From a virus: DNA of 64,000 bases. A program made the position numbers and the translations under genes. The notes beneath the pieces were generated by a model that was not told the DNA's origin, did not search any database, and saw nothing but the letters and a program-made list of their open reading frames with translations. The stretch is from the IMG/VR virus record IMGVR_UViG_3300042198_000079, positions 62,001 to 126,000 of that record. One strand, given 5' to 3'. Position 1 is the first letter of the stretch. Every line of letters begins with the position of its first letter. Shown one piece after another: positions 1 to 64,000 of this stretch.

Positions 1-1
1 A

Positions 2-607
2 AATATAGAATCTCCTAGAAAAACCATGAATTTAGAATGGCAAGACGAATCTGTTATACTTCATGAATTTATGCACTCTATTGGATTTGAACATGAAATG
101 GGCAATCCTTTAGGAAAACCAATACAATGGAACAAAGAAAAAGTTTACGAAGATATGGCAAAACCTCCTAACAATTGGGATAGAGAAAGAGTAGATTCAA
201 ATATATTTATTAGATTAGATCCTGATAATATTTCAGGAACGGATTTTGATAAAGATAGTATTATGTTATATCCAGTTCCTGCTGAATGGACATTGGATGG
301 TTTTTATTCAATGCATAACAAAGAATTATCCGAATTGGATAAGAAAAAACTACAAGAAACATATCCAAAAGAAAACCAATCTTTACCGGTGTATAATTTA
401 TTTACAGGACAAAATGTTATTGTTGCTTCTGATGATCAAACTTCTATGAAAAATATTTTAAGAAGCGTATTTCCTAATAAAATTTATGTTCAAAGATTGT
501 GGACAAGTAATCTCATTAGTTTAGCAAATACGCTAGGTGGATCTTTTGATCAACAAACTCCAAAACATGTTTTATATTCTTTCATATATGACAAATTAGA
601 AATTTAA
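2..607 (+). CDS. Astacin/metzincin-like zinc metallopeptidase, 5'-truncated by window edge
   Basis: The reading frame is open to the left edge of the window, so the N-terminus lies outside; the first internal ATG is at 26. Directly visible is the extended zinc-binding motif HEFMHSIGFEHE, which fits HExxHxxGxxH of metzincins and in particular the astacin (M12A) form. About 60 residues later DSIMLYP fits the methionine-turn. By family knowledge the three histidines bind zinc and the glutamate is the general base. It ends 33 bases before the tail sheath gene on the same strand, so a virion-associated peptidase or a peptidase domain of a larger structural protein is likely. The C-terminal 70 residues match nothing I recognise. 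Confidence 0.7.
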   Translation, partial: NIESPRKTMNLEWQDESVILHEFMHSIGFEHEMGNPLGKPIQWNKEKVYEDMAKPPNNWDRERVDSNIFIRLDPDNISGTDFDKDSIMLYPVPAEWTLDGFYSMHNKELSELDKKKLQETYPKENQSLPVYNLFTGQNVIVASDDQTSMKNILRSVFPNKIYVQRLWTSNLISLANTLGGSFDQQTPKHVLYSFIYDKLEI

Positions 608-631
608 TTTTTTGTCTTTGAAAACATAAGT

Positions 632-639
632 AATAAATA
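632..639 (+). promoter_or_regulatory. T4-type late promoter variant (AATAAATA)
   Basis: AATAAATA differs at one base from the T4 late promoter TATAAATA and ends one base before the sheath ATG. The spacing is unusually short, so transcription from this box would start inside the gene; it may be fortuitous. Confidence 0.25.
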
Positions 640-640
640 T

Positions 641-3600
641 ATGGCTAGTTTGAAATCGCCGGGGATTTGTGTAAAAATAAGTGAGGAAGTTCTTAATATT
701 CGTAATGAACAAGGAACTAAAATTTTAATTAATGGATTTACTCCAAAAGGAGATGCATATAGTCCAAAATATATTAATTCATTAAATGAATTTGAATTGG
801 AATTTGGTCTTCCGTCAGAACCAGTAGAAAGATATTCTTATTTAGCAGTAAGAGAATCTTTAGAAGCAGGTGCTGATGTTTTGTTTACTAGATTACCATA
901 CGGAAGCGGAGCAGGTGTTTTAAACCAAGAAGAATATACTGCATTGGTGTTTCCCGTGATTGGTTTAAGTGCAGGAGAAATTGATGTTTGTAATTGGTTT
1001 TCTAATCTTACTCAAGAAGAATATTTGGAAAAATTTCCTTGGATTTATGATGCAAATGAATTTTTATTAAAGGATTACAAGTTAGGATCTTCTAATTTGT
1101 TGTGTGATTTAAATGCAACTTCAGAACCTTCCGGTGTTCTTGTTATGCACAATTATCCTGTTCCTTCAACTGGTGCATTAAAACAAATTAAATTTAGAGG
1201 AGAACCAATAAGTGGAAGCGGCGACGATTCTGTAGCAGAACCTCTTAAATTCTTTACCATGCGTCAAGTTTCTGCAAATAGCTGGAAAGTTATTAGCGTT
1301 ATTGACCAAACACTCATTCCTTCACTTTCCAGTGATGAAACTTTAAATAGAGATGTTGATGGTAATTATGTGTTTAACATACCCGGAAGTGGTTTACAAA
1401 TGGAAAAAGGTGATATTGTGGCACACTATGCACAATATAGTGTTTTAAAATATTATCCTTCTACTCAAAGTATTAAAGGTAAATCTACAATAGTTCCCGG
1501 ATCTGGTCTTTCTGCTACTTTAGCAGAAAACTTCGTTCTTACTTCTCAAGAACTTCAAACCGTAGGAGAAGAATATCTTCTTAATTTTACGTTTGTTCCC
1601 GAAGTTTCTGGATTAGATTGTTTTACTCTTGTTAATTCTGGATTAAAAATTCCAGAACAATTTAGATATCAAACTTCAGTTCTTCCCGGCGATGCACGAT
1701 TGGAAGATGCTGATTATTATTTGCTTGGTCAACCCAAACAAATAACCTTGAACGAAGAACAATACAAAAACCTCAACGAAGGTAAGTTTAGTTGGGAATG
1801 TGGCGCACTTGCTAATAGTATTCCAGATTTAGATTTGGATAATGGAAGTGTCCGTGGTGGTATTATTGTTGTTGATGAACTTCGTGAAAAGGTTTGCGAT
1901 GATCACACTGGATGGTATATTGGTGTTACAGACAATACTAATTTTAATCCTACTACTGACTTTAAATCATTTACTGGTATATATGGAAGATTCCAAACAA
2001 CTTGTAATGGTGTTAGCGGAAGCTGGACCGAAGTTCCTGAAGAAAGATGGAACTTCAAGACTTGGAACCTTTATGGGGAATTGGCAAGCTTGTCAGAAGC
2101 AGTTGAAAGATATGCACCTTCCCAGTTTGGAACCGAAGTATACAACGATCATTTAAATGTTACATTGTGGAAATTGACTCCAGATTCTTCTGGGAACATG
2201 ATAAAATTAAACGCAGAATTGTGGGAAACTCATTCTGGTAGTTTAAATTCAAATAGAAAGGAAACAAACACTTCTGGTGAAAGTTTTGTTAATTTGTTCT
2301 TGCCGGAAGTTGTAAGAAGAAATAATTCTAGATTGAAAATTTTCGTTAATAAATTCTTGTCTGAAAGAAATTGTTGGAACAATGATCAAACTGGTCTTCC
2401 CAAAAAGAGAGTTAGAATGGTCAATGGTTCTACTTTTGTTTCTCAAGAAGGATTAGATCCACAAGAACAAATGCAAGGTTATGCAGACAATCTTTTTGGA
2501 TTAGCAAGTTGTGGTATAACTTGTGAACAAAGATTCTTAAACGAATGTCATACAAAAGACATAGGAAATCTTCCTATAAAATTACAAATAGCACTGAGAG
2601 GTGTGGAAAACCCGGAAATATATGATATTGATCTTTCTGTTGATGCTGGATTGTCTACTGTTTGGGCAACCAGAAACAGTGTGGAAGCATCTAACTGCGA
2701 TGTTTGTAGAGACGATTCTTACATTTTCGATGACAATGTTTATGTAAATCTTGGATTCTTAAATGATTATGAAGGACTGAATGTTCTTACTCCAGCAAAA
2801 GCCGGATGGGATACTATATACAGAATTTTCAGAACTTTTGCAGAAGATCAAAGAGTTATTAACTGCGGTGTTCCAATTTTCCACATTCAAGATCCTTTAA
2901 GACAAATATTCGTAAATGGAAAATTCCGTACATTTGATAACAAAAAGGTCATTGTTTCTACCTCAGAAACGATGGGTAAAACTTTTGCTAGAACTATATG
3001 GGCACCATTGAAAAATTTATTAGAAGGTGTTAGTAGTCCATATGTTGGTGTTTGGGCAAACTGGTTACAAGCCTATAATGCTTTTGATGACACTGTGTTT
3101 TGGGCACCTAGTTCTCCTTTTGTTGCTGCAATGTTAGCACGAAATGACGAAAATGGACCACAAAGAGTTGGAACTGCTCCTTTTGGATTATCTAATGGCG
3201 AAATTAGAAATGTTATTGGAGGTCAGGCTGGATTAGCAATAAATCCTTATCAAAAAGAAAGAGATAAACTTGCTGAAATATCCGCTAACCCGATTATATA
3301 CATAAGAAACGAAGGAGCTATTTATTCCTTTAACCATAAAACTACTTTGAGATCTGAATATGCATTAAGATCTAGAGTTCCTGTTAGTAGAGTTTTCATC
3401 GAACTTGCAAAACAAGGACAAGAAATCGCATATGGATTCTTGAATCAACCCAATACTATAATTACTAGAACTAATCTTAGAAGTGCTATTGAAACCCGAT
3501 TGAAAATTTATAAAGACAATGGGGTTTTAGAAAAATACAGAATTGTCATGACATCTGGCGACGATGGTCAAGTCGGAGGACTCAAAAAGAGATTGAATGT

Positions 3601-3694
3601 GTTTATCTACTTGACATTCTCTGGATGGGTCGAAGAAATTGTTCTTAACTTTATAGGAACAGACGAAGGAGTTACGGTTGAAACTTTAGAATAA
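641..3694 (+). CDS. 18: Tail sheath protein (T4 gp18-like)
   Basis: Contractile tail sheath subunit of 1017 residues, longer than T4 gp18 (659). The C-terminal third has the conserved sheath domain: WAPLKNLLEGVSSPYVG, FVAAMLARND, PFGLSNGEIRNV, then YIRNEGAIYSFNHKTTLRSE and a terminal GWVEEIVLNF strand. These are typical of the part that interlocks with neighbouring subunits and the tail tube. The extra length lies in the N-terminal and middle regions, which by analogy form surface domains. The ATG at 641 has no Shine-Dalgarno. A strong hairpin terminator follows the stop. Confidence 0.93.
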   Translation: MASLKSPGICVKISEEVLNIRNEQGTKILINGFTPKGDAYSPKYINSLNEFELEFGLPSEPVERYSYLAVRESLEAGADVLFTRLPYGSGAGVLNQEEYTALVFPVIGLSAGEIDVCNWFSNLTQEEYLEKFPWIYDANEFLLKDYKLGSSNLLCDLNATSEPSGVLVMHNYPVPSTGALKQIKFRGEPISGSGDDSVAEPLKFFTMRQVSANSWKVISVIDQTLIPSLSSDETLNRDVDGNYVFNIPGSGLQMEKGDIVAHYAQYSVLKYYPSTQSIKGKSTIVPGSGLSATLAENFVLTSQELQTVGEEYLLNFTFVPEVSGLDCFTLVNSGLKIPEQFRYQTSVLPGDARLEDADYYLLGQPKQITLNEEQYKNLNEGKFSWECGALANSIPDLDLDNGSVRGGIIVVDELREKVCDDHTGWYIGVTDNTNFNPTTDFKSFTGIYGRFQTTCNGVSGSWTEVPEERWNFKTWNLYGELASLSEAVERYAPSQFGTEVYNDHLNVTLWKLTPDSSGNMIKLNAELWETHSGSLNSNRKETNTSGESFVNLFLPEVVRRNNSRLKIFVNKFLSERNCWNNDQTGLPKKRVRMVNGSTFVSQEGLDPQEQMQGYADNLFGLASCGITCEQRFLNECHTKDIGNLPIKLQIALRGVENPEIYDIDLSVDAGLSTVWATRNSVEASNCDVCRDDSYIFDDNVYVNLGFLNDYEGLNVLTPAKAGWDTIYRIFRTFAEDQRVINCGVPIFHIQDPLRQIFVNGKFRTFDNKKVIVSTSETMGKTFARTIWAPLKNLLEGVSSPYVGVWANWLQAYNAFDDTVFWAPSSPFVAAMLARNDENGPQRVGTAPFGLSNGEIRNVIGGQAGLAINPYQKERDKLAEISANPIIYIRNEGAIYSFNHKTTLRSEYALRSRVPVSRVFIELAKQGQEIAYGFLNQPNTIITRTNLRSAIETRLKIYKDNGVLEKYRIVMTSGDDGQVGGLKKRLNVFIYLTFSGWVEEIVLNFIGTDEGVTVETLE

Positions 3695-3736
3695 AAAATA
3701 GGTAAAGACAAATCATAAAACCAAAAAACCGTTATC

Positions 3737-3763
3737 AACCCGCACATAAAGTGCGGGTTTTTT
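3737..3763 (+). terminator. Intrinsic terminator after tail sheath gene
   Basis: A perfect 9-bp stem (AACCCGCAC with GTGCGGGTT) with a 5-base loop runs into a T-run on the plus strand, 43 bases after the sheath stop codon. Confidence 0.88.
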
Positions 3764-3803
3764 GTAGAGAAAAACTAAAAATATGAAAAAGTTAACACAC
3801 AAC

Positions 3804-4046
3804 TTAATTAAATTTTAGCTTGAATCTATCCTCTTTAGGCAGATTGAACATACAATCGTTTTTATCTGCCCTGATTTCTGGGTTACTTTCATTTTTCTTT
3901 CTCAAAAGCGGTAAAATTTCCTCTGTTAGATTTTTAGTAATCGTTTGCAATTGGTAAACAGAATCCATCAAAACTTTTTGACGATGTTCAAATTTTTGGA
4001 TTTTTTCGCTGAGTAGTTCCAATTCTTGAAGTAGTTCTTCGTTCAT
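3804..4046 (-). CDS. Small coiled-coil protein of unknown function
   Basis: 80 residues starting at MNEELLQELELL. An upstream TTG start is possible in frame, but that extension overlaps the -10 box of a consensus promoter, so the ATG is preferred. The first 50 residues form a clear heptad pattern (ELLQELELLSEKIQKFEHRQ), the C-terminus is charged. It is isolated between two plus-strand virion genes and reads in the opposite direction from its own sigma70-like promoter, which suggests early expression. Function not recognised. Confidence 0.55.
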   Translation of the reverse strand: MNEELLQELELLSEKIQKFEHRQKVLMDSVYQLQTITKNLTEEILPLLRKKNESNPEIRADKNDCMFNLPKEDRFKLKFN

Positions 4047-4055
4047 CTTGATGTG

Positions 4056-4083
4056 ATCATACCACAAAAAAACACATTGTCAA
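4056..4083 (-). promoter_or_regulatory. Consensus sigma70-type early promoter
   Basis: On the minus strand TTGACA (4078-4083), 16 bp spacer, TATGAT (4056-4061). Only 9 bases separate the -10 box from the ATG at 4046, so the transcript would begin at or next to the start codon. Confidence 0.8.
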
Positions 4084-4113
4084 CGATTTTTTTTAAAAAA
4101 ATATTTAATGACG

Positions 4114-4121
4114 TATAAATA
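4114..4121 (+). promoter_or_regulatory. T4-type late promoter of the capsid gene
   Basis: Exact TATAAATA, the -10 element recognised by the T4 late sigma gp55, 90 bases upstream of the capsid ATG. This gives a conventional leader, unlike most late genes in the window. Confidence 0.7.
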
Positions 4122-4211
4122 AATTTGTATAGTCGCAAACCAATTTGTGAAAATACGAAATTACGGAAAACATTTTTGTGGTCCGTGAAACCAAAAACCC
4201 AAAATAAAAAT

Positions 4212-5738
4212 ATGTTATTAGACGAAAGTTATCAAGGTTCGGTATCCAAGGCAAAAATGCTCACTGCCAAATGGCGGGAAGTTCTTGACCACGAAGATGC
4301 CGGAAGTCGCAGAATTGAAGATCCATATCTTCGTTATTGTACAGCTCAAATTCTCGAAAACCAAGCAGATTGGTTTAAGAAAAAGGGAATGTTGAGATTT
4401 AATGGTGGTCGTGGAGTTCAAAGATTGAACGAAGCAGGACTTGGAAACAATGATATTTATACCTCTTATGGTAATCCCGGATACAATGTCGGTGCAAATG
4501 GCGGAGATGTTCCTGCCAATAACGACTTTTATGCTCCGGGCGATGCTCGTATCCCGACTACGTTGATCCCGATGTTAAGACGTACGTTCCCTTCGTTGAT
4601 CACGCACGAAATTGCTGGTGTTCAACCTATGGACGGACCCTTAGCACTCATTTGGGCATTACGTTATCGTTATGATGGCGAAAACCTTGCTTGCTTCTCT
4701 CCTGATGGTGGTTGCAGCATGAATGCTCCTGCTGTTAGCAGTGCCCCTTGGAGAGCGCACAGTTATCAAGAAGCGGGTAATCCTGCTTACTTGAATACTG
4801 CTCACACTGGTGTTATTAACAATAGCCTTAGTGGTATTGGTGTTGTTGGTCAATCTACCTCTGGTAGTAATTTCGACAGTCTTCCGTTTGAAATGGGTGT
4901 TGCAGAACAATTGTTAAATTGGGAAAGCAAAACTAATTTCCCGCAAATGAAGTTTACCCTTGAAAAGACTGCTGTTGAAGCAGGTACTAGAAGGCTTGCT
5001 ACCAAGTGGCCTCTTGAAGCTGAACAAGACTTGGGTGCAATGAATCGTTTGGATATTCGTCAGGAAATGACCAATATCATGGCATACGAATTACAAGCGG
5101 AAATTGACCGTGAAATTGTCATTCGTATGAGAAACATTGCTTTGCAAGCTGGTCAAGGTATCGCAAATGGGTATTCCTTGTGGAGTCCTTGTAGTGCTGA
5201 TGGTCGTCACTTTGCAGAACGTGGTGTTGATTTGTATGCTCGTATCGTGCAAATCGCAAACATCATGACTGTCAAGACCAGACGTGGTCCTGCTAACTTC
5301 TTGATTGTTACCCCTACGGTTGCAACCATTCTCCAAACTTTGGATAATTATACTTTGTATAATATCAATCACACTCTTCCTCAAACCCAATCTTTTGGTA
5401 TTACCAAGATTGGTACCTTGGGTGGTGAGTTTACTGTTTACAGAGATGTTCACACCGAAGCTCAGTGGGTTCAAGGTCAAAGACCTAATCGTATTGATTA
5501 TATCCTTCTTGGATACAAGGGACGTGAGTTCTGGGATACTGGATTGGTTTATGCTCCGTATATTCCAATTACTATCCAAGAAACCATTGGACCAAACGAT
5601 GGTGCTGCTAGAATTCTCATGATGACTCGCTATGCGGTAGCGGAATCGATTTGGGGGTCCAGTAACTTCTATCATGTTCTGATTTTGAAGGGTCTTGGTC
5701 AAGCATGTGGAGTTAACGGTCCTGTGTATATGGGCTAA
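4212..5738 (+). CDS. 23: Major capsid protein (T4 gp23-like)
   Basis: 508 residues from the ATG at 4212; an upstream in-frame TTG at 4125 is rejected because it lies just behind the late promoter and codes for unrelated basic residues. RRTFPSLITHEIAGVQPMDG aligns with the conserved T4 gp23 stretch around GVQPM. In T4 the precursor is cut by prohead protease gp21 after a FLTE site near residue 65. Here RLNE/AG at residues 71-76 lies at the equivalent place, so the mature shell protein would start at Ala75. This internal cut site gives a reference for the leader peptides discussed in the findings. A terminator follows at 5773. Confidence 0.93.
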   Translation: MLLDESYQGSVSKAKMLTAKWREVLDHEDAGSRRIEDPYLRYCTAQILENQADWFKKKGMLRFNGGRGVQRLNEAGLGNNDIYTSYGNPGYNVGANGGDVPANNDFYAPGDARIPTTLIPMLRRTFPSLITHEIAGVQPMDGPLALIWALRYRYDGENLACFSPDGGCSMNAPAVSSAPWRAHSYQEAGNPAYLNTAHTGVINNSLSGIGVVGQSTSGSNFDSLPFEMGVAEQLLNWESKTNFPQMKFTLEKTAVEAGTRRLATKWPLEAEQDLGAMNRLDIRQEMTNIMAYELQAEIDREIVIRMRNIALQAGQGIANGYSLWSPCSADGRHFAERGVDLYARIVQIANIMTVKTRRGPANFLIVTPTVATILQTLDNYTLYNINHTLPQTQSFGITKIGTLGGEFTVYRDVHTEAQWVQGQRPNRIDYILLGYKGREFWDTGLVYAPYIPITIQETIGPNDGAARILMMTRYAVAESIWGSSNFYHVLILKGLGQACGVNGPVYMG

Positions 5739-5772
5739 TAACTCCCTGTAAATCAAAGAGTTACAACTAATT

Positions 5773-5808
5773 AACAAACCGTAAGACAAAATCTTACGGT
5801 TTGTTTTT
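5773..5808 (+). terminator. Intrinsic terminator after major capsid gene
   Basis: A 13-bp perfect stem (5773-5785 with 5793-5805, core ACAAACCGTAAG/CTTACGGTTTGT) with a 7-base loop, followed by a T-run. It lies 34 bases after the capsid stop. Confidence 0.9.
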
Positions 5809-5816
5809 GTAATTTA

Positions 5817-5912
5817 ATGGTATGCCGTCTCTGCGAGCATTTGGATTTAGATGGTTCTATGTCAATTGACACAACAACTCTGATACAGTATAATGCCGTA
5901 TTACTATTATGA
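5817..5912 (+). CDS. Possible 31-residue mini-ORF in the capsid-hsp20 gap
   Basis: The stretch 5739-6153 has no long gene. After the capsid terminator it holds this ORF (begins MVCRLCEHLDLDG, with a CxxC pair) whose stop overlaps the ATG of a second mini-ORF as ATGA. The base composition around 5820-5860 is more GC-rich than the surroundings. It may be a decayed gene fragment; coding is unproven. Confidence 0.2.
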   Translation: MVCRLCEHLDLDGSMSIDTTTLIQYNAVLLL

Positions 5913-5986
5913 AAAAAGAAGAAATAGAAACTTGGAAAAAACACTTTCAAAAATTCAATAAAGCGACGTTTATGAAGCATAAATAA
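5909..5986 (+). CDS. Possible 25-residue mini-ORF, basic
   Basis: Starts MKKEEIETWKKHFQKFN and overlaps the previous mini-ORF by four bases (ATGA), the coupling seen for real gene pairs in this genome. The sequence is lysine-rich and helical. No family recognised. The rest of the gap up to 6107 shows nothing but AT-rich sequence. Confidence 0.2.
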   Translation: MKKEEIETWKKHFQKFNKATFMKHK

Positions 5987-6107
5987 CAAAAGTTAAAGGA
6001 TCACATATATGATTCAAAATTAACAGAATATCAAAATATGAAAAAATAATGGATATAAGCGCATTTATGATTGTGGAAAGAAAAAATACATATTTGAAGT
6101 AAAATAA

Positions 6108-6143
6108 AGAAAAGGGGGAGACGTTTTAGTCTCCCCCTTTTCT
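6108..6143. terminator. Bidirectional terminator between converging genes
   Basis: A perfect 15-bp stem with a run of five G/C pairs (6108-6122 with 6129-6143) and a 6-base loop, flanked by A/T tracts on both sides. It sits between plus-strand capsid transcription and the minus-strand hsp20 gene and can end both. Confidence 0.85.
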
Positions 6144-6153
6144 CATCCCTATA

Positions 6154-6591
6154 TTAACTTAATTTATAAGTCTTTATATTTTCTCTTTCTCTTTTTGATC
6201 TGGGAACCAACACTTCTAATACTCCATCAGTATATTTAAATGATATATTGTCAATATCATAATCTTGACCAACAGAAAACGATCTATTATATGTATATTC
6301 TTTTTTCCCGTCTTTTGATACAATTTGTCTTTTGCCGGAAATATATACTTCTCTAGAAACAGAATTAGACTTTAGTTCCATTTCATCTTTAGGAACACCC
6401 GGAAGGTCAATTTGAACAGTTAAACCATCTTCATTAGAAGAAAATCTAACTTGATCTCCAGTTTTATATATTTGTTCCAAGTTATGAAATACTGGAACCC
6501 GATTAAATTCACTGAATAATCGATCCATTTCGATTAACAATGCATTTTGTGGTAATTGTGGTGATTGACGATTTAGTTTATATTTGTCCAT
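6154..6591 (-). CDS. Small heat-shock protein, Hsp20 family
   Basis: 145 residues with an alpha-crystallin domain at about 45-135: GLTVQIDLPGVPKDEMEL, an internal EVYISGKR strand, and the late GVLEVLVP strand that carries the family's L-x-V motif. Small heat-shock proteins hold unfolded proteins; homologues are common in T4-like phages of marine and other hosts, presumably for capsid or tail assembly. It is transcribed alone from a composite early/late promoter with a hairpin leader. Confidence 0.92.
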   Translation of the reverse strand: MDKYKLNRQSPQLPQNALLIEMDRLFSEFNRVPVFHNLEQIYKTGDQVRFSSNEDGLTVQIDLPGVPKDEMELKSNSVSREVYISGKRQIVSKDGKKEYTYNRSFSVGQDYDIDNISFKYTDGVLEVLVPRSKRERENIKTYKLS

Positions 6592-6618
6592 GGTTTTTTG
6601 TAATTAGTTAGTTAAAAT

Positions 6619-6643
6619 GTAGTTTGTTTTAGTTACAAACTAC
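6619..6643 (-). promoter_or_regulatory. Hairpin in the hsp20 mRNA leader
   Basis: A 9-bp stem (GTAGTTTGT with ACAAACTAC, loop of 7) lies at the predicted 5' end of the hsp20 transcript, 28 bases before the ATG. Few genes here have leaders at all. It could stabilise the mRNA or sense temperature; no function can be read directly. Confidence 0.5.
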
Positions 6644-6648
6644 AAAAA

Positions 6649-6679
6649 TATTTATACTACAAACAATCTATCTTGTCAA
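6649..6679 (-). promoter_or_regulatory. Composite early and late promoter of hsp20
   Basis: On the minus strand TTGACA (6674-6679), 17 bp, then TATAAATA (6649-6656), whose first six bases serve as a -10 box and whose eight bases equal the T4 late element. The same site could therefore be used by host sigma70 and by gp55. Confidence 0.75.
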
Positions 6680-6690
6680 GACATGTTTTT

Positions 6691-7443
6691 TTAGTTAAAT
6701 ATGATTTCTACACCGAGTAAATGGGCATCGTGACCGTAAGTATCGCCGGATGCAGTAGCATTTCGGTAGATTTGGAATAATATCGGTGTGTTTGCTGCTG
6801 GTGTTCCTGCAATAGTAACTGCATTTGTTGCTGATGTAATGTGCATATCGTTCAGGGCAAGGAGAGTATCAGTTACCGTTTGTGCGTTACCAAATGAGGT
6901 ATCCAGTGCATCGTGATTTGCGAATGCACGACCTTGAATACTCCAGACGACATCATCATTACCGTCCCCAACTCCACTTGCCGTCCAATAAAATCGGGAA
7001 GTTATGGTAGAATTATTGTAGTTGTTTGGAAGGATGACAACAGCTTGGGCAAATTCGTTTGTAGTTGCATCGAAAAGAAGCTCATCCCAATTTGTGTGGT
7101 TAATAGGAAGTTCACGAGAATTCACTCTACATCCATTGGTTTTACGAGGAACCCATGTGTTTGCATTAATCCAAATGTTTGTTGCACCGAAATGACTACT
7201 TAATGAATTGAAATTTATTAGTAAATTATCTACTTCTACTTCAAGGGCACTTAAACTACCAGAATCGGAAAATTCATCAACTATATCAACAACATCTTCT
7301 ACTCTATAACTTCTTGGTCCTCCGTCAGAACTTTCTCCTGATATTATTTCAGAAGCTGTAACGAGAGGAGGAACTTCATATCTTCCCGGTGATCTCATTC
7401 CAGCTAATGGATCATAATAAGGATCATTTGACTCGTTACTCAT
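6691..7443 (-). CDS. Virion surface/fibre protein with beta-sandwich C-terminal domain
   Basis: 250 residues from ATG 7443; a TTG two codons earlier is less likely. The N-terminal 80 residues are acidic and disordered-looking. Residues about 85-250 match a domain often seen in phage structural proteins: NIWINANTWVPR, a run ending SRFYWTAS, DDVVWSIQGRAFANHD, TLLALNDMHITSATNAV, and the closing GHDAHLLGVEI strand. By its context with fibre genes and its exact late promoter it is probably a receptor-binding or decoration component. Exact place in the virion unknown. Confidence 0.6.
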   Translation of the reverse strand: MSNESNDPYYDPLAGMRSPGRYEVPPLVTASEIISGESSDGGPRSYRVEDVVDIVDEFSDSGSLSALEVEVDNLLINFNSLSSHFGATNIWINANTWVPRKTNGCRVNSRELPINHTNWDELLFDATTNEFAQAVVILPNNYNNSTITSRFYWTASGVGDGNDDVVWSIQGRAFANHDALDTSFGNAQTVTDTLLALNDMHITSATNAVTIAGTPAANTPILFQIYRNATASGDTYGHDAHLLGVEIIFN

Positions 7444-7449
7444 ATACAA

Positions 7450-7457
7450 TATTTATA
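7450..7457 (-). promoter_or_regulatory. T4-type late promoter
   Basis: Exact TATAAATA on the minus strand, six bases before the ATG at 7443. Confidence 0.7.
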
Positions 7458-7500
7458 CATATATTTTATATTTTAAAACCAATTATCGATAAATAACAAA

Positions 7501-7508
7501 GATAAATA
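7501..7508 (+). promoter_or_regulatory. T4-type late promoter variant (GATAAATA)
   Basis: GATAAATA, one base off consensus, seven bases before the ATG of the collar-domain gene at 7516. Confidence 0.4.
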
Positions 7509-7515
7509 AATTTAA

Positions 7516-8532
7516 ATGACTTCGTCTAAAAAAATACCTTATATTAAAAAAATAGAAGCTAATGTATGTCCACAAGAAACAATAGACATTATAAACAGAA
7601 ACTTGTCTTCTATTGTAAATGCATTTAAAGCAGAAGCCAGTCCTGTTTATACATTGGGAGATATAAAAGCAAGTTTATCTAAAACAGACGAAAATGGATG
7701 GTTTGTTTGTGACGGCAGACTATTCGATTTAGAATTATTTCCGCAATTAAGAACATTGGTAACTCAAGGCGTTTTGACTCAAGTTGGACCAAGTACAGTT
7801 TTATTGCCGGATTTGAGAGGAAGATTTTTAAGAGGATATGATTCTTCTAATGAAAGAGATCCAGATTTTGCTACTAGATATAATATTTTAGGAAATACTT
7901 CTGGGAATTCTTTTCCGGGAACTTATCAAGATCATGCACAAGAAATAGAAAAAGAAGCATATGATTATTACTATTCTTATTCTGATACTATAAAATATAG
8001 AGAATATACTTTTAATAAAGTAGTTAGAGACGCTAGTAAATTGTCAGGATCGGAATTTGTAGACTACAATGAAGTTAAAAAAGCCTATTTAGATGATGAT
8101 ACAAATTTACAATCTAGATTAATAACAGAAAAAAAAGATTATAAACAAAAAGTAGAAGCAGTTAAACTTCCTAGTTTAAATCAAGTTATAAACAGGGACA
8201 ATCACGAATTAAAAGTTCCGATAGCAAACAACGAACAAGGTGTTGTAAGAGGAATTGCATCACAAAATTCTGGAATTAATTCTGGTGTAGAATCCCGTCC
8301 AAAAAATATGACGGTCGTTTATAAATTATATATAGGAGAACCAAACTGCTGTAGTCCTGAAGAATTGCCAGAATGGAACGTGGAAGATGCAAATGTTTGG
8401 TTTCCTGCTAATTTCAGCGAACCGTTGGATTGTAGCAGTCTGTCTGCATTGTCTGCAATATACACTGATTTAGCATGTGATCCATTTGATTTAGATAATA
8501 ATTTAGATACTGGAAACTTACAACAAATATAA
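7516..8532 (+). CDS. Tail collar domain fibre protein
   Basis: 338 residues. Residues about 60-140 carry the phage tail collar fold: LGDIKASL, NGWFVCDGRLFD, LLPDLRGRFLRGYD, then a Gly-rich GNTSGNSFPGTYQDH. The collar sequence is interrupted by a Tyr/Asp-rich insert (about 150-220) and closes with RPKNMTVVYKLYIGE, the usual collar end strand. Collar domains are found in short tail fibres and receptor-binding proteins, as in T4 gp12. It is followed after 20 bases by the RCC1-repeat fibre, so the two likely belong to the same adhesion apparatus. Confidence 0.8.
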   Translation: MTSSKKIPYIKKIEANVCPQETIDIINRNLSSIVNAFKAEASPVYTLGDIKASLSKTDENGWFVCDGRLFDLELFPQLRTLVTQGVLTQVGPSTVLLPDLRGRFLRGYDSSNERDPDFATRYNILGNTSGNSFPGTYQDHAQEIEKEAYDYYYSYSDTIKYREYTFNKVVRDASKLSGSEFVDYNEVKKAYLDDDTNLQSRLITEKKDYKQKVEAVKLPSLNQVINRDNHELKVPIANNEQGVVRGIASQNSGINSGVESRPKNMTVVYKLYIGEPNCCSPEELPEWNVEDANVWFPANFSEPLDCSSLSALSAIYTDLACDPFDLDNNLDTGNLQQI

Positions 8533-8552
8533 GATATAAGTATTAATATAAA

Positions 8553-10547
8553 ATGGCAGTAGATTCAAGAAAAACCTTATTAATAACTGATTTAGATCCA
8601 ACGGTTTTTGGGAAAATAACAATAGGCAATAAATGTTATGTTAGTATTCCAACAATGAGTGGATCTGGTTTTAACTCATTATTTAGATACAGTATAAGAG
8701 ATTTAGGAGATGTTAGTAATGACGCAATTCCGGTAGAAAATAATATTCTTGCATTTAAAAACGGAAAATGGGTTTCGTCTGTTATTGATTCCACTTTTAA
8801 ACAAAACTTGGATATAAAATTAAATGATATAACCGATGTTAATTTAAACCAAAATTTAGCACAAGATAGTGTTTTATCATGGGACGGTATTTCTAATAAA
8901 TGGATACCAAAAGCGATTACGTCTAATCAAGATAATAATAATAATGTATATGTTCCAGAAAGAATAAAGTTTGTAGGAACAGCAAAAGGACAAACAGAAG
9001 GTGTTTTTGTTGTTTCTACAACAAATGAAATATATCAATCCGGGGTATCCAATAGTGTTTATAATTATTTTACAGCAGCAGCTCCCGGAGGAACTACGGA
9101 TAGATTGGTATTATCCCCATTTTCAGAAGAAGACGGACCAGTAGACGGATCAGGATGGAAAAAAGTGTTATTTAACAATAGAAATTGTTATGCATTAACT
9201 GTTAACGGACAACTTTGGGCAAAAGGATTTAATGATTGTGGACAATTAGGAGTTGGGACTAAAGTCCCTGTTACAGCTAATAGTAAAACAGATGTGTTCA
9301 GACTAGTAAGTCCTCCAAGTTTCATTGCGGGTTCCGTTACGATTAAAACTGTTTTTGAAGATATAGATATATCTTGGTCAAATCCTACTGCTCTAAGATC
9401 TCAAGAGGTTGTGGTAGCCGCAATATGTAGAAAAGATACACAATCACAAGTACCCGGAGCAGATAGATATCTTTTTGTATGGGGTAATACATTTATAACT
9501 GAAGCTAATGGTATTGAGAATACACCTAAACGAATATCTAATTTCGATGCGTTAAAACCAATTAAAGTATCATTGGGAATGAGTGGTGCTACACATTATA
9601 CTGTTTTATGCGAAGATGGAAAAGTTTTTACGGCAGTAAATAGACTTTTCGGAGATCGGGCATCAGATAGAACTTTCAATAATACTTTAGTTACCACGTA
9701 TGCTGGAAATCCTTTAGGAAGATCTCATACACTTTCAGCATTTCCCGTAAGTAGTTTTAATGAAGTTTCGTATGATGTGACGCCAGTTCCTATTATAAAA
9801 GATATTTATAATGGATGTGGTGCATATTTTCAAACTACTACCACCAGTTCGTATGCGCCCTATACTATGTTAATAGATAATAACGATAAATTATACTATG
9901 CTGGAAGAAATAATACAGGACAAGCAGGAATAGGAACAAAAACTACAATCGCAACATCAACTTCTGCTAGTGGACAAGGCGCATTTGTTGCATGTATTAA
10001 CTCTACCACAAACGGTCAATTAAGAGTTAAAAGTTTCGGAATAAATGACGGAGCATTTCATTTTGCACACATAGAAAAAGACACTGAAAAATTAGTAACT
10101 CTTGGTTCAAATATAGGAAATCAATTAGGAACATTAGGAGCAGCAAATATGGTTACTAGTGCATATTCTATAGTAAATATGCCGCTTAGTGGAGAAACTA
10201 TTAAAAAAGTAATAACCGGGTCATATGCTACTTCGACCGGGGATAATACTTTATCCGGTATGACCATGGTATTGACAAATAATGGTCTTGTTTATACATT
10301 CGGTCATTGCCCAAATGGGCAAAGCGGAAACGGAAGACTTAATCCTGCTCTTCCAGCTATTGTTCCTATGCCAGAACCTATTTTTGATATTACTATGGTT
10401 GGAGCAGATCAAGAATCTGCTATATTTGTATTAGGAAATAGCGGACGAGGATATGTTTGGGGTGCAAACAATAAAGGACAAACTGGAGCATTGCCCCCCA
10501 GTATCGGTTCCATCCCATATCCTATAAATGTTCCAATTCCTCAATAA
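8553..10547 (+). CDS. Tail fibre-like protein with RCC1-type beta-propeller repeats
   Basis: 664 residues. Residues 45-130 hold two fibre-type repeats of the form L-x-D-x-x-D-V ... W (IRDLGDVSND and LNDITDVNLNQ, ending in KWVSS and KWIPK). From about 210 to the C-terminus there are several RCC1-like blades: LWAKGFNDCGQLGVGT, YYAGRNNTGQAGIGT, LGSNIGNQLGTLG, YTFGHCPNGQSGNG and YVWGANNKGQTG. In RCC1 proteins seven such repeats form a beta-propeller. Here the propeller would be the distal, probably receptor-contacting, part. The stop overlaps the end of the convergent gene by 7 bases. Confidence 0.75.
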   Translation: MAVDSRKTLLITDLDPTVFGKITIGNKCYVSIPTMSGSGFNSLFRYSIRDLGDVSNDAIPVENNILAFKNGKWVSSVIDSTFKQNLDIKLNDITDVNLNQNLAQDSVLSWDGISNKWIPKAITSNQDNNNNVYVPERIKFVGTAKGQTEGVFVVSTTNEIYQSGVSNSVYNYFTAAAPGGTTDRLVLSPFSEEDGPVDGSGWKKVLFNNRNCYALTVNGQLWAKGFNDCGQLGVGTKVPVTANSKTDVFRLVSPPSFIAGSVTIKTVFEDIDISWSNPTALRSQEVVVAAICRKDTQSQVPGADRYLFVWGNTFITEANGIENTPKRISNFDALKPIKVSLGMSGATHYTVLCEDGKVFTAVNRLFGDRASDRTFNNTLVTTYAGNPLGRSHTLSAFPVSSFNEVSYDVTPVPIIKDIYNGCGAYFQTTTTSSYAPYTMLIDNNDKLYYAGRNNTGQAGIGTKTTIATSTSASGQGAFVACINSTTNGQLRVKSFGINDGAFHFAHIEKDTEKLVTLGSNIGNQLGTLGAANMVTSAYSIVNMPLSGETIKKVITGSYATSTGDNTLSGMTMVLTNNGLVYTFGHCPNGQSGNGRLNPALPAIVPMPEPIFDITMVGADQESAIFVLGNSGRGYVWGANNKGQTGALPPSIGSIPYPINVPIPQ

Positions 10548-10885
10548 TCTTCGTTTTGAGAAGATTCCATATTAATTAAATTATCAATCAATATACTAAG
10601 TCCAGCCTTTGTAGTAAAAGATTTTACTTTTTTTACTATATGGCCTTCGCCTTTTGTATCAATACCAAGAACTATAAATGCATCAAAAAATTCAGAAACC
10701 ATTCCATCTAATACAGATGCATCATTTTCTGTAAAATTTACTTGATTATATTCTATATCATTAACATTATCGTTTATTAGTTTTTTCTCATAACTAAAAT
10801 CTTCAACAATTTTTTGTTTTGTAGAATCGTCTATTTTATTTCTTTTAATTTTGTATTTTTTTATAGTTTTATATTTTTTTTGCAT
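10541..10885 (-). CDS. Unknown late protein, 114 residues
   Basis: Begins with a very basic segment (QKKYKTIKKYKIKRNK) followed by an acidic helical region and ends MESSQNEDY. Exact late promoter upstream. Its 3' end overlaps the fibre gene on the opposite strand. No family recognised; a small virion or assembly protein is possible. Confidence 0.55.
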   Translation of the reverse strand: MQKKYKTIKKYKIKRNKIDDSTKQKIVEDFSYEKKLINDNVNDIEYNQVNFTENDASVLDGMVSEFFDAFIVLGIDTKGEGHIVKKVKSFTTKAGLSILIDNLINMESSQNEDY

Positions 10886-10893
10886 TATATTAA

Positions 10894-10901
10894 TATTTAT
10901 A
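10894..10901 (-). promoter_or_regulatory. T4-type late promoter
   Basis: Exact TATAAATA on the minus strand, eight bases before the ATG at 10885. Confidence 0.65.
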
Positions 10902-10906
10902 GATTA

Positions 10907-11572
10907 TTATTGTTCTTCGTGAATTTCTTCTTCAGTATTTAAAGAAGTTACCGGATTTTTACCGATACAACCAAAACTGTAAAGATCAGTCATTATTACT
11001 TCCATAGATTCTGTATATAGCTTTGGTAAGAACATTGGAACCATTTGACCTCCGTCATAGTATCTAATGTTTCCGTCTTTATATCTAATGATATATAAAG
11101 ACGAACCATGTGGATCTACAGAAAAAATCCACTTTCTAGAATCGTTTTCGTCGAAAGTAATATTCTTTGAATTTTCCTTTAAAAAGTTTATATAATATCC
11201 AGAATTGAATAATCTATTAATTATATAGTTTTTTGTTTTTAGATTAGTGGGAATAACCGTATTTTTACTATATGTAATATTATTAACTATTTGTTCTATT
11301 GTATCATAGATATATTCGTGATCTATTTGTGTTTGAATTTTATTATCGTAAATAAGATCAAACGAAAACGAACCTAAATTTTCTCTATTTATATGAGCAA
11401 CAGCAATTATTTTATGATCTGGATGTAATATAACAGAATAAAGTCTACTGTCCCATTTTCCAAAATTAAAATCTAATTTTTCGCAATATTCATATGCTTG
11501 CCTCATTCTAGAAACAAATTCATCAACAGTTGGTGGCTTTATTGTTATATTTTTTACTCTTTGTTTTCCCAT
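10907..11572 (-). CDS. Unknown protein in the clamp operon, 221 residues
   Basis: Starts MGKQRVKNITIKPP, 13 bases after the stop of the clamp-like gene and on the same strand, so it is probably co-transcribed with it. The middle is alternating beta/alpha (RLYSVILHPDHKIIAVAHI, SLYIIRYKDGNIRYYDGG) and the end is acidic (NTEEEIHEEQ). I do not recognise the family. The position next to replication genes suggests a DNA metabolism role, by inference only. Confidence 0.55.
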   Translation of the reverse strand: MGKQRVKNITIKPPTVDEFVSRMRQAYEYCEKLDFNFGKWDSRLYSVILHPDHKIIAVAHINRENLGSFSFDLIYDNKIQTQIDHEYIYDTIEQIVNNITYSKNTVIPTNLKTKNYIINRLFNSGYYINFLKENSKNITFDENDSRKWIFSVDPHGSSLYIIRYKDGNIRYYDGGQMVPMFLPKLYTESMEVIMTDLYSFGCIGKNPVTSLNTEEEIHEEQ

Positions 11573-11585
11573 AGTTTTTTAAAGT

Positions 11586-12365
11586 TTAAGAATTTTTAAT
11601 TCTAGAAAGAACATATATTATTGTGGAATCGTTTTCAACACAAAAGAACAATATAACATTTCTTTCCAAGTTTATTTTTACTAGCGTATCAATAGAAGGA
11701 AGATAATCTATGAAATTTGCATTTAATGTATACTGAAAAGGCTTTTCTGATTTTGAAGGAGTCTTAAAAGACATTTCATCTATAGATAAATCTTTGCTTT
11801 TATCTGCTACAGACCGAAAAACGCATTCGTTTTCATCGTTTGTTATTTTCAAAAAAGAATGATTAGAAAAAGATATGCATCTTTTAATTGAAGATATTTC
11901 TTCTTTGAGAATAGAAAAAGAAACATTGTAAGAATAATTTAAAATTTGATCTTTCTTAAACGGGATTCTTTTAATTTTATCATTGAGCAAATATTCGTTC
12001 ATTAATTGAATTTTGAATAAGTGCTTGTCTCCGTTATATTCCATAACTCCGTTGGAAATATTAAATTCCAACGGGGAACTTTTATCTTCTTCTTTATTCT
12101 TCTTTTTTGATTTGTTATTAGAAACGGAATCTGCTCCAAACATCAATTTGGAAATATCATTTATTCCAAAATCAAATTTTTCATTTTCTGCAACGTCTGA
12201 TTCGCATGAAATAATAGAACAAATAATATTGCTCTTGTCCCCATTATGATCTGTTATAGAATATAAACAGTCTTTTTCTACAGAGAAAATACAACTTGTA
12301 TCAAAAGGAACCAGAGATTTTAAGAATGTTTTGGTAAATGACTCAGGATTAATCTTTAATTTCAT
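11586..12365 (-). CDS. 45: Probable DNA sliding clamp (T4 gp45-like)
   Basis: 259 residues starting MKLKINPESFTKTFLKSL, close in form to the T4 gp45 start (MKLSKDT...LLKNF). The order of beta-rich segments fits a two-domain clamp: CIFSVEKDCLYSITD, then FDFGINDISKLMFG (equivalent to the gp45 DFDVAIYDLNGFL region), an acidic/basic linker, and a final VILFFCVENDSTIIYVLSRI strand pair. The clamp tethers polymerase and, with gp33 and gp55, activates late transcription. A TTG one codon upstream is rejected. Overlaps the preceding ATPase gene by 17 bases. The assignment rests on pattern and context, not on a strong motif. Confidence 0.55.
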   Translation of the reverse strand: MKLKINPESFTKTFLKSLVPFDTSCIFSVEKDCLYSITDHNGDKSNIICSIISCESDVAENEKFDFGINDISKLMFGADSVSNNKSKKKNKEEDKSSPLEFNISNGVMEYNGDKHLFKIQLMNEYLLNDKIKRIPFKKDQILNYSYNVSFSILKEEISSIKRCISFSNHSFLKITNDENECVFRSVADKSKDLSIDEMSFKTPSKSEKPFQYTLNANFIDYLPSIDTLVKINLERNVILFFCVENDSTIIYVLSRIKNS

Positions 12366-13152
12366 CAATGTTTTTTGCTAAGGTTTTTACGGATTCGCGA
12401 ACACTCTTCAAATAACCATCTTCTAATTCAATTATATTGACATCTTTTCTTCCTACAACTGCCAGAGAATGAGTTGCGATTATCATTTGAATGTTGTTGT
12501 TTTTTTGAAACTTCGCTAAAACATCCCACATTTGTAACTGTTTTGCAAGCGACAAACCCTTTTCGGGTTCATCTAATAAAAGTGTAATTCTTTTATTTTT
12601 AGGAAGTTGTTTACCGAGACTATCCATCCATTCTTTTTGGATCATTTGTTCTTTAGTTGCATTTTTCCAAAATTCTTTAGGATATCCTTCGTTTACAGTG
12701 TTTAGAATTTTATTTATTCTAGAAACGATATATTGTCCAGATGAATAATTTTCCAGTGCATTTTCAAATTTTTCATCTTCTGTTGTTATATCATCATCAA
12801 ATTTTAAATCAAGTTGATGAACTCTATTTTCAGAATGGTTATGAAAACATGGAGTCCCGTCCCATTTTACAAGAGCATCGATATCTTGAGTTTTAGTAAG
12901 CCTTCTTAAAACAAAAGGAAAATGAGCAACTTTTGTCACGCCCAAAATATTTGGGTCAACTGGTTTTGACCAACCACTATTTGGAATACATGTATATGCT
13001 TTTAACGTATCTAAAATTGTAGATTTACCGCTACCAATTTGGGCATATAAAACATTAATTCCAGACGTAAATGTAAAAGTCTTCTGGAAAAAAGAACTAC
13101 TAATTTTGGTTTCTATTGGATATCCAGAAACTATTTTTATATCGTATATCAT
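12349..13152 (-). CDS. ABC-type P-loop ATPase (AAA_21-like) next to the clamp gene
   Basis: 267 residues with a full ABC/SMC-type ATPase set: Walker A AQIGSGKSTILD (about 36-47), a signature-like NYSSGQ (about 134-139), Walker B ITLLLDEPEKGLS (about 188-200) and the H-loop IIATHSLAV. It has no coiled-coil insert, so it is a compact stand-alone ATPase of the type found in OLD-like and toxin-antitoxin ATPases rather than an SbcC homologue. It is translationally coupled to both neighbours (ATGA with the 206-residue gene upstream, 17-base overlap with the clamp). It could load or regulate the clamp, or be a defence/counter-defence factor. Confidence 0.75.
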   Translation of the reverse strand: MIYDIKIVSGYPIETKISSSFFQKTFTFTSGINVLYAQIGSGKSTILDTLKAYTCIPNSGWSKPVDPNILGVTKVAHFPFVLRRLTKTQDIDALVKWDGTPCFHNHSENRVHQLDLKFDDDITTEDEKFENALENYSSGQYIVSRINKILNTVNEGYPKEFWKNATKEQMIQKEWMDSLGKQLPKNKRITLLLDEPEKGLSLAKQLQMWDVLAKFQKNNNIQMIIATHSLAVVGRKDVNIIELEDGYLKSVRESVKTLAKNIDEIKD

Positions 13153-13769
13153 ATATTTTCGATAAAATCATCAGAATTTAACAAGTCTTCTTCGTTTAAT
13201 TTAGTATAATTAAATGTTATTTTAGATGGATCGGGTGTTTCCCAATTAAATTCATTTACTTTTGGATTAGATTTGTCCTGTTCCATGAAATCCACTATTT
13301 TTTTCAATTCTTCTAAATCTGTAATTTCATAAAGATTTATTCTATAATCATTATAGTCATGAAAAACTATATTATTATCAATAATAGAATGATTTATATT
13401 AGAAGACAGCAATTCTTGTTTAAACAGATCGCAATTTTCTTTTATTGTCTTAAATGAATTTTCGATCATTTTAGATAAATGATTAAAAATGTCTTCTACA
13501 TTATCTGTAGACAAGATTATTTGCGATTCGTTCGATTTATCTATTAAATCTATATTTTTAGAATTATCGTCAAGTTTTAAATATAAAGATTCAGTAAGAG
13601 ATATTTCCTCGTTTTTAACATAAAAAGGGTCAATTTCAGGAAGATTTGAATTTAAACCTTTATATAACCAAAATAATTCGCCCAAATCTGTATATCTAAA
13701 TTTTGTTGCCCAGAAATGAAAAAATTGTATACTATACGTTTGAGTTTTTATATATTCATCATTCGTCAT
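13149..13769 (-). CDS. Unknown acidic protein coupled to the ABC ATPase
   Basis: 206 residues beginning MTNDEYIKTQTYSIQFFHFW. The stop overlaps the ATPase start as ATGA and its own start overlaps the upstream gene by 11 bases. The sequence is strongly acidic with helical content and no motif I recognise. Tight coupling suggests it works with the ATPase, like the partner proteins of small ABC ATPases. Confidence 0.55.
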   Translation of the reverse strand: MTNDEYIKTQTYSIQFFHFWATKFRYTDLGELFWLYKGLNSNLPEIDPFYVKNEEISLTESLYLKLDDNSKNIDLIDKSNESQIILSTDNVEDIFNHLSKMIENSFKTIKENCDLFKQELLSSNINHSIIDNNIVFHDYNDYRINLYEITDLEELKKIVDFMEQDKSNPKVNEFNWETPDPSKITFNYTKLNEEDLLNSDDFIENI

Positions 13770-14334
13770 TTTTCTTTTTTCTTTCTATAGGGTATTTGGA
13801 CGAAAGTCTTTTATCTATTCTATTGCAAATAGTTTTTAATTCTTTGTTTTCTTGTTTTAATGCTATTATTTCGTTCAACATTAAAACAATAACCTCATTT
13901 ACAGACATATTGTTACCATCTTCTGGAACATTAACTGTATTTTTCTTTTTTTGAGGTTGTCTAAAATCTCCTAATTCAACTTCTTTCTCTAAAGATTTTG
14001 TAAGATTGGTTGAAAACTTTTCTCTAAGTTCATTAGGAATATTAATGAACTTTAATTCTTCTACAGGAAGTTCAATAACATTCGGATTGTGGTTTTGTGG
14101 AGGAGTAGGAGGAGTGTTATAATTAACGTGCGGAACATTAAATTGGGGTTGATACCCCCCCGGATACCCACCTTGTTGTGGGTATCCGGGTCGCATTTGC
14201 ATAGAGTTATAAAGTGAGGAACTATGTGACGAATGTTTAGCAGGAGAATCACCGTCCAAATATGAATTTTCGTGTGAACGAAGTTCAACTGCTGTTTGAA
14301 ACTTTAATTGTCTTGCTAAAATATCGTCTTCCAT
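13759..14334 (-). CDS. Unknown protein with Pro/Gly/Tyr-rich linker and C-terminal coiled coil
   Basis: 191 residues if started at ATG 14334 (MEDDILARQLKF), 17 bases after the gp32 stop. A longer frame starts at ATG 14454 but would overlap gp32 by 104 bases. The middle is low complexity (RPGYPQQGGYPGGYQPQ, then NTPPTPPQNHN). The C-terminus is a coiled coil (LNEIIALKQENKELK) with a basic end. The layout, disordered linker plus oligomerising helix, suggests a scaffold or adaptor working with gp32. Function not recognised. Confidence 0.5.
   Translation of the reverse strand: MEDDILARQLKFQTAVELRSHENSYLDGDSPAKHSSHSSSLYNSMQMRPGYPQQGGYPGGYQPQFNVPHVNYNTPPTPPQNHNPNVIELPVEELKFINIPNELREKFSTNLTKSLEKEVELGDFRQPQKKKNTVNVPEDGNNMSVNEVIVLMLNEIIALKQENKELKTICNRIDKRLSSKYPIERKKKNDE
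14159..14190. repeat. 12-bp GC-rich inverted repeat in a linker-encoding region
   Basis: CCCGGATACCCA and TGGGTATCCGGG around an 8-base loop. It follows from the repeated Gly-Tyr-Pro codons of the low-complexity linker of the gene at 13759. Confidence 0.7.
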
Positions 14335-14350
14335 CTTTTTTTTATCTATT

Positions 14351-15340
14351 TCACACAGAGGTTTTTCTACTTCTGGAAAGCTTTTCGAGAAGTTCGAGAT
14401 CATCGTCTTCGTCTTCTTCGACCATGCTTCTAATATTCTTTTTAGTAGGTTCATTCAAATTTTCATGATTACCCATGGGGATAAAATCGTCATCACCGTC
14501 ATTAACAATTTTATTATTATTGAAATTAAAAATCTTTTTATTGCTAGAAAGACTATTAACAATGTCGGTCAAATGAAGATTAATCGTATTGTTAATCTCT
14601 TCCTCAGATTTAACTTGAGGAACATATTTAGTGAGATCGTAAACCTTATGGTATGGTTCTTTCCAATCTTCCAAACCTTTAATTCGTTTTTGCATACTTT
14701 CAAAACCACATCCAGAAGGATCATAGCTAATATAATCTCCCTTGCTGGTAATCTTAATCTTATAAGAAATGCCCTTTTCGCTCAAATCAAAAAGAACATT
14801 GCCCAATTTATCGGTATTGGAATCGCCCTTGTAGTTTTTCATGAACTGAGCATAAATAAGAGAAGTAATTTCTCTAGTTTGCCAGTTTCTATTAGCAGGA
14901 AGTCTCAAAACTCTATTTTGATTATACTCTTCCTTGAATTTTTCAACTTTCTCATTTTTATGAGAAATGGTAAACCAATTGAAAACAACCTTCGGAATCA
15001 CTTTAATAAAGTTTCTGGCTTCTTTAAAGTGTTCATCTTTAGTTTCCACATACTTATTCCAAAGCTTTTGTCTAAGATCAATAATAGGATCTGAAAGCTT
15101 TTTGCTCTTTCTCAAAAGACCACAATCGATAAAACTACCGTTAGATTGAGATTGAATTCCGCATTGCGTATATTCAATCCAAGGATTGGATCGGTCATTC
15201 ACATTAGGAAGAAATCTTCCAATGATAATATCTCCTGTTTGGAATTTGATAATTTCTGGATTGGTATTTTCTTTTTGCTCGGTATCGAGAGTAACTCCAG
15301 TCAATTCTTCGCCACCAAGCAATTCTTCAATTGTATTCAT
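14351..15340 (-). CDS. 32: Single-stranded DNA binding protein (T4 gp32-like)
   Basis: 329 residues. The N-terminal basic segment and the OB-fold core with aromatic strands (NPWIEYTQCG, VVFNWFTISHKNEK, NWQTREITSLIYAQFMKNY) and the strongly acidic, disordered C-terminus (MVEEDEDDDLELLEKLSRS) have the gp32 layout. In T4 the acidic tail binds helicase loader, polymerase and recombination proteins. The gene has its own promoter and a long leader with a 5' hairpin and A/C-rich repeats, close in design to the T4 gene 32 autoregulatory leader. Confidence 0.8.
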   Translation of the reverse strand: MNTIEELLGGEELTGVTLDTEQKENTNPEIIKFQTGDIIIGRFLPNVNDRSNPWIEYTQCGIQSQSNGSFIDCGLLRKSKKLSDPIIDLRQKLWNKYVETKDEHFKEARNFIKVIPKVVFNWFTISHKNEKVEKFKEEYNQNRVLRLPANRNWQTREITSLIYAQFMKNYKGDSNTDKLGNVLFDLSEKGISYKIKITSKGDYISYDPSGCGFESMQKRIKGLEDWKEPYHKVYDLTKYVPQVKSEEEINNTINLHLTDIVNSLSSNKKIFNFNNNKIVNDGDDDFIPMGNHENLNEPTKKNIRSMVEEDEDDDLELLEKLSRSRKTSV

Positions 15341-15427
15341 ATGTTTTATTAATTTAAGTTTAGTTTAAGTTTAGTTTAAGTTTATTTGTTTTTGTGTTTT
15401 GTTTTAGTATTCTTGTTTTGAATACTA
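15341..15427 (-). promoter_or_regulatory. gp32 leader: 5' hairpin plus tandem AAACTTAAACTA repeats
   Basis: Reading on the minus strand, an 8-bp hairpin (15405-15412 with 15420-15427, loop of 7) sits at the expected transcript start. A structure-free A/C-rich stretch follows, then about three copies of AAACTTAAACTA (15353-15385) just before the ATG. T4 gp32 represses its own translation by binding from a 5' structured element along unstructured repeats, so an analogous operator is inferred. Confidence 0.6.
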
Positions 15428-15431
15428 AAGA

Positions 15432-15460
15432 TAGTTACATCATTTTCCATTCAGTGTCAA
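15432..15460 (-). promoter_or_regulatory. Sigma70-type promoter of gp32
   Basis: TTGACA (15455-15460), 17 bp, TAACTA (15432-15437) on the minus strand. The -35 box contains the stop codon of the upstream gene. Confidence 0.65.
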
Positions 15461-15744
15461 CCTTTAACGACCTCTATTCTATGAAATCCTCCAAAAATGT
15501 GATTAGAAACAGCAAGAACGACTTCTCCGTCATTTAATATTTTGAAAGTTCCGGTTTCTAAATTTGGATTCCATTCGTGTTGATCTCCTATAATGTAATC
15601 TTTTTCGTATGTTTCTCCTCCATCTGAGGTATCTTCGTATCCATCAAATACAACTCCAGATTTTAAAAACAATCTATACGAATATTTTCTTGGTTTATTT
15701 TTTAAAGGCTTTTTAGAATTTAAAGAATCGTCACTAATTTCCAT
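15457..15744 (-). CDS. Unknown small beta-rich early protein
   Basis: 95 residues starting MEISDDSLNSKKP. A longer frame from 15798 is rejected because it reads through a consensus promoter. The body has several strands (YSYRLFLKSGVVFDGYED, EVVLAVSNHIFGGFHRIEVV). Its ATG lies seven bases after a -10 box, so its mRNA is probably leaderless. No family recognised. Confidence 0.55.
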   Translation of the reverse strand: MEISDDSLNSKKPLKNKPRKYSYRLFLKSGVVFDGYEDTSDGGETYEKDYIIGDQHEWNPNLETGTFKILNDGEVVLAVSNHIFGGFHRIEVVKG

Positions 15745-15751
15745 AGAATAT

Positions 15752-15780
15752 ATTGTAACACGATGTAATATCAATGTCAA
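15752..15780 (-). promoter_or_regulatory. Sigma70-type promoter, leaderless arrangement
   Basis: TTGACA (15775-15780), 17 bp, TACAAT (15752-15757) on the minus strand; seven bases to the ATG at 15744. The -35 box lies at the 3' end of the preceding gene. Confidence 0.75.
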
Positions 15781-16280
15781 CAATGTTGTTTGAGCCACTG
15801 AGCAAGTTCGTCTTTGGATAAAGATATATAAGGAATTATTTGATCATCATTCATGTCAATCAAGCTAATAGATCCATTAGGATGATGTTTGATATATCCA
15901 ATAGGCAATATCAAATTATATATCCATTCCAACATAATTGAAGAATGAGTAGACATAACAAAAGGAAATTGTTTATATTCTATATAATTCCTCTTACAAT
16001 AATCTTTTACCAATAAATCATATTTTGCATAATCTTTATTAGTTTTCCACCAATTTATTTTATTTTCTGTAAAATTTTCTATTGCTTCTGATGTCAAAAA
16101 CCAATTTAAAGGTTTACTGGTTTTTGTTTTAAAAAACAAATTATTAAAAAATCTAGGTTTTAAATATAAAAAAGAAAATAAAACATCTAAATCATGCGGA
16201 TCGTATTTCGGATTTTCTTCTCCTTGTTCTTTTTTTGGGTTGTTCGTCATCCACATTTCTAATATTTCCTGTTTTTTCAT
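15777..16280 (-). CDS. Unknown protein, 167 residues
   Basis: Starts MKKQEILEMWMTNN and overlaps the preceding gene by 89 bases; an internal ATG at 16250 would cut the overlap to 59. Trp/Phe-rich middle (LKPRFFNNLFFKTKTSK, KINWWKTNKDYAKYD) and a C-terminal LSKDELAQWLKQ helix. It lies between gp32 and gp41, where T4 keeps genes 59 and 33, but I see no convincing match to either. Confidence 0.5.
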   Translation of the reverse strand: MKKQEILEMWMTNNPKKEQGEENPKYDPHDLDVLFSFLYLKPRFFNNLFFKTKTSKPLNWFLTSEAIENFTENKINWWKTNKDYAKYDLLVKDYCKRNYIEYKQFPFVMSTHSSIMLEWIYNLILPIGYIKHHPNGSISLIDMNDDQIIPYISLSKDELAQWLKQHC

Positions 16281-16521
16281 TGTTGTATTTTTTAGATTTA
16301 GATGCGGTTGGATATTGATATGAATAAAATTCTATAAATGAATATTTTGTAATCTCTAAATATTTTTCTAAAAGAAGCATAATATTTTTGTTTTTTATAA
16401 CTTCTAATATAAAAGTAGTAGAACTATATATTTTATTATTTAATAAAGATATTAAAGTAGTTACTTTTTTAAAACCAGATAAAATTTCATTATAATCTAT
16501 TTCATCATATTCATTTTGCAT
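16192..16521 (-). CDS. Unknown small protein with basic C-terminus, downstream of gp41
   Basis: 109 residues, start ATG nine bases after the gp41 stop. The N-terminal half is helical (ILSGFKKVTTLISLLNN) and the end is very basic (QPKKRTRRRKSEIR), a nucleic-acid-binding look. The operon position after gp41 suggests a replication or late-transcription accessory role. T4 gp33 occupies a similar place and size, but the sequence does not show its features clearly, so no symbol is given. Confidence 0.5.
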   Translation of the reverse strand: MQNEYDEIDYNEILSGFKKVTTLISLLNNKIYSSTTFILEVIKNKNIMLLLEKYLEITKYSFIEFYSYQYPTASKSKKYNNEKTGNIRNVDDEQPKKRTRRRKSEIRSA

Positions 16522-16530
16522 TAATAATAA

Positions 16531-18951
16531 TTAACCCTGTATAGTATCGAAATCAAAATTAAAATTTGACGAAGAAACAGAATTAATCATATTTTCCATT
16601 TCGGAATTAAAGTCTGTCATTTTCATATTTCTATAATCTATAGATAGTTTACCTCCTTGACCTTTAACACTGAAACGAGATTTCACAACTCTATAATTAA
16701 TCCAAGAACCCTCTTTTGCATTTTGATCTTGCCAAAAGTTTATTTGTGCATCTGCCGTTTGCGGAATTCCTTGAGATTCCAAAGTAGCAGACATATCAGG
16801 ATCTTCTTGTTTTAAAGAATTTTTAATATCTAATTGTGTCGGAGACAATATAGGACATTCCCAAATATACGAAAGACTTCTGACGTTAGCAGCAAGATCT
16901 TTTTGATCTTTATACATGTTATAACCTTTGCTTTGATTTCCTGAATTTGGAATCATTAAAGAATGCATATCCAAAATAATAATATCTGGAACAAATCCGT
17001 CTACTCTTTTAAGCTGCTTTAAAAAAGATGAATATTGTCTAGGTGTAATTTCATTAGCAGGAAATTGTTTTATATTCAATCTTCCTTTTTCCAAAGAAGA
17101 TTTTAATGTTTCAATTTCTTTTCTCAATTCGTCGCTCTTATAATGTAAATTAGACAGTTCGATTCCGGTTATAATAGAAGAAACTCGTTTTGCCCAATTT
17201 TTTTCACTTAATTCAAATGTAGCAACTTGCACTTTTTTGTTTTGTTTTAAACAATTAGTTGCAAGGTTTGCCATTGTTAAAGAATTGTGCGTAACAATAT
17301 AGTTTGTTGTTAAATACAAATTATCTTTTGCATTTACTGTTATGCACATCGATTCTTCGTCTGCGGTTTTTTTAATAGAAATTACAAAATTATCTCCAAA
17401 TTTTTCAATTACATAATCATTCTTTAATTCTTCGTATATTTTTTTAGAAACTAATATTTCTAAATATGTTTTAGATGCAGAATACAACTTACAAGAACAT
17501 CCTAATGACCATATGATTTTTTGTATTTGTTTAAACAACCAATCATGATTCCATTTTAAATCAAATAAATTTTTATTAATACAAAAAATTAAGTTTTTTG
17601 TATTTTCTTTTAAAAAGAGATCATCTTTGGTATCTAAAATGCCCTTCAAAAGATTAATTTTATCGACTGCTGTATAGTCAATGCATTCAACAGGAACATA
17701 TTTGCTGTAAATTTTGTTATTTTCGACAAATATTTTCTTAAATTTGTCTAGATAAAAATCGTTTTTATCTTCGCTATCGGACAAAACATAATGATCCTCT
17801 TTATATTCTTTTAAATTATAAACAGTTTTATTTTCAGGAGGAAGTATTGTATTTAAATAATATTTGTCTTGAAAAATTCCGTTTATTTGAGAAACGATGT
17901 TTTTATCTTTTAAGTGAAAAACTATTTTATCGTCGAGAATAGCTCCAGATGTTAAAAAACACCCAAGAACATAAGGAGGTATTTCTGGTTTAGAATATGT
18001 AAAAATAGGAGAAGAACAAGGTATTTTTATTAAATCTTTGCTAGAATTAAACTTATGAAGAATATTCAAAGTAGTAAGGGTTTCGTAAATTTCCAAATCT
18101 TTATTCCAAACATTCCACAAATGATCTTTACATGCTTTTACTTTTCTTCCGTCCCAAAACGTAATTTCATACGTTTCAACAATTCCTTGAGGATGAACAT
18201 GTGTAATTGTGACAGGCGAACCATCCGAACCAAAAACACAATCTCCCGGTTGCAAACTTCCAAAAGCAACAATTCCTTTATATGGAGTTGGGGTTTGTGT
18301 ATATAATGGTTGTGCTTTACCTATATTGACGGTTCCGCCAAATACATAGAAAGATACGTCACTAGAACAAAACCCCCCTCCAAGTGCCTTGTCTAAGCTT
18401 GGAAATCCAGAGCTAATAAAATTATCAACTCTTTTTAATTCATCAATGTGTTTTTCTATATTTTCCAGATAAAAAAAGCCTGTATCTTCTTTTAAGGAAA
18501 TGCCGAATACTCGGTCCATTTCTTTTTGTATTTGATGTGTATCATAAACCCCATTGGATGTTTTTAATTCAATTTGTTTATCTAAAATCTTTTGAATACT
18601 TCTTTGTTTTATGTAAACTTCTAGATTTTTTAATAATTCGTCGAAATTAAAAATTTCTCCTTTTGGAATCTTTTTTAATTCTGCTAAGGTTTTAGCTAAA
18701 AACGCATCTTCGTCTTCATTGTTTAATTTTAAAACAATTTCAGAAGCAGTTGGAAAATTATCATAACTTTCATAATAACTTTTAATTATAGAAAAAATAG
18801 GACGGAAAAAAGAATTAGTCCGCCCTATCATTTCTGGAGTAAGATAATTAATCGCAACATTAGAAAATCTTTCCTTTTTTCTCAAAAGGAAATGATACAT
18901 CATTACTGTTTCAAATTTATCTAAGTTAAGTGTATTATTCGTCGTTGTCAT
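16531..18951 (-). CDS. 41: Replicative DNA helicase (DnaB/gp41-like) interrupted by an intein
   Basis: 806-residue precursor from ATG 18951 (a TTG six codons earlier lies inside uvsX and is rejected). The extein is a RecA-fold hexameric helicase: SGFPSLDKALGGGF leads into Walker A GTVNIGK/S, with the intein between Lys and Ser; then ATFELSEKNWAKR, the Walker B strand DIIILDMHS, SPTQLDIKN and the late RVVKSRF arginine region. Without the intein it is about 462 residues, the size of T4 gp41. The protein unwinds the fork and hosts primase. The ATPase should be inactive until splicing restores Walker A. Overlaps uvsX by 17 bases. Confidence 0.9.
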   Translation of the reverse strand: MTTTNNTLNLDKFETVMMYHFLLRKKERFSNVAINYLTPEMIGRTNSFFRPIFSIIKSYYESYDNFPTASEIVLKLNNEDEDAFLAKTLAELKKIPKGEIFNFDELLKNLEVYIKQRSIQKILDKQIELKTSNGVYDTHQIQKEMDRVFGISLKEDTGFFYLENIEKHIDELKRVDNFISSGFPSLDKALGGGFCSSDVSFYVFGGTVNIGKAQPLYTQTPTPYKGIVAFGSLQPGDCVFGSDGSPVTITHVHPQGIVETYEITFWDGRKVKACKDHLWNVWNKDLEIYETLTTLNILHKFNSSKDLIKIPCSSPIFTYSKPEIPPYVLGCFLTSGAILDDKIVFHLKDKNIVSQINGIFQDKYYLNTILPPENKTVYNLKEYKEDHYVLSDSEDKNDFYLDKFKKIFVENNKIYSKYVPVECIDYTAVDKINLLKGILDTKDDLFLKENTKNLIFCINKNLFDLKWNHDWLFKQIQKIIWSLGCSCKLYSASKTYLEILVSKKIYEELKNDYVIEKFGDNFVISIKKTADEESMCITVNAKDNLYLTTNYIVTHNSLTMANLATNCLKQNKKVQVATFELSEKNWAKRVSSIITGIELSNLHYKSDELRKEIETLKSSLEKGRLNIKQFPANEITPRQYSSFLKQLKRVDGFVPDIIILDMHSLMIPNSGNQSKGYNMYKDQKDLAANVRSLSYIWECPILSPTQLDIKNSLKQEDPDMSATLESQGIPQTADAQINFWQDQNAKEGSWINYRVVKSRFSVKGQGGKLSIDYRNMKMTDFNSEMENMINSVSSSNFNFDFDTIQG
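17284..18315 (-). mobile_element. Class 3 intein in gp41 Walker A, degenerate LAGLIDADG endonuclease
   Basis: 344 residues (213-556 of the precursor) from Ala (AQPLYTQTPTP) to THN before host Ser557. The first residue is Ala instead of Cys/Ser. The three class 3 hallmark residues are present: Trp279 in block B (CKDHLW, two after the His), Cys536 in block F (EESMCITV) and Thr554 next to the end (YIVTHN). In class 3 inteins the block F Cys starts splicing. The endonuclease motifs are weak: LGCFLTSGA lacks the first catalytic Asp, while GILDTKDDL keeps an Asp. The intein probably splices but no longer homes. Confidence 0.88.
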
Positions 18952-20029
18952 CTGGTAATTCGAAATCAACTTTAGTAGAGTCTACATCATAGATTCCATT
19001 TTGTCCATTGCCACCAATGGAATAATTCGAATAACACCAAGATCGAAATTCTTCATTTTCTAATAAAGAAAGCAAAACATTTTTTGGAATATTAGAAGAA
19101 GTGTAATACTTATCATTATAACCAACCCAAGTTTTTCTTCCATCCAGACCCAATTCCTTACATTTATTTTTTTCTATTTTTTTGAGGAAATTTGAATGGG
19201 TTCCCAGTTCCAGTAATCCAGAACAAGTATCAATACCTTCTTTTTCATGAATATTAATTGATACTTGTAAGTTTTGTTTTACGAAACGCGATTTGATTGC
19301 AGTTATACAAAATGTTTGTCCAACAACACTATCTCCATCTTTTAATTTTTTACTAGAAGTAAAAAGTATAGTATCGGATGCCAAATATAATTTCTTACCT
19401 CCTGCGATCACTTTTTTACTAAACATTTCTTGAGTATCATAATAGTGATTAATTAATAGACAAGGAATGCCCCGTGCCTTTAGTCTAGGGGTCATAACTC
19501 TGGCAAAAGAATTTAATTTTTTTGCTCTGGTCATATCGGTTTTGTCTTCTCCTGCCAAAAGATCATCTGCTTCTTTTTTACTAGAAGCCATACCAATAGA
19601 ATCGACAATGATTAAAACTTTATCGTCTAAAGTAGCAGGATAAATGTCATTCATCATCCCATGAGTCAAATCTTCGATACCTTCAAAAGATTTATATGCA
19701 ACATCTTCATCTTTTAATCCAAAATTCTTAAAATATTCTGGTGTTGCTCCATGTTCATTTGAATAAAACAATATAACAGGATTTTCCTTTTCGTGTTTTT
19801 TTACAAATGAACTTGCAATTTCTAAACAATATGAAGTTTTAAAAGTAGAACTGTCTCCGACAAATTGAATAATTCCCGGTCTGATTCCCCCGTTTTTAGG
19901 ATCACCTCCTAAAATAAGATTCAAAGCAGGAATTCTTGTAGGAACTGGTTCTACGTGAAGAATTTCACATTCGGATACTTTAGAGAAGCCCGGTTTTTTA
20001 AATATTGTATCTTTAAAAATTGTTGTCAT
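18935..20029 (-). CDS. uvsX: UvsX recombinase (RecA family)
   Basis: 364 residues. It has the UvsX form of Walker A (GDSSTFKTS; phage UvsX has Phe where RecA has Gly), then YSNEHGATPEYFKNFG, the Walker B strand KVLIIVDSIGMASSKKE, and the DNA-binding loop region CLLINHYYDTQEMFSKKV followed by AGGKKLYLASD. UvsX forms filaments on single-stranded DNA and drives strand invasion and recombination-dependent replication. Its partners UvsY and UvsW are in this window at about 56 kb, gp32 nearby. The acidic tail (FELPDDNDE) overlaps the gp41 start. Confidence 0.93.
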   Translation of the reverse strand: MTTIFKDTIFKKPGFSKVSECEILHVEPVPTRIPALNLILGGDPKNGGIRPGIIQFVGDSSTFKTSYCLEIASSFVKKHEKENPVILFYSNEHGATPEYFKNFGLKDEDVAYKSFEGIEDLTHGMMNDIYPATLDDKVLIIVDSIGMASSKKEADDLLAGEDKTDMTRAKKLNSFARVMTPRLKARGIPCLLINHYYDTQEMFSKKVIAGGKKLYLASDTILFTSSKKLKDGDSVVGQTFCITAIKSRFVKQNLQVSINIHEKEGIDTCSGLLELGTHSNFLKKIEKNKCKELGLDGRKTWVGYNDKYYTSSNIPKNVLLSLLENEEFRSWCYSNYSIGGNGQNGIYDVDSTKVDFELPDDNDE

Positions 20030-20032
20030 AAT

Positions 20033-20428
20033 TTATTCAAATAATCTAGGAATAGTAATTTCTTCAGATTGTGTGTTGGAAACTAAATTAGAAGGAGGAA
20101 CTTCTATCAATCCACAACGAAGCAAATACACTTGTTTAAAAGTGTGATTTTCTGAAGTAACTTCCTTGTCTAAATCAAATGGTAAATCGGAATGTAATAA
20201 ATTTGATTTATTAAATGAAAACGGTTCATTTTCCTTTTTCATAAATTCTGTAAAAACAACAGGAAAAGGTTCATAAAACAATGATTGATTGTTTGGACCA
20301 GTTCTCAAAATAATTTTATGTAAATGTGTCAAAGAAACATTGTTTTTTGTTTCGGAATCTAAAATCCCAATAAAAACGGTTCCTTCGTTTGTTACTACCA
20401 CTCTAACGTCATGTTCGGTCTTATCCAT
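20033..20428 (-). CDS. Unknown protein between polymerase and uvsX
   Basis: 131 residues. The N-terminal VRVVVTNEGTVFIGILDSE has the look of an Sm/LSm-like strand pair (nucleic acid binding), but I cannot confirm the fold. It has its own consensus promoter and leaderless start, and its stop lies three bases before uvsX, so it is the first gene of a uvsX-gp41 transcription unit. Possibly a small regulator of this unit. Confidence 0.55.
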   Translation of the reverse strand: MDKTEHDVRVVVTNEGTVFIGILDSETKNNVSLTHLHKIILRTGPNNQSLFYEPFPVVFTEFMKKENEPFSFNKSNLLHSDLPFDLDKEVTSENHTFKQVYLLRCGLIEVPPSNLVSNTQSEEITIPRLFE

Positions 20429-20435
20429 ATATCTT

Positions 20436-20464
20436 ATTATACACTACTTTAAAATCGATATCAA
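20436..20464 (-). promoter_or_regulatory. Sigma70-type promoter of the uvsX operon
   Basis: TTGATA (20459-20464), 17 bp, TATAAT (20436-20441) on the minus strand; seven bases to the ATG at 20428. The -35 box overlaps the polymerase stop codon. Confidence 0.82.
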
Positions 20465-22923
20465 GCACATGAAGCAAATTCTTTAAACAAATCTACTTCA
20501 CCGTATGTTTGAAAATTAGGAAATCTCCAATTCAAAACTTCAAATGAAGTCTTTAATCCTGAATAGATTGTTCTTTCCCACATTCCGTAATAGTCAGGAA
20601 TCAATCCAAAGTCATAAGGAAATTCGGTTTTATATGCTATTCTTTCTATTCCATAAGAATTTTGCATAACACTCATAACTTTAATATCATCGCCATCAGT
20701 AATAATTGGATATTTTTTAATATTGTATAATTCTATCAATTCATTATACTTCAAAGAAGCCTTTATATGAAAGGGAACTCCTTTTTTCACATTTTTATAC
20801 TTCTTTATATTTTTACAAGATATTCTTGTTGCCAGATTATCTATTGGCGTTTCTGAAAATTTTTCCCAATGTTCAGAAAGAACATCACAAACTTCAGATT
20901 CGCTAAAACCATTCAATATACAATTTTCAAAAACATCTCTTAGTATTCCTTTTGCTTCTTTAGAAATCGTCGATTTTCTTACAGAAACTCCTCTGTATTT
21001 GTATTCTAGTTTATTCTTTCCTTCAGAACAACGAACACGCATAACATAGTTTTTCTTTTTTAAGAAAAGAGAATAATCACTGGCAACTTCCCATCCAAAT
21101 TTACAACGAGGATCAATGGAATTATATTCATTTTTACAAAATATTTCTACTTTTTTGTTTAAAATTTTGGTCAAAGAATTTAAAACTTTAATTCCGTCAT
21201 TAGTAAGACCATCAGAATCAAAATAATCTAATGTGAGAACTTTAACCATTAAAGAATCAGTATCTGAAGCAACCACGCACGATTCATCATTAAAAATATC
21301 TTCCATTACAGTTGCAGACTTTTTGATCAAATTTTGACCAGTGGAAGTTACGCTTTCTGCACATTCTACATCATACATACAGAAATATTTGCATCCACAT
21401 GCTCCATATACAGAATTAATCAAAATCTTAATTGCATATTGTTCGCTATCCAAAATCTTTTTCTTATCTGGATCTTCGGTAGTTTCTATCAATTTTTTGA
21501 TACGAACACGTTCAGAATATGTTTTGTCCAAATATTCTGGAATGATTCCTTTAAAAGATTGATCGAAAATTATTCCACAAGAAGAAAGAGAATATTTATT
21601 GGATTTTAAATAAGCATCAAAACCATCTAAAGGCATTATTTTTTCTTTATCGAGTATAGAAAATTTAACTTGTCCATCTGTTTTTTTAATAACTTTTCCA
21701 ATTTTAGTTTCGGGGGAAATATTCAAAGTTATCATTGTATTTGGATACAATGAATTAACGTCAAAAACGACAATTCCGGTATGAATGCCCGGAATTGGTT
21801 CTTTAACAAACCCCCCTTCAAAATCTACAGAAGAGTCGTCGTATATATTAGAAGGAATAATTCTTTTCTTTTCCCATGCGGATTTGGCAAGACATCCTTC
21901 GATGATTCTAACTTTACCCAAAGCAGAATTCAATGTGGTAAATCCCTGCGTAACCGTATTTCTTGCAATTTGCAAAAACGATTTTTTTTCATCTAGATCT
22001 ACCATCAATCTAACGTCTTGAATATTGTATTCTACAAATTTTCTCCAATCGTTATTGGAAAGAGAATAAAGCGAACCTTCATATTTTATTTTGCCTTCCA
22101 AACCAGAATAAGTGGAAACATATTCCAATGAATAACTTTCTAATTTAGAAGGATGCATGTATTCAAACAACAATTTATAATCAACATGGGATATTCCCGG
22201 AATATCCCATTTATCGTATTGCGTTTGACGTTTTCTATTTAACTTTTTAGTAGAATAGATTTTTCTAATGGGAGACAGAGATTCTGGAGGGATTTTCAAT
22301 CTTTTCAATCGATTGACAATATATGGAATATCGAATTCTTCTCCGTTCCATGTTACCAAAATATCAGGAAGGGAAGAAATTCTATATGCAAAATTTTCTA
22401 ATAGTTCTTTTTCAGTTTTAAAGTAATAATATATATTTCTGTCATCAATCGGATCACATTTTTTTATTCCCCAAGTATAGGTGATATTGTCAATTGAATC
22501 ATGACAAGAAATCACATTTATCGGAAATTTGGAATCTTCTGGTTGAGGAAATCCATCATTTTCTGGATCTACATCGACTTCAATGTCCAAATACCATATT
22601 CTCATTTTAAATGAGGAATCCAACCCTTTGTCTTTATATTTTAAGAAAAGATATTGTTGGTCACAAGGTAAATTAAAATAAACTTTGCCGTAATTGTCTT
22701 TGGCAAAAGTATTACGTTCATATGAATTAGAAAACCTTTTTAAGACTAAAGGTTCATCATAGATGGATCTTGCGTCTTCTACATTGTCGTGTATAGATTT
22801 TTGAGTGTATAAAAACGGCTTGTAATTAATTATCGAATGATTTCTGGTGCCACTGTCGTCATAAATCCATTCATGAATATTTGATGTTTTTGAATCAAAA
22901 TAAACATTAGACAATTTTATCAT
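20461..22923 (-). CDS. 43: DNA polymerase, family B (T4 gp43-like)
   Basis: 820 residues. The exonuclease domain shows Exo I WYLDIEVDVD (about 110), Exo II VTWNGEEFDIPYIV (about 190) and Exo III EYNIQDVRLMVD (about 295). The polymerase domain shows motif A FDVNSLYPNTM (about 395), motif B KILINSVYGACG (about 490) and motif C ASDTDSLMVKV (about 555). All catalytic aspartates are present, so proofreading and synthesis should be intact. It copies the phage genome with gp45 and gp32. Shorter than T4 gp43 (898). Start overlaps the preceding gene as ATGA. No intein. Confidence 0.96.
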   Translation of the reverse strand: MIKLSNVYFDSKTSNIHEWIYDDSGTRNHSIINYKPFLYTQKSIHDNVEDARSIYDEPLVLKRFSNSYERNTFAKDNYGKVYFNLPCDQQYLFLKYKDKGLDSSFKMRIWYLDIEVDVDPENDGFPQPEDSKFPINVISCHDSIDNITYTWGIKKCDPIDDRNIYYYFKTEKELLENFAYRISSLPDILVTWNGEEFDIPYIVNRLKRLKIPPESLSPIRKIYSTKKLNRKRQTQYDKWDIPGISHVDYKLLFEYMHPSKLESYSLEYVSTYSGLEGKIKYEGSLYSLSNNDWRKFVEYNIQDVRLMVDLDEKKSFLQIARNTVTQGFTTLNSALGKVRIIEGCLAKSAWEKKRIIPSNIYDDSSVDFEGGFVKEPIPGIHTGIVVFDVNSLYPNTMITLNISPETKIGKVIKKTDGQVKFSILDKEKIMPLDGFDAYLKSNKYSLSSCGIIFDQSFKGIIPEYLDKTYSERVRIKKLIETTEDPDKKKILDSEQYAIKILINSVYGACGCKYFCMYDVECAESVTSTGQNLIKKSATVMEDIFNDESCVVASDTDSLMVKVLTLDYFDSDGLTNDGIKVLNSLTKILNKKVEIFCKNEYNSIDPRCKFGWEVASDYSLFLKKKNYVMRVRCSEGKNKLEYKYRGVSVRKSTISKEAKGILRDVFENCILNGFSESEVCDVLSEHWEKFSETPIDNLATRISCKNIKKYKNVKKGVPFHIKASLKYNELIELYNIKKYPIITDGDDIKVMSVMQNSYGIERIAYKTEFPYDFGLIPDYYGMWERTIYSGLKTSFEVLNWRFPNFQTYGEVDLFKEFASCA

Positions 22924-23216
22924 TTTTTATTCGTGTTAGATATGCTAGATTTTAACAGAAGTCCTTCTTGGTAATTTCTTATTTCGATAAAGGACTCGTT
23001 GAGAAGTTCTGTTAACTTATTTGTAATCTTAGAATCTATACCATCGATCTTTATCTCCTTCAACACACATTCTCCAGAAATCTTAAAAAAAACTTCGTCT
23101 CTTTCCTTTTCTATGTAAAAATTTCTTAAAGCTTTGCCTAATTTTTCAAATTCTTCTTCCCACGAAGAACTAGAATCGTATAATTCTTCAATAACATTTT
23201 TTTCGTCCGATGCCAT
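22920..23216 (-). CDS. YbaB/EbfC-like nucleoid-associated protein (tentative)
   Basis: 98 residues. The segment FFKISGECVLKEIKIDGIDS followed by LTELLNESFIEIRNYQEGL matches the YbaB pattern (V-x-I-x-G ... I-x-I-D ... L-x-x-L-V-x-x-A-x-N) after an N-terminal helix. YbaB dimers bind DNA non-specifically; in Bacteria the gene often sits beside dnaX/recR, here it is coupled by ATGA to the polymerase. Length fits the family (about 105). The function is inferred from a short pattern only. Confidence 0.45.
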   Translation of the reverse strand: MASDEKNVIEELYDSSSSWEEEFEKLGKALRNFYIEKERDEVFFKISGECVLKEIKIDGIDSKITNKLTELLNESFIEIRNYQEGLLLKSSISNTNKK

Positions 23217-23224
23217 ACTTTTGT

Positions 23225-23253
23225 ATCTTATAGATTTTTTAGTTCTTTGTCAA
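23225..23253 (-). promoter_or_regulatory. Sigma70-type promoter of the polymerase operon
   Basis: TTGACA (23248-23253), 17 bp, TAAGAT (23225-23230) on the minus strand, eight bases before the ATG at 23216. The -35 box contains the stop of the glycosyltransferase gene. Confidence 0.8.
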
Positions 23254-24506
23254 TCTGGAAATTGTTCTTTGTTCAAATTATAAATTAATTTTGATTCTTT
23301 TCTGGATTTGTCGCCATATGGAGTCAGAAACAATTTTAAATAATCGTCCATGTGATCTTGTATAAATAATCCCTCTGCTCTTTGTCTGGATTGTTTAGAA
23401 ATTTCACTATAATTTCCATTTAATACTTCGTCTATTTTAGAAATCATTTCCTCTCCACTTTGAAATTTATATCTAGCATCAGCATACGGAGGACATTCTT
23501 GAGCAACACATGGCAACCCCTGAACCCAAGAATCCAAAAGTTTTTGCCAACTTTTAGAATGTGAAAAATAATTTGCTATTAAAGGAGCAATAGTGCATTG
23601 CACATTTAAACTTTTAAGTTTTTCAGGAAAATCCATAATGTTTACCCATTCGTGAAATTCAATTTGTCCAGAATCTACATATTTTTTAAGATATACTGGA
23701 CAACCACCAAATAAAACCCATTGATATTTATCTAATGTCTCTATTATGGATTTTCCTACGTGTATAAAATCATCATACAAGTCTTCTTGTTTCTCGACCT
23801 TTCCTGTAATTTTAAAATGAGTTGGGCTACCGTTCCAACAAACTCTTGGTTTCTTTTTATTTTTTTCAAAATTTCTTAAAACATTTTCTTCATTATAATG
23901 ATTTCCTGCCCATCTTTTTGAAATCAAGTTTGGAAATGTTGTAATTTTATTATAACCTAATGTATTTCTGTATGTCTCCTTCATAAAAGAAGAACAAACT
24001 ATAAATTCATCGCATAAGTTTATAATTTCTTTGACTCTAGAATCGTGGTTCGGATCTTTGAAATTTTCTTTTGCAGCATTGTAATCCGGTATACCATGGT
24101 GATATTTTCCGTCGAGTCCTTTAACACTTAACAAAAAGAGATCATCGACTTCAAATATTAATTTAAATGCTGTTCCTTTTTCTGCTAAAATTGATTGTTG
24201 TAAGTTTTTAAGGTTTTTGAAATATTCCAATTGGTGTTGTTCGCCCTGCCTTTGTATAATAACAGCATTAGAATTAGTAAAAGTTTCTTTTGAAAAAATC
24301 ATCATATGGCTTGTGTTTACAATGCCCTTTCCGTGATAGCTAAGGTGCATTAGTGGTTCCATTAGCCTGATATAAGAACACCCGCTAGAATCCGCCAAAA
24401 AGGACGTTATAACGGGAATTTGATTGATGATTGGGGAACGGGGAGAATTTTGATTTTCTAAATTTACATTAGTATTTTTAAATTCTCTCTTAAACTGTAA
24501 TGCCAT
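23250..24506 (-). CDS. GT-B fold glycosyltransferase
   Basis: 418 residues. The overall layout is that of a group-1-like glycosyltransferase: an N-terminal domain with FKLIFEVDDLFLLSVKG and DEFIVCSSFMKETYRN, a linker, then a C-terminal domain with KPRVCWNGSPTHFK, KYQWVLFGGCP and the end region SWVQGLPCVAQECPPYAD. By family knowledge it transfers a sugar from a nucleotide sugar. Substrate unknown: modification of phage DNA, of a virion protein, or of the host surface are all possible. One of at least five glycosyltransferase-like genes in the window. Confidence 0.72.
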   Translation of the reverse strand: MALQFKREFKNTNVNLENQNSPRSPIINQIPVITSFLADSSGCSYIRLMEPLMHLSYHGKGIVNTSHMMIFSKETFTNSNAVIIQRQGEQHQLEYFKNLKNLQQSILAEKGTAFKLIFEVDDLFLLSVKGLDGKYHHGIPDYNAAKENFKDPNHDSRVKEIINLCDEFIVCSSFMKETYRNTLGYNKITTFPNLISKRWAGNHYNEENVLRNFEKNKKKPRVCWNGSPTHFKITGKVEKQEDLYDDFIHVGKSIIETLDKYQWVLFGGCPVYLKKYVDSGQIEFHEWVNIMDFPEKLKSLNVQCTIAPLIANYFSHSKSWQKLLDSWVQGLPCVAQECPPYADARYKFQSGEEMISKIDEVLNGNYSEISKQSRQRAEGLFIQDHMDDYLKLFLTPYGDKSRKESKLIYNLNKEQFPD

Positions 24507-24511
24507 ATAAA

Positions 24512-24540
24512 TAGATATATTTTTATCTATTCGACATCAA
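24512..24540 (-). promoter_or_regulatory. Sigma70-type promoter of the glycosyltransferase gene
   Basis: TTGATG (24535-24540), 17 bp, TATCTA (24512-24517) on the minus strand, five bases before the ATG at 24506. Confidence 0.6.
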
Positions 24541-24546
24541 ATAACA

Positions 24547-26235
24547 TTATGCATTCACCAAAACGGTTTCTCTATCTATTTTTTCTAAATGTATAATCTT
24601 ATCAAAAGAAAACGAAACTGATTCTCTGTGAGTTATAAAAAATACACAATGATTATTTTCGATTGCTCTTTCTCTTAATAACTCTAATATAGAAACTATA
24701 CCAACTTCATCTATAGATGAATCTAAAAGTTCATCACAAACAAATAAATTACAATCAAATCCAGTCACTATTTTTTTAATGTCTTGCAGTGCTAAAAGAA
24801 TTGATACGTCTATTCTTTTTGCTTCGCCTCCAGATAAACTCCCATACGATATTTCTTTTTCTTTTTGAAAAATAACAACATCGAAATTGTTTTCTACTTT
24901 TATTGAATAAGGAAAATTAAAAACATTTGCATAATTAGCTAGAATATAATTAAACTTATCTAATATTTTGGGAATTATTATAGACTTTATACCTTTATCT
25001 CCTAAAAGCTGAATAGCATTTAATTGAATATCCATTTGAAATAATTTTTCGTCTAAAAGAGTAGATAAATTTTTTATTTCTTCGTCATATTTTGAAATTT
25101 CTAAAATCAAACTATTATTGTCTAATTTTTGGTTTAATTTTATATTAATTTCTTTTATTTTCTCATATAATGGATCTAGTCCATTTTTCATTTGTTCAAC
25201 TATATTGTTATTTTCTAATATAGATTTTTTTAAATCGTTTTCTATATAAATGATTTGTATATGTCGATCTTCCCTTTTAGATATTTTGTTTATTAAGTTT
25301 TTTATTTTTTCTTCATATTCTACTTTGTGCGTCATATCTGCACTGTTCCAACTTTGTTTACAGGTTGGACATATGTTTGGAGTTTTATAAACATTAGAAG
25401 ATTTAAGAAGTTCTAATTCTTTTTTTAAACCTATTAACTGATTAGAAATTTTTTGTTTTACTTCTTCTAATTGTTTTAGATTACTGGTATTTTCTTTTAT
25501 TATATCTAAACTTTTTTCTAAAATAGATGTATCGTATTTTGATATTTTTAATTCGATATTTTTTTTATCTTTGTTTAATTGTTCTATCAATATAGAAAAT
25601 TTTTCTTCTTCGTTTTTCAATACATCTTCTAATCTTTTTTTACCGTTCTTTTTTTCTTGTAAAGATGAATAATCAATATCTATTTCTTTTTGTAATTTGT
25701 TTTTATCTAATCTTGCTGCTTCCAGCATGTCTCTTAAAACAGTTAAATCAAAAATAGATTCTAAAAATTTTTGTCTATTTATTGGCGTTTCTGATAAAAA
25801 ACTATTTGTTTTTGTGTCGAGAAATATAGAATTTCTTGCAAATTTTTCATTACAATGAATTATTTGGCATATTTCTTTATTAGTTTCGTCTACAGATTTA
25901 GTTATATCTTGACCATTTTTAATAAAAGTAATTGACGTGGGTATTCTTCTAGTCAGTTCATATTCGTCTTCCCCTATAGAAAAATATAGTTTTACACAAG
26001 TAGATCCGCCTTTTCTATTTCTAATTTCTGATTGTTTTATTCTTCGGAATGCCTCTCCGAATAAAACCCAAAAAATACTATCTAAAATTAAAGCAGATTT
26101 ACCTACTCCATTTCTGGAATTTTTATCTTTATTAAATCCTTGAACAAGTGTTAATCCAGAATTGTAATTTAATTCTATCTGACTTGTAATTGACAAGAAA
26201 TTTGAAACTATGATTTTTTTGAACTTTACAAACAC
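24547..26235 (-). CDS. 46: Recombination nuclease ATPase subunit (T4 gp46, SbcC/Rad50-like)
   Basis: 562 residues. Walker A RNGVGKSALILD (about 42-53), long paired coiled coils around the zinc hook NICPTCKQSW (about 290), the signature SYGSLSGGEAKRID and Walker B FVCDELLDSS, then the H-loop FFITHRES. With gp47 it resects DNA ends for UvsX-mediated recombination and host DNA breakdown. The start is GTG at 26235, five bases behind a -10 box. gp47 is not adjacent but about 6 kb away in the same orientation. Confidence 0.93.
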   Translation of the reverse strand: MFVKFKKIIVSNFLSITSQIELNYNSGLTLVQGFNKDKNSRNGVGKSALILDSIFWVLFGEAFRRIKQSEIRNRKGGSTCVKLYFSIGEDEYELTRRIPTSITFIKNGQDITKSVDETNKEICQIIHCNEKFARNSIFLDTKTNSFLSETPINRQKFLESIFDLTVLRDMLEAARLDKNKLQKEIDIDYSSLQEKKNGKKRLEDVLKNEEEKFSILIEQLNKDKKNIELKISKYDTSILEKSLDIIKENTSNLKQLEEVKQKISNQLIGLKKELELLKSSNVYKTPNICPTCKQSWNSADMTHKVEYEEKIKNLINKISKREDRHIQIIYIENDLKKSILENNNIVEQMKNGLDPLYEKIKEINIKLNQKLDNNSLILEISKYDEEIKNLSTLLDEKLFQMDIQLNAIQLLGDKGIKSIIIPKILDKFNYILANYANVFNFPYSIKVENNFDVVIFQKEKEISYGSLSGGEAKRIDVSILLALQDIKKIVTGFDCNLFVCDELLDSSIDEVGIVSILELLRERAIENNHCVFFITHRESVSFSFDKIIHLEKIDRETVLVNA

Positions 26236-26240
26236 TATAA

Positions 26241-26269
26241 AATCTATATTAAATTAGTTACATTTTCAA
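26241..26269 (-). promoter_or_regulatory. Sigma70-type promoter of gp46
   Basis: TTGAAA (26264-26269), 17 bp, TAGATT (26241-26246) on the minus strand, five bases before the GTG start at 26235. Confidence 0.58.
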
Positions 26270-26901
26270 GAAACAAGATCGTTTATTTTGTTTCTATATT
26301 TTTTTATAAAATTTTCGTCTATTATTGTATTTTCTTCAACGAAATTTTCTGCTATTCTTTCGTATTGTAAATGAAAAAAATCTTCAGGTGAAGAAAAAAA
26401 TTCTATGTAAGATTGATTTTCGTTTAACCACCATTTTTGGTCATCGATACTAAAACATTCCTTTATTAATTTACAAAGATCCTTTGTATTGTTATACAAA
26501 TCATTCGCATAAGATTCATAGATTATGTTGTGTTTAGATTTGTTAAAATATAAATCTTTATGGTCTTTGTATTGATAACTCGTAACACAAACATTGTAAT
26601 CGTTTATTTCTTTATTTTGTTTTTTTAACAAATTGTAGATTATCGGGGTTGGATCTTCTCGATAACAATAAAATATATTTTTTCTATTAATATAGACATT
26701 GGTCAGATCATTTGTATACATTCCCCAAAAATTTTCTTTAGAACTTTCTTGAAAATAACTTTTGGGATATGCTGTAGTTTGTAAAAATATTTCAATACAA
26801 CAAGAAACTAAATCTAGTCCAGAAAAAGGAAAACCAATCAAGACCGGATAATCTTGATTGGTCATAAAAGACGTATAAAAGCTTTTATTGTAGTCTTCCA
26901 T
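26266..26901 (-). CDS. Unknown protein, possible sulfotransferase/P-loop-like fold
   Basis: 211 residues. Near the N-terminus YPVLIGFPFSGLDLVSCCIE recalls the sulfotransferase phosphate-binding loop (G-x-P-R-S-G-T) but lacks the Arg. FYCYREDPTPIIYN recalls the later R-D-P region. The rest is unrecognised. The start overlaps the dUTPase stop by one base (TAATG), placing it in an operon with dUTPase and a HAD phosphatase. The sulfotransferase reading is speculative. Confidence 0.5.
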   Translation of the reverse strand: MEDYNKSFYTSFMTNQDYPVLIGFPFSGLDLVSCCIEIFLQTTAYPKSYFQESSKENFWGMYTNDLTNVYINRKNIFYCYREDPTPIIYNLLKKQNKEINDYNVCVTSYQYKDHKDLYFNKSKHNIIYESYANDLYNNTKDLCKLIKECFSIDDQKWWLNENQSYIEFFSSPEDFFHLQYERIAENFVEENTIIDENFIKKYRNKINDLVS

Positions 26902-27386
26902 TACGAACCACTGCTTCCTAAACCACCTCTTGATTTTTTCTGAGGAATTTCGCTTTCAACCAATACAATTTCTGGAATAGGCATAATTATAATTTGTGCT
27001 ATCCTATCTCCCTTTTTGTATATTTTATCATAAATAGCACTATCTTCTTCTCCATTAATATGATTAGATAATAATACATATGAAGGACTCATATATAATC
27101 TATAATTAAGAATAATTTCGTCAGTATAGCCATGATCAATAACGGCAACAGAGTTGACTAAACTCAAACATTTATTTTTAATAGACGATCTTGGGAAAAC
27201 ATATCCTACATAATTTTTTGGAATATTTATTCCTATCCCGGTTTCGTAACTTATAATACACGTATTATTCGTTTCTCTTTTTATATCACCTTCTTCCAAA
27301 GCATATATATCAAATGCGGCATCATATTGATTGGCTTTTGTTGGAATTTTTGCATCCACATGATGTTTGTATAATTCAATATTCAT
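26901..27386 (-). CDS. dut: dUTPase (trimeric dut family)
   Basis: 161 residues with all five dUTPase motifs: YDAAFDIYA, PRSSI, VAVIDHGYTDEI, KGDRIAQIII and RGGLGSSGS at the C-terminus. Motif 3 has His where most members have Ser/Pro-type residues next to the catalytic Asp. The enzyme hydrolyses dUTP to dUMP and PPi, which keeps uracil out of the DNA and supplies dUMP. T4 itself uses the unrelated gp56. Overlaps the HAD gene by 11 bases. Confidence 0.92.
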   Translation of the reverse strand: MNIELYKHHVDAKIPTKANQYDAAFDIYALEEGDIKRETNNTCIISYETGIGINIPKNYVGYVFPRSSIKNKCLSLVNSVAVIDHGYTDEIILNYRLYMSPSYVLLSNHINGEEDSAIYDKIYKKGDRIAQIIIMPIPEIVLVESEIPQKKSRGGLGSSGS

Positions 27387-27819
27387 TATATTTTAGTATT
27401 TCTAGTGCTTTTTGTAAATCTTTTTCTTCTATTCCGAAATTGTAATTTATTTTTATATGGAAAGGTATTTGATAATCATTAAATACCACACTTGATAAAT
27501 CGTCAAATATACAAAATTTATCTGCCAATATGTTTATATTGTTTGATGATAACCATTCTTGTATTTCGTCTCCTTTTCGTTTGGAGAAATGTTTTGTTTT
27601 ATCTATAAAATTCCCAAATAGATTATTATTATTTGTAAAGTGTTTTAATTCGTCGAAAGTTTCATATAAATGTGTTTCGAACACTATTTCACATTTTGGT
27701 ATTTTTGCAACAAAGTCATTCCAAATATTGACAATTTTTTTAGGTATTGTAATAGAATTTATATTCTCAGTAATAGGTAATAAAGTTCCGTCAATATCTA
27801 AAAAAATTATTTGTCTCAT
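27376..27819 (-). CDS. HAD-family phosphatase-like protein
   Basis: 147 residues with HAD motif I IIFLDIDGTLLP at the N-terminus, a lysine helix RKGDEIQEWLSSN and motif IV CIFDDLSS. It resembles the short HAD proteins with no cap domain that occur in phages, some next to RNA or nucleotide repair enzymes. Both nucleophile aspartates are present. Located between a 51-residue gene (TAATG overlap) and dUTPase, so nucleotide dephosphorylation is a reasonable guess. Confidence 0.72.
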   Translation of the reverse strand: MRQIIFLDIDGTLLPITENINSITIPKKIVNIWNDFVAKIPKCEIVFETHLYETFDELKHFTNNNNLFGNFIDKTKHFSKRKGDEIQEWLSSNNINILADKFCIFDDLSSVVFNDYQIPFHIKINYNFGIEEKDLQKALEILKYNEY

Positions 27820-27974
27820 TAGTCTATATCTGTATAAAAAGATTGAATCAAATATTCGACAATATAATCTAATTGATCTTCATCGAATTCAACATCACAT
27901 TCGGATAATAGATTTTCTATTTTTTCTACTATCGTTTCTTTGTCGTCTTCATATTGTAAATGCTTTTTCGACAT
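27819..27974 (-). CDS. Small acidic protein, 51 residues
   Basis: Starts MSKKHLQYEDDKETIVEKIE and ends QSFYTDID; two amphipathic acidic helices. The stop overlaps the ATG of the HAD gene as TAATG, the coupling used elsewhere in this operon, which supports coding. No family recognised. Possibly an inhibitor or small adaptor. Confidence 0.5.
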   Translation of the reverse strand: MSKKHLQYEDDKETIVEKIENLLSECDVEFDEDQLDYIVEYLIQSFYTDID

Positions 27975-28003
27975 AATAATATCTACTAATTAGTATTTTA
28001 TGT

Positions 28004-28234
28004 TTAGTTTTTTAAAGAAATTATCCTGCCGTTGTCAGGAGACGATTTGTCAAACTCAACAATAACTTTATCACCAACAACCACGCCCATATATTTCTTT
28101 CGAACTTCTTTATTTGGATAACATGTTAAATCAACGAAATTTTCGGCGTTTTCTTCTAAACGAACTAAAAACTTTCCACCTTTTAAGATTTCTTTTATCA
28201 AACCTTCTTTTTTTAAAAGATTTTCTTTTCCCAT
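28004..28234 (-). CDS. infA: Translation initiation factor IF-1 homologue
   Basis: 76 residues, one S1-like OB domain. The match to bacterial IF-1 covers the whole length: EGLIKEILKGGKFLVRLEE (IF-1: QGTVLETLPNTMFRVELEN), VRKKYMGVVVGDKVIVE (MRKNYIRILTGDKVTVE) and the end NGRIISLKN (KGRIVFRSR). Cellular IF-1 binds the ribosomal A site and, with IF-2 and IF-3, controls start-site choice. A phage copy is unusual. In this genome, where most mRNAs appear leaderless, it could bias initiation toward phage messages; that is inference. Confidence 0.82.
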   Translation of the reverse strand: MGKENLLKKEGLIKEILKGGKFLVRLEENAENFVDLTCYPNKEVRKKYMGVVVGDKVIVEFDKSSPDNGRIISLKN

Positions 28235-28235
28235 A

Positions 28236-29084
28236 TTATTTATAATATATTTTTTCTAACATATTTCCGTTAGTAGAATGCATTTTTTCTAGAAAATTTA
28301 AAACTTCTTCAATGCCCATTGGTTTTGCCTGAGTTGGATTAAATCCGTGTTTTTTTTCAAACAATAAAAGAGCATCTTTAAAATTCTGTAAGAATTTTTC
28401 TTTGTCTTTTCTGATTATTGAACACGAATGATTTTCGTCTTGCTCTCCAATATATTGATCAGAATTTGCAATATCCGCCCACCATCCAAATCCAGTCGAA
28501 AACCCATTTTTGAAAATTCTATATGAATGTTCAACATGTTCCATAGCATTGACGAAATTTTCATCAATATATCCAACAATAGGTATAATTGCGCTGTTAT
28601 AATAACTAAACGATCCAAGGATATTTGGATGAAAAGTAATTTCATATTTTTCATCCATACATTCGTAATCAACGGAATTGATTATAATCGAAGAACCATC
28701 AGAATTTACGTTTGCATTTCCGTGCTTGTGGAAATTAAAATGATAAATTCCACTTGTATATGCATGTTTGATATATCTTTCAAAGATAGAATTATCTTTG
28801 AGTAACATATCATCCTCGATTAAGAAGATATGTTTTTTATTTTTATTTCTGAGAAATCTTAATAATTCATTTTTTGCATGTCCGACAGAAAGCGTTTCTT
28901 TATTAATTTCTTTAGAAACTAAAGAAAATTTATCTTTATTATATTCTATAGGTTCTGTGCCGGAATTGAAAATTAAAATTTCTGACAAATAATCAGTATC
29001 TATAGAATTTAATAAATTATTAAAAAATTCTGGTCTGTTACATGTAATTAAACCAACACCTATATCTTCTTTAAAAATACTCAT
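28236..29084 (-). CDS. Glycosyltransferase family 2-like protein (GT-A)
   Basis: 282 residues. The GT-A start VGLITCNRPEFFNNLLNSI and the metal-binding D-x-D-like IFLIEDDMLLKD (about 95) are visible, followed by acceptor-domain residues FGWWADIANSDQYIG. It is a paralogue of the gene at 38642: both share IEDDM-x-LK, the F-x-YI spacing and W-x-A-D-I-x-NSD. The target sugar acceptor is unknown. Its stop is one base before IF-1. Confidence 0.72.
   Translation of the reverse strand: MSIFKEDIGVGLITCNRPEFFNNLLNSIDTDYLSEILIFNSGTEPIEYNKDKFSLVSKEINKETLSVGHAKNELLRFLRNKNKKHIFLIEDDMLLKDNSIFERYIKHAYTSGIYHFNFHKHGNANVNSDGSSIIINSVDYECMDEKYEITFHPNILGSFSYYNSAIIPIVGYIDENFVNAMEHVEHSYRIFKNGFSTGFGWWADIANSDQYIGEQDENHSCSIIRKDKEKFLQNFKDALLLFEKKHGFNPTQAKPMGIEEVLNFLEKMHSTNGNMLEKIYYK
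28237..28244 (-). promoter_or_regulatory. TATAAATA box before the IF-1 gene (doubtful promoter)
   Basis: Exact late-box sequence but only two bases before ATG 28234, so transcription from it would begin within the gene. Probably fortuitous, or used for a shorter product. Confidence 0.25.
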
Positions 29085-29093
29085 ATGAGATAT

Positions 29094-29122
29094 ATAGTAT
29101 CATATTGATTTTTTGGTGTCAA
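29094..29122 (-). promoter_or_regulatory. Sigma70-type promoter of the GT/IF-1/dUTPase operon
   Basis: TTGACA (29117-29122), 17 bp, TACTAT (29094-29099) on the minus strand, nine bases before the ATG at 29084. Confidence 0.75.
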
Positions 29123-30411
29123 TATCCCCAAGAATTAATTTTATTAATTTTTTTCTTAAATTTTGTTTCAACAACAAAATCACGTAAATTAAAAATTTTA
29201 GATTTTTCTGGAATGTAATAATTACATGGACGTGTTTCAGTTAAAAACCAAAAATATTTTTCTGGATGTTTTGGTTGCAATGCTGTTCCTTGCCCATCTG
29301 TTATAATAAAAACAGAATCTGGATGCTGTTTCATTTGATTAACTTCGTTCGCAATAATATCGAATCTTGTCCCACCTCCAACTGGAATAGAACAATCTTC
29401 GTTTTTATAGATTTGTGTTATATTAGTTAATGTATCATCAAAAACATACACTTTAATATTAAAATATTCTTCTGGAATCATTCTAGATGCAGATACAAAC
29501 ATATCAACATATTTTTCACAACTTCCACTAACATCTAAAAATAAACAAATGTTGTTTTTATTTTTTAAAAGTGCATCGTTTTTATTTTTACCGGGAAATA
29601 TAAAAGACGAATTACGCATTATGGACGAATATCTTCTATTTTGATAACCCCATTGTGGTTGATTTTTAACTCTTTTGATACTGTATCTACACCATTTATC
29701 GATAACAGAATACCAAGGTTTTTTCTGAGAAAGATTATTTAACCAATTAATCGTTTTGTTGTTTTGATTGCCGCAAAACGATTGAGATTTAATTTCAGAT
29801 TCTATCTCTTGAGGATCATAAGATTCATATGATTCAAAATATTTTTGAATAAAATCTTGAAAGGTTTCTAATTTTTCTAACCCACTAATATTTTCCATAG
29901 GAAAATACATAATATCACTATTATTATTTTCTTCTGAATTTTTTCTTAGAAGATCGAAATAGTATTCGACGCTTTTATTGTAATGATTTTCTATAGGTCC
30001 ATATTTTTCGGTATCGTGAAACACAGTATCCACCCATGCAATTTTATCTGCTAAATCAGGAGATAAACTGTTTCTTTTTATGTTTAAAAAATCATTAATG
30101 AAATGATTAATATAAACATCTGTTGAGATATTAAATATCTCATATTCGCTTTTATCAAGATCTTTTATTCTCCATAAATGTCCGAAAAATAAATGACACA
30201 TTTCATGGCAAATAACAAATACTTTATCTAAATCTGTTTTTGTAGTTTCTTTCCAAAAAGAAGGATTTACATAAAATGTAATTTTATTTTCATGTAAACT
30301 TACACAAGCAGTTTCTATAGAATTGTTTTCTATAACATTTCCATAACCAACCATTAATTTAAATAATTCATGTTGATCGTAGAAATGGTGACGATATTCT
30401 TTTATATTCAT
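29119..30411 (-). CDS. VWA-domain protein with HExxH metal motif (partner of MoxR ATPase)
   Basis: 430 residues. The N-terminal part has a zinc-type motif VFVICHEMCHLFFGH (about 67-80); the C-terminal part has a von Willebrand A-like domain with the MIDAS sequence CLFLDVSGSCEKY (about 285) and later VGGGTRFD and FIITDGQG. This is the layout of VWA-like predicted metallopeptidases that are paired with AAA+ ATPases. The start overlaps the ATPase stop as TAATG. By family knowledge MoxR-VWA pairs act in metal insertion or protein remodelling. Phage role unknown. Confidence 0.75.
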   Translation of the reverse strand: MNIKEYRHHFYDQHELFKLMVGYGNVIENNSIETACVSLHENKITFYVNPSFWKETTKTDLDKVFVICHEMCHLFFGHLWRIKDLDKSEYEIFNISTDVYINHFINDFLNIKRNSLSPDLADKIAWVDTVFHDTEKYGPIENHYNKSVEYYFDLLRKNSEENNNSDIMYFPMENISGLEKLETFQDFIQKYFESYESYDPQEIESEIKSQSFCGNQNNKTINWLNNLSQKKPWYSVIDKWCRYSIKRVKNQPQWGYQNRRYSSIMRNSSFIFPGKNKNDALLKNKNNICLFLDVSGSCEKYVDMFVSASRMIPEEYFNIKVYVFDDTLTNITQIYKNEDCSIPVGGGTRFDIIANEVNQMKQHPDSVFIITDGQGTALQPKHPEKYFWFLTETRPCNYYIPEKSKIFNLRDFVVETKFKKKINKINSWGY

Positions 30412-32012
30412 TACTTTACGTAAGCAAAAAACACATCATTGGACTTGGGAAGAATTGTATACAGTGTTTGCAATGAATATTTCTTACTGAGATAATCATC
30501 TTGTGACCAAACCGTTAAAAGCCTATTCAAAACAGTATCAAATTCTCCATTTTTTGTCAGCGAATCATCCATCAAAGAAAAAACTAGTAACAAATCATTA
30601 AAATTTTTCTTAATAGTATTTTTCGTACATTTTCCATATGACTTTAAAATAATCTTTGTCGCATTTGAAAGTTTTGCAATAGGACATTTAATCTCAATTT
30701 TTAATGTTTCACTCGTTATATCTTTATAACTAGATCCGACATTGATTAAGTCACACAATCTTCTATTTACAGATTTAAATCTGTAAATAGAAGCACTTAA
30801 ATTCATTCGATCTTCAGACGTAACACTACTAGTAGTAAACAGATTAGTAGGGTCGAATTTTTCTTCAGTTGGGCCGTTTTGAATAAATAATGAATTTTCA
30901 AGAGAATTAATATCAAATATAGTATTTTTTTGGACTTCCAAAGAAGATTGATTTTTAAGATGATGTAATTTTATCGAAACTACATCATTTTCGCACATTT
31001 TATTCGTTCTTTCTAGAGAACGAACGACACTAGGAGAAGTATTATATGTAGAACAAATTTCTTTATAGATTTTGCAGAAATTTTTATCGTCTAAAGCATA
31101 TTTAAATTCTACATAACTTTGGTATTCGTCATTTTCCAAAAACATCTTGGAAACAATGTCTCTGGGAGCAAGAGGAGTGTATTTTTTAAGAGATTCCTCT
31201 GTAAAAGTTTTTTTAATATAATTGAGTTTTCCGGTATCGATTAACTTTTTATAGTTTTCTTCGCATGGATTCAACAACAAATCATCATATATTAATTTTA
31301 CAGGATCTGATTGTAGATACGTAACCAGTTGCTTAATATTAGAATCGGAAGGTAAAATTATATTTAATGGGATGCCTTGTTTATAAGATCTGTATGCTTC
31401 TTCCAATCTTCTAGAAGAGATATGTTTTCTGGAATTTTCATGCTGTTCAGCCCACCATTTCACCAAGATGTTTCCATCATTTTTGTATTTTTCATTAAAG
31501 AACCTTTCGCTAGGTCTAGAAGGAATTCTAATAATACACTGGAATCTATCAATTTGAGCAGGGTCAATTTCTTCTACGTTATAATTGAACATTTCGTCAG
31601 AAGGAGGATTTATGGATGCCCATACAATTTTCAGATTTGGAAATTTTCTTCCATTAATGCTTTTAAATTGTAAAAGTTCCATCATGGCATTCAATGTGGC
31701 TTTATCAGCAGCACGATTATATTCGTCCAGAAAGATTGCTTCCAGATTTTCATTGATTCTGGCAGGTCTTACAAATTTGAGATGTCCGGTTTCTTCGTCT
31801 TCTTTCGGAATCCCAATAAAATCAATCCAAGGATCGCACGTAGGTGCAGAAAAATACGCATAGTTTAATTTGTTTCTTTCAAAACAAGAAACAACTCTTT
31901 CTGTTTTTCCACATCCATGGTTTCCGATCAACAGCAAGTTTTTATTTGCTGTTGCAATTTGATCTAGCATGTTGTCGGATACATCAATTTCGGGATATTC
32001 GTTTATATTCAT
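30411..32012 (-). CDS. MoxR-type AAA+ ATPase (AAA_5)
   Basis: 533 residues. Walker A LLIGNHGCGKTERV (about 26-39), Walker B LEAIFLDEYNRAA (about 90-102), then the sensor region IVWASINPPSD and arginine finger area QIDRFQCIIRI: a MoxR/dynein-like AAA+ module. The long C-terminal part (about 250-533) is not recognised and probably binds the partner or substrate. Coupled to the VWA gene downstream and to gp47 upstream (4-base overlap). It contains a perfect 34-base palindrome at 30760-30793. Confidence 0.8.
   Translation of the reverse strand: MNINEYPEIDVSDNMLDQIATANKNLLLIGNHGCGKTERVVSCFERNKLNYAYFSAPTCDPWIDFIGIPKEDEETGHLKFVRPARINENLEAIFLDEYNRAADKATLNAMMELLQFKSINGRKFPNLKIVWASINPPSDEMFNYNVEEIDPAQIDRFQCIIRIPSRPSERFFNEKYKNDGNILVKWWAEQHENSRKHISSRRLEEAYRSYKQGIPLNIILPSDSNIKQLVTYLQSDPVKLIYDDLLLNPCEENYKKLIDTGKLNYIKKTFTEESLKKYTPLAPRDIVSKMFLENDEYQSYVEFKYALDDKNFCKIYKEICSTYNTSPSVVRSLERTNKMCENDVVSIKLHHLKNQSSLEVQKNTIFDINSLENSLFIQNGPTEEKFDPTNLFTTSSVTSEDRMNLSASIYRFKSVNRRLCDLINVGSSYKDITSETLKIEIKCPIAKLSNATKIILKSYGKCTKNTIKKNFNDLLLVFSLMDDSLTKNGEFDTVLNRLLTVWSQDDYLSKKYSLQTLYTILPKSNDVFFAYVK
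30760..30793. repeat. Perfect 34-base palindrome inside the MoxR gene
   Basis: The 17-base arm CTTCTATTTACAGATTT is followed without spacer by its exact reverse complement. It encodes part of the ATPase C-terminal region, so the amino acids around IYRFKSVNRR are constrained by it. Confidence 0.9.
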
Positions 32013-32995
32013 TTTTTACAAGTTTCGTAGTATTTTTTTAACTTTTCTTTAAGTTGCGGTTTTTGCTTTTCGTCGATTGTATCGTTGTTCGATACCACAA
32101 TATCGATAATCTCGTTAATGTCAACAGAAGAATTGTCGAGTTTTTCTATTTTTTCTTCGCCCATTAAAATAGGAGAATCCATAATGCTTATTGATACATC
32201 TTTAAATTTTGATCGATCTAAATTTTCTAAAATGGATTCTTTATGAATTTTTATAAAATTGTTTTCTTTTCCGATTAAATCTTTTTCGTTAAAAATATTA
32301 TAATGTTTAGGACTCCATGTATTTTTTATTTCGTTAAATGACTTAGATTCTGTATCAAAAATCCAAAAATAACTATCTTTCCCCTCTTCTCCGAAATTTA
32401 ATTCAAAAGGTGAACCCAAATACATTATAGTCCCGTCTTTGTATTTTTTTCTTTGAAAACGATGATAATGTCCAGAAACAACAAAATCAGAATAATTAAA
32501 CAGTTCTGATTTGTTTTTACCATGAATTGATGGTCTGCCATTATCTAAAGAAAATCCTTGTATGTCAAAGTGACACATTAGAAAATCAGCTTTTAAAGGT
32601 TCTTCGCCCCAAGGGACAAAACAAAATTTTATATTATCTATTTCTACAATTTCGGTCTTATTAAAAATAAAAACTTGTTCTCCATCATGGAAATGAGAAA
32701 CAGAATTTACCAAACTAGAATTTCTAAAATAACAATCATGATTTCCCGTTATCATGAATATTTTTTCAAAATTGTTTTTAAGTTTAGAAAAACAGTCATT
32801 TGAAAAATGTAAATCGTCTACTGATATTTGTCTGTCATTATCGTGCCAGTCTCCTAAAAAAAATAAAATATCAGAATTGTTTTCTTTTGAAATTTTTATA
32901 AATTTGTCAACCCAATCATTTGTAATTTCTTTATATATATTTTTTGGATTTTTTAAGATGTGTATATCTGAAAAGATGCTTATTCTTCTGTGCAT
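32009..32995 (-). CDS. 47: Recombination nuclease subunit (T4 gp47, SbcD/Mre11-like)
   Basis: 328 residues. Metallophosphoesterase motifs in order: FSDIHILKNP (I), LFFLGDWHDND (II), MITGNHDCYF (III), LMCHFDI (IV) and VVSGHYHRFQRK (V). With gp46 this forms the end-processing nuclease that feeds UvsX. The stop overlaps the MoxR start and its own start overlaps gp55 by 16 bases. The neighbourhood gp47-gp55 is the T4 order. Confidence 0.92.
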   Translation of the reverse strand: MHRRISIFSDIHILKNPKNIYKEITNDWVDKFIKISKENNSDILFFLGDWHDNDRQISVDDLHFSNDCFSKLKNNFEKIFMITGNHDCYFRNSSLVNSVSHFHDGEQVFIFNKTEIVEIDNIKFCFVPWGEEPLKADFLMCHFDIQGFSLDNGRPSIHGKNKSELFNYSDFVVSGHYHRFQRKKYKDGTIMYLGSPFELNFGEEGKDSYFWIFDTESKSFNEIKNTWSPKHYNIFNEKDLIGKENNFIKIHKESILENLDRSKFKDVSISIMDSPILMGEEKIEKLDNSSVDINEIIDIVVSNNDTIDEKQKPQLKEKLKKYYETCKK

Positions 32996-33543
32996 TCCAA
33001 TTCATGGTAATCCTCTGGTGTTTCATTGTCAACATCATAAAAATCATTATTTTCAAAAAAATTATCTTCTTCGTCTTCTAGATGATTTTTTCTTTTATAA
33101 TTTTCAAACCCGTTACTTTCTATAATTTGAGAAAAAACATGACTTTTATATTTATTCATTTCTTCCACATTCTTTTTTTCTTTTTTTATTATTTTAATAA
33201 ACTCTCTAGATGCAATACACGAAAAATATGAAAATGGTTTTAAATAATGACCGTTTTCGTCAACTCTTTCCAAATCAAATTTTTTATTAACGACTGCCTT
33301 CCAACATCTGTTAACAGCATCAGCAACAAATTCGTCTTTCCACGAATATTGCCAAAAATTTCCAGAAGATGATAAATGTTTACAAAGAGAAAATAAACTC
33401 TCACACAATTCTCTTTCTTTAATTTCTTTAACTTTACTACCTTCTAAAGAATTATAATATTCTTTTAATGTTTCCCTGAAAGTTTCATTATCAAAGTAGT
33501 GATTTTGTGTTGACTTTTTCTTTTTCTTCTGTAGTATTGACAT
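32980..33543 (-). CDS. 55: Late transcription sigma factor (T4 gp55-like)
   Basis: 187 residues. The region WKDEFVADAVNRCWKAVVNK and KPFSYFSCIASREFIKIIKK matches sigma region 2 as found in gp55, including the aromatic and basic residues for core binding and -10 melting. The C-terminus is acidic. gp55 directs RNA polymerase to TATAAATA promoters with no -35 box; about 15 exact copies of this box lie before genes of this window, which fits. It has its own early promoter with a short leader. Confidence 0.82.
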   Translation of the reverse strand: MSILQKKKKKSTQNHYFDNETFRETLKEYYNSLEGSKVKEIKERELCESLFSLCKHLSSSGNFWQYSWKDEFVADAVNRCWKAVVNKKFDLERVDENGHYLKPFSYFSCIASREFIKIIKKEKKNVEEMNKYKSHVFSQIIESNGFENYKRKNHLEDEEDNFFENNDFYDVDNETPEDYHELECTEE

Positions 33544-33561
33544 ATAAAAATATATACATAT

Positions 33562-33590
33562 ACTATAATAAAATTATAAATTGATGTCAA
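33562..33590 (-). promoter_or_regulatory. Sigma70-type promoter of gp55
   Basis: TTGACA (33585-33590), 17 bp, TATAGT (33562-33567) on the minus strand, 18 bases before the ATG at 33543. Confidence 0.78.
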
Positions 33591-33596
33591 ACAATA

Positions 33597-34670
33597 TTAT
33601 CTAGCAACAAAATTTCTTGGAGGGTTATTTTCAACTTCTATAACATTATCTTCTGGAAGATAATTTTGAATTTGATCTAAAAAAGAATTTCCAGATTCTT
33701 CGCTTTGAAATAAAGATTGATATGTCGGTAATTTCAATTGAATATTTTTAATACTATTACTTAAATTTTTAGTTTTATTCAATGCTCTATAAAAAAGATT
33801 AGAAAATTTTTGTAAAATTTCATTATCTAATTTTTCTAATGATGGTGGATTTTCTTTACTAGATTCAATTTCCGATGGTGATAAAGAATTTATTGTATTT
33901 TCTCCTATTTTTGCTGAAATAAAATTTACAGCTTCTTCACAATATTCTTCATCGTTTCCAACTGGAGGTTCTAATAAAATTTGAGGATATGTTAAATATA
34001 TTTTAGTTCGGGTATCATCACGATAATAATTTTTTAGTTGTTCTCTATTTATCAACCTATTAATACAAGAATAATAAAGTGCTTTACAATATTTTAAATA
34101 TGTAAGATTTCTAAAATTGCCTTGATCTTCCATATCATCTGGAACCTCTAAATCTTCATCTTTCTCTTCCTCTTTATTGCGAGGTTCTTTTTTTCCTTTT
34201 GAATTTTTTTTAGAGGGAGGATTCTTTTTTCCTCCGCCAGAAAGTATATCTCCTAGTTCTTCATCTAAATTTCTATCATCACCTTTTTTTTCATATATTA
34301 GTTTCATTAATGCGCTTTTTTTGAAATATTCTCCTAAAGATGTTTCAGCAGGTTTGGGTTGCATTTCTATTTTTAATAAATTTAGAAATTTTTCATAAGC
34401 CGGATTATTTCCATAAAAATTTCTAAATTCTTTTTCATTACCCGGTTCGTTGAAATTTAAATTTTTTAATTTTTCTGGCATTTTATTTTTAAAATTATCA
34501 TATTCATCTTTGTCAACTTCTGCATCTTTAAAATTATCTGCATTTAAAACATTAATATTTTCAGAACTTACATTATTATTTCCGGTGCTAGAAAAGCTTG
34601 TCGGCAAGAAATTCGATCCATTAAGAATATTTTCATAAAATTTTCTAGTCTTTTTTAAATGTTTAAACAT
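33597..34670 (-). CDS. Unknown late protein, 357 residues, disordered
   Basis: Starts MFKHLKKTRKFYENIL. Long charged low-complexity stretch at about 150-185 (GGGKKNPPSKKNSKGKKEPR then an acidic run), helical segments on either side. A late-type box precedes it. No motif recognised. Its late control and composition suggest a virion, scaffold or internal protein. The N-terminus is only loosely like the capsid-targeting leaders in this window and lacks the clear cut site. Confidence 0.5.
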   Translation of the reverse strand: MFKHLKKTRKFYENILNGSNFLPTSFSSTGNNNVSSENINVLNADNFKDAEVDKDEYDNFKNKMPEKLKNLNFNEPGNEKEFRNFYGNNPAYEKFLNLLKIEMQPKPAETSLGEYFKKSALMKLIYEKKGDDRNLDEELGDILSGGGKKNPPSKKNSKGKKEPRNKEEEKDEDLEVPDDMEDQGNFRNLTYLKYCKALYYSCINRLINREQLKNYYRDDTRTKIYLTYPQILLEPPVGNDEEYCEEAVNFISAKIGENTINSLSPSEIESSKENPPSLEKLDNEILQKFSNLFYRALNKTKNLSNSIKNIQLKLPTYQSLFQSEESGNSFLDQIQNYLPEDNVIEVENNPPRNFVAR

Positions 34671-34678
34671 ATTATCTA

Positions 34679-34686
34679 TATTTATT
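34679..34686 (-). promoter_or_regulatory. T4-type late promoter variant (AATAAATA)
   Basis: One base off TATAAATA, eight bases before the ATG at 34670. Confidence 0.4.
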
Positions 34687-34716
34687 CAACTAAACAAACA
34701 AATCAAAAAAAACTTA

Positions 34717-34744
34717 TTGATAATAATATAAATTACTATATTAT
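34717..34744 (+). promoter_or_regulatory. Sigma70-type promoter, leaderless GTG start
   Basis: TTGATA (34717-34722), 16 bp, TATTAT (34739-34744), six bases before the GTG at 34751. Confidence 0.55.
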
Positions 34745-34750
34745 TGTTTC

Positions 34751-35050
34751 GTGGTTATAAAAACATTATGTATTAATACAATTTTATCTCGACCAGATTT
34801 TGTTAAAGAAATATGGGATATAAACTGTTCTGAAATAGACAAAGAATATATCATACTTTTAGAACGATATTTAAATAAAAACAATACCTTTAATATAAAA
34901 TATATTTTATCCACTCCTGAAATTTTAGAAAATAAAAAAATATTAAATTGGGCAAAAAAGAAAAAATATCCAGTATTAGATCATGAACTTCCCAAAGTAA
35001 TAGATACTAGCGAATTAGATAAAGAAATTATAAAGTGTTTATCTTTTTAA
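34751..35050 (+). CDS. Unknown small early protein, 99 residues
   Basis: Starts at GTG 34751 (VVIKTLCINTILSRPDF); no ATG exists in the N-terminal part of the frame. Mixed alpha/beta with a KKKKYPVLDHELPKVIDTSE end. Its stop overlaps the end of the convergent GNAT-like gene by four bases. No family recognised. Confidence 0.5.
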   Translation: MVIKTLCINTILSRPDFVKEIWDINCSEIDKEYIILLERYLNKNNTFNIKYILSTPEILENKKILNWAKKKKYPVLDHELPKVIDTSELDKEIIKCLSF

Positions 35051-35709
35051 TTATTAATAATTTTGTTTAGAATATTGTTGACACTCTTTCTATTAATCAT
35101 AAAATCTAATCTATTAGTAGAATTTATCCTATAATAAGAGTTTACAATACTATCAAAAATTTCTTTTGAACCTACTGATTGAATTAAATTGTTTATTATA
35201 TTTTGATCAAAATAATCTAAAATAATATAATCATTATCTTCTTTGTTTATTTCTTTTCTTATTATTTCCCCTGTCGAATTTTCTTTTTTTGATAATTCGT
35301 AAAATTTTTTCCATATCTTAAAAGAATTTTCATTTATATAAGTATCACATCTCAACCATCCTTCGTCTTTATAAATTTTATATATTGTTTCCATTAAAAG
35401 ATAATAAAAAAATGGACCATTTCCTTTTTTAGGCACAAAAACATTATCTATCATAAATTTTGATTCAGATGGAGTCCAATCGGAAACACTACATTTAATC
35501 CATGCTTTTTCTAGATTATTTTTTATTTTAGCATCAGAATCAGAAATATCGTTTTTTATTATTATGCTTTTTATATTATTTTTAATTTTATCTTTAGTTT
35601 CAGATTTATATATTAATTCTATTTTTAATTTTTTATAATCTACTTCATTTTTTTTATCATTCATATCTTTCATTGCCATTTCTAACAAATATTTTTTAAA
35701 ATTTATCAT
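35047..35709 (-). CDS. Leader-bearing late protein with GNAT-like C-terminal segment
   Basis: 220 residues. The N-terminus MINFKKYLLE/M fits the shared capsid-targeting-like leader. The body contains SKFMIDNVFVPKKGNGPFFY and LLMETIYKIYKDEGW followed by ENSFKIWKKFYEL, a pattern (K-G-x-GP-x-x-Y-x-x-LME ... VW-x-x-Y) that I associate with acetyltransferase-like domains of other phage proteins. Exact late promoter. I infer a packaged protein; catalytic activity is uncertain because the region before the acetyl-CoA loop is not recognisable. Confidence 0.55.
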   Translation of the reverse strand: MINFKKYLLEMAMKDMNDKKNEVDYKKLKIELIYKSETKDKIKNNIKSIIIKNDISDSDAKIKNNLEKAWIKCSVSDWTPSESKFMIDNVFVPKKGNGPFFYYLLMETIYKIYKDEGWLRCDTYINENSFKIWKKFYELSKKENSTGEIIRKEINKEDNDYIILDYFDQNIINNLIQSVGSKEIFDSIVNSYYRINSTNRLDFMINRKSVNNILNKIINN

Positions 35710-35717
35710 AATAATTT

Positions 35718-35725
35718 TATTTATA
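35718..35725 (-). promoter_or_regulatory. T4-type late promoter
   Basis: Exact TATAAATA on the minus strand, eight bases before the ATG at 35709. Confidence 0.65.
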
Positions 35726-35764
35726 GAATTTAAAACAAATATCAGTTCTTGTGGATTTTTAATG

Positions 35765-35793
35765 TTGACATCGTTGTTCCGTTCGACTATCTC
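35765..35793 (+). promoter_or_regulatory. Sigma70-type promoter of dda, leaderless arrangement
   Basis: TTGACA (35765-35770), 17 bp, TATCTC (35788-35793); seven bases to the ATG at 35801. The box lies inside an in-frame extension of the ORF, which is why the later ATG is taken as the start. Confidence 0.72.
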
Positions 35794-35800
35794 TAATAAG

Positions 35801-37150
35801 ATGCAATTTGAATTAACGGCAGATCAAGAAAAAGCACTAATCGAAATAAACAAATGGTATAATTCGCCTCCTTCTAAAAAGGCACTTCTTTATGGACAAG
35901 CCGGAGTAGGTAAAACATCTGTTGTTGCAACCTTTATAAAAAACTTAATAAAAACCAAAGACAAAACTAAAGTAAAAATTTGCGTTGTTGCTCCTACCCA
36001 TAAAGCACTAAAGGTTATTAAAAACATGTGCGAAAAAAATGAAATAATAGAAGATTTACACTTTAATACAATTCATAGTCTTTTGGGATTAAGACAAGTA
36101 ATTGACGGTTATGGAAATCAATCATTCAAAAGGGAAAATGGAAGTTCTGGTAAAGATAAATCGTCCGAATATAATTTGATTATTTGTGACGAGGCATCCA
36201 TGATTGGATCAGAACTTTTATCATATATAAAAAACGATATAAAAATTTTATTTGTCGGGGACAATTTTCAGCTAAACCCTGTAAATGAAATTGATTCTCC
36301 CGTTTTCAATTTAGATATTCCTAAATTCGGATTAACCGAAATTGTTAGACAAGTTAAAGAAAATAAAATAATTGAATTTTCTAAATCCATTAGAGAAAAA
36401 GGAGGCATTAGCGATATTAGAAGTTATTTAGGAACAAATGATTTAATTCTAATGCCAATGAAAAGATTTCAAGCAGGTATTCCAGATGTTTTTAATTCTG
36501 AAAATTATAAGAAAAATATCGATTATGGAAGAATTTTGTGCTATACTAATAAAGAAGTATCAAAATGGAATCAATACATAAGAAATAAAATATTTCCAAA
36601 TTCCAATCGACAAATTGATGTCGGCGAAAGAATAATTTTTAGAAAACCGGCACTAAACATAAATTTTAATTCTTCTAAAAAGAAAAGCACTTTGCAAAAT
36701 CGTTTTTCATTTGATACAAACGACGAAGTAACAATTATAGACGTAGAAGAAAAAATATTTAAATTCAAAAATTTTAGTTTAGATACTTATGTTTGTGAAG
36801 GATTAGACGAAAATACAGGCAAATCTGGAAAATTCAGAATTCTTAATAATAATTCAACAGACGAATATAATGATATTTTATCTAATTTAAAAAGACAAGC
36901 TCTTTCTAAAAAACAAGGAACCAAAGAAGCGAAAAATGCATGGGTTTGTTATTATGAATTTTCTGATCTTTTTGCAGTAATTCAGGGTGCATATGCGTGT
37001 ACAGTACATGTTTCGCAAGGATCAACTTTTGAAAACTGTTTTGTTATTCTTTCCGATTTTGATAATTGTAGAGTAAATTTAGAAAAAATTAGATTGTTTT
37101 ACACTGCTGTAACTAGAGCAAGTGAAAAGGTTGTAATGATCACTGCCTAA
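35801..37150 (+). CDS. dda: SF1B DNA helicase (T4 Dda-like)
   Basis: 449 residues from ATG 35801. Helicase motifs: Q-motif ELTADQEKALIEI, I LLYGQAGVGKTSVV, Ia VVAPTHKALK, II LIICDEASMIG, III ILFVGDNFQLNPV, IV region GLTEIVRQV, V TVHVSQGSTFENCF and VI RLFYTAVTRASEKV. Dda is a 5'-3' helicase that removes proteins, starts origin-dependent replication and aids recombination. The ORF could begin at 35762 but that part carries the promoter. Size matches T4 Dda (439). Confidence 0.93.
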   Translation: MQFELTADQEKALIEINKWYNSPPSKKALLYGQAGVGKTSVVATFIKNLIKTKDKTKVKICVVAPTHKALKVIKNMCEKNEIIEDLHFNTIHSLLGLRQVIDGYGNQSFKRENGSSGKDKSSEYNLIICDEASMIGSELLSYIKNDIKILFVGDNFQLNPVNEIDSPVFNLDIPKFGLTEIVRQVKENKIIEFSKSIREKGGISDIRSYLGTNDLILMPMKRFQAGIPDVFNSENYKKNIDYGRILCYTNKEVSKWNQYIRNKIFPNSNRQIDVGERIIFRKPALNINFNSSKKKSTLQNRFSFDTNDEVTIIDVEEKIFKFKNFSLDTYVCEGLDENTGKSGKFRILNNNSTDEYNDILSNLKRQALSKKQGTKEAKNAWVCYYEFSDLFAVIQGAYACTVHVSQGSTFENCFVILSDFDNCRVNLEKIRLFYTAVTRASEKVVMITA

Positions 37151-37170
37151 AAAAATTAAACAAAATTTAG

Positions 37171-37185
37171 TTGTCAACTTGACAA
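37171..37185 (+). promoter_or_regulatory. Operator-like palindrome over the -35 box
   Basis: TTGTCAA-C-TTGACAA: a perfect 7-bp inverted repeat around one base that contains the -35 hexamer of the following promoter. A repressor dimer bound here would block RNA polymerase; no candidate regulator is identified. Confidence 0.45.
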
Positions 37186-37207
37186 AATATATCATTGGAT
37201 ATAAGTT
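37179..37207 (+). promoter_or_regulatory. Sigma70-type promoter of the phosphoesterase gene
   Basis: TTGACA (37179-37184), 17 bp, TAAGTT (37202-37207), the same -10 sequence as the nrdA promoter. It leaves a leader of about 20 bases before ATG 37234. Confidence 0.62.
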
Positions 37208-37233
37208 ATTCTGGAAAGATACAAATACAACTA

Positions 37234-38544
37234 ATGAAATTAACAAAAGAAGATTTTTTTAATTTTCTCAAAAAGAATATTCCATTACAACACTTAGCCC
37301 GCCAATACGGTTTACGTCATGTTCCCGGTAATTGGAAAAGATGGAAATACGAGTTTTTAAATTCATCAAAAACAATAGATCAAACAAGCGACATTTTAGG
37401 TTTTTTTGATGAAAAAACTACCAGTGAAGAAGAATGCGCTTCCAGTGTAGAAAAACCAGAACATGATAAAAAAGTATATTTTAGCGCATGTTACAAAGAT
37501 GAAGAAAATGGCAATTTAAAAATAATGCCAATCGAAGAATATTGTTTTCATTACAATCTACCATACGAAGATGTTTCTTCTTATAAATTAATTAAACACA
37601 ATGGAGGTGCATATTATAACATCTTTTTCCGAGAAAAGAATAAAAAAATTGATGATGATTCATTAGATGGAATAAAACAAATAGAAATAGCATTACAAAA
37701 ATGGGCAAACGGAAAAGGCAAAGTAAATAGAAACTTTCAAGAAAAAAAGAAACACGGAGATGCTGTAATTGTTATTTCCGATCTACATTTGGGATCTTTA
37801 GTAACGGGTTTAATAAAAACTCCAAACTTTTCAAAAGAAATATGTATAGAATATTTAGAAAGTGCTGTTGATGAAATTAATAAACAGGTTTATGATAATG
37901 CACATGTTTTTATATTAGGAGACTTAGTAGAAACCATATCAGGATTAAATCATATTAATTCATGGCAAGAATTAGGACATAAAGAACATGGAGCAAATAT
38001 AATTAAAATTGCAACAGAAGTTCTCCATGAACATTTCCTTTCTAAAATTCAAAGACTCAAAAACATAAAAATTGTTGCGGGAAATCATGATCGTCTTACT
38101 GCACAGAAGGATGCTGATCCAGAATGTAGTGGAGCAAACTTAATCGCATGGGGATTAAGTTTGCTTGGATATAATATAGAATATAATTCTCTTTGTATAA
38201 GAAACGAAGTAGATGATATTTGTTATGTTCTTCTACACGGAGATAAAGGAATTTCTAGAAAACAAACAAAAGAAATTGTTTGGGATTATGGAAAACAAGG
38301 AATTTTTAATGTTGTTTTAGAAGGGCATCTACACTCTAGAATGGAACGAACAGTTAATAGAAAACTTCCCCAGTTAAAACATTTGGAACATTGTGATACT
38401 GTAGATACCAGAAGATTTATATGTCCTTCTTTCTTTACTGGTAATTTTTATTCAGAATCAAATGGGTGGACATCTACTCCCGGATTTAAAATTATCAAAA
38501 GTAATGGCAAAGGTAGACCAAATGTTTTTGATTATACGTTGTAA
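37234..38544 (+). CDS. Calcineurin-like metallophosphoesterase with N-terminal winged-helix-like part
   Basis: 436 residues from ATG 37234; an in-frame TTG at 37195 lies in the promoter. All metallophosphoesterase motifs are present: VIVISDLHLGSL, VFILGDLVETISG, KIVAGNHDRLTA, VLLHGDKG and VVLEGHLHSRME. The N-terminal 60 residues (LARQYGLRHVPGNWKRWKYE) look like a small DNA-binding helix-turn-helix region. The domain is distinct from gp47. Substrate (DNA ends, cyclic nucleotides or phosphoprotein) cannot be told from the sequence. Confidence 0.8.
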   Translation: MKLTKEDFFNFLKKNIPLQHLARQYGLRHVPGNWKRWKYEFLNSSKTIDQTSDILGFFDEKTTSEEECASSVEKPEHDKKVYFSACYKDEENGNLKIMPIEEYCFHYNLPYEDVSSYKLIKHNGGAYYNIFFREKNKKIDDDSLDGIKQIEIALQKWANGKGKVNRNFQEKKKHGDAVIVISDLHLGSLVTGLIKTPNFSKEICIEYLESAVDEINKQVYDNAHVFILGDLVETISGLNHINSWQELGHKEHGANIIKIATEVLHEHFLSKIQRLKNIKIVAGNHDRLTAQKDADPECSGANLIAWGLSLLGYNIEYNSLCIRNEVDDICYVLLHGDKGISRKQTKEIVWDYGKQGIFNVVLEGHLHSRMERTVNRKLPQLKHLEHCDTVDTRRFICPSFFTGNFYSESNGWTSTPGFKIIKSNGKGRPNVFDYTL

Positions 38545-38549
38545 GTTAT

Positions 38550-38578
38550 TTGAAAGTATAAAAATTATATAATATAAT
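38550..38578 (+). promoter_or_regulatory. Sigma70-type promoter of the glycosyltransferase pair
   Basis: TTGAAA (38550-38555), 17 bp, TATAAT (38573-38578). The ATG at 38642 leaves a leader of about 57 bases, longer than usual here. Confidence 0.68.
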
Positions 38579-38641
38579 ATTATTATGTATCGTGTATAAG
38601 AAGACGACACCGTAAACTCAATAAAACACATAAAAAACAAT

Positions 38642-39424
38642 ATGGACAGCAACAAAATAGGGGTAGGAATCGTTACATATAATTCTGAAGATTACTACAA
38701 CACATTATATCAAACACTACCCTTAGATAAAATTGACGTTTTAGTAACTGTTAATGGCGGAAACAAATACAAAAACGAATATAAAAGTAATTGGATTCAG
38801 CATTCAGAAAATGTTTATCCTTCAGTTTGTAGAAATGATTGTATAAATTTTTTATTACAAAGAAATTGCGAACATGTTTTTATAATTGAGGATGATATGG
38901 TTCTAAAATCGCCTGATATATTTGACAAATATATTCAAGCTTCAAAAGAGTCTGGTTTGAAATATTTTTCCTTTGTTTCTACATCTTGGGAGTCAGGTGA
39001 ACCCGGTAAACGCACACCACGTCTAACCGTTGAGTATAAAAATAATGTAAGCATTTCTTTTTATAAGAATATGTGTAATGAGTTTACTTATCATCATAAA
39101 ACCTGCTACGAAAAAACTGGTTTATACGATACAAACTTCAGAGACCCTTTTGATATTGACCTAGCTTATAGAGAATCTCGTCAAGATTATGCAGCACCTT
39201 TTTGGTGGTTTGCAGATATTACGAATTCAGATAATTTAATAACGAATAACCCTAATGCTGTATCACGCCTTCAAGGTGATCGACCGGACGGATCTCGGGA
39301 ACAAAGAATTCAAAAAGAATGGGAATATTTTATTAGTAAACATCAATTACATGTAACACAAATACCCGATATTAATAAAGAAAATTTGCTAAAAAAACTT
39401 AAACAAATTAAGTCTAATATATAA
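38642..39424 (+). CDS. Glycosyltransferase family 2-like protein, paralogue of the 28-kb gene
   Basis: 260 residues. GT-A start VGIVTYNSEDYYNTLYQTL, metal-binding region VFIIEDDMVLKSPDIF, and APFWWFADITNSDNLI near the C-terminus. These match the gene at 28236 in order and spacing, so one is a copy of the other or both come from one family. Codon use (more CGC, ACC and GTT) differs somewhat from neighbouring genes, hinting at later acquisition. It is followed after one base by another glycosyltransferase. Confidence 0.74.
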   Translation: MDSNKIGVGIVTYNSEDYYNTLYQTLPLDKIDVLVTVNGGNKYKNEYKSNWIQHSENVYPSVCRNDCINFLLQRNCEHVFIIEDDMVLKSPDIFDKYIQASKESGLKYFSFVSTSWESGEPGKRTPRLTVEYKNNVSISFYKNMCNEFTYHHKTCYEKTGLYDTNFRDPFDIDLAYRESRQDYAAPFWWFADITNSDNLITNNPNAVSRLQGDRPDGSREQRIQKEWEYFISKHQLHVTQIPDINKENLLKKLKQIKSNI

Positions 39425-39425
39425 A

Positions 39426-40175
39426 ATGAAAAAAATTTTAACAACTTTTGCAGGATATAGTTATACTTTAAAACTAAGCCAACTTAGATTAATTGAACAG
39501 GCTAAAAAACATTTTAATGGATGTGCAACTTTTGATGAAAACTCTCCACAAATAGTACAGTTATTTCATCAATATAAAGAAATAAGTCAGTATCGCCGTG
39601 GCGCAGGTTTTTGGATGTGGAAACCTTTTATAATACTTAAAACTTTTGAATCTCTTGATAACGGTGATTTTGTTTTTTATATGGATTCTGGAACCGATAT
39701 AATTGATGACTTAACCCCGCTTTTTAAATTATGTGAAAAAAATAATGGATTTTTATTTTTTGAAAATAGAAGTGGCAACCCTACAGGTAATATTTGGACT
39801 AACGATTTATGGACTAAAAAGGATTGTTTTATATTAACAGACTGCGACTCAGAAAAATTTTATAAAGCTTCTCAAGTTGACGGTGCATATATTTTATTAC
39901 AAAAAAATGATACAACAGTATTGTTTTTACAGGAATATTTTAAATATTGTACAGATCGTAGAATAATTACAGACGAACCAAACACTTTAGGCGAAAATTT
40001 ACCACAATTTATCGATCATCGACACGATCAATCAATACTTTCTTTATTAGTTAAAAAATACAATTTTAACCTATACCCACAACCATCAGAAGTTGGTAAC
40101 AGTCATCGACCACCTGATTGTCCGTATAAACAATTATTTTTGCATCATCGAGGAACTATTTTTGGCCGCGTATGA
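39426..40175 (+). CDS. Capsular-polysaccharide-type glycosyltransferase-like protein
   Basis: 249 residues. GAGFWMWKPFIILKTFESLD followed by GDFVFYMDSGTDIID is typical of GT8/GT32-like and capsule-synthesis enzymes, with D-x-G/D metal ligands. Later DGAYILLQKND and HRHDQSILSLL fit the acceptor half. Coupled to the preceding glycosyltransferase and to a short ORF (ATGA). The three form a small sugar-transfer cassette. Confidence 0.7.
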   Translation: MKKILTTFAGYSYTLKLSQLRLIEQAKKHFNGCATFDENSPQIVQLFHQYKEISQYRRGAGFWMWKPFIILKTFESLDNGDFVFYMDSGTDIIDDLTPLFKLCEKNNGFLFFENRSGNPTGNIWTNDLWTKKDCFILTDCDSEKFYKASQVDGAYILLQKNDTTVLFLQEYFKYCTDRRIITDEPNTLGENLPQFIDHRHDQSILSLLVKKYNFNLYPQPSEVGNSHRPPDCPYKQLFLHHRGTIFGRV

Positions 40176-40276
40176 AAATTTGTATATGTATTAATAGTTT
40201 TGAAGTTGAAGAGGACGTTATTTATAATTTAGAAAAAGCTTTCCCTAAATTAGAAAATACAACTATTGTAAAATAG
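40172..40276 (+). pseudogene. Short ORF, probable truncated remnant
   Basis: 34 residues starting MKICICINSFEVEEDVIYNL, overlapping the glycosyltransferase stop as ATGA. The opening strand looks like the N-terminus of a sugar-transferase-type protein that has lost the rest. An AT-rich gap of about 40 bases follows and then a late promoter. It could also be a genuine small gene. Confidence 0.3.
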
Positions 40277-40306
40277 TTATTTTTCAAAAAAAATAAAAAA
40301 AATTAA

Positions 40307-40314
40307 TATAAATA
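40307..40314 (+). promoter_or_regulatory. T4-type late promoter
   Basis: Exact TATAAATA, six bases before the ATG at 40321. Confidence 0.7.
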
Positions 40315-40320
40315 AGTATA

Positions 40321-40968
40321 ATGAAATACGATTCTCAAATAAAACAATTTCTCAAAAATACAATTGTAGACCGAAATCCTGCTCAGGCTCAAAGAATTAT
40401 AAAAAACATTTTAAGAAAAAAAGTAGATTCTTATTTCTATGAAAGTTATAAAGTATTTAAAAATTCTAAAAATAAATCCGATTCGATTTGGTTTGAAACG
40501 TCCCAACCAAGTGAAAATGAAATGTCTTTCGAGGATAAGAAAAAAAAATTATTAGAAATTCTTAAAGACCAACAGGTTTTTTCGCATATACTCGATCCTT
40601 CAGAAGAAGATCTTATAAAATATCTTGATTATGAATATTATGAAGATGAATATCCTGAAGGACTTGAAAATAGTTGTAATGTAATCTTGTTTCACGACGA
40701 CAACGACAATCCACATTTTATTTTTTGGCCTCTCATTATAGAGGATGAAGAAACTATTCGTAATATCTTACGAGAAGCTGGATTTAAGGCACATATATCC
40801 AGAACTTTAAATGGAAATGCAACAGCTTGTAAAGGTGATAATTATTTTAACTGGACGATTGATGAATCATTGACAATAGATGATGCCAATAAAATTATAG
40901 ATAAAGCAATAGAGCGTTATTCTTATTCTTCATTTCATTATACATTACATCGAGATGACATTTATTAA
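40321..40968 (+). CDS. Unknown late protein, 215 residues
   Basis: Starts MKYDSQIKQFLKNTIVDRN. The first 60 residues are basic and helical, the middle is strongly acidic (YLDYEYYEDEYPEGLE), then comes an alpha/beta segment with FIFWPLIIEDEETIRNIL. It has an exact late promoter. No family recognised. It has no leader of the capsid-targeting type. Confidence 0.5.
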   Translation: MKYDSQIKQFLKNTIVDRNPAQAQRIIKNILRKKVDSYFYESYKVFKNSKNKSDSIWFETSQPSENEMSFEDKKKKLLEILKDQQVFSHILDPSEEDLIKYLDYEYYEDEYPEGLENSCNVILFHDDNDNPHFIFWPLIIEDEETIRNILREAGFKAHISRTLNGNATACKGDNYFNWTIDESLTIDDANKIIDKAIERYSYSSFHYTLHRDDIY

Positions 40969-40994
40969 AATACAATACAATATGATAAATTAAA

Positions 40995-41023
40995 TTGACA
41001 TTTCTGATTTAAGATGTCATATT
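40995..41023 (+). promoter_or_regulatory. Sigma70-type promoter, leaderless arrangement
   Basis: TTGACA (40995-41000), 17 bp, CATATT (41018-41023), six bases before ATG 41030. Confidence 0.6.
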
Positions 41024-41029
41024 GTATTG

Positions 41030-41584
41030 ATGATTCGTCGAATAAATATTCTCGGAGGACCGTGTTCGGGAAAAAGTAATTTTGCTGCAAAATTATATTC
41101 TTTATTTAAAACAAAAAAATATAATATTGAATTGTGTAGAGAATATGTAAAAAATTGGGTTTATAAACAAAAAAAACCAGAATCTTTCGACCAAATTTTC
41201 ATATTCGGAAAACAATTGCACGAAGAATTTATTCCATTAAGCAGTGGAACAGATTTAATTGTTACGGATTGTCCTTTAATACTTTCGTATTATTATTCAA
41301 CAGAAATGAATATTTCGCAATCGATTTCAGAATCAATTTTTAATATCATTTTTGAATTTGAAAAAATTTATCCATCGATTAATGTCTTGCTTGAAGGTAA
41401 TTTTGAATATGTAGAATCTGGAAGATTCCACACAAAACAACAAGCAGACAAAATACAAGAAAGTTTAAAAAATATTTTATTAAATTCAAATACAGATTAC
41501 ATATTAATTGATCCCACTTCGGAAGATTCTGAAGAAAAAATATTTGAATATTATTTAGAAAAAAAGTGGAGTCCATATGCATAA
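41030..41584 (+). CDS. P-loop nucleotide kinase-like ATPase (AAA_28/NadR type)
   Basis: 184 residues from ATG 41030 (a TTG one codon before is less likely). Walker A INILGGPCSGKSNFAAKL at the N-terminus, CREYVKNW, then DLIVTDCPLILSYYYS as Walker B-like, and LLEGNFEYVESGRFHTKQQA as lid region. The fold matches small-molecule or nucleoside kinases of the NadR group. A nucleotide-salvage or NAD-related role is plausible. Followed 6 bases later by a second P-loop kinase. Confidence 0.68.
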   Translation: MIRRINILGGPCSGKSNFAAKLYSLFKTKKYNIELCREYVKNWVYKQKKPESFDQIFIFGKQLHEEFIPLSSGTDLIVTDCPLILSYYYSTEMNISQSISESIFNIIFEFEKIYPSINVLLEGNFEYVESGRFHTKQQADKIQESLKNILLNSNTDYILIDPTSEDSEEKIFEYYLEKKWSPYA

Positions 41585-41590
41585 AAAACC

Positions 41591-41992
41591 ATGAAAACAT
41601 TAACAATTATTAGAGGATGTCCAAATGCAGGTAAAACTACGTTTGCCGAATATATGAACAAATTTAATGAAAATATGGCAATTTGTTCTGCGGATCATTA
41701 TTTTGAAGATCCAGAAACAGGCGAATATAAGTTCGACGCTTCAAAATTAAAAGAGGCACATGCTGCATGTCAACAACATGCAGAATCAGAAATGCAGATG
41801 GGAAACGATGTTGTTATTAGCAATACTAATTCGCAAGATTGGGAAATGAAATACTATGAGGATTTAGCAGAAAAATATAGTTATAGAGTTTTTCATATTA
41901 TTGTAGAAAATCGTCACGGTAATAAAAATAATCATGAAGTTCCTGATATTGTTGTTGAAAAAATGAAAAAAAGATTTAGTATTTCTCTATAA
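41591..41992 (+). CDS. P-loop kinase-like protein (AAA_33, polynucleotide-kinase type)
   Basis: 133 residues. Walker A IIRGCPNAGKTTFAEYM at the start, CSADHYFEDPETGEYKFD with the substrate-binding Asp, KEAHAACQQHAESEM and VVISNTNSQDWEMKYY as in the kinase domain of polynucleotide kinases and the AAA_33 group. The lid Arg residues are partly visible (ENRHGNKN). It probably phosphorylates a nucleic-acid end or nucleoside. It is shorter than T4 Pnk and lacks a phosphatase domain; the HAD protein at 27.4 kb is a possible partner. Confidence 0.66.
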   Translation: MKTLTIIRGCPNAGKTTFAEYMNKFNENMAICSADHYFEDPETGEYKFDASKLKEAHAACQQHAESEMQMGNDVVISNTNSQDWEMKYYEDLAEKYSYRVFHIIVENRHGNKNNHEVPDIVVEKMKKRFSISL

Positions 41993-42066
41993 ACTTTACG
42001 AAAGATTTCTAAGAATATAACTTTAATGAAACGGAGAATTTATTTGTGCTTTTAATTTCTTATATG

Positions 42067-42075
42067 GGAAAGGAG
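42067..42075 (+). promoter_or_regulatory. Strong Shine-Dalgarno site (AAGGAGAAC region)
   Basis: GGAAAGGAGAACC immediately before ATG 42080, with AGGAG about six bases from the start. It stands out because most genes here have no recognisable ribosome binding site. Confidence 0.6.
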
Positions 42076-42079
42076 AACC

Positions 42080-42814
42080 ATGTGGACTTTAATATCGTGT
42101 AGTTATAATACGCCGGATATAACCGAAAATATGATAAGATCTTTTCGGAAATATCATCCAGATCAAGAAATATTAATTTCTGAAAACTCTACCAATGAAG
42201 ATACTGTAAAGGTATTAGATGGGCTTGATATCGAGTATATTAGAATGCCAGAATCGTGTCATTCTCCTTCTGTAGATTCTTTAATCAGAGAAGTAAAAAC
42301 TGATTATGTTTTATTGGTAGATACTGACGTTTTATTTTATACTTCACAAGATGCCATCTATAATAAAATTATCGAAGATGGTATAGATTTGTGTGGGACG
42401 GTTTGTGGAGATAGAGGAGGAAAAAAGATACATACTAAAATCCATCCATGGTATTGTTGGATAAATGTCAAAAGAGTAAAAGAACTTGGAATAAATTTTA
42501 ACGACCCTAATAGGCTGGGGTTTGTAAAAACGTCAGATAAAATTTATGATGTAGGTTCTAGTTTCTTTGAAGATTGTATTTCTAATAATTTAAAATTACG
42601 TCATTTTGATGGACAAGATTTATATTATTATCATTACGAAGGCATGTCGTGGAGAGTACAAAAATATGATCCGAACAAACCAGAAGGGGATATAGATATA
42701 GATTCAACCGCTTCTCATAACAATAAACAGTTGTATGAATATGGTCGTTATATATATGAAAAATACAAAAAAGATGTGCAAGAACGTATGTATTTCTCAG
42801 AATGCAATATATGA
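42080..42814 (+). CDS. Glycosyltransferase family 2-like protein (GT-A)
   Basis: 244 residues. LISCSYNTPDITENMIRSF and DQEILISENSTNED form the nucleotide-binding start; VLLVDTDVLFYT is the D-x-D metal site; YYHYEGMSWRVQKYDP lies near the end. Unlike its neighbours it has a good Shine-Dalgarno, which may mark recent acquisition or special translation. It lies directly upstream of nrdB. The substrate is unknown. Confidence 0.72.
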   Translation: MWTLISCSYNTPDITENMIRSFRKYHPDQEILISENSTNEDTVKVLDGLDIEYIRMPESCHSPSVDSLIREVKTDYVLLVDTDVLFYTSQDAIYNKIIEDGIDLCGTVCGDRGGKKIHTKIHPWYCWINVKRVKELGINFNDPNRLGFVKTSDKIYDVGSSFFEDCISNNLKLRHFDGQDLYYYHYEGMSWRVQKYDPNKPEGDIDIDSTASHNNKQLYEYGRYIYEKYKKDVQERMYFSECNI

Positions 42815-42849
42815 ATTTATCATTAATATAACTATTAAATAAATAAAGT

Positions 42850-43824
42850 ATGTCAGACATTTTTGCTCCAAGAACTACAATCGAACCCGAAGAATATACC
42901 ATATTTAAAAAATATGTTGACGCTATTAATGATGCATATTGGACAGTAAAACATTATAATTTCACCAAAGATATTCAAGATTTTAGGGTGGAATTAAATG
43001 AAATCGAAAGAGAGGCAATTAAAAGGACCATGCTTGCTATTTCTACTATAGAAGTAAAAGCAAAAACTTTTTACGGAGTAAATGTTACTCTTCGATTTCC
43101 AAAACCAGAACTACAAGATTTGGGAGCAACTTTTGCAGAATCGGAAGTGCGTCATCAAAGAGCATATAGTCATTTATTAAAATTGTTATGTCTTAATCAA
43201 GATTTTGAAGAAATAGAAAAAATTCCAGTTATTGCAAACAGACTAAAATATTTAGGAAAATATAAAGAATGGCAAAATTCTAATAAAGATTCTAATTTCA
43301 TAAAATCGTTAATATTATTTGCTATATTTATTGAAGGAACTTCGTTAATGACTCAATTTATTATAATGCAGTCATTTAAAAATTATAAGAATCAATTAGT
43401 AGGAATTAACAATGTTGTTCATGCTACAAATAAAGAAGAGGTTCTTCATACTTTGGCAGCATTTGATATTATCAACATTTTACGCAATGAGCATCCAGAA
43501 ATGTTTACGGATGAAACAGAGGAATTAGTTCATACATGGACTAAAAAAGCATATTTAGCCGAGTCTGAAATGCTTAATTGGATTTTTGAAAATGGAGAAC
43601 TCGATTTTCTTCCAAAATCGGTATTAGACGAGTATATTAAACACCGTCTTGATTGGTGTATTACCCAAATTGGTTATAAACCAGTTTTTGGAAATATTTC
43701 TATTCCGTCTGAACTTGAATGGTTTGATGTTGGACTGAATTCTTCTAGACAAAACGACTTCTTTAATGATCGTCCAACTGATTATCATTTAGGTAATTCA
43801 TATACAGAAGAGGATTTGTTTTAA
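42850..43824 (+). CDS. nrdB: Ribonucleotide reductase class I beta subunit
   Basis: 324 residues. The di-iron helices are visible: LAISTIEVKAKTF (first Glu), FAESEVRHQRAYSHLL (E-x-x-H ligands and the likely radical Tyr of RAYSH), IFIEGTSLM and NKEEVLHTLAAF (second E-x-x-H). The C-terminus ends SYTEEDLF, the kind of tail that binds the alpha subunit. NrdB stores the tyrosyl radical needed by NrdA for making deoxynucleotides. It is separated from nrdA by a leader-bearing kinase-like gene. Confidence 0.92.
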   Translation: MSDIFAPRTTIEPEEYTIFKKYVDAINDAYWTVKHYNFTKDIQDFRVELNEIEREAIKRTMLAISTIEVKAKTFYGVNVTLRFPKPELQDLGATFAESEVRHQRAYSHLLKLLCLNQDFEEIEKIPVIANRLKYLGKYKEWQNSNKDSNFIKSLILFAIFIEGTSLMTQFIIMQSFKNYKNQLVGINNVVHATNKEEVLHTLAAFDIINILRNEHPEMFTDETEELVHTWTKKAYLAESEMLNWIFENGELDFLPKSVLDEYIKHRLDWCITQIGYKPVFGNISIPSELEWFDVGLNSSRQNDFFNDRPTDYHLGNSYTEEDLF

Positions 43825-43833
43825 ATAATTACA

Positions 43834-43841
43834 GATAAATA
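43834..43841 (+). promoter_or_regulatory. T4-type late promoter variant (GATAAATA)
   Basis: One base off TATAAATA, six bases before ATG 43848. This would give the kinase-like gene late expression between two early genes. Confidence 0.45.
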
Positions 43842-43847
43842 TTTTTG

Positions 43848-44630
43848 ATGTTGTCATTTAAAGAATTTCTAGTAGAGAATTTTATGGAAGAAGAATTGCC
43901 TACTTTAATAAGTGCAATAAAAAATCTTACTAGTAAAAATAGTTCTACTAAAGAAAAATTGTTAAAAGATCTTCAAGATATATACGGTTTTAAATTTGAA
44001 AATTTCGGATCAGGTGTGAGTTCTGTTGTTTATGCAGGAACAAAAAGCACAATTCCACAATATATAATGAAGATATTTGAAAGTTCTGAGGATACAGCAT
44101 CACAAGAATATCTTGAATATTGTAAGAGTAATCAAAGTTCTAATCCGTTTCTTCCGTTTCTTCCATCCCCAGAAAAACAACCTTTGATTTTAAATAAATT
44201 GCAGAAAATTTATATAATGGAATATGTAACGGTAGATCCGTGGAAAGGTAATAATCATTTAAGTATTTTTTTTGGTAAAGAAAAGTTTTCTAATTTTATA
44301 GACCAAGTTTCAAATATTTTGGGCGGTGATGTTATGGATTGGTTTGTTCCATCTGAAGTTATAATTTTTGATCACTGTATAAATGATCTTCTTATTGAAG
44401 ATCAAAGCAAGTTTGAAAAAATTCTGGAGGAATTATTCGATGATAAGTTTTATGACTTTATGAACTGGATTGGAGTCTATGAACATATCATAAATTCAAA
44501 TCCTAGAGCATCATTAGACTTTGGATATGGAAATTATGGCTTTAGACCAAGTGATGGTCATATGGTCATATTTGATCCACTAACCACCATGACCGAAGAC
44601 GAGAACCCGCTAACCTCCACAACCGAGTGA
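43848..44630 (+). CDS. Leader-bearing protein with kinase-like fold, predicted capsid-packaged effector
   Basis: 260 residues from ATG 43848. Leader MLSFKEFLVE/N fits the shared capsid-targeting pattern. The body shows a kinase-like order: Gly-rich loop FGSGVSSVVYAG (about 54-65), QYIMKIFESS with the expected Lys, a hinge IYIMEYVTVDP, a catalytic-loop-like RASLDFGYGNYGFR (Asp and Asn) and HMVIFDPL as metal-binding DPL. This fits the small protein-kinase-like domains of phages. It sits between nrdB and nrdA as an inserted late gene. I infer that it enters the host with DNA and phosphorylates a host target, like T4 Alt modifies RNA polymerase. Confidence 0.6.
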   Translation: MLSFKEFLVENFMEEELPTLISAIKNLTSKNSSTKEKLLKDLQDIYGFKFENFGSGVSSVVYAGTKSTIPQYIMKIFESSEDTASQEYLEYCKSNQSSNPFLPFLPSPEKQPLILNKLQKIYIMEYVTVDPWKGNNHLSIFFGKEKFSNFIDQVSNILGGDVMDWFVPSEVIIFDHCINDLLIEDQSKFEKILEELFDDKFYDFMNWIGVYEHIINSNPRASLDFGYGNYGFRPSDGHMVIFDPLTTMTEDENPLTSTTE

Positions 44631-44702
44631 TTATTCGTATAACTTTGAAATCAAACAACTAAAATATGTTATTAAAATTTAATAATTAAAAAACATATTG
44701 CA

Positions 44703-44731
44703 TTGACACGATTTCCTACATAGCATAAGTT
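44703..44731 (+). promoter_or_regulatory. Sigma70-type promoter of nrdA
   Basis: TTGACA (44703-44708), 17 bp, TAAGTT (44726-44731), twelve bases before ATG 44744. Confidence 0.65.
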
Positions 44732-44743
44732 ATTGAACTAAAA

Positions 44744-47700
44744 ATGTCACAAAGAAAAGACTTCGATTGGCTTAATAAAGATTCTAAATTATTTTTATCA
44801 CGCGGATACTTGGAAGAAGGAGAAACCGCAGAACAACGAATAAAAAATATATCAAAAACTGCTCAAAAATATTTGGAGCAAATGTGGTATAAAAATAACA
44901 AATATAAATTCTGGAAAAAGAAACCAGAACTTATACGAAACTTTTCGGAAAAATTTGAATACTGTATGGCACGGGGATGGTTTTCTTTATCTACTCCGGT
45001 TTGGAGCAATTATGGTAAGAAAAGAGGGGCACCAGTGAGCTGTTTTGGGTCTCGTACTGAGCTAGATTCTTGCGAATCTATTATATACACTAATGCTGAA
45101 ATAGCAACTATGACTCAAAAAGGAGGAGGAACTAGTATTTACATTGGAGATTTGCGTCCAAGAGGATCAAAAATATCTAGTGGAGGTGTTAGCGATGGTC
45201 CAATTTCTTTTCTTGGTCTGTTTGAGTCTTCTGCGAACATAATGAAGCAGGGGTGTTATGCATTTGATACTGAAGTCTTAACTGAAAAAGGATGGATGTT
45301 ATTTGAAGATATTATTAATAGATCTGAAATAAAGGTTGCCCAAGTGCATGATGACGATTCTATAGATTTTGTAACACCAGATAATTATTTTAAATACGAA
45401 GTAGATGAAGAATTGATTTTATTTAAAGATTCTAAAAATATTGATTTATTGGTTACTCAAAATCATAATATGAGGTATAAAAGGTTGGATCGGGTAAACA
45501 CTAAAAAAGATAAGGACGGGAAATATATTTCAAATGAGAAATTTTTAAATCCTAAAGTGTTTATGAAACAAGCAAAAGATATGCCTCTTTACAGAAATAT
45601 TATTCTTAATAATTCTGGCTTTGCTAAAGCAACGAGTAATAATTGTCTTACACATAAAGAACGATTTCTCATTGCATTACAGGCAGATGGACATATAAAC
45701 AAACTAACCAATAAATTAGATTTTCATTTTTCTAAACAGCGAAAAATTGATAGACTTATTAATATTCTTTCAAATCTAGAAGGATATTCATATATCAAAC
45801 GAGACAGTAAGAGCGATAATACTACATATATAATTGTTACTCCACCCGAGGGAATTCAACACACTAAACAATTTGATTGGGTGAATCTAAACACCATTTC
45901 TAAAGAATGGTGTTTAGATTTTGTTTTGGAATTGTTGGAATGGGATGGGTCTAAAAATGCCAATAATCCAATCAATGGTAAATATTCCAGCGTGCTGGAA
46001 TATAATGTAGATATTGCTCAATGTGTTGCTTCTATGTGTGGTTATAAAACTCGTAAAACTACTGTTGCTCGCGATGAATCAAGACATTGTATTTATAATT
46101 TACAATTATCAAAAGGCGAACATTTTGGTGTCGAAAAATTGAAACCAGAGTTACTTCCATATAAGGGGTTTGTATATTGTGTGGAAGTGCCAACACATAA
46201 TATCTTAGTAAGAAGAAATGGACACGTAACGGTTTGTGGAAATTCAACAAGACGAGGAAGTCTTGCCGCATATCTTCCAATTGAACATCCTGATATTATG
46301 GAATTTTTAGATATCAGAATGGAAGGATGCCCTCTTCAAAATATTTTAAGTGGAGTTACTGTTGGGAATGAATGGTTTGAGGAAATGAAAGCAGGGGATA
46401 AAGGAAAAAGAAAAGTGTGGGCAAAATTAATGAAAGCCCGCGCATTTGCTGGTGTTCCTTATATTCTCTTTAGAGATAATGCCAATAAAAATAAACCACA
46501 GGTTTATAAAGACAAGAATATGGAAATAGTGGCATCCAATCTTTGTGTTACTGGTGACCAGAGAGTTGTCAGTGATCGAGGTCTTCTAACAGTTAAAGAA
46601 TTATATGAACAAGGAGGGTCGTTAAAACTTTTCGATAACGATAAGATCGTTAATGCATCTCCTATGCAACTAATAGAAAAAGATGCTGATGTATTTAAAA
46701 TTACTTTAGAAAACGGATTAGAGCATTCTATTACAGGGTATCATAAAGTATCTACTAAAAATGGAAATGTAGCTTGTAGCGATTTGAAAGTAGGGGATAT
46801 GGTAAAAGTCCAAACCAAATCGATGTATGGAGATAGTAGTGGATATTTCCCAGAATATGAAGATTATTATATTTCGTTTAATTCGTATAGTAATGGAGTT
46901 GGGTCTAAACAAGAAATTTATGATGCTTTAAAAAATCTAACATTAGAACAAAAAATCTTTCTTGCATCAAGAGGAGAATTAATCAATGATGATGGATGTT
47001 CTAAAATTGTTAGTATAGAACATATAGGAAAAGAAGATGTTTATTGCACAACCGTAGATTCGCAAGAACATTTATGGATTTGTAATGGGTTTATTACTTC
47101 TAACTGTAATGAAATAATGCTCCCTTCTTCTGAAAACGAATCTTTTGTTTGTGTTTTATCTTCTATAAATTTGTTATATTACGATGAATGGAAAGATACT
47201 GATGCTCCTGAAATCCTTCTTGCATTTTTAGATACGGTTAATGAAGAATTTGTAATTAAAACTAATAATATGCCTTTTATGAAGAGGGCAAATAGATTTG
47301 CTAAACGACACAGGGCACTTGGTTTAGGAGTGTTAGGATGGCACTCCTATCTCCAAAAAAACATGATTCCATTTGGTAGCTTTGTTGCAATGGGCAAAAC
47401 AAACGAAATTTTTTCCAAAATAAATGATAAAACTTTAAACATGACAAAACAACTTGCGTCATGGTTTGGAGAACCAGAATTATTAAAAGGTTATGGAGAA
47501 CGAAATACTACTCGTTGTGCATTGGCACCTACCAAATCTTCTTCATTTATTTTGGGTCAAGTTTCGCAAAGTATTGAACCATATCATTCAAATTATTTTG
47601 TTGACGATAAAGCAAAAGCTCAAGTAGTTTTTAAAAATCCATATTTGAAAGAAGTATTAAAAAAATACGACAAAGATGATCAAGAAGTGTGGGATAGTAT

Positions 47701-48007
47701 TAAAGATGCAAATGGAAGCGTTCAACATTTGAAATTTTTAACTGACGAAGAGCGAGAAGTGTTTAAAACATTTGGAGAAATATCACAAATGGATATCATT
47801 AAACAAGCAGGTATTCGTCAAAAATATATAGATCAAGGACAATCATTGAATTTAATGATACATCCTAAGTGTTCTGCGAAAGACGAGAATCAGTTATATA
47901 TTGCTTCGCACGAAGAAGGTTTGAAAGGGCTCTATTATCGAAAAAGTTTTAATGCTGCTAGTGAATTTAGAAGAGAATTGGTTTCCTGTTCTACTTGTGA
48001 AGGATGA
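44744..48007 (+). CDS. nrdA: Ribonucleotide reductase class I alpha subunit with two inteins
   Basis: 1087-residue precursor; removal of 330 and 187 intein residues leaves about 570. Extein landmarks: STPVWSNYGKKRGAPVSCFG with one redox Cys, the QKGGGTSIYIGDLRPRG loop, IMKQG/STRRGSLAAYLP (intein 1 site), ASNL/CNEI with the radical-carrying Cys and Glu (intein 2 site), and ELVSCSTCEG at the C-terminus with the redox CxxC. No ATP-cone domain is visible at the N-terminus, so allosteric activity control by dATP is probably absent. It reduces ribonucleotides together with NrdB. Both splicing events are required for activity. Confidence 0.93.
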   Translation: MSQRKDFDWLNKDSKLFLSRGYLEEGETAEQRIKNISKTAQKYLEQMWYKNNKYKFWKKKPELIRNFSEKFEYCMARGWFSLSTPVWSNYGKKRGAPVSCFGSRTELDSCESIIYTNAEIATMTQKGGGTSIYIGDLRPRGSKISSGGVSDGPISFLGLFESSANIMKQGCYAFDTEVLTEKGWMLFEDIINRSEIKVAQVHDDDSIDFVTPDNYFKYEVDEELILFKDSKNIDLLVTQNHNMRYKRLDRVNTKKDKDGKYISNEKFLNPKVFMKQAKDMPLYRNIILNNSGFAKATSNNCLTHKERFLIALQADGHINKLTNKLDFHFSKQRKIDRLINILSNLEGYSYIKRDSKSDNTTYIIVTPPEGIQHTKQFDWVNLNTISKEWCLDFVLELLEWDGSKNANNPINGKYSSVLEYNVDIAQCVASMCGYKTRKTTVARDESRHCIYNLQLSKGEHFGVEKLKPELLPYKGFVYCVEVPTHNILVRRNGHVTVCGNSTRRGSLAAYLPIEHPDIMEFLDIRMEGCPLQNILSGVTVGNEWFEEMKAGDKGKRKVWAKLMKARAFAGVPYILFRDNANKNKPQVYKDKNMEIVASNLCVTGDQRVVSDRGLLTVKELYEQGGSLKLFDNDKIVNASPMQLIEKDADVFKITLENGLEHSITGYHKVSTKNGNVACSDLKVGDMVKVQTKSMYGDSSGYFPEYEDYYISFNSYSNGVGSKQEIYDALKNLTLEQKIFLASRGELINDDGCSKIVSIEHIGKEDVYCTTVDSQEHLWICNGFITSNCNEIMLPSSENESFVCVLSSINLLYYDEWKDTDAPEILLAFLDTVNEEFVIKTNNMPFMKRANRFAKRHRALGLGVLGWHSYLQKNMIPFGSFVAMGKTNEIFSKINDKTLNMTKQLASWFGEPELLKGYGERNTTRCALAPTKSSSFILGQVSQSIEPYHSNYFVDDKAKAQVVFKNPYLKEVLKKYDKDDQEVWDSIKDANGSVQHLKFLTDEEREVFKTFGEISQMDIIKQAGIRQKYIDQGQSLNLMIHPKCSAKDENQLYIASHEEGLKGLYYRKSFNAASEFRRELVSCSTCEG
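45254..46243 (+). mobile_element. Intein 1 of NrdA with LAGLIDADG endonuclease
   Basis: 330 residues (171-500) from CYAFDTEVLTEKGW to VTVCGN before Ser501. Block B is LLVTQNHNM (T-x-x-H-like), the endonuclease motifs RFLIALQADGHIN and FVLELLEWDGSKN both keep their Asp-Gly, so homing activity may be retained. Block F/G is VYCVEVPTHNILV ... CGN; the residue before the terminal Asn is Gly rather than His, a known but less common variant. It contains a perfect 15-bp inverted repeat at 45884-45920. Confidence 0.88.
45884..45920. repeat. Perfect 15-bp inverted repeat in the intein 1 coding sequence
   Basis: AATCTAAACACCATT and its exact reverse complement flank the 7-base loop TCTAAAG. It encodes residues around NLNTISKEWCLDF, between the two endonuclease motifs. 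Confidence 0.85.
46544..47104 (+). mobile_element. Intein 2 of NrdA (mini-intein) at the catalytic cysteine
   Basis: 187 residues (601-787) from CVTGDQRVVSDRGLL to FITSN before Cys788. Block B is HSITGYHKVS (T-x-x-H), block F is VYCTTVDSQEHLWI, block G ends ITSN with Ser before the Asn. At this length there is no room for a complete LAGLIDADG domain; the 60-residue middle is probably a remnant. The +1 residue is the radical Cys of the reductase, so splicing chemistry and catalysis depend on the same side chain. Confidence 0.87.
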
Positions 48008-48055
48008 TCACCCAAAAAGATCGTCTGGACATATATCAATATAAAACACTTAAAG

Positions 48056-48316
48056 ATGAAACATAAAATTGTAAAAACAGAAGGATGTCTTAGCTTTGGT
48101 TTGACTATTGATGATAAAAATATCGAGGATATTCCAAAAGTTGAATTAAACAAAATAGTTGATTATCTTTGTGAAAAAATGAAAGAAGGTCTGGACGATG
48201 GAACAGTTGTCTTTTCAGATATTGTTAATGTTTTTCAATATTCTGATTATGGAAGCGATGAGCATTCTTGTGAAACTTGTGGCGATACAGTTCATTGGTG
48301 TATTTGGGAAATATGA
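48056..48316 (+). CDS. Small protein with C-terminal cysteine cluster, downstream of nrdA
   Basis: 86 residues, ATG 48056. CETCGDTVHWCIWEI near the end contains a CxxC plus His and Cys, a possible metal or redox site; the rest is acidic and helical. It follows nrdA by 48 bases on the same strand. A glutaredoxin- or ferredoxin-like partner is not supported by size. Function unknown. Confidence 0.55.
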   Translation: MKHKIVKTEGCLSFGLTIDDKNIEDIPKVELNKIVDYLCEKMKEGLDDGTVVFSDIVNVFQYSDYGSDEHSCETCGDTVHWCIWEI

Positions 48317-48343
48317 GTATTTTTAACATATTTATTCGTAAAC

Positions 48344-48351
48344 TATAAATA
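48344..48351 (+). promoter_or_regulatory. T4-type late promoter
   Basis: Exact TATAAATA, six bases before ATG 48358. Confidence 0.72.
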
Positions 48352-48357
48352 TGTTAT

Positions 48358-48855
48358 ATGTTAGAAAAATTTAATAATTATATCAATGAATTTCTTTTAG
48401 AAAAAAAAGATAGATGTCACAGAAAAGCCGAACAAGTTTATGGTAAAAAAACTTCTGCATATAGAAGCGGAGCAATAGTAAAATGCAGACAAGGCAAAAT
48501 CTGGAAAAAGAAAAAAATTAAAGAAAATACAATAAAAGAAGAGACGCTTGAAGAACCAACACAACTTAATGAAAAAAACACTTTCTCGAAAGAAAAAGAA
48601 AGTGGTTTACATGGTTGGTTTTCTCGTCAAGGAGGAAAAGGAAAAAGTAAAGGCTGGGTAGATTGTAATACCTGTCGTAAAGATAAAAAAACAGGAAAGA
48701 AAACCTGCAAAACCTGTGGAAGAGGCAAAGGCGAAAAAAGAAGCAAATATCCTGCCTGTCGTCCAACACCTTCAGCGTGTAATTCCAGAAAAAGATTAAA
48801 AAAAGGATCTAAAAGAATTTCTTGGAAAAAAGGAAGTAGAACGAAATCCAAATAA
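48358..48855 (+). CDS. Highly basic leader-bearing protein (DUF5872-like), predicted internal head protein
   Basis: 165 residues. Leader MLEKFNNYINEFLLE/K. Behind it is DRCHRKAEQVYGKKTSAYRS then GAIVKCRQGKIWKKK, a motif seen in many phage structural-type proteins, and a second part with GLHGWFSRQGGKGKSKGW, VDCNTCRKDKK, KTCKTCGRGKGEKRSKYP and ACRPTPSAC, which I recall from small Cys-rich viral proteins annotated DUF5872. The protein is very rich in Lys/Arg, as are T4 internal proteins IPI-IPIII that are packed with DNA. Late promoter. Role inferred: DNA-associated packaged protein. Confidence 0.62.
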   Translation: MLEKFNNYINEFLLEKKDRCHRKAEQVYGKKTSAYRSGAIVKCRQGKIWKKKKIKENTIKEETLEEPTQLNEKNTFSKEKESGLHGWFSRQGGKGKSKGWVDCNTCRKDKKTGKKTCKTCGRGKGEKRSKYPACRPTPSACNSRKRLKKGSKRISWKKGSRTKSK

Positions 48856-48857
48856 AA

Positions 48858-49637
48858 TTATTCTGTTTCTAAGTTTAAATATTTTGGAGGAACGTGTCCG
48901 TGAATAATTAAAGTATCTTCGCTTATTCCCTCCCAAGATTCTACTTCGCAATAATAATTATCTAAGCCTATCATATGTGCCAAAGATCTTTTTAATTCAC
49001 ATATATTTACAGATTCTTCTTGTGTTACTTCTGGCATATATCCGTCCTTTTTCATTAATCCTAAATCAATACTAAAAACACAATCTCCATACGATCCTGA
49101 ACCGCTTAGTGCGTTTTCATCTTCGTCAGTAAAACAAAAAATAGCATCTCCTGTAGATCTATTAGATATTCCTCTTGTTTCATTTCTTGGTTCTAATCCA
49201 CGTTTTTTTATACTTTCTACATTTTTACGTGGTGTTGCATGATATATAAAGCTCACATTTTCCTTTTCTGGAACGCTATCCCAAAATGATTCTTCTTCTC
49301 GTTCTGGTAAAAGCATTTCTACATCATAATCAGATAAATTATCTAACCATTCATCAGCTTTTTCTGAACGACTACCGTCGTATATATAAGTGTCTTTTTT
49401 GAAATTATAAACTATATATTTTTCTTTTTCTTTACTTAATTCGACAACCCAAAACACAATTCCGAATAATGTAAATATTTCTTCTATTTCATAAAGTTCT
49501 AAATTTGTTAAAAAATAATCATCTCTTGGATCAAATTCAGACACATTGTCAATATTTAATATATTTTTATAGTGTCTTATTTTTCTTTCTTTCGCTCTTT
49601 CTTCATTATCGTCTTCGGGAACATCGAACAAAAGCAT
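48858..49637 (-). CDS. ADP-ribosyltransferase/Tpt1-like fold protein
   Basis: 259 residues from ATG 49637. Residues about 130-195 read SFIYHATPRKNVESIKKRGL, then EPRNETRGISNR and GDAIFCFTDEDENAL, the form Y-H-x-T ... I-x-x-x-G-L ... F of NAD-using ART folds (PARP, Tpt1, DarT groups). Upstream of the ATG the frame stays open for 19 codons that resemble a capsid-targeting leader (SKYNKFIKE/Q) but contain no start codon. That region is a copy of the junction inside the neighbouring gene. The leader may be lost, or a non-standard start may be used. Target unknown. Confidence 0.55.
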   Translation of the reverse strand: MLLFDVPEDDNEERAKERKIRHYKNILNIDNVSEFDPRDDYFLTNLELYEIEEIFTLFGIVFWVVELSKEKEKYIVYNFKKDTYIYDGSRSEKADEWLDNLSDYDVEMLLPEREEESFWDSVPEKENVSFIYHATPRKNVESIKKRGLEPRNETRGISNRSTGDAIFCFTDEDENALSGSGSYGDCVFSIDLGLMKKDGYMPEVTQEESVNICELKRSLAHMIGLDNYYCEVESWEGISEDTLIIHGHVPPKYLNLETE

Positions 49638-49685
49638 TTGCTCATATTGTTCTTTTATAAATTTATTATATTTAGATAAAACACA

Positions 49686-49743
49686 AAGATACTTATATTA
49701 ATTTACTGGTTTAGTAATTAATTTCGTTTCGAGTTTCTTTATA
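49686..49743 (-). repeat. Duplicated 58-base junction segment, copy A (intergenic)
   Basis: Matches copy B (50506-50563) at about 52 of 58 positions, offset 820. In copy A the late box reads TATAAGTA, the start codon position reads GTT, and the glutamine codon CAA of copy B is TAA. It lies between the ART gene and the 551-residue gene. Confidence 0.85.
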
Positions 49744-49770
49744 AAATATTCTTATCCGTTAAGGTGGGAT

Positions 49771-51426
49771 TTAAAATGTTTGTATAGCAGGACGAAATCT
49801 TGCTCTTTTTTCATCTATCACATCAAAATAAATTCTACCATATATTTCAAACGGATAACCAACAAAATCCATTATATTTCCTAAAATTGGAAGTTTAGAA
49901 CTAGTAAAATCCCAAATATCATAATATGAAATATATTCTCCTTCGTCGTCTTTACCATAACTTATTGTATAACTTCCCATAAATGTAGATTCTAGTCTAT
50001 GACTAGGAAAACCACATAAATCTGATATTTGACTGGAAGTTGCTGGTTTTCTTATTTTTTTAGCAACATCTACAAGTATTTTAGTATTTTCTTCTGACAT
50101 AATATAAAATTCTGCCAAATTATATTCTTTTTTCTCTGGTAAAATATCATAGTATATTGAATTTTTATTTTTACTTATTTTTGGGAGATGATTTGGATTT
50201 GTTATTTTAAAAAAACTTCTTTCTAACACTTCTTTATCTCCAGTAAGAAAATAATACCATGCATCATAATCTACTTTAAAATCATCTTCTAAATAATCAT
50301 CATTTTCAATGTCATCGAAATATTTATCTTTTGTCACACGTAGAATAAGATTTATAAATTCGTTTATACTTTTAGGAAATTCATTTCTTGGATCGATGTT
50401 TCTAAATATTCTGTCTGCCAATGATTTAGGCAACAACCCCTCATTTAATAAATTATCACAATATTTATTAAATGAATGTAATACAAACTTTTCTTTATTC
50501 ATATAAAGATATTTATATTGATTTACTGGTTTAGTAATTAATTTCAATTCAAGTTTCTCTATATTAATTTTAATTTTTGGAACATAATCTTTTGGAAGTT
50601 TGTTTTCTATACCTAAAAATTCTGTATTTTCGTCCACTATAAAAGTTAAAACAAGATCTGTTAAATTTAACATAATTTGCGAAGAGGTCCAGACTTTGTA
50701 GTTTGTTCTATATGGTTCTAAATAACCGGGAATTCCGTCATGATGTTTTCTGAGACTAGCAAGCAATTCTTCTGGAGTTTCTGATTTTCTTGCTTCTTTT
50801 GTTGCCAATCTATATCTAGACATAGACGATTTTCTATCTTTTCCTGTTTGATATCCTTGATCTGGATATTGAATACCGTGATTAGTTCTAACTATAATTT
50901 CATCTTTTCCAAACTTTTTAATTGACGGTTTTCCAAATTTCAATTTTTCAATTGAAACAAAATAATCTTTACAACCAACTGTTGTATGTCCTCCTATACC
51001 TCTTTGGTAAAGATCTAAACATTTTATAACTTTTTCGATATTACTATAACCAAGTGCTTTTCTTATTTTAAATCCATCTTTTGATATTTTTGTTTTTTTA
51101 TTTCTATGTTTTTTATCCATAGATACTCCTTCGTTTTCGTCTTTTTTTCCTTGTAGAGTAGTATTAACTATTCCTATACCAAATTCGTTCATTCCTTCCG
51201 AATAATCAGTTTCTTCATCGTGCATATATACTGTTTCTATCCCATTTATAATTTCTCTAACTATAGATATTCTCGGAATATATGTTCTATCTCTGTTTTT
51301 TGCTAAAATTACTTTTCCCGCAACCGAAGTTCCGACTGATGTGCATTCGTTTAATATTTTAAAATTATGATTATTTAAAGTTTCCAATAAAAACTTATTA
51401 TATTTATGTAAAAATAAAAAATTCAT
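49771..51426 (-). CDS. Two-unit leader-bearing protein; N-terminal Ntn-hydrolase (acyltransferase/penicillin acylase-like)
   Basis: 551 residues. Unit A (1-308): leader MNFLFLHKYNKFLLE with a second site ILNE/C27-28; then CTSVGTSVAGKVILAKNRDR, EFGIGIVNTTLQ and RTNHGIQYPDQGYQTG fit the AAT/choloylglycine-hydrolase group, whose nucleophile is an N-terminal Cys, here Cys28. Unit B (309-551) begins with its own ATG (50502), late box and leader FNKYCDNLLNE/G, and has an unrecognised body (YDIWDFTSSKLPILGNIMDF). The product is thus two packaged-protein modules fused in frame, with unit B probably also made alone. See the duplicated junction and the findings. Confidence 0.65.
   Translation of the reverse strand: MNFLFLHKYNKFLLETLNNHNFKILNECTSVGTSVAGKVILAKNRDRTYIPRISIVREIINGIETVYMHDEETDYSEGMNEFGIGIVNTTLQGKKDENEGVSMDKKHRNKKTKISKDGFKIRKALGYSNIEKVIKCLDLYQRGIGGHTTVGCKDYFVSIEKLKFGKPSIKKFGKDEIIVRTNHGIQYPDQGYQTGKDRKSSMSRYRLATKEARKSETPEELLASLRKHHDGIPGYLEPYRTNYKVWTSSQIMLNLTDLVLTFIVDENTEFLGIENKLPKDYVPKIKINIEKLELKLITKPVNQYKYLYMNKEKFVLHSFNKYCDNLLNEGLLPKSLADRIFRNIDPRNEFPKSINEFINLILRVTKDKYFDDIENDDYLEDDFKVDYDAWYYFLTGDKEVLERSFFKITNPNHLPKISKNKNSIYYDILPEKKEYNLAEFYIMSEENTKILVDVAKKIRKPATSSQISDLCGFPSHRLESTFMGSYTISYGKDDEGEYISYYDIWDFTSSKLPILGNIMDFVGYPFEIYGRIYFDVIDEKRARFRPAIQTF
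50506..50563 (-). repeat. Duplicated 58-base junction segment, copy B (inside the two-unit gene)
   Basis: Encodes the end of unit A (KLITKPVNQYKYL) and runs up to the internal start of unit B. It carries an exact late box. The counterpart is at 49686-49743. Confidence 0.85.
50510..50517 (-). promoter_or_regulatory. Internal T4-type late promoter for unit B
   Basis: Exact TATAAATA on the minus strand, seven bases before the internal ATG at 50502, the same spacing as at other late genes. Confidence 0.6.
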
Positions 51427-51432
51427 TATTAG

Positions 51433-51440
51433 TATTTATT
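51433..51440 (-). promoter_or_regulatory. T4-type late promoter variant (AATAAATA)
   Basis: One base off TATAAATA, six bases before ATG 51426. Confidence 0.45.
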
Positions 51441-51454
51441 TGAAAAAATAAAAG

Positions 51455-51558
51455 TTTTAAGAAAATTTGTTAGTGAGTCTCTGTCAACCACTTCTTCTTC
51501 GAGAACTCCAAAAGGTTGGGAAAGTGCGAAAACTCCTACCTAACAAATTTTCTTAAAA
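51455..51558. ncRNA. Intergenic structured element closed by a 19-bp perfect stem
   Basis: Arms 51455-51473 and 51540-51558 are exact reverse complements (core AAGAAAATTTGTTAG). They enclose 66 bases that can form an inner CAACC/GGTTG pairing. The element fills the gap between two minus-strand genes, starting 3 bases after the stop at 51562. It is more GC-rich inside than the flanks. It is neither a tRNA nor a simple terminator; a non-coding RNA or mobile hairpin element is possible. Confidence 0.6.
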
Positions 51559-51561
51559 TTC

Positions 51562-53043
51562 TTAATTTTCGTTCGCTTTGTTTTCTTCTTCTAATTCTAT
51601 AATTCTTCTTATTATATATAGAGGATTTTTAAAAGTGTCTACGATATAGACACTTTTATAATATTCTAATATTTTCATATAATTATCTAAAGCTTTTTTA
51701 TTTTTAATATGCCCGAGACTTCCTAATTCTTTAAAAACTCCTCTACCATATATTATCATATATGCATATGTATTATATTTCTCATAGTCATCCGTATCTT
51801 TTAGTTTGCCTTCTTCGTCTAAATTTAAAATATCGCAAACTTTATTAAAATCGTCTTTCATGTCGTTCCAAGATTCTATATATTCTTTTTTCTTTTTTTC
51901 TTCTTCGGCTTTATAATATTCTCTTTTTCTTATTCGTTGTTCTTCTTCTCTTTTTTCTTTTGAAAAAGTTTCTCCAGTATTAATATTTTCCTCTCCCCTT
52001 TCATACCAAATTCTTTTAAATTTATTTTTAAAGTCTGATAATTTTTCATCGTGATATAAAGTAACATCTATATCACCTCTTTCCGATTTTATTCTTATCT
52101 CCATTCCGTGCCTAGTGAATTTTTTAAACATTTTATGTTTTTTTTGTCCCATTTTTAAGTTTGCCATTCTGTATGGCAAACTCGCATCATAAATGTCAAT
52201 TTTTATTTCTCTACCCTTTACAGTCCAAAATATTTTATTATTATCACTATTTTTAATTTTGTCCTCGTTCATTTCTTTTGCTAAGAATGCTACAATTTTT
52301 CTTTTTAGCCTAAAAAGAAATTCTCCTCTTATTTCGTTTGAACCATTTCCCGTTACAAATGTTTCTATTATTTCAAAAGAAAAAGGAGTTAACCATAATA
52401 TTTGTTCCGGTTCAGCATGATATATTGATGCTTGATTTAATGTTTTTGCTTTGTCTTCCAAACAATCTATCCTCATAGATTTTAAAATTTTAGATTGATC
52501 AAATTGATTTCTAACAGTTGGTTCTACGAAATTATAATTTCTTCTACTATTTGTTCGCGTATTTGAAAAATCCATTTGAACTGCCGTCATGAATAATTTT
52601 CCGGGCGAGGTTACTCCTTTAGCTTTATTTGGATAAATTTTTTTTGCTCTAAAATATGAATCTTCGAAATCTATATCTTCAAAATTTGCTCTTTTTAACA
52701 AGTCTATAGCAAACCATTCCTCCATATCACTTAATATTACTTTATGTTTAGATGTGTCTTTTATAACTTTTAAAAATTTACTGTTAGCTCCGTAAAAAAT
52801 ATCACCCGGATGATCTATTACATATTTCAAAGGATATGCATATGTCCCTACGGGATCGTTGTGGGTAGGATCTTTACTAAAACCTTTGGATAAAACATCT
52901 GTACTATTTCCATTATCAAATCTAACATATAAAGTCGGGTCATTTTTTTTAGATTTATATTTTTTATAAAATTCGTTAAATCCTTTTGAAAAAACGTCAG
53001 AAAAATGCACTTCGCATAAAATATAATTTTTAAAACTTCTCAT
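51562..53043 (-). CDS. Large leader-bearing protein of unknown enzymatic type
   Basis: 493 residues. Leader MRSFKNYILCE/V. Residues about 35-110 read TLYVRFDNGNSTDVLSKGF, then THNDPVGTYAYPLKYVIDHP and DIFYGANSKFLKVI, a domain form (x-G-x-Y-x-YPL ... YG) that I recall in other large phage head-associated proteins, some with ART-like character. Around 220 ASIYHAEPEQILWLTPFSF follows, and the C-terminal third is a charged coiled coil (KEKREEEQRIRKREYYKAEE). Exact late promoter. Predicted to be packaged and processed. Confidence 0.58.
   Translation of the reverse strand: MRSFKNYILCEVHFSDVFSKGFNEFYKKYKSKKNDPTLYVRFDNGNSTDVLSKGFSKDPTHNDPVGTYAYPLKYVIDHPGDIFYGANSKFLKVIKDTSKHKVILSDMEEWFAIDLLKRANFEDIDFEDSYFRAKKIYPNKAKGVTSPGKLFMTAVQMDFSNTRTNSRRNYNFVEPTVRNQFDQSKILKSMRIDCLEDKAKTLNQASIYHAEPEQILWLTPFSFEIIETFVTGNGSNEIRGEFLFRLKRKIVAFLAKEMNEDKIKNSDNNKIFWTVKGREIKIDIYDASLPYRMANLKMGQKKHKMFKKFTRHGMEIRIKSERGDIDVTLYHDEKLSDFKNKFKRIWYERGEENINTGETFSKEKREEEQRIRKREYYKAEEEKKKKEYIESWNDMKDDFNKVCDILNLDEEGKLKDTDDYEKYNTYAYMIIYGRGVFKELGSLGHIKNKKALDNYMKILEYYKSVYIVDTFKNPLYIIRRIIELEEENKANEN
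51630..51658. repeat. 12-bp inverted repeat near the 3' end of the 493-residue gene
   Basis: TAAAAGTGTCTA and TAGACACTTTTA around the loop CGATA, inside coding sequence. It may act as an RNA hairpin near the end of the message. Confidence 0.75.
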
Positions 53044-53052
53044 TATATATCT

Positions 53053-53060
53053 TATTTATA
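53053..53060 (-). promoter_or_regulatory. T4-type late promoter
   Basis: Exact TATAAATA on the minus strand, nine bases before ATG 53043. Confidence 0.68.
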
Positions 53061-53095
53061 TTAATTTTGATTAGTAAAACTAAATATATTAAACA

Positions 53096-53563
53096 ATGAC
53101 ATCGACAATTTTAGAAAAATATACAAATTATATAAATTCTATTTTTGAATCCGAATCTAAAAAACAGGCAGTATTTATAATAATACCGATTAGTGAGAAC
53201 ACATTAGCAGCAACAACAAGACCAAACGAAGAAAACAAAATAGGACTTCCCGGAGGGAAGGTAGATCCCGGAGAAGAATTGATAGATGCTGTTGTTAGAG
53301 AATCTACAGAAGAAGGATGGAAAATAGACCGGAAGTTAGTTTCCGAAACCCCTATACGCGATATATTAATAAATAATACACACGTTTATTGGTTTAGATA
53401 TACAGGAACAGCAGAAGAATTATCAGAATATAAAGAAAAACATAGAGGTATACTCCCCATAGTAGTAACAGTTGAAGAAATTTCAAATTCTGGTTTTGGT
53501 AATGAATTTATTAGAAATTGGTGGAAGGAAAACGTAAAATTATTAAACGAAAAAAATAAATAA
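53096..53563 (+). CDS. Nudix hydrolase with capsid-targeting-like leader
   Basis: 155 residues. N-terminus MTSTILEKYTNYINSIFE/S is a longer form of the shared leader. The Nudix box G-x5-E-x7-R-E-x2-E-E-x-G is complete in LPGGKVDPGEELIDAVVRES followed by TEEGW. Nudix enzymes cleave nucleoside diphosphates linked to another group (for example ADP-ribose, NADH, dinucleoside polyphosphates, mRNA caps). If packaged, it could act on host nucleotides or signals at injection. Followed 5 bases later by the subtilisin-like gene. Confidence 0.8.
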   Translation: MTSTILEKYTNYINSIFESESKKQAVFIIIPISENTLAATTRPNEENKIGLPGGKVDPGEELIDAVVRESTEEGWKIDRKLVSETPIRDILINNTHVYWFRYTGTAEELSEYKEKHRGILPIVVTVEEISNSGFGNEFIRNWWKENVKLLNEKNK

Positions 53564-53568
53564 TATAT

Positions 53569-54597
53569 ATGAATTCTGATTTTTCTGTTCCAGATTTTAA
53601 ACTATTTCCAGTTACTAGGGATTTTATAGGAAGCACTGTTAAAAATCTTTGGCACCTTGAACAATTGGGATTAAAAAATGTTTGGGAAACAACTAAAGGA
53701 TCTGGTATAAAAATAGCAATTTTAGATTCTGGATTTGCACCACATGAAGAAATTAGTAATGTAAAAGAATCGATATCTTTTGTTTTAGATGAAGACGAAA
53801 TAGATTATGCCGGACACGGAACTAGTGTAATAGGGATCTTGGGATCTAAGTGCAAAGAACTTTGCGGCATATGTCCTGAATCAGAAATATATTCTTTAAA
53901 GATTTTGAATAGATATATCGAAGGAAATTTTGATTCTTTGTATAAAGCACTAGAATGGTGTTTAAAAAATAAACCAGATATAATAAATTTATCAATATCT
54001 TCCAAAACGGTTATGCCTCCCAATATAAAACAAATATTGGAAGAATTGTACAATCAAAATATAATTATATGTGCATCGACTGGGAACGATAGTTCGGAAA
54101 TTTCTTATCCTGCAAAATATGAATCCGTATTTTCAATAGGAGCATATGATCGAGACGGCAACATTGCAGCATTTTCTAACAGAGGAAACGAAATAGACTT
54201 TTCTGCTCCCGGTGTTGACATTTATACATGTAGTAATAAAAATAATGGATATGTACATGCGACCGGAACTAGTTTTGCTAGTCCGATATTTGCAGGAATA
54301 GTTTCTTTAATTTTATCAAAACACACTTTTGAAAGCATTAATCAATTAAAAACATATTTGGTAAAACACGTAAAAGATATGGGAGAAAAAGGATGGGATA
54401 AATTTTATGGATGGGGAAGCATTATACCAGAAACTGGTATAGAAATTTCAAACGATAAAACTTCTATCCGAGAAGAAAAAATTATATTGGGGACAAAACA
54501 AAAATGCTTTATAGATGATTTGCTTTTTCTTTTAAAGTCATTTAATAATTTAATAGGAAACGATAAAAATAAATTTCCAATATATCACAAAAATTAA
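53569..54597 (+). CDS. Subtilisin-like serine protease (S8)
   Basis: 342 residues. The catalytic triad is present: Asp in KIAILDSGFAPHE (about 49), His in DYAGHGTSVIGILG (about 84), Ser in ATGTSFASPIFAGI (about 225), and the oxyanion Asn in CASTGNDSS. There is no signal peptide and no long propeptide, so the enzyme is probably cytoplasmic or in the virion. The last 60 residues after the peptidase domain are unrecognised. It is coupled to a Nudix gene that has a packaged-protein leader. Target unknown; virion maturation or host protein cleavage are possible. Confidence 0.88.
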   Translation: MNSDFSVPDFKLFPVTRDFIGSTVKNLWHLEQLGLKNVWETTKGSGIKIAILDSGFAPHEEISNVKESISFVLDEDEIDYAGHGTSVIGILGSKCKELCGICPESEIYSLKILNRYIEGNFDSLYKALEWCLKNKPDIINLSISSKTVMPPNIKQILEELYNQNIIICASTGNDSSEISYPAKYESVFSIGAYDRDGNIAAFSNRGNEIDFSAPGVDIYTCSNKNNGYVHATGTSFASPIFAGIVSLILSKHTFESINQLKTYLVKHVKDMGEKGWDKFYGWGSIIPETGIEISNDKTSIREEKIILGTKQKCFIDDLLFLLKSFNNLIGNDKNKFPIYHKN

Positions 54598-55088
54598 TAA
54601 TTAGTTTGAAAATTTTTCAAATCTTTTTCGCTCCAAATTTGGAACTCCCATCCTTTTTTATCACAATGTTCTTTTGCGGTTTTCCATTTTTGAATATTCA
54701 TTAAAGTTTCATTTATTCTATAATTCCAAGTAGAGATTTTCTCTCTAGGTGATTTGATTAATGTTTTGTTTTCTGTTAATAATTTAACATTGTTTATTTG
54801 TTTTTGTGGTTTTATTTCTGCTAATATTATTTTTCCATCAGACGTTTCTATAATAAAATCTACAAAATATCTTGCGTTTCTTACTGTTCCGTCTTTCTGA
54901 ATTTTTTTGTAAGATATCCAATACAGTTCGCTTCCCCATTTTTTTATTTTAGGAGATCTGTCCAACAGTCTCATATAATCTGCTTCTAATTTAGATCTAT
55001 AAAAAGGCAAGTTTTCGTTTAAAAGTTTCTGAGGATTTGACGGTTTCCAAAATCCTTGCTTGTAACCATCTTTGTTAATTTTGCCCAT
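54594..55088 (-). CDS. 4: Head completion protein/nuclease (T4 gp4-like)
   Basis: 164 residues. GFWKPSNPQKLLNENLPFYR followed by SKLEADYMRLLDRSPKIKKW matches the T4 gp4 (gp50/65) start (NP-x-KY ... I-Y-R-S-x-W-E). ARYFVDFIIETSDGKIILAE gives the nuclease D ... E-x-K core (EIKPQ). gp4 acts at the packaged head before neck attachment. Exact late promoter. The 3' end overlaps the protease gene by four bases on the opposite strand. Confidence 0.78.
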   Translation of the reverse strand: MGKINKDGYKQGFWKPSNPQKLLNENLPFYRSKLEADYMRLLDRSPKIKKWGSELYWISYKKIQKDGTVRNARYFVDFIIETSDGKIILAEIKPQKQINNVKLLTENKTLIKSPREKISTWNYRINETLMNIQKWKTAKEHCDKKGWEFQIWSEKDLKNFQTNY

Positions 55089-55099
55089 GCTATTGAAAA

Positions 55100-55107
55100 T
55101 ATTTATA
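55100..55107 (-). promoter_or_regulatory. T4-type late promoter
   Basis: Exact TATAAATA on the minus strand, eleven bases before ATG 55088. Confidence 0.62.
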
Positions 55108-55128
55108 TTGGCATGGTAAATATAACAT

Positions 55129-55509
55129 ATGATGATGAATAATGCATTTAAGTCGCCGGAACTAAACCGTCAAAACCTTAATACTCTTTTTCCTACAAAG
55201 GATTATGTTCCTGTTCAAATATTATTTGTAACAGAAAGAATAAACGAACCGGGGAGAAAATATTACAGACTTCCTAAAAGCAAAGTAGCATATTCGATGG
55301 GGTCTTTAAATATAACAATAGGAGATCTTACTATTGATGAACTTTATGATTATGTAGATCAAACTATGGAAGATAGTATATATGAAGGAAACATATTAGA
55401 TATAAAAATAGAAGAACCCCCGAATTATCAAAATTATCAAAATACTGAACAACAACAGCAACAACAAAATAACCCCTCAAATATTACTGGTAATATTATT
55501 ACTATTTGA
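55129..55509 (+). CDS. Unknown protein with Gln-rich C-terminus
   Basis: 126 residues; three consecutive ATG codons open the frame. FKSPELNRQNLNTLFPTKDY and VPVQILFVTERINEPGRKYY precede a beta-rich middle. The end is a poly-Gln/Asn tail (TEQQQQQQNN). It is divergent from gp4, where T4 has baseplate gene 53, but I see no match to gp53. Possibly a virion component. Confidence 0.5.
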   Translation: MMMNNAFKSPELNRQNLNTLFPTKDYVPVQILFVTERINEPGRKYYRLPKSKVAYSMGSLNITIGDLTIDELYDYVDQTMEDSIYEGNILDIKIEEPPNYQNYQNTEQQQQQQNNPSNITGNIITI

Positions 55510-55520
55510 ATTTTTGTTAT

Positions 55521-55961
55521 ATGGAATGGGAAAATGTTCCAGAAAATTTGGACGAATGGTTCGGATTTGTATATTTGATAGAAAGATTGAATGCAAAGGA
55601 AAACGAAAAAAAATATTATTGGGGATGTAAAACTTTAAAGAAAACAGTAAAATTAAATCCATTAAAAGGATATAAAAGAAAAAGAAAAAAAATATCCGAT
55701 ACTGATTGGAAAAATTATTATGGAAGTAGTGAAGAATTAAAAAAAGATATAGATATACATGGTAAAGAAAATTTTAAAAGAACAATGATAAAAATGTGTA
55801 AAAGCAAATGGGAATTAAAATACGAAGAATTAAAAATTCAAATAGAAAACGATGTTTTATTTAGAGAAGATACATACAACGGAATAATAAATGCAAGATT
55901 GGGGAATTGTCCAAAAGTTTTAAAAGAAGAATATTTAAAATCTAAAACATTAAATACTTGA
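55521..55961 (+). CDS. GIY-YIG-like nuclease-fold protein
   Basis: 146 residues from ATG 55521 (an earlier TTG overlaps the previous gene). FGFVYLIE with KYYWGCKTLKK resembles the GIY ... YIG start, then DWKNYYGSSEELKKDI, GKENFKRTMIKMCKSK and WELKYEELKIQ are characteristic of a GIY-YIG-like family found in many T4-type phages. The canonical catalytic Arg/Glu set is only partly visible. It may be a homing-type or packaging-related nuclease. Confidence 0.65.
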   Translation: MEWENVPENLDEWFGFVYLIERLNAKENEKKYYWGCKTLKKTVKLNPLKGYKRKRKKISDTDWKNYYGSSEELKKDIDIHGKENFKRTMIKMCKSKWELKYEELKIQIENDVLFREDTYNGIINARLGNCPKVLKEEYLKSKTLNT

Positions 55962-55995
55962 TTCTATTTTCAATAAATGTTACATTATAATTCGT

Positions 55996-56412
55996 ATGAG
56001 TGAAAAAATGAACAATGAAGATTGTCCAATAAAAACAAGAAGCGACGAAATTAAAAAATTTATCGTGTTCGATGAAAACGATATAGAAGAAAAAATAAAA
56101 AAAGTAGATGTATTTAATTTAAATTTAGTAACTGATTATCATTTAGAGTATTCCGAATTTAAAAAGAAAGAAGATGCCTTTGAAGATTGGGTTCAAGAAA
56201 ATATTAAAAAAAATATTGAAGACGGATCACCAACCTCTAGAGCAGCAGAAGAATCTTTAAAAAAGACAAAAGAATATAAAAGAATAAAAAGAGAAATAAG
56301 AAAGCACGAAGAATATATAAATTTTTTAAAAGATGCAATTGGGATTATTAAAAATTTTAATTTTTCTATACAAAGATACATAGATAGAAAAAAATTCATA
56401 GAAAAAATATAA
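55996..56412 (+). CDS. uvsY: UvsY-like recombination mediator
   Basis: 138 residues, the length of T4 UvsY (137). The C-terminus YINFLKDAIGIIKNFNFSIQ then RYIDRKKFIEK aligns with the T4 UvsY end (LDAIKSRGFAIKHIQDMRAF), and the long central helix with SRAAEESLKKTKEYKR fits the lipid/DNA-binding helical core. UvsY loads UvsX onto gp32-covered DNA. Directly upstream of uvsW with no gap, as in the T4 neighbourhood, which strengthens the call. Confidence 0.72.
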   Translation: MSEKMNNEDCPIKTRSDEIKKFIVFDENDIEEKIKKVDVFNLNLVTDYHLEYSEFKKKEDAFEDWVQENIKKNIEDGSPTSRAAEESLKKTKEYKRIKREIRKHEEYINFLKDAIGIIKNFNFSIQRYIDRKKFIEKI

Positions 56413-57825
56413 ATGGTTGTAAAAATTATACATGTAGATAATAGATTAGCAAAAATAATATGTGATAAATCCTTATTAACGAGAATTCGTAATTTTTTTT
56501 CATATAGACAAACTACATGGAAAAATAAAAGAAAGACTTCTTATATAGAATATCTTTTTAATATTTCTGGAATTTTTAAAAAAGGATTAATACCTTTATT
56601 ACAAGAATATTTAAATGTTAATAACATTGTTCATACGGTAGAATATTCTTATGAAAGAAAGATAGTTCCCATAGAAGAAGATAAAATATGGTTTCCAAAA
56701 AACAAAGAACCGTTTGATTACCAATTAAAAGCAGTTCTTCGTTCTTTAAAAAGAGAAAGAGGACTTTGGGATTTGGCAACTTCATCTGGTAAATCTCTTA
56801 CTGCATGTATGTTTATACAATCATTTTTAAATCATCATGATGGTTCCAAGGCAATGTTTGTCGTCAATGATACAAACCTTTTATATCAAGCTCAGAAAGA
56901 CTTTATAGAATATGGAACAGATCCTGATGATATTACCTTATGGGGCGATTTTAATGTTCCCGATTTTAATAAAAAAATTTTAATTGTTATAAGCAAATCT
57001 CTAATATCAAACTTTGAATTTAGTTATTCTTTTACAAAAGACAGAACATTGCTTTTTTGTGATGAAGTTGATTTAGTAGCAAATCCAAAAACACAAATAC
57101 ATAAATTTATAGATAATCATTCGTCTGAATTTAGATTTGGATGTACAGGAACTATACCGTCTGATATATATTTAAAACATAAATTGATTAGTAATTTTGG
57201 GGACATTATAATAAAAAAATCAGCAGAAGAATTAAGAACAACTGGAGTTTTAACTAGTTGTGAAGTTTTACCTTTTATGGTTTTTCACGACGAAAAGAGT
57301 AAAGAAACATTATCTTGGGAAGAAGAATTTGATTATATCTGTAATTCTAATGAAAGAAATAAACTTTTATTAGATATTGCAATTTCATTAAAAACCAATA
57401 CTCTCTTGTTGGTAGATAGAATATCGCAGATAGAATACATAGAGTCAATATCAAAAGACATATCAGATAAAGAAATTTTTTTTATGAGAGGAGATATTCG
57501 ATCCGAACAAAGAAAAGAAATTTTAGATAAAATGGAAACAATAAACAACGGTATTGTTGTTTCCATATCTACTTTATTTTCAAGAGGCGTTAGTGTTAAA
57601 AATATACATAATGTTATTTGTTCTTCTTTAGGCAAATCAGAATCGAGAATAATACAAACAATAGGAAGAGGTTTAAGAAAACACAAAACAAAAAATAAAG
57701 CACTTATTATAGATGTTTTTGATAATCTTAAATATTCGAAAAAACACTGGAATAGCAGAAAAGAAGTTTATGCATCAGAAAATATACCAATATTATATCA
57801 AAAAACTTTTGATATAAATATTTAA
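56413..57825 (+). CDS. uvsW: UvsW recombination DNA/RNA helicase (SF2)
   Basis: 470 residues. N-terminal DNA-binding domain of about 100 residues, then motifs: Q-like FDYQLKAVLRSL, I DLATSSGKSLTAC, Ia MFVVNDTNLLYQ, II LLFCDEVDLV, III RFGCTGTI, IV NTLLLVDRISQ, V VVSISTLFSRGVSV and VI RIIQTIGRGLRKH. UvsW unwinds R-loops and branched recombination intermediates and switches T4 from origin- to recombination-dependent replication. Its last bases contain the late promoter of the next gene. Confidence 0.92.
   Translation: MVVKIIHVDNRLAKIICDKSLLTRIRNFFSYRQTTWKNKRKTSYIEYLFNISGIFKKGLIPLLQEYLNVNNIVHTVEYSYERKIVPIEEDKIWFPKNKEPFDYQLKAVLRSLKRERGLWDLATSSGKSLTACMFIQSFLNHHDGSKAMFVVNDTNLLYQAQKDFIEYGTDPDDITLWGDFNVPDFNKKILIVISKSLISNFEFSYSFTKDRTLLFCDEVDLVANPKTQIHKFIDNHSSEFRFGCTGTIPSDIYLKHKLISNFGDIIIKKSAEELRTTGVLTSCEVLPFMVFHDEKSKETLSWEEEFDYICNSNERNKLLLDIAISLKTNTLLLVDRISQIEYIESISKDISDKEIFFMRGDIRSEQRKEILDKMETINNGIVVSISTLFSRGVSVKNIHNVICSSLGKSESRIIQTIGRGLRKHKTKNKALIIDVFDNLKYSKKHWNSRKEVYASENIPILYQKTFDINI
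57813..57820 (+). promoter_or_regulatory. T4-type late promoter
   Basis: Exact TATAAATA inside the end of uvsW, five bases before ATG 57826. Confidence 0.65.
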
Positions 57826-58620
57826 ATGAAGTCTTTTAGACAATATTTAAATAGTTTTTTAACAGAAAATTCCAAAAAAGAAGCGTTCGATCCGGCGCAG
57901 CAGGACGCGGATTACATGGCCGCAGTCAATGCCGCGACTCAAGCAAGGAATGAAATCATTGACCGGTTTAATGCGGAAAATGTTTTCATTTTCCGCGACC
58001 TAGTGCAGAGCTTTGGTCAGCCGCCAACCGCAGGAGACATTCAGAACGACGACACCGACGATGAGCAGACTCAATTTGCGTCTTGGAAGTATCGCTACGG
58101 CGAGGCGGCGGGGTATTTCGTCACCAGAAATCGAACTCGAAAAGAAAACGGACAATGGGGCCAATGGTCTAAATGGGAAGCCTTTTCTCCAAAGTTCGAC
58201 CGACCGACGGACACGTTTGAAACCGCTGACGAAGCGATTGCTTGGTTGCGAACAGCGCCAATCATGGATGCAGGCAACCAAGTTGCGCTTGCCAAAACGT
58301 ATGAATCAGATCGCAATCGGGCGCTGGCAACATTTGAACTTCTGAATAAACTTGCAGTGCCTTCAGGCTGGACGTTGGTAAACGCACAAGACAGTCAATT
58401 CGGATCAAAGTATTGGAACCTAGTTGCTTCGGACGGCACAAAATACAAACTTTCGGTTCGGTCGCATGAACCTTCGCCCAAATGGCAGGCAGAACTTGGC
58501 GCAATTGATTATTACGTGCCGCTTCGATGGGATAAAGGCGACGCGATAAAGACCGTTCCGCTAGAAGACATTTCAGAAGCAATGTCTAAATTGGAAGATT
58601 GGTTGCGATCAAAAGCTTAA
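57826..58620 (+). CDS. Leader-bearing protein with GC-rich acquired body
   Basis: 264 residues. Leader MKSFRQYLNSFLTE/N is AT-rich and phage-like; right behind it, from about 57890, the DNA becomes distinctly GC-rich (many GCG, CGC, GAC, GTG codons). FDPAQQDADYMAAVNAATQA is the linker-type motif found between domains of polyvalent phage proteins. The remaining domains (WKYRYGEAAGYFVTRN, YWNLVASDGTKYKLSVRS) are unrecognised. The stop at 58618 is the only interruption before the ART domain that continues in the same frame. It looks like a phage leader joined to foreign coding DNA. Confidence 0.6.
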   Translation: MKSFRQYLNSFLTENSKKEAFDPAQQDADYMAAVNAATQARNEIIDRFNAENVFIFRDLVQSFGQPPTAGDIQNDDTDDEQTQFASWKYRYGEAAGYFVTRNRTRKENGQWGQWSKWEAFSPKFDRPTDTFETADEAIAWLRTAPIMDAGNQVALAKTYESDRNRALATFELLNKLAVPSGWTLVNAQDSQFGSKYWNLVASDGTKYKLSVRSHEPSPKWQAELGAIDYYVPLRWDKGDAIKTVPLEDISEAMSKLEDWLRSKA

Positions 58621-59424
58621 GGCAATCTTTCCGCCCTAGCGACGCCGCAGCAAGACGCTGCCTACCTCGCAGCCGTCGAGGCGGGCGATATGAAGACGGC
58701 GCAGCGAATGGTGAATGATGCGGCTGAAAATAAACAAACAGTTTTCCGAGGGCAAAAAGGCTTTCAGAGTAAATACCCGAAAAGCACTAAAGGATTCTTT
58801 GGGGTTGGACAGAAGATTGTTCCAACTTTTTGGACAACTTCCGAATCATTAGCAAAAGATTATTCTCGCGATGGAGAATACAAAGGATCGACAACACCAT
58901 CAGCAGAAGCGCAGAAAGGAATCGCTGCATGGGAATACGAGAATGTCTGGACAAGGAGTGACGGTTCACAATACACAACCACGGACACTACAACTGATAA
59001 GGGCATAGCGGAAAAGGCAAAAGAACAAGGAAGAAGAGTTAAAGAAACAAGGGTCTTCCCTCAAACCGCAACTGTGCAATCTGCAAAGTTGTTTTTCAAA
59101 AAACCTCTTGTGCTTGATGCAAACGGAGCAATTTGGCGAGAAGTGAATTTCAAAGGTAGGAAGATGTCTACCGATCAGATCGTTGAATACGCTTTCAAAA
59201 ACGGATATGATGGAGTGGAAATTAAGAATGTCAGAGATTCTTTTGCGGGGTTAAGGTTTGAAGATACCTCTAATGTATTGGTCTCATTTTATCCCGAACA
59301 AGTAAAATCCGCAGACCCAGTAACCTACGACGAATCCGGCAACATAATCCCACTTTCCAAACGATTTAATCCTGATAGCGAATCAATCAATGAATCAAAT
59401 GTCATATTTTCATATTGGAGTTAA
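58621..59424 (+). CDS. ADP-ribosyltransferase-like domain (ART-PolyVal type), in frame with preceding gene
   Basis: The first ATG is at 58690, but the frame is open from 58621 and reads LATPQQDAAYLAAVEAGDM into KTAQRMVNDAAENKQTVFRG, the typical linker before ART domains of polyvalent and MuF-type phage proteins. VPTFWTTSESLAKDYSRDG, NGYDGVEIKNVRDS, VLVSFYPEQVKSADPVTYD and GNIIPLSKRFNPDSESI complete the family pattern. The leader belongs to the preceding ORF, separated only by TAA 58618-58620. Either the ART is made from ATG 58690, or by readthrough, or the gene is broken. NAD-dependent modification of a target is inferred. Confidence 0.65.
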   Translation, partial: GNLSALATPQQDAAYLAAVEAGDMKTAQRMVNDAAENKQTVFRGQKGFQSKYPKSTKGFFGVGQKIVPTFWTTSESLAKDYSRDGEYKGSTTPSAEAQKGIAAWEYENVWTRSDGSQYTTTDTTTDKGIAEKAKEQGRRVKETRVFPQTATVQSAKLFFKKPLVLDANGAIWREVNFKGRKMSTDQIVEYAFKNGYDGVEIKNVRDSFAGLRFEDTSNVLVSFYPEQVKSADPVTYDESGNIIPLSKRFNPDSESINESNVIFSYWS

Positions 59425-60870
59425 TTCTTGGGTATTCTCGTCATAAAAAGATACAATTCTTAATATTTTTCTTTTTTCTCTTTCTGCGATTTTTTGCATT
59501 TTTTCTATTTCTGTTTCGTAATATTTTTCAGGATCTTTTTTATATTTTGAAATTACTTCATCTGAAAATATTTTATTTAATTCTTCACTAATATCATCTT
59601 CTGCTGTGGGGTTAAGCACATGTTTAGATCCTATACTAAATAATTCGCTTGGGGGGAGGATTTCATAAAACGTGTCTTCTAAGCGTTGTTTAAAAATATT
59701 AAGAATTTTGTCTAAAAATGATTTTATCACTAGAATATCAGTTTCATTTTTCAATTTATTTATCAAATCTTTTCTAAATTTTACACACTCCTCAAAAAGT
59801 GGTATTAAATCTGTAAGGTTACTTCTTCTTAAGAAATGGATAACCACATCGGGTTTTTCATTTTCCAATACATTTAATATAGTATGAGCGATTTTGGTAT
59901 TATTGTGAAATTTTTGTAATACAAAATCAGTAATCTCAGTAATTTCTAAAAATTTAATAATTTTGTCTTTTTCTTCTTTTTCTTTCAACCCATTTATAAA
60001 ATTATTATATGAAAACTTATGTATTTCGTCTAATTTTTTATATAATTCGTTATTTTTTATTGCATTTATCAAATCGTTTTTTGTTTCAAATTTTCTTCTT
60101 TTATTACCATGTGAAAAAAGACTAGAATATATCTGTGTAGGATAATTAGGTATTTCTATTTTATCTATAAAATATTTATTATGATAAAATTTATAAATAT
60201 TTTTGATATTATAAACTGGAAGTATTGCCTTCCTGAAATCCGAATTTGTAAAATATTCTACCATCTCCCCAAATCCCGTTCCTGTTTTATTTCGTTTTCT
60301 CCTTGTAAATATATGACCAAGTTCATGAGACACAGCACTGACACATTCAGAATTTAATTCGTCTAATCCCTCTATAATTTTATTTTTTGTATTAGGAATT
60401 GTTAGCGGATCGATATCTAGAATTGCGCCTTTATTTAACAAATATTTTATTGTTATTTGTATTGTATCTTGATCTTCATAAATAATATATTTGCCTTTTT
60501 TGTGTTTTGCAATTGGAACTTGTGTAGATGCACCTCTCATGACAATTTTTTTATCTTTATGTAAATTTCCCAACGAATCAAAATTTTCTATAAAATCAAT
60601 TGTTATTCGGTATGTTAATTTATTAAATATTTTATCTCCTATTACAAATTCATCGCCAGCATTACATACATATTGACCATCTATTATAGATGAAGTCCGG
60701 TCATTATTATAGAACTTATTAAAATCCATGATTACTGATCTATTATTTCGGTTTAAATCCTCTATAATTTTATCATATATTATTGTGTATATTCTTTCTG
60801 ATACTTCGTGTATTTTTGGAAAAATCCCTCTGGCTTCTGATAAAAGCAAATATTCTTTAAATGTTTTCAT
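59410..60870 (-). CDS. Leader-bearing zinc metalloprotease-like protein
   Basis: 486 residues. Leader MKTFKEYLLLSE/ARG is strikingly like T4 internal protein III (MKTYQEFIAE/ARVG). SECVSAVSHELGHIFTRRKR (about 175-195) contains an HExxH zinc motif of the gluzincin/MPTase type; GFGEMVEYF about 15 residues later supplies a possible third ligand Glu. The long C-terminal part is helical and charged. Exact late promoter. I infer an injected protease that cuts a host protein or processes other packaged proteins. The 3' end overlaps the ART gene. Confidence 0.65.
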   Translation of the reverse strand: MKTFKEYLLLSEARGIFPKIHEVSERIYTIIYDKIIEDLNRNNRSVIMDFNKFYNNDRTSSIIDGQYVCNAGDEFVIGDKIFNKLTYRITIDFIENFDSLGNLHKDKKIVMRGASTQVPIAKHKKGKYIIYEDQDTIQITIKYLLNKGAILDIDPLTIPNTKNKIIEGLDELNSECVSAVSHELGHIFTRRKRNKTGTGFGEMVEYFTNSDFRKAILPVYNIKNIYKFYHNKYFIDKIEIPNYPTQIYSSLFSHGNKRRKFETKNDLINAIKNNELYKKLDEIHKFSYNNFINGLKEKEEKDKIIKFLEITEITDFVLQKFHNNTKIAHTILNVLENEKPDVVIHFLRRSNLTDLIPLFEECVKFRKDLINKLKNETDILVIKSFLDKILNIFKQRLEDTFYEILPPSELFSIGSKHVLNPTAEDDISEELNKIFSDEVISKYKKDPEKYYETEIEKMQKIAEREKRKILRIVSFYDENTQELTPI

Positions 60871-60877
60871 TTACATT

Positions 60878-60885
60878 TATTTATA
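60878..60885 (-). promoter_or_regulatory. T4-type late promoter
   Basis: Exact TATAAATA on the minus strand, seven bases before ATG 60870. Confidence 0.7.
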
Positions 60886-60922
60886 TTCGTAAATATAAAT
60901 AAATATATAATAAAGTCTATTT

Positions 60923-61177
60923 ATGGACAAAAATCAACTGGAAGATTTGAAAGAATTGGGTAAAAATTATAAAAATGAATGGGCTTTTTTATGCAAACAT
61001 AAAGTTTTTATGGACAATATTCTTGACAAACTGCCATGGCACATGGTAATATTAGCAGAAGTTTTATTGGCTCATAAAGAAGTATCATTATGGGCGGACT
61101 TTGAAAAAAATTATCTATCAAAAGTAAAATCCAAACTCAAACAACACGTAACACAATATAGCGATGATTATCTATAA
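60923..61177 (+). CDS. Unknown small helical protein upstream of the methyltransferase
   Basis: 84 residues, ATG 60923. MDKNQLEDLKELGKNYKNEW then a hydrophobic PWHMVILAEVLLAH and a basic end (KVKSKLKQHVTQ). Overlaps the methyltransferase start by 14 bases, so the two are co-translated. It could be a specificity or helper subunit; no family recognised. Confidence 0.5.
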   Translation: MDKNQLEDLKELGKNYKNEWAFLCKHKVFMDNILDKLPWHMVILAEVLLAHKEVSLWADFEKNYLSKVKSKLKQHVTQYSDDYL

Positions 61178-61937
61178 TGAAGATTGTATAACAACGATGA
61201 ATAGACTGGAATTGCAAGATTCTGTGAATTTTATTATTTGCAGTCCGCCTTATGGAAATTGTAGAACTTATGAAAATCTTGGATTGGCTAGTTTCGATTT
61301 TCATAAAATCGCACAAGGAACTTTAAATGTTTTAAAAGAAGGTGGAGTAATTGCATGGATTGTTGGAGACACAACAGAAAATGGAAGCGAAACAGGAATA
61401 CCGTTTGAACAAGCATTATATTTTAAGAGTCTTGGGTATCGTCTACACGACACAATGATTTATCAAAAGAATAATTTTAGCAATCCGTCCAAAACTCGGT
61501 ACCATCAAATTTTCGAATATATTTTTCTATTCTCCAAAGGTGTTCCGAAAACATTTAATCCAATAAAAGATAGGAAAAATAAATACGGAGGAAAGGTGGG
61601 AAGTTGGGGAAAGAATACAGTTCGTCAAAAAGACGGATCATTTTTAGAAAGAAAGAAAAAAATAAATTCTGAATATGGAATGAGATATAATATTTGGAAA
61701 TACAAAACCTCTAAAAATGGACAAGAGGACGATATTGCATATAAACACCCAGCAATTTTTCCGATAAATTTAGCACAAGATTTAATCATATCATTTACAA
61801 ATCCGGGTGATCTAGTTTACGATCCATTAGCTGGAAGTGGCACTTCTTTAAAAGCCGCGAAAGATTTAAATAGACAATATATTGGAAGTGAGATAGTATC
61901 TAATTATTGTGATATAATAAACGAGAGGTTGTCATAA
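61164..61937 (+). CDS. DNA methyltransferase, beta-class N4-cytosine/N6-adenine type
   Basis: 257 residues. The catalytic motif IICSPPYGNC (motif IV, S-P-P-Y) comes first and the S-adenosylmethionine motif DLVYDPLAGSGTSLKAAK (motif I) near the C-terminus, the order of beta-class enzymes. SPPY is most typical of N4-cytosine methyltransferases but occurs in N6-adenine enzymes as well. No restriction enzyme is adjacent, so protection of phage DNA against host restriction is the likely role. Confidence 0.88.
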   Translation: MIIYNEDCITTMNRLELQDSVNFIICSPPYGNCRTYENLGLASFDFHKIAQGTLNVLKEGGVIAWIVGDTTENGSETGIPFEQALYFKSLGYRLHDTMIYQKNNFSNPSKTRYHQIFEYIFLFSKGVPKTFNPIKDRKNKYGGKVGSWGKNTVRQKDGSFLERKKKINSEYGMRYNIWKYKTSKNGQEDDIAYKHPAIFPINLAQDLIISFTNPGDLVYDPLAGSGTSLKAAKDLNRQYIGSEIVSNYCDIINERLS

Positions 61938-61938
61938 A

Positions 61939-61952
61939 TATAAATATAAATA
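61939..61952 (+). promoter_or_regulatory. Two overlapping T4-type late promoters
   Basis: TATAAATA occurs at 61939-61946 and again at 61945-61952, five bases before GTG 61958. Confidence 0.65.
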
Positions 61953-61957
61953 TCTGT

Positions 61958-63022
61958 GTGTTGACTTTTAAAAAATATCTCTTAAATGAACGAATTGGAG
62001 CTATAGAGGACAGGGATGATGATGGGGAGTATAAAGAATTTAGAACCATTATAAACGAAATATGGGGATTGATCCTAGATTGGTCAAAAGGAGTTTTTCC
62101 TTATGATGAGTTAAAAGTTAAAGATAAAGGAATTTCAACAAAGTTAATAAAATTAACTTTAGATTTAACCAAGGTAAAATCGCTTGGGGTGTTTTACCCC
62201 AAATTGTTTAGAGATAAATCTGTAAAAGATGATCTTAATGTTGAAACGGTGTTGATTCATTCTTTTGGAAAGTTAGACATTTTCGAACAACTTTTTAATG
62301 CCTTATCAATAACTCACGATAAGAAGGTTGTTGAATTAATTGATGAGTTATTGACCCTTTACATGGGAAGCGTCAGAACTAGTGGAAATATATCTTTTGA
62401 TGATGAAACGGGAGAATACACTATAAAATGCTTACTCGTTACTAAAGAAATATCATTAGATAATAACAACTTCAATCCTTCTCTATACGACTTTATAAAA
62501 AGCAATGAGAACTTTGAATACATTTTTAGAGAAGAGTGCAGACATTTTTTACAAAATCTCTTAATAAGCAAGACTTCTCTATCTAAAAATTTTGATAAGT
62601 TAGAAGATTATTTAATAGATCCTTATGAAATTGGTGCTAAAATAGAAGAAGGGTTGTTGAAGTTGGATAAAATTTTAGCCATTGATAAATTTTATAGAAT
62701 GTTTCTAGATATGTTACCATACTTCGATAAGTATGAATTTTTTTCTAAAGTGGTATCCTCTATACTTACAGATTTTTGGACTAAGACAACTGAGGATGTT
62801 AGGCATATACATAATTATATACATAGAAAAAATCCAACAAAAGTTGACGAAATAGAGCATTTAGTTTATATTGAAGTTATAGAACCTTTTCTTTTTACAA
62901 GTCTTCTACCACATATAAAAGAATACGTTGATAAATTTAGAGAAGAAGAATTGGGGAAGGACTGGGATAATATAGAAAATAATATTTCTTGGGAATTTTT
63001 TAAAAAGATTAAAGAATTATGA
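61958..63022 (+). CDS. Leader-bearing protein of unknown function
   Basis: 354 residues, start GTG 61958 or TTG 61961 (MLTFKKYLLNE/R). The leader and LLNE site fit the shared pattern exactly. The body is helical. FREECRHFLQNLL (about 195) has the spacing of an HExxH motif but Arg in place of the first His, so if it derives from a metalloprotease the site is dead. The C-terminal half repeats acidic/aromatic helices. Late promoters directly upstream. The stop overlaps a mini-ORF (ATGA). Confidence 0.6.
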   Translation: MLTFKKYLLNERIGAIEDRDDDGEYKEFRTIINEIWGLILDWSKGVFPYDELKVKDKGISTKLIKLTLDLTKVKSLGVFYPKLFRDKSVKDDLNVETVLIHSFGKLDIFEQLFNALSITHDKKVVELIDELLTLYMGSVRTSGNISFDDETGEYTIKCLLVTKEISLDNNNFNPSLYDFIKSNENFEYIFREECRHFLQNLLISKTSLSKNFDKLEDYLIDPYEIGAKIEEGLLKLDKILAIDKFYRMFLDMLPYFDKYEFFSKVVSSILTDFWTKTTEDVRHIHNYIHRKNPTKVDEIEHLVYIEVIEPFLFTSLLPHIKEYVDKFREEELGKDWDNIENNISWEFFKKIKEL

Positions 63023-63135
63023 AAAAGATATACTACAGACAATGCACAATGGAACGAACAATAAATGGTTCGACACATCATCATATAGCAGGTTTGGGAA
63101 AATGGTTGGAAGGTAACAACTGTCGGAGATTCTAA
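63019..63135 (+). pseudogene. Degenerate small ORF (KKIYYRQC-type)
   Basis: 38 residues, MKKIYYRQCTMERTINGSTH and a short rest. The start is of a kind I associate with a widespread small phage protein (K-x-Y-R-Q-C-x-L-x-R). After GKWLEGN the frame ends, but in the +1 frame TTVGDSKREESEDN continues, similar to that family's usual end. It looks like a decayed copy coupled by ATGA to the preceding gene. Confidence 0.3.
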
Positions 63136-63168
63136 AAGAGAAGAGTCTGAAGATAATTAATATTAATA

Positions 63169-63574
63169 ATGTTGTCATTTAAGTGTTATTTTATAGAATC
63201 TACCACTTCTGATATTAGACCAGCAACCTCAGACGATTATGACCTAGTTTCTAAATTAGAAAAGGAAAATTATCCAGACGATCCTTGGATTGGAAGTCTT
63301 GAAGAGTTTGAAAATGTTCTGTTAAGTTTCTATTGGAGGACCACATGCAAAGGAAATGTTACAATTCTTTTTAAGAATCCCTAGTAAAGTAAATCGCTAT
63401 TATACTCATTCTTTTGACAAAAATACTGGCAAGACCGACTGGTTTGAAAAAATAGAATTTTTAAAAGATAATGGATTTGTAGATATTGGACCGGGCGACC
63501 AATCCAAAGAATCGGTTCCGTGGGCATATGATCTTAGTAAAATGCGCGAATTAGAATATATAACAATAGACTAA
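63169..63574 (+). pseudogene. GNAT-like leader-bearing gene split by a frameshift
   Basis: First part 63169-63384: MLSFKCYFIE/STTS leader, then DIRPATSDDYDLVSKLEKEN as in an acetyltransferase N-terminus. Second part 63356-63574 in the +1 frame: WFEKIEFLKDNGFVDIGPGD and VPWAYDLSKM, like an acetyltransferase C-terminus. The frames meet at a TTTTT run near 63368; removing one T would join them into one protein of about 135 residues. It is either a broken gene, a phase-variable one, or subject to programmed frameshifting. Confidence 0.45.
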
Positions 63575-63590
63575 AAAAGTTTTTCGATAA

Positions 63591-63598
63591 TATAAATA
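63591..63598 (+). promoter_or_regulatory. T4-type late promoter
   Basis: Exact TATAAATA, six bases before ATG 63605. Confidence 0.7.
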
Positions 63599-63604
63599 TA
63601 TAAA

Positions 63605-64000
63605 ATGCTTTCTTTTAAAAAATTTATACAACAAAAAGATTATTGCAGTCGAAGAATATTAGAAGCGTCAGATTTCGTATTAGATGGCGCAAAAATTAGA
63701 AAAAGTATAGAGAATATAAAGGAAAGACCTTTTAATGAATTATTTGGTAATAAAGACCGATTTCTAGTAAAAGCATTTAATCCTGTATTTTTACAGTATA
63801 TGGAACTATTTGATTTAAATCAAAATAATTTTGATTTAAAAAAAGGAGTTTATATAGAAAACGGTAAAAGAATGAGATACGGAAATATAATTAAAGACAG
63901 AACCCAAAAAAATGTATCTATTACACCAAAAGAAGTTAGACAACTAAAACACTTATTAAAACAAAAGCAAATATATGCACATTTGCTTTTTTCAAGACAT
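63605..64000 (+). CDS. Leader-bearing protein, 3'-truncated by window edge
   Basis: 132 residues visible, open at the right edge. MLSFKKFIQQKDYCSRRILE/A starts like the other leaders and the likely cut site is ILE/A at residue 20. The body is helical and basic (KGVYIENGKRMRYGNIIKD, KEVRQLKHLLKQKQIYAH). No family recognised from this part. Late promoter. Confidence 0.55.
   Translation, partial: MLSFKKFIQQKDYCSRRILEASDFVLDGAKIRKSIENIKERPFNELFGNKDRFLVKAFNPVFLQYMELFDLNQNNFDLKKGVYIENGKRMRYGNIIKDRTQKNVSITPKEVRQLKHLLKQKQIYAHLLFSRH

Follow-up and report, generated by a model that had tools for sequence, protein, structure and literature searches.

A probable phage Ntn-hydrolase precursor with a predicted prohead-protease site directly before its putative catalytic cysteine

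The window analyzed here is a 64,000-nt part of a 144,634-base IMG/VR virus record, whose genome is labelled G000. On its minus strand, positions 49771..51426 hold an Ntn-hydrolase open reading frame of 551 aa with the N-terminus MNFLFLHKYNKFLLETLNNHNFKILNECTSVGTSVAGKVILAKNRDRTY. An earlier note on this DNA had confined the gene to 50500-51426; the start of the gene stood, but not its extent, as that interval stops at the residue-309 ATG and the frame is open to 49771, which makes the full ORF nearly twice as long. The motif FKILNECT, given there as residues 23-30, is present but occupies residues 22-29, and the numbering of E27 and C28 was correct. Residues 1-15 (MNFLFLHKYNKFLLE, 51382..51426) form a putative capsid-targeting leader, assigned by sequence, tag likeness and a predicted helix at residues 3-19, and end at a first L-x-E site, FLLE. 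A low-confidence linker follows (residues 16-27, TLNNHNFKILNE, 51346..51381; pLDDT <50 at residues 20-25) and ends in a second site, I-L-N-E. The predicted prohead-protease site L25-N26-E27 (51346..51354) lies directly before Cys28 (51343..51345), the predicted N-terminal nucleophile once cleaved, and the C45/AAT-like Ntn-hydrolase domain spans residues 28-302 (50521..51345), all on the minus strand. A long terminator-like inverted repeat (TTTTAAGAAAATTTGTTAG ... CTAACAAATTTTCTTAAAA, 51443-51562) lies in the gap that separates the Ntn gene from the gene upstream.

The remainder of the frame appears to be a second tagged unit fused in frame (residues 309-551, MNKEKFVLHSFNKYCDNLLNE followed by G; 49771..50502, minus strand), with its own ATG at 50502-50500 and an LNE site at 50440-50448. 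No Pfam match was obtained for residues 309-551, and no relative of residues 328-551 was found in viral contigs. Just upstream of this ATG, within the long ORF, lies the late-promoter-like sequence TATAAATA (50510..50517, minus strand), which is present in 66 genome copies on both strands and occurs at most 60 bp upstream of 31 of the 148 predicted genes. The junction, about 70 bases long, has a second copy near 49680-49750, and alignment of the two junctions places CAA (Gln303; 50518..50520, minus strand) opposite TAA in the downstream copy; relatives end near this position. The Ntn gene probably lost its stop codon at Gln303, so that two putatively packaged proteins became one chain; a cut at LLNE329 could part them once more. 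It is also possible that the CAA/TAA difference is an assembly or sequencing error.

Other genes of the window are noted here for context. A protein weakly similar to KptA/PARP ADP-ribosyltransferases (E about 0.03) is encoded at 48858-49699 on the minus strand; upstream of its ATG, the same frame contains the tag-like LSKYNKFIKE, which has no usual start codon, perhaps because a single base was gained or lost in a run of Ts. At 44744-48007 (plus strand), a ribonucleotide-reductase-like protein apparently carries two intein-like insertions, as judged by reading only.

The Ntn-hydrolase assignment, already proposed in the earlier note, draws on profiles and on structure prediction. The window protein matched Pfam AAT with E=1.5e-4 at 22 bits, just below the cut-off of 23.2, and 13 of 14 relatives matched NCBIfam NF040521 (C45 family autoproteolytic acyltransferase/hydrolase; best E=2.9e-11), with L023 at 37.5 bits, well under the cut-off of 85; in neither case was the curated-profile cut-off for the C45/AAT class reached. 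AAT was the sole match among the Pfam Ntn families, the choloylglycine hydrolase (BSH/PVA) profile being unmatched. A PHROGs search gave no consistent family, and isocitrate dehydrogenase, the only PDB match by sequence, was set aside as a chance match. An AlphaFold2 model of residues 28-303, built from an alignment of 44 sequences, reached a pLDDT of 89 and a pTM of 0.89. Its best PDB match in Foldseek was CV2077 (3gvz, E=2.3e-9), and the mature form of isopenicillin-N acyltransferase (IAT; 2x1d, E=1.1e-8) came second by E-value; the IAT precursor (2x1c), choloylglycine hydrolases (BSH), penicillin V acylase (PVA) and acid ceramidase were matched as well. Query-normalised TM-scores were about 0.46-0.60, and the likeness is therefore at superfamily level. 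The model and the Foldseek matches thus predict an Ntn fold whose first strand begins with the nucleophile. Cys28, the residue that the earlier note had proposed for the active site, is the first residue of this confidently predicted fold and is invariant across relatives.

Residues C28, N44, D46, E160, N182, H183 and R240 of the window protein correspond to IAT C103, N119, D121, E225, N246, H247 and R302, and all are invariant in the alignment of 72 lineages with IAT. The Cys, Asp, Asn and Arg at IAT positions 103, 121, 246 and 302 are therefore each matched by an invariant residue of the phage family. The main basis of these equivalences is the MAFFT alignment, with its first 19 positions ungapped; the IAT mature sequence used agrees with PDB 2x1d, and an hhalign comparison of the family with IAT gave a weak result on its own (E about 1e-3, probability 22%). 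From them, we infer the active-site geometry of the phage enzyme.

Viral contigs were scanned for relatives; one query gave 232 loci, from which the 80 best were taken forward, and further loci came from other queries. Two Chryseobacterium phages, MA9V-1 and MA9V-2, were also included. Conservation was counted over 104 distinct mature sequences, 102 of them with a leader, and the tree and alignment comprised 72 lineages. All 104 distinct relatives come from viral records; no cellular relative was found in two scans of genome contigs, and none in the plasmid search. MA9V-1 and MA9V-2 are the only isolates found with the gene and infect Chryseobacterium; the hosts of the carriers are probably Bacteroidota. 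In the literature, no virion proteomics was found for the gene-carrying isolates, the MA9V-1 paper showing an SDS gel only.

The predicted Cys nucleophile is invariant across all relatives, and the residue directly before it (P1) is Glu in 102/102 leader-bearing members, with P3 being Leu/Ile in 95, Val in 5, Met in 1 and Phe in 1; P2 varies among 11 residue types (N, K, Q, E, D, T, S, H, L, G, V). The two sequences of 104 without a leader, L089 and L142, begin Met-Cys, which was confirmed at the DNA level for L089. Across the 72-lineage tree, P1 shows two changes, both of them leader losses that give a Met-Cys start, while P3 changes 22 times and exits the hydrophobic class once; P2 changes 34 times and P4-P8 change 41-49 times. 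The (L/I)-x-E directly before the Cys, where the earlier note had placed the protease site, is kept family-wide while the surrounding residues drift, and it is held in leaders spanning from 4 to >300 residues. Since about 1.4% of positions in the G000 proteome carry an [LI]xE, the motif before the Cys of one gene would be weak evidence; judged by these alignments, its presence across 102 leader-bearing relatives cannot be explained by chance. None of the 104 distinct mature sequences has the A/S-x-E before the Cys that a phiKZ-type protease would need. T4 gp21 cuts after L/I-X-E (PMC9026906), and on sequence grounds the conserved pattern is this motif, fixed on the predicted catalytic residue.

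The fold itself suggests another route to a free N-terminal Cys. C45 proenzymes self-cleave, IAT doing so between Gly102 and Cys103, and the phage protein could mature in cis in the same way, with the prohead protease unneeded for Cys exposure. The nearest profile is indeed that of the autoproteolytic C45 family. With C45 acyltransferases (IAT, NF040521, Pfam AAT) the phage proteins share the fold and the positions of the N-terminal Cys, Asp, Asn and Arg; by E-value, only CV2077 ranks above IAT among the PDB matches. Unlike in C45 acyltransferases, however, P1 in the phage family is not Gly but a Glu inside a prohead-protease motif, and self-maturation leaves the fixed P1 Glu, the P3 Leu/Ile and the free P2 unexplained. 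Nor would self-maturation account for the recurrence of this motif in the same phages, at the leader ends of unrelated proteins and just before the mature part of the capsid protein. We therefore regard this main rival as unlikely and favor cleavage in trans by the phage protease.

The earlier FLLE site in the window leader (E15) raises a different question, namely whether the protein is packaged and trimmed only there, or incompletely, and remains an inert internal head protein with no enzymatic role. FLLE sits at a typical tag length, as this reading would expect; the catalytic residues, though, are invariant over a wide family, and the close relatives L009 and L002 have their sole such leader site at the Cys, their tags MTFKKYYLNSLLNE and QFNDYYKASNINE stopping right before it. 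The exact end of the L009 tag in particular disfavors cleavage at FLLE only, which the earlier note had named as grounds for refutation. Propeptides cut by prohead proteases commonly contain redundant additional sites (PMC9026906, PMC5694885), and FLLE15 fits this redundancy. An inert internal protein is thus very improbable, and cleavage at Cys28 remains the preferred reading. In the precursor model, after the leader helix at residues 3-19, a very low-confidence stretch at residues 20-25 precedes the first strand, as might be expected of an accessible cleavage site.

A protease of the appropriate type is encoded by the phage itself, as the earlier note had supposed. A gp21-type peptidase S77 scoring 54 bits lies beyond the window, at G000:C1:37409-37831; MA9V-1 also has one (29 bits), as do 17 of 36 further records and 4 of 8 more. 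A gp23-type capsid gene was found in 12 records, and S77 was present in 12/12 of these. In the screen that included G000, MA9V-1 and the 36 further records, the 21 S77-negative records likewise had no gp23 and therefore seem to be fragments that lack the head module, which counters the idea that S77 is truly missing from some carriers. The gp23-type major capsid protein of G000 lies within the window (4125..5738, plus strand; PF07068 E=7e-77), and its predicted cleavage site, placed by position, is QRLNE/AGLG (slash marking the cut; LNE at 4425-4433, plus strand). Capsid x-x-E sites placed in the same way are GFLNE/SIIG in MA9V-1 and LLDE/ATQ, LINE/ATS and LIDE/SNR in others. A host Glu-specific protease might instead expose the Cys, and P1 Glu by itself would suit such an enzyme. 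This we consider the least probable alternative of all: P3 Leu/Ile is conserved as well, as for gp21, the leaders resemble phage tags, and S77 is present in every capsid-bearing record found. The phage S77 enzyme is the better candidate.

Similar tags are widespread in the same phages. By reading of the list, some 15-18 unrelated G000 proteins open with the same kind of tag, for example MLTFKKYLLNE, MISFKNYLIE, MKTFKEYLLLSE and MFEKFNKYFYSMLNE, and, like the capsid protein, carry the same kind of site. In G007, a 290-kb relative, the Ntn leader MKNLIRSILNEE is similar to its neighbours' MKNIIRDILKEE and MKKIIRNILHEE. Because the leader resembles both T4 capsid-targeting sequences and the leaders of many G000 proteins, we infer that it is a T4-type capsid-targeting sequence directing the protein to the prohead core. 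In L026 and L094, the leader is merely M-L-N-E or M-I-K-E, retaining the cleavage motif without a targeting sequence; such leaders are too short to target, and another packaging signal would therefore be needed in those members. L142 lacks a leader although its phage carries S77, which counts against arming by the prohead protease. In several relatives the Ntn domain lies 90-350 residues from the start, and some frames exceed 1,000 residues and include nucleotidyltransferase or kinase-like domains; in both groups the junction is still (L/I/V)-x-E/C.

Several related arrangements were observed alongside. L285 (2677-6834), L088 (1999-5010) and L286 (368-4273) encode very long proteins with the Ntn domain mid-protein and poly(A)-polymerase-head, kinase-like or cytidylyltransferase-like partner domains, and by their sequence look like polyproteins for the prohead protease. 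In the window, a Nudix hydrolase gene with a probable capsid tag (MTSTILEKYTNYINSIFE; 53096-53563, plus strand) and the genes at 48358, 49771 and 51562 form a cluster of tagged, probably packaged proteins. At L198 (G028 60001-74851), an array of small proteins all start with MKLSELRQLIREEVRRVINE or near it, apparently another capsid-tag class.

The closest parallel is phage T4, whose IPI, IPII, IPIII and Alt carry gp21-cleaved capsid-targeting sequences, likewise short N-terminal tags with an (L/I)-x-E motif at the leader end. G000 also resembles T4 in encoding a gp21-type protease and a gp23-type capsid in one genome, and T4 Alt is also a packaged enzyme. The T4 cut is known to remove the tag; in the phage family described here, the predicted cut is also placed to create a catalytic N-terminal residue. 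Choloylglycine hydrolase, penicillin V acylase and acid ceramidase belong to the same Ntn superfamily by fold, but the phage protein is shorter than these and does not match the choloylglycine profile. In phiKZ and SPN3US, many packaged head proteins are matured after x-x-E by a gp21 homologue (PMC10052503, PMC9026906), with a specificity of S/A-x-E or A-x-E as opposed to L/I-x-E here; no report of such a cut creating a catalytic N-terminus was found. Nor did the open-access literature yield a paper joining Ntn hydrolases with prohead proteases or capsids, which is weak evidence of novelty.

Together, our results make it very likely that the gene product is a packaged precursor of an Ntn amidohydrolase/acyltransferase, armed by an S77 cut after L-N-E27 that exposes Cys28. 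Every computationally testable part of the earlier note's interpretation passed, and the sequence evidence supports it as a whole. The leader, to judge from its likeness to other tags, would bring the precursor to the prohead core. During head maturation, the S77 prohead protease would cut after E27, so that the leader is lost and Cys28 is freed as the N-terminal nucleophile; the enzyme would presumably be active in the maturing head only. We speculate that it is delivered with the DNA and early in infection attacks an amide of the host, for instance an N-acyl lipid, an N-acyl amino acid or a peptide; the quorum signals, bile-acid-like amides and lipids named in the earlier note are equally speculative. 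Assembly-coupled zymogen activation, in which a single cut would both release the enzyme from the core and make its nucleophile, is the simplest account. Removal of a signal peptide exposes the Cys of some bacterial choloylglycine hydrolases and may serve as a precedent for Cys exposure in trans; the new part would be a prohead protease in that role.

More broadly, the family probably represents a widespread class of phage zymogens in which capsid maturation creates the catalytic residue: the protease would unhook the tag and arm the enzyme, and activity would be limited first to the particle and afterwards to the cell infected next. Prohead-protease sites are known for tag removal; here, such a site is locked to a nucleophile in dozens of lineages. 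If this is true, assembly of the virus would itself switch on a packaged enzyme, through formation of the active-site residue. The phage would in this way get around the difficulty of making an enzyme inside a cell that the enzyme might harm. It would also point to an unrecognised infection step in probable Bacteroidota hosts.
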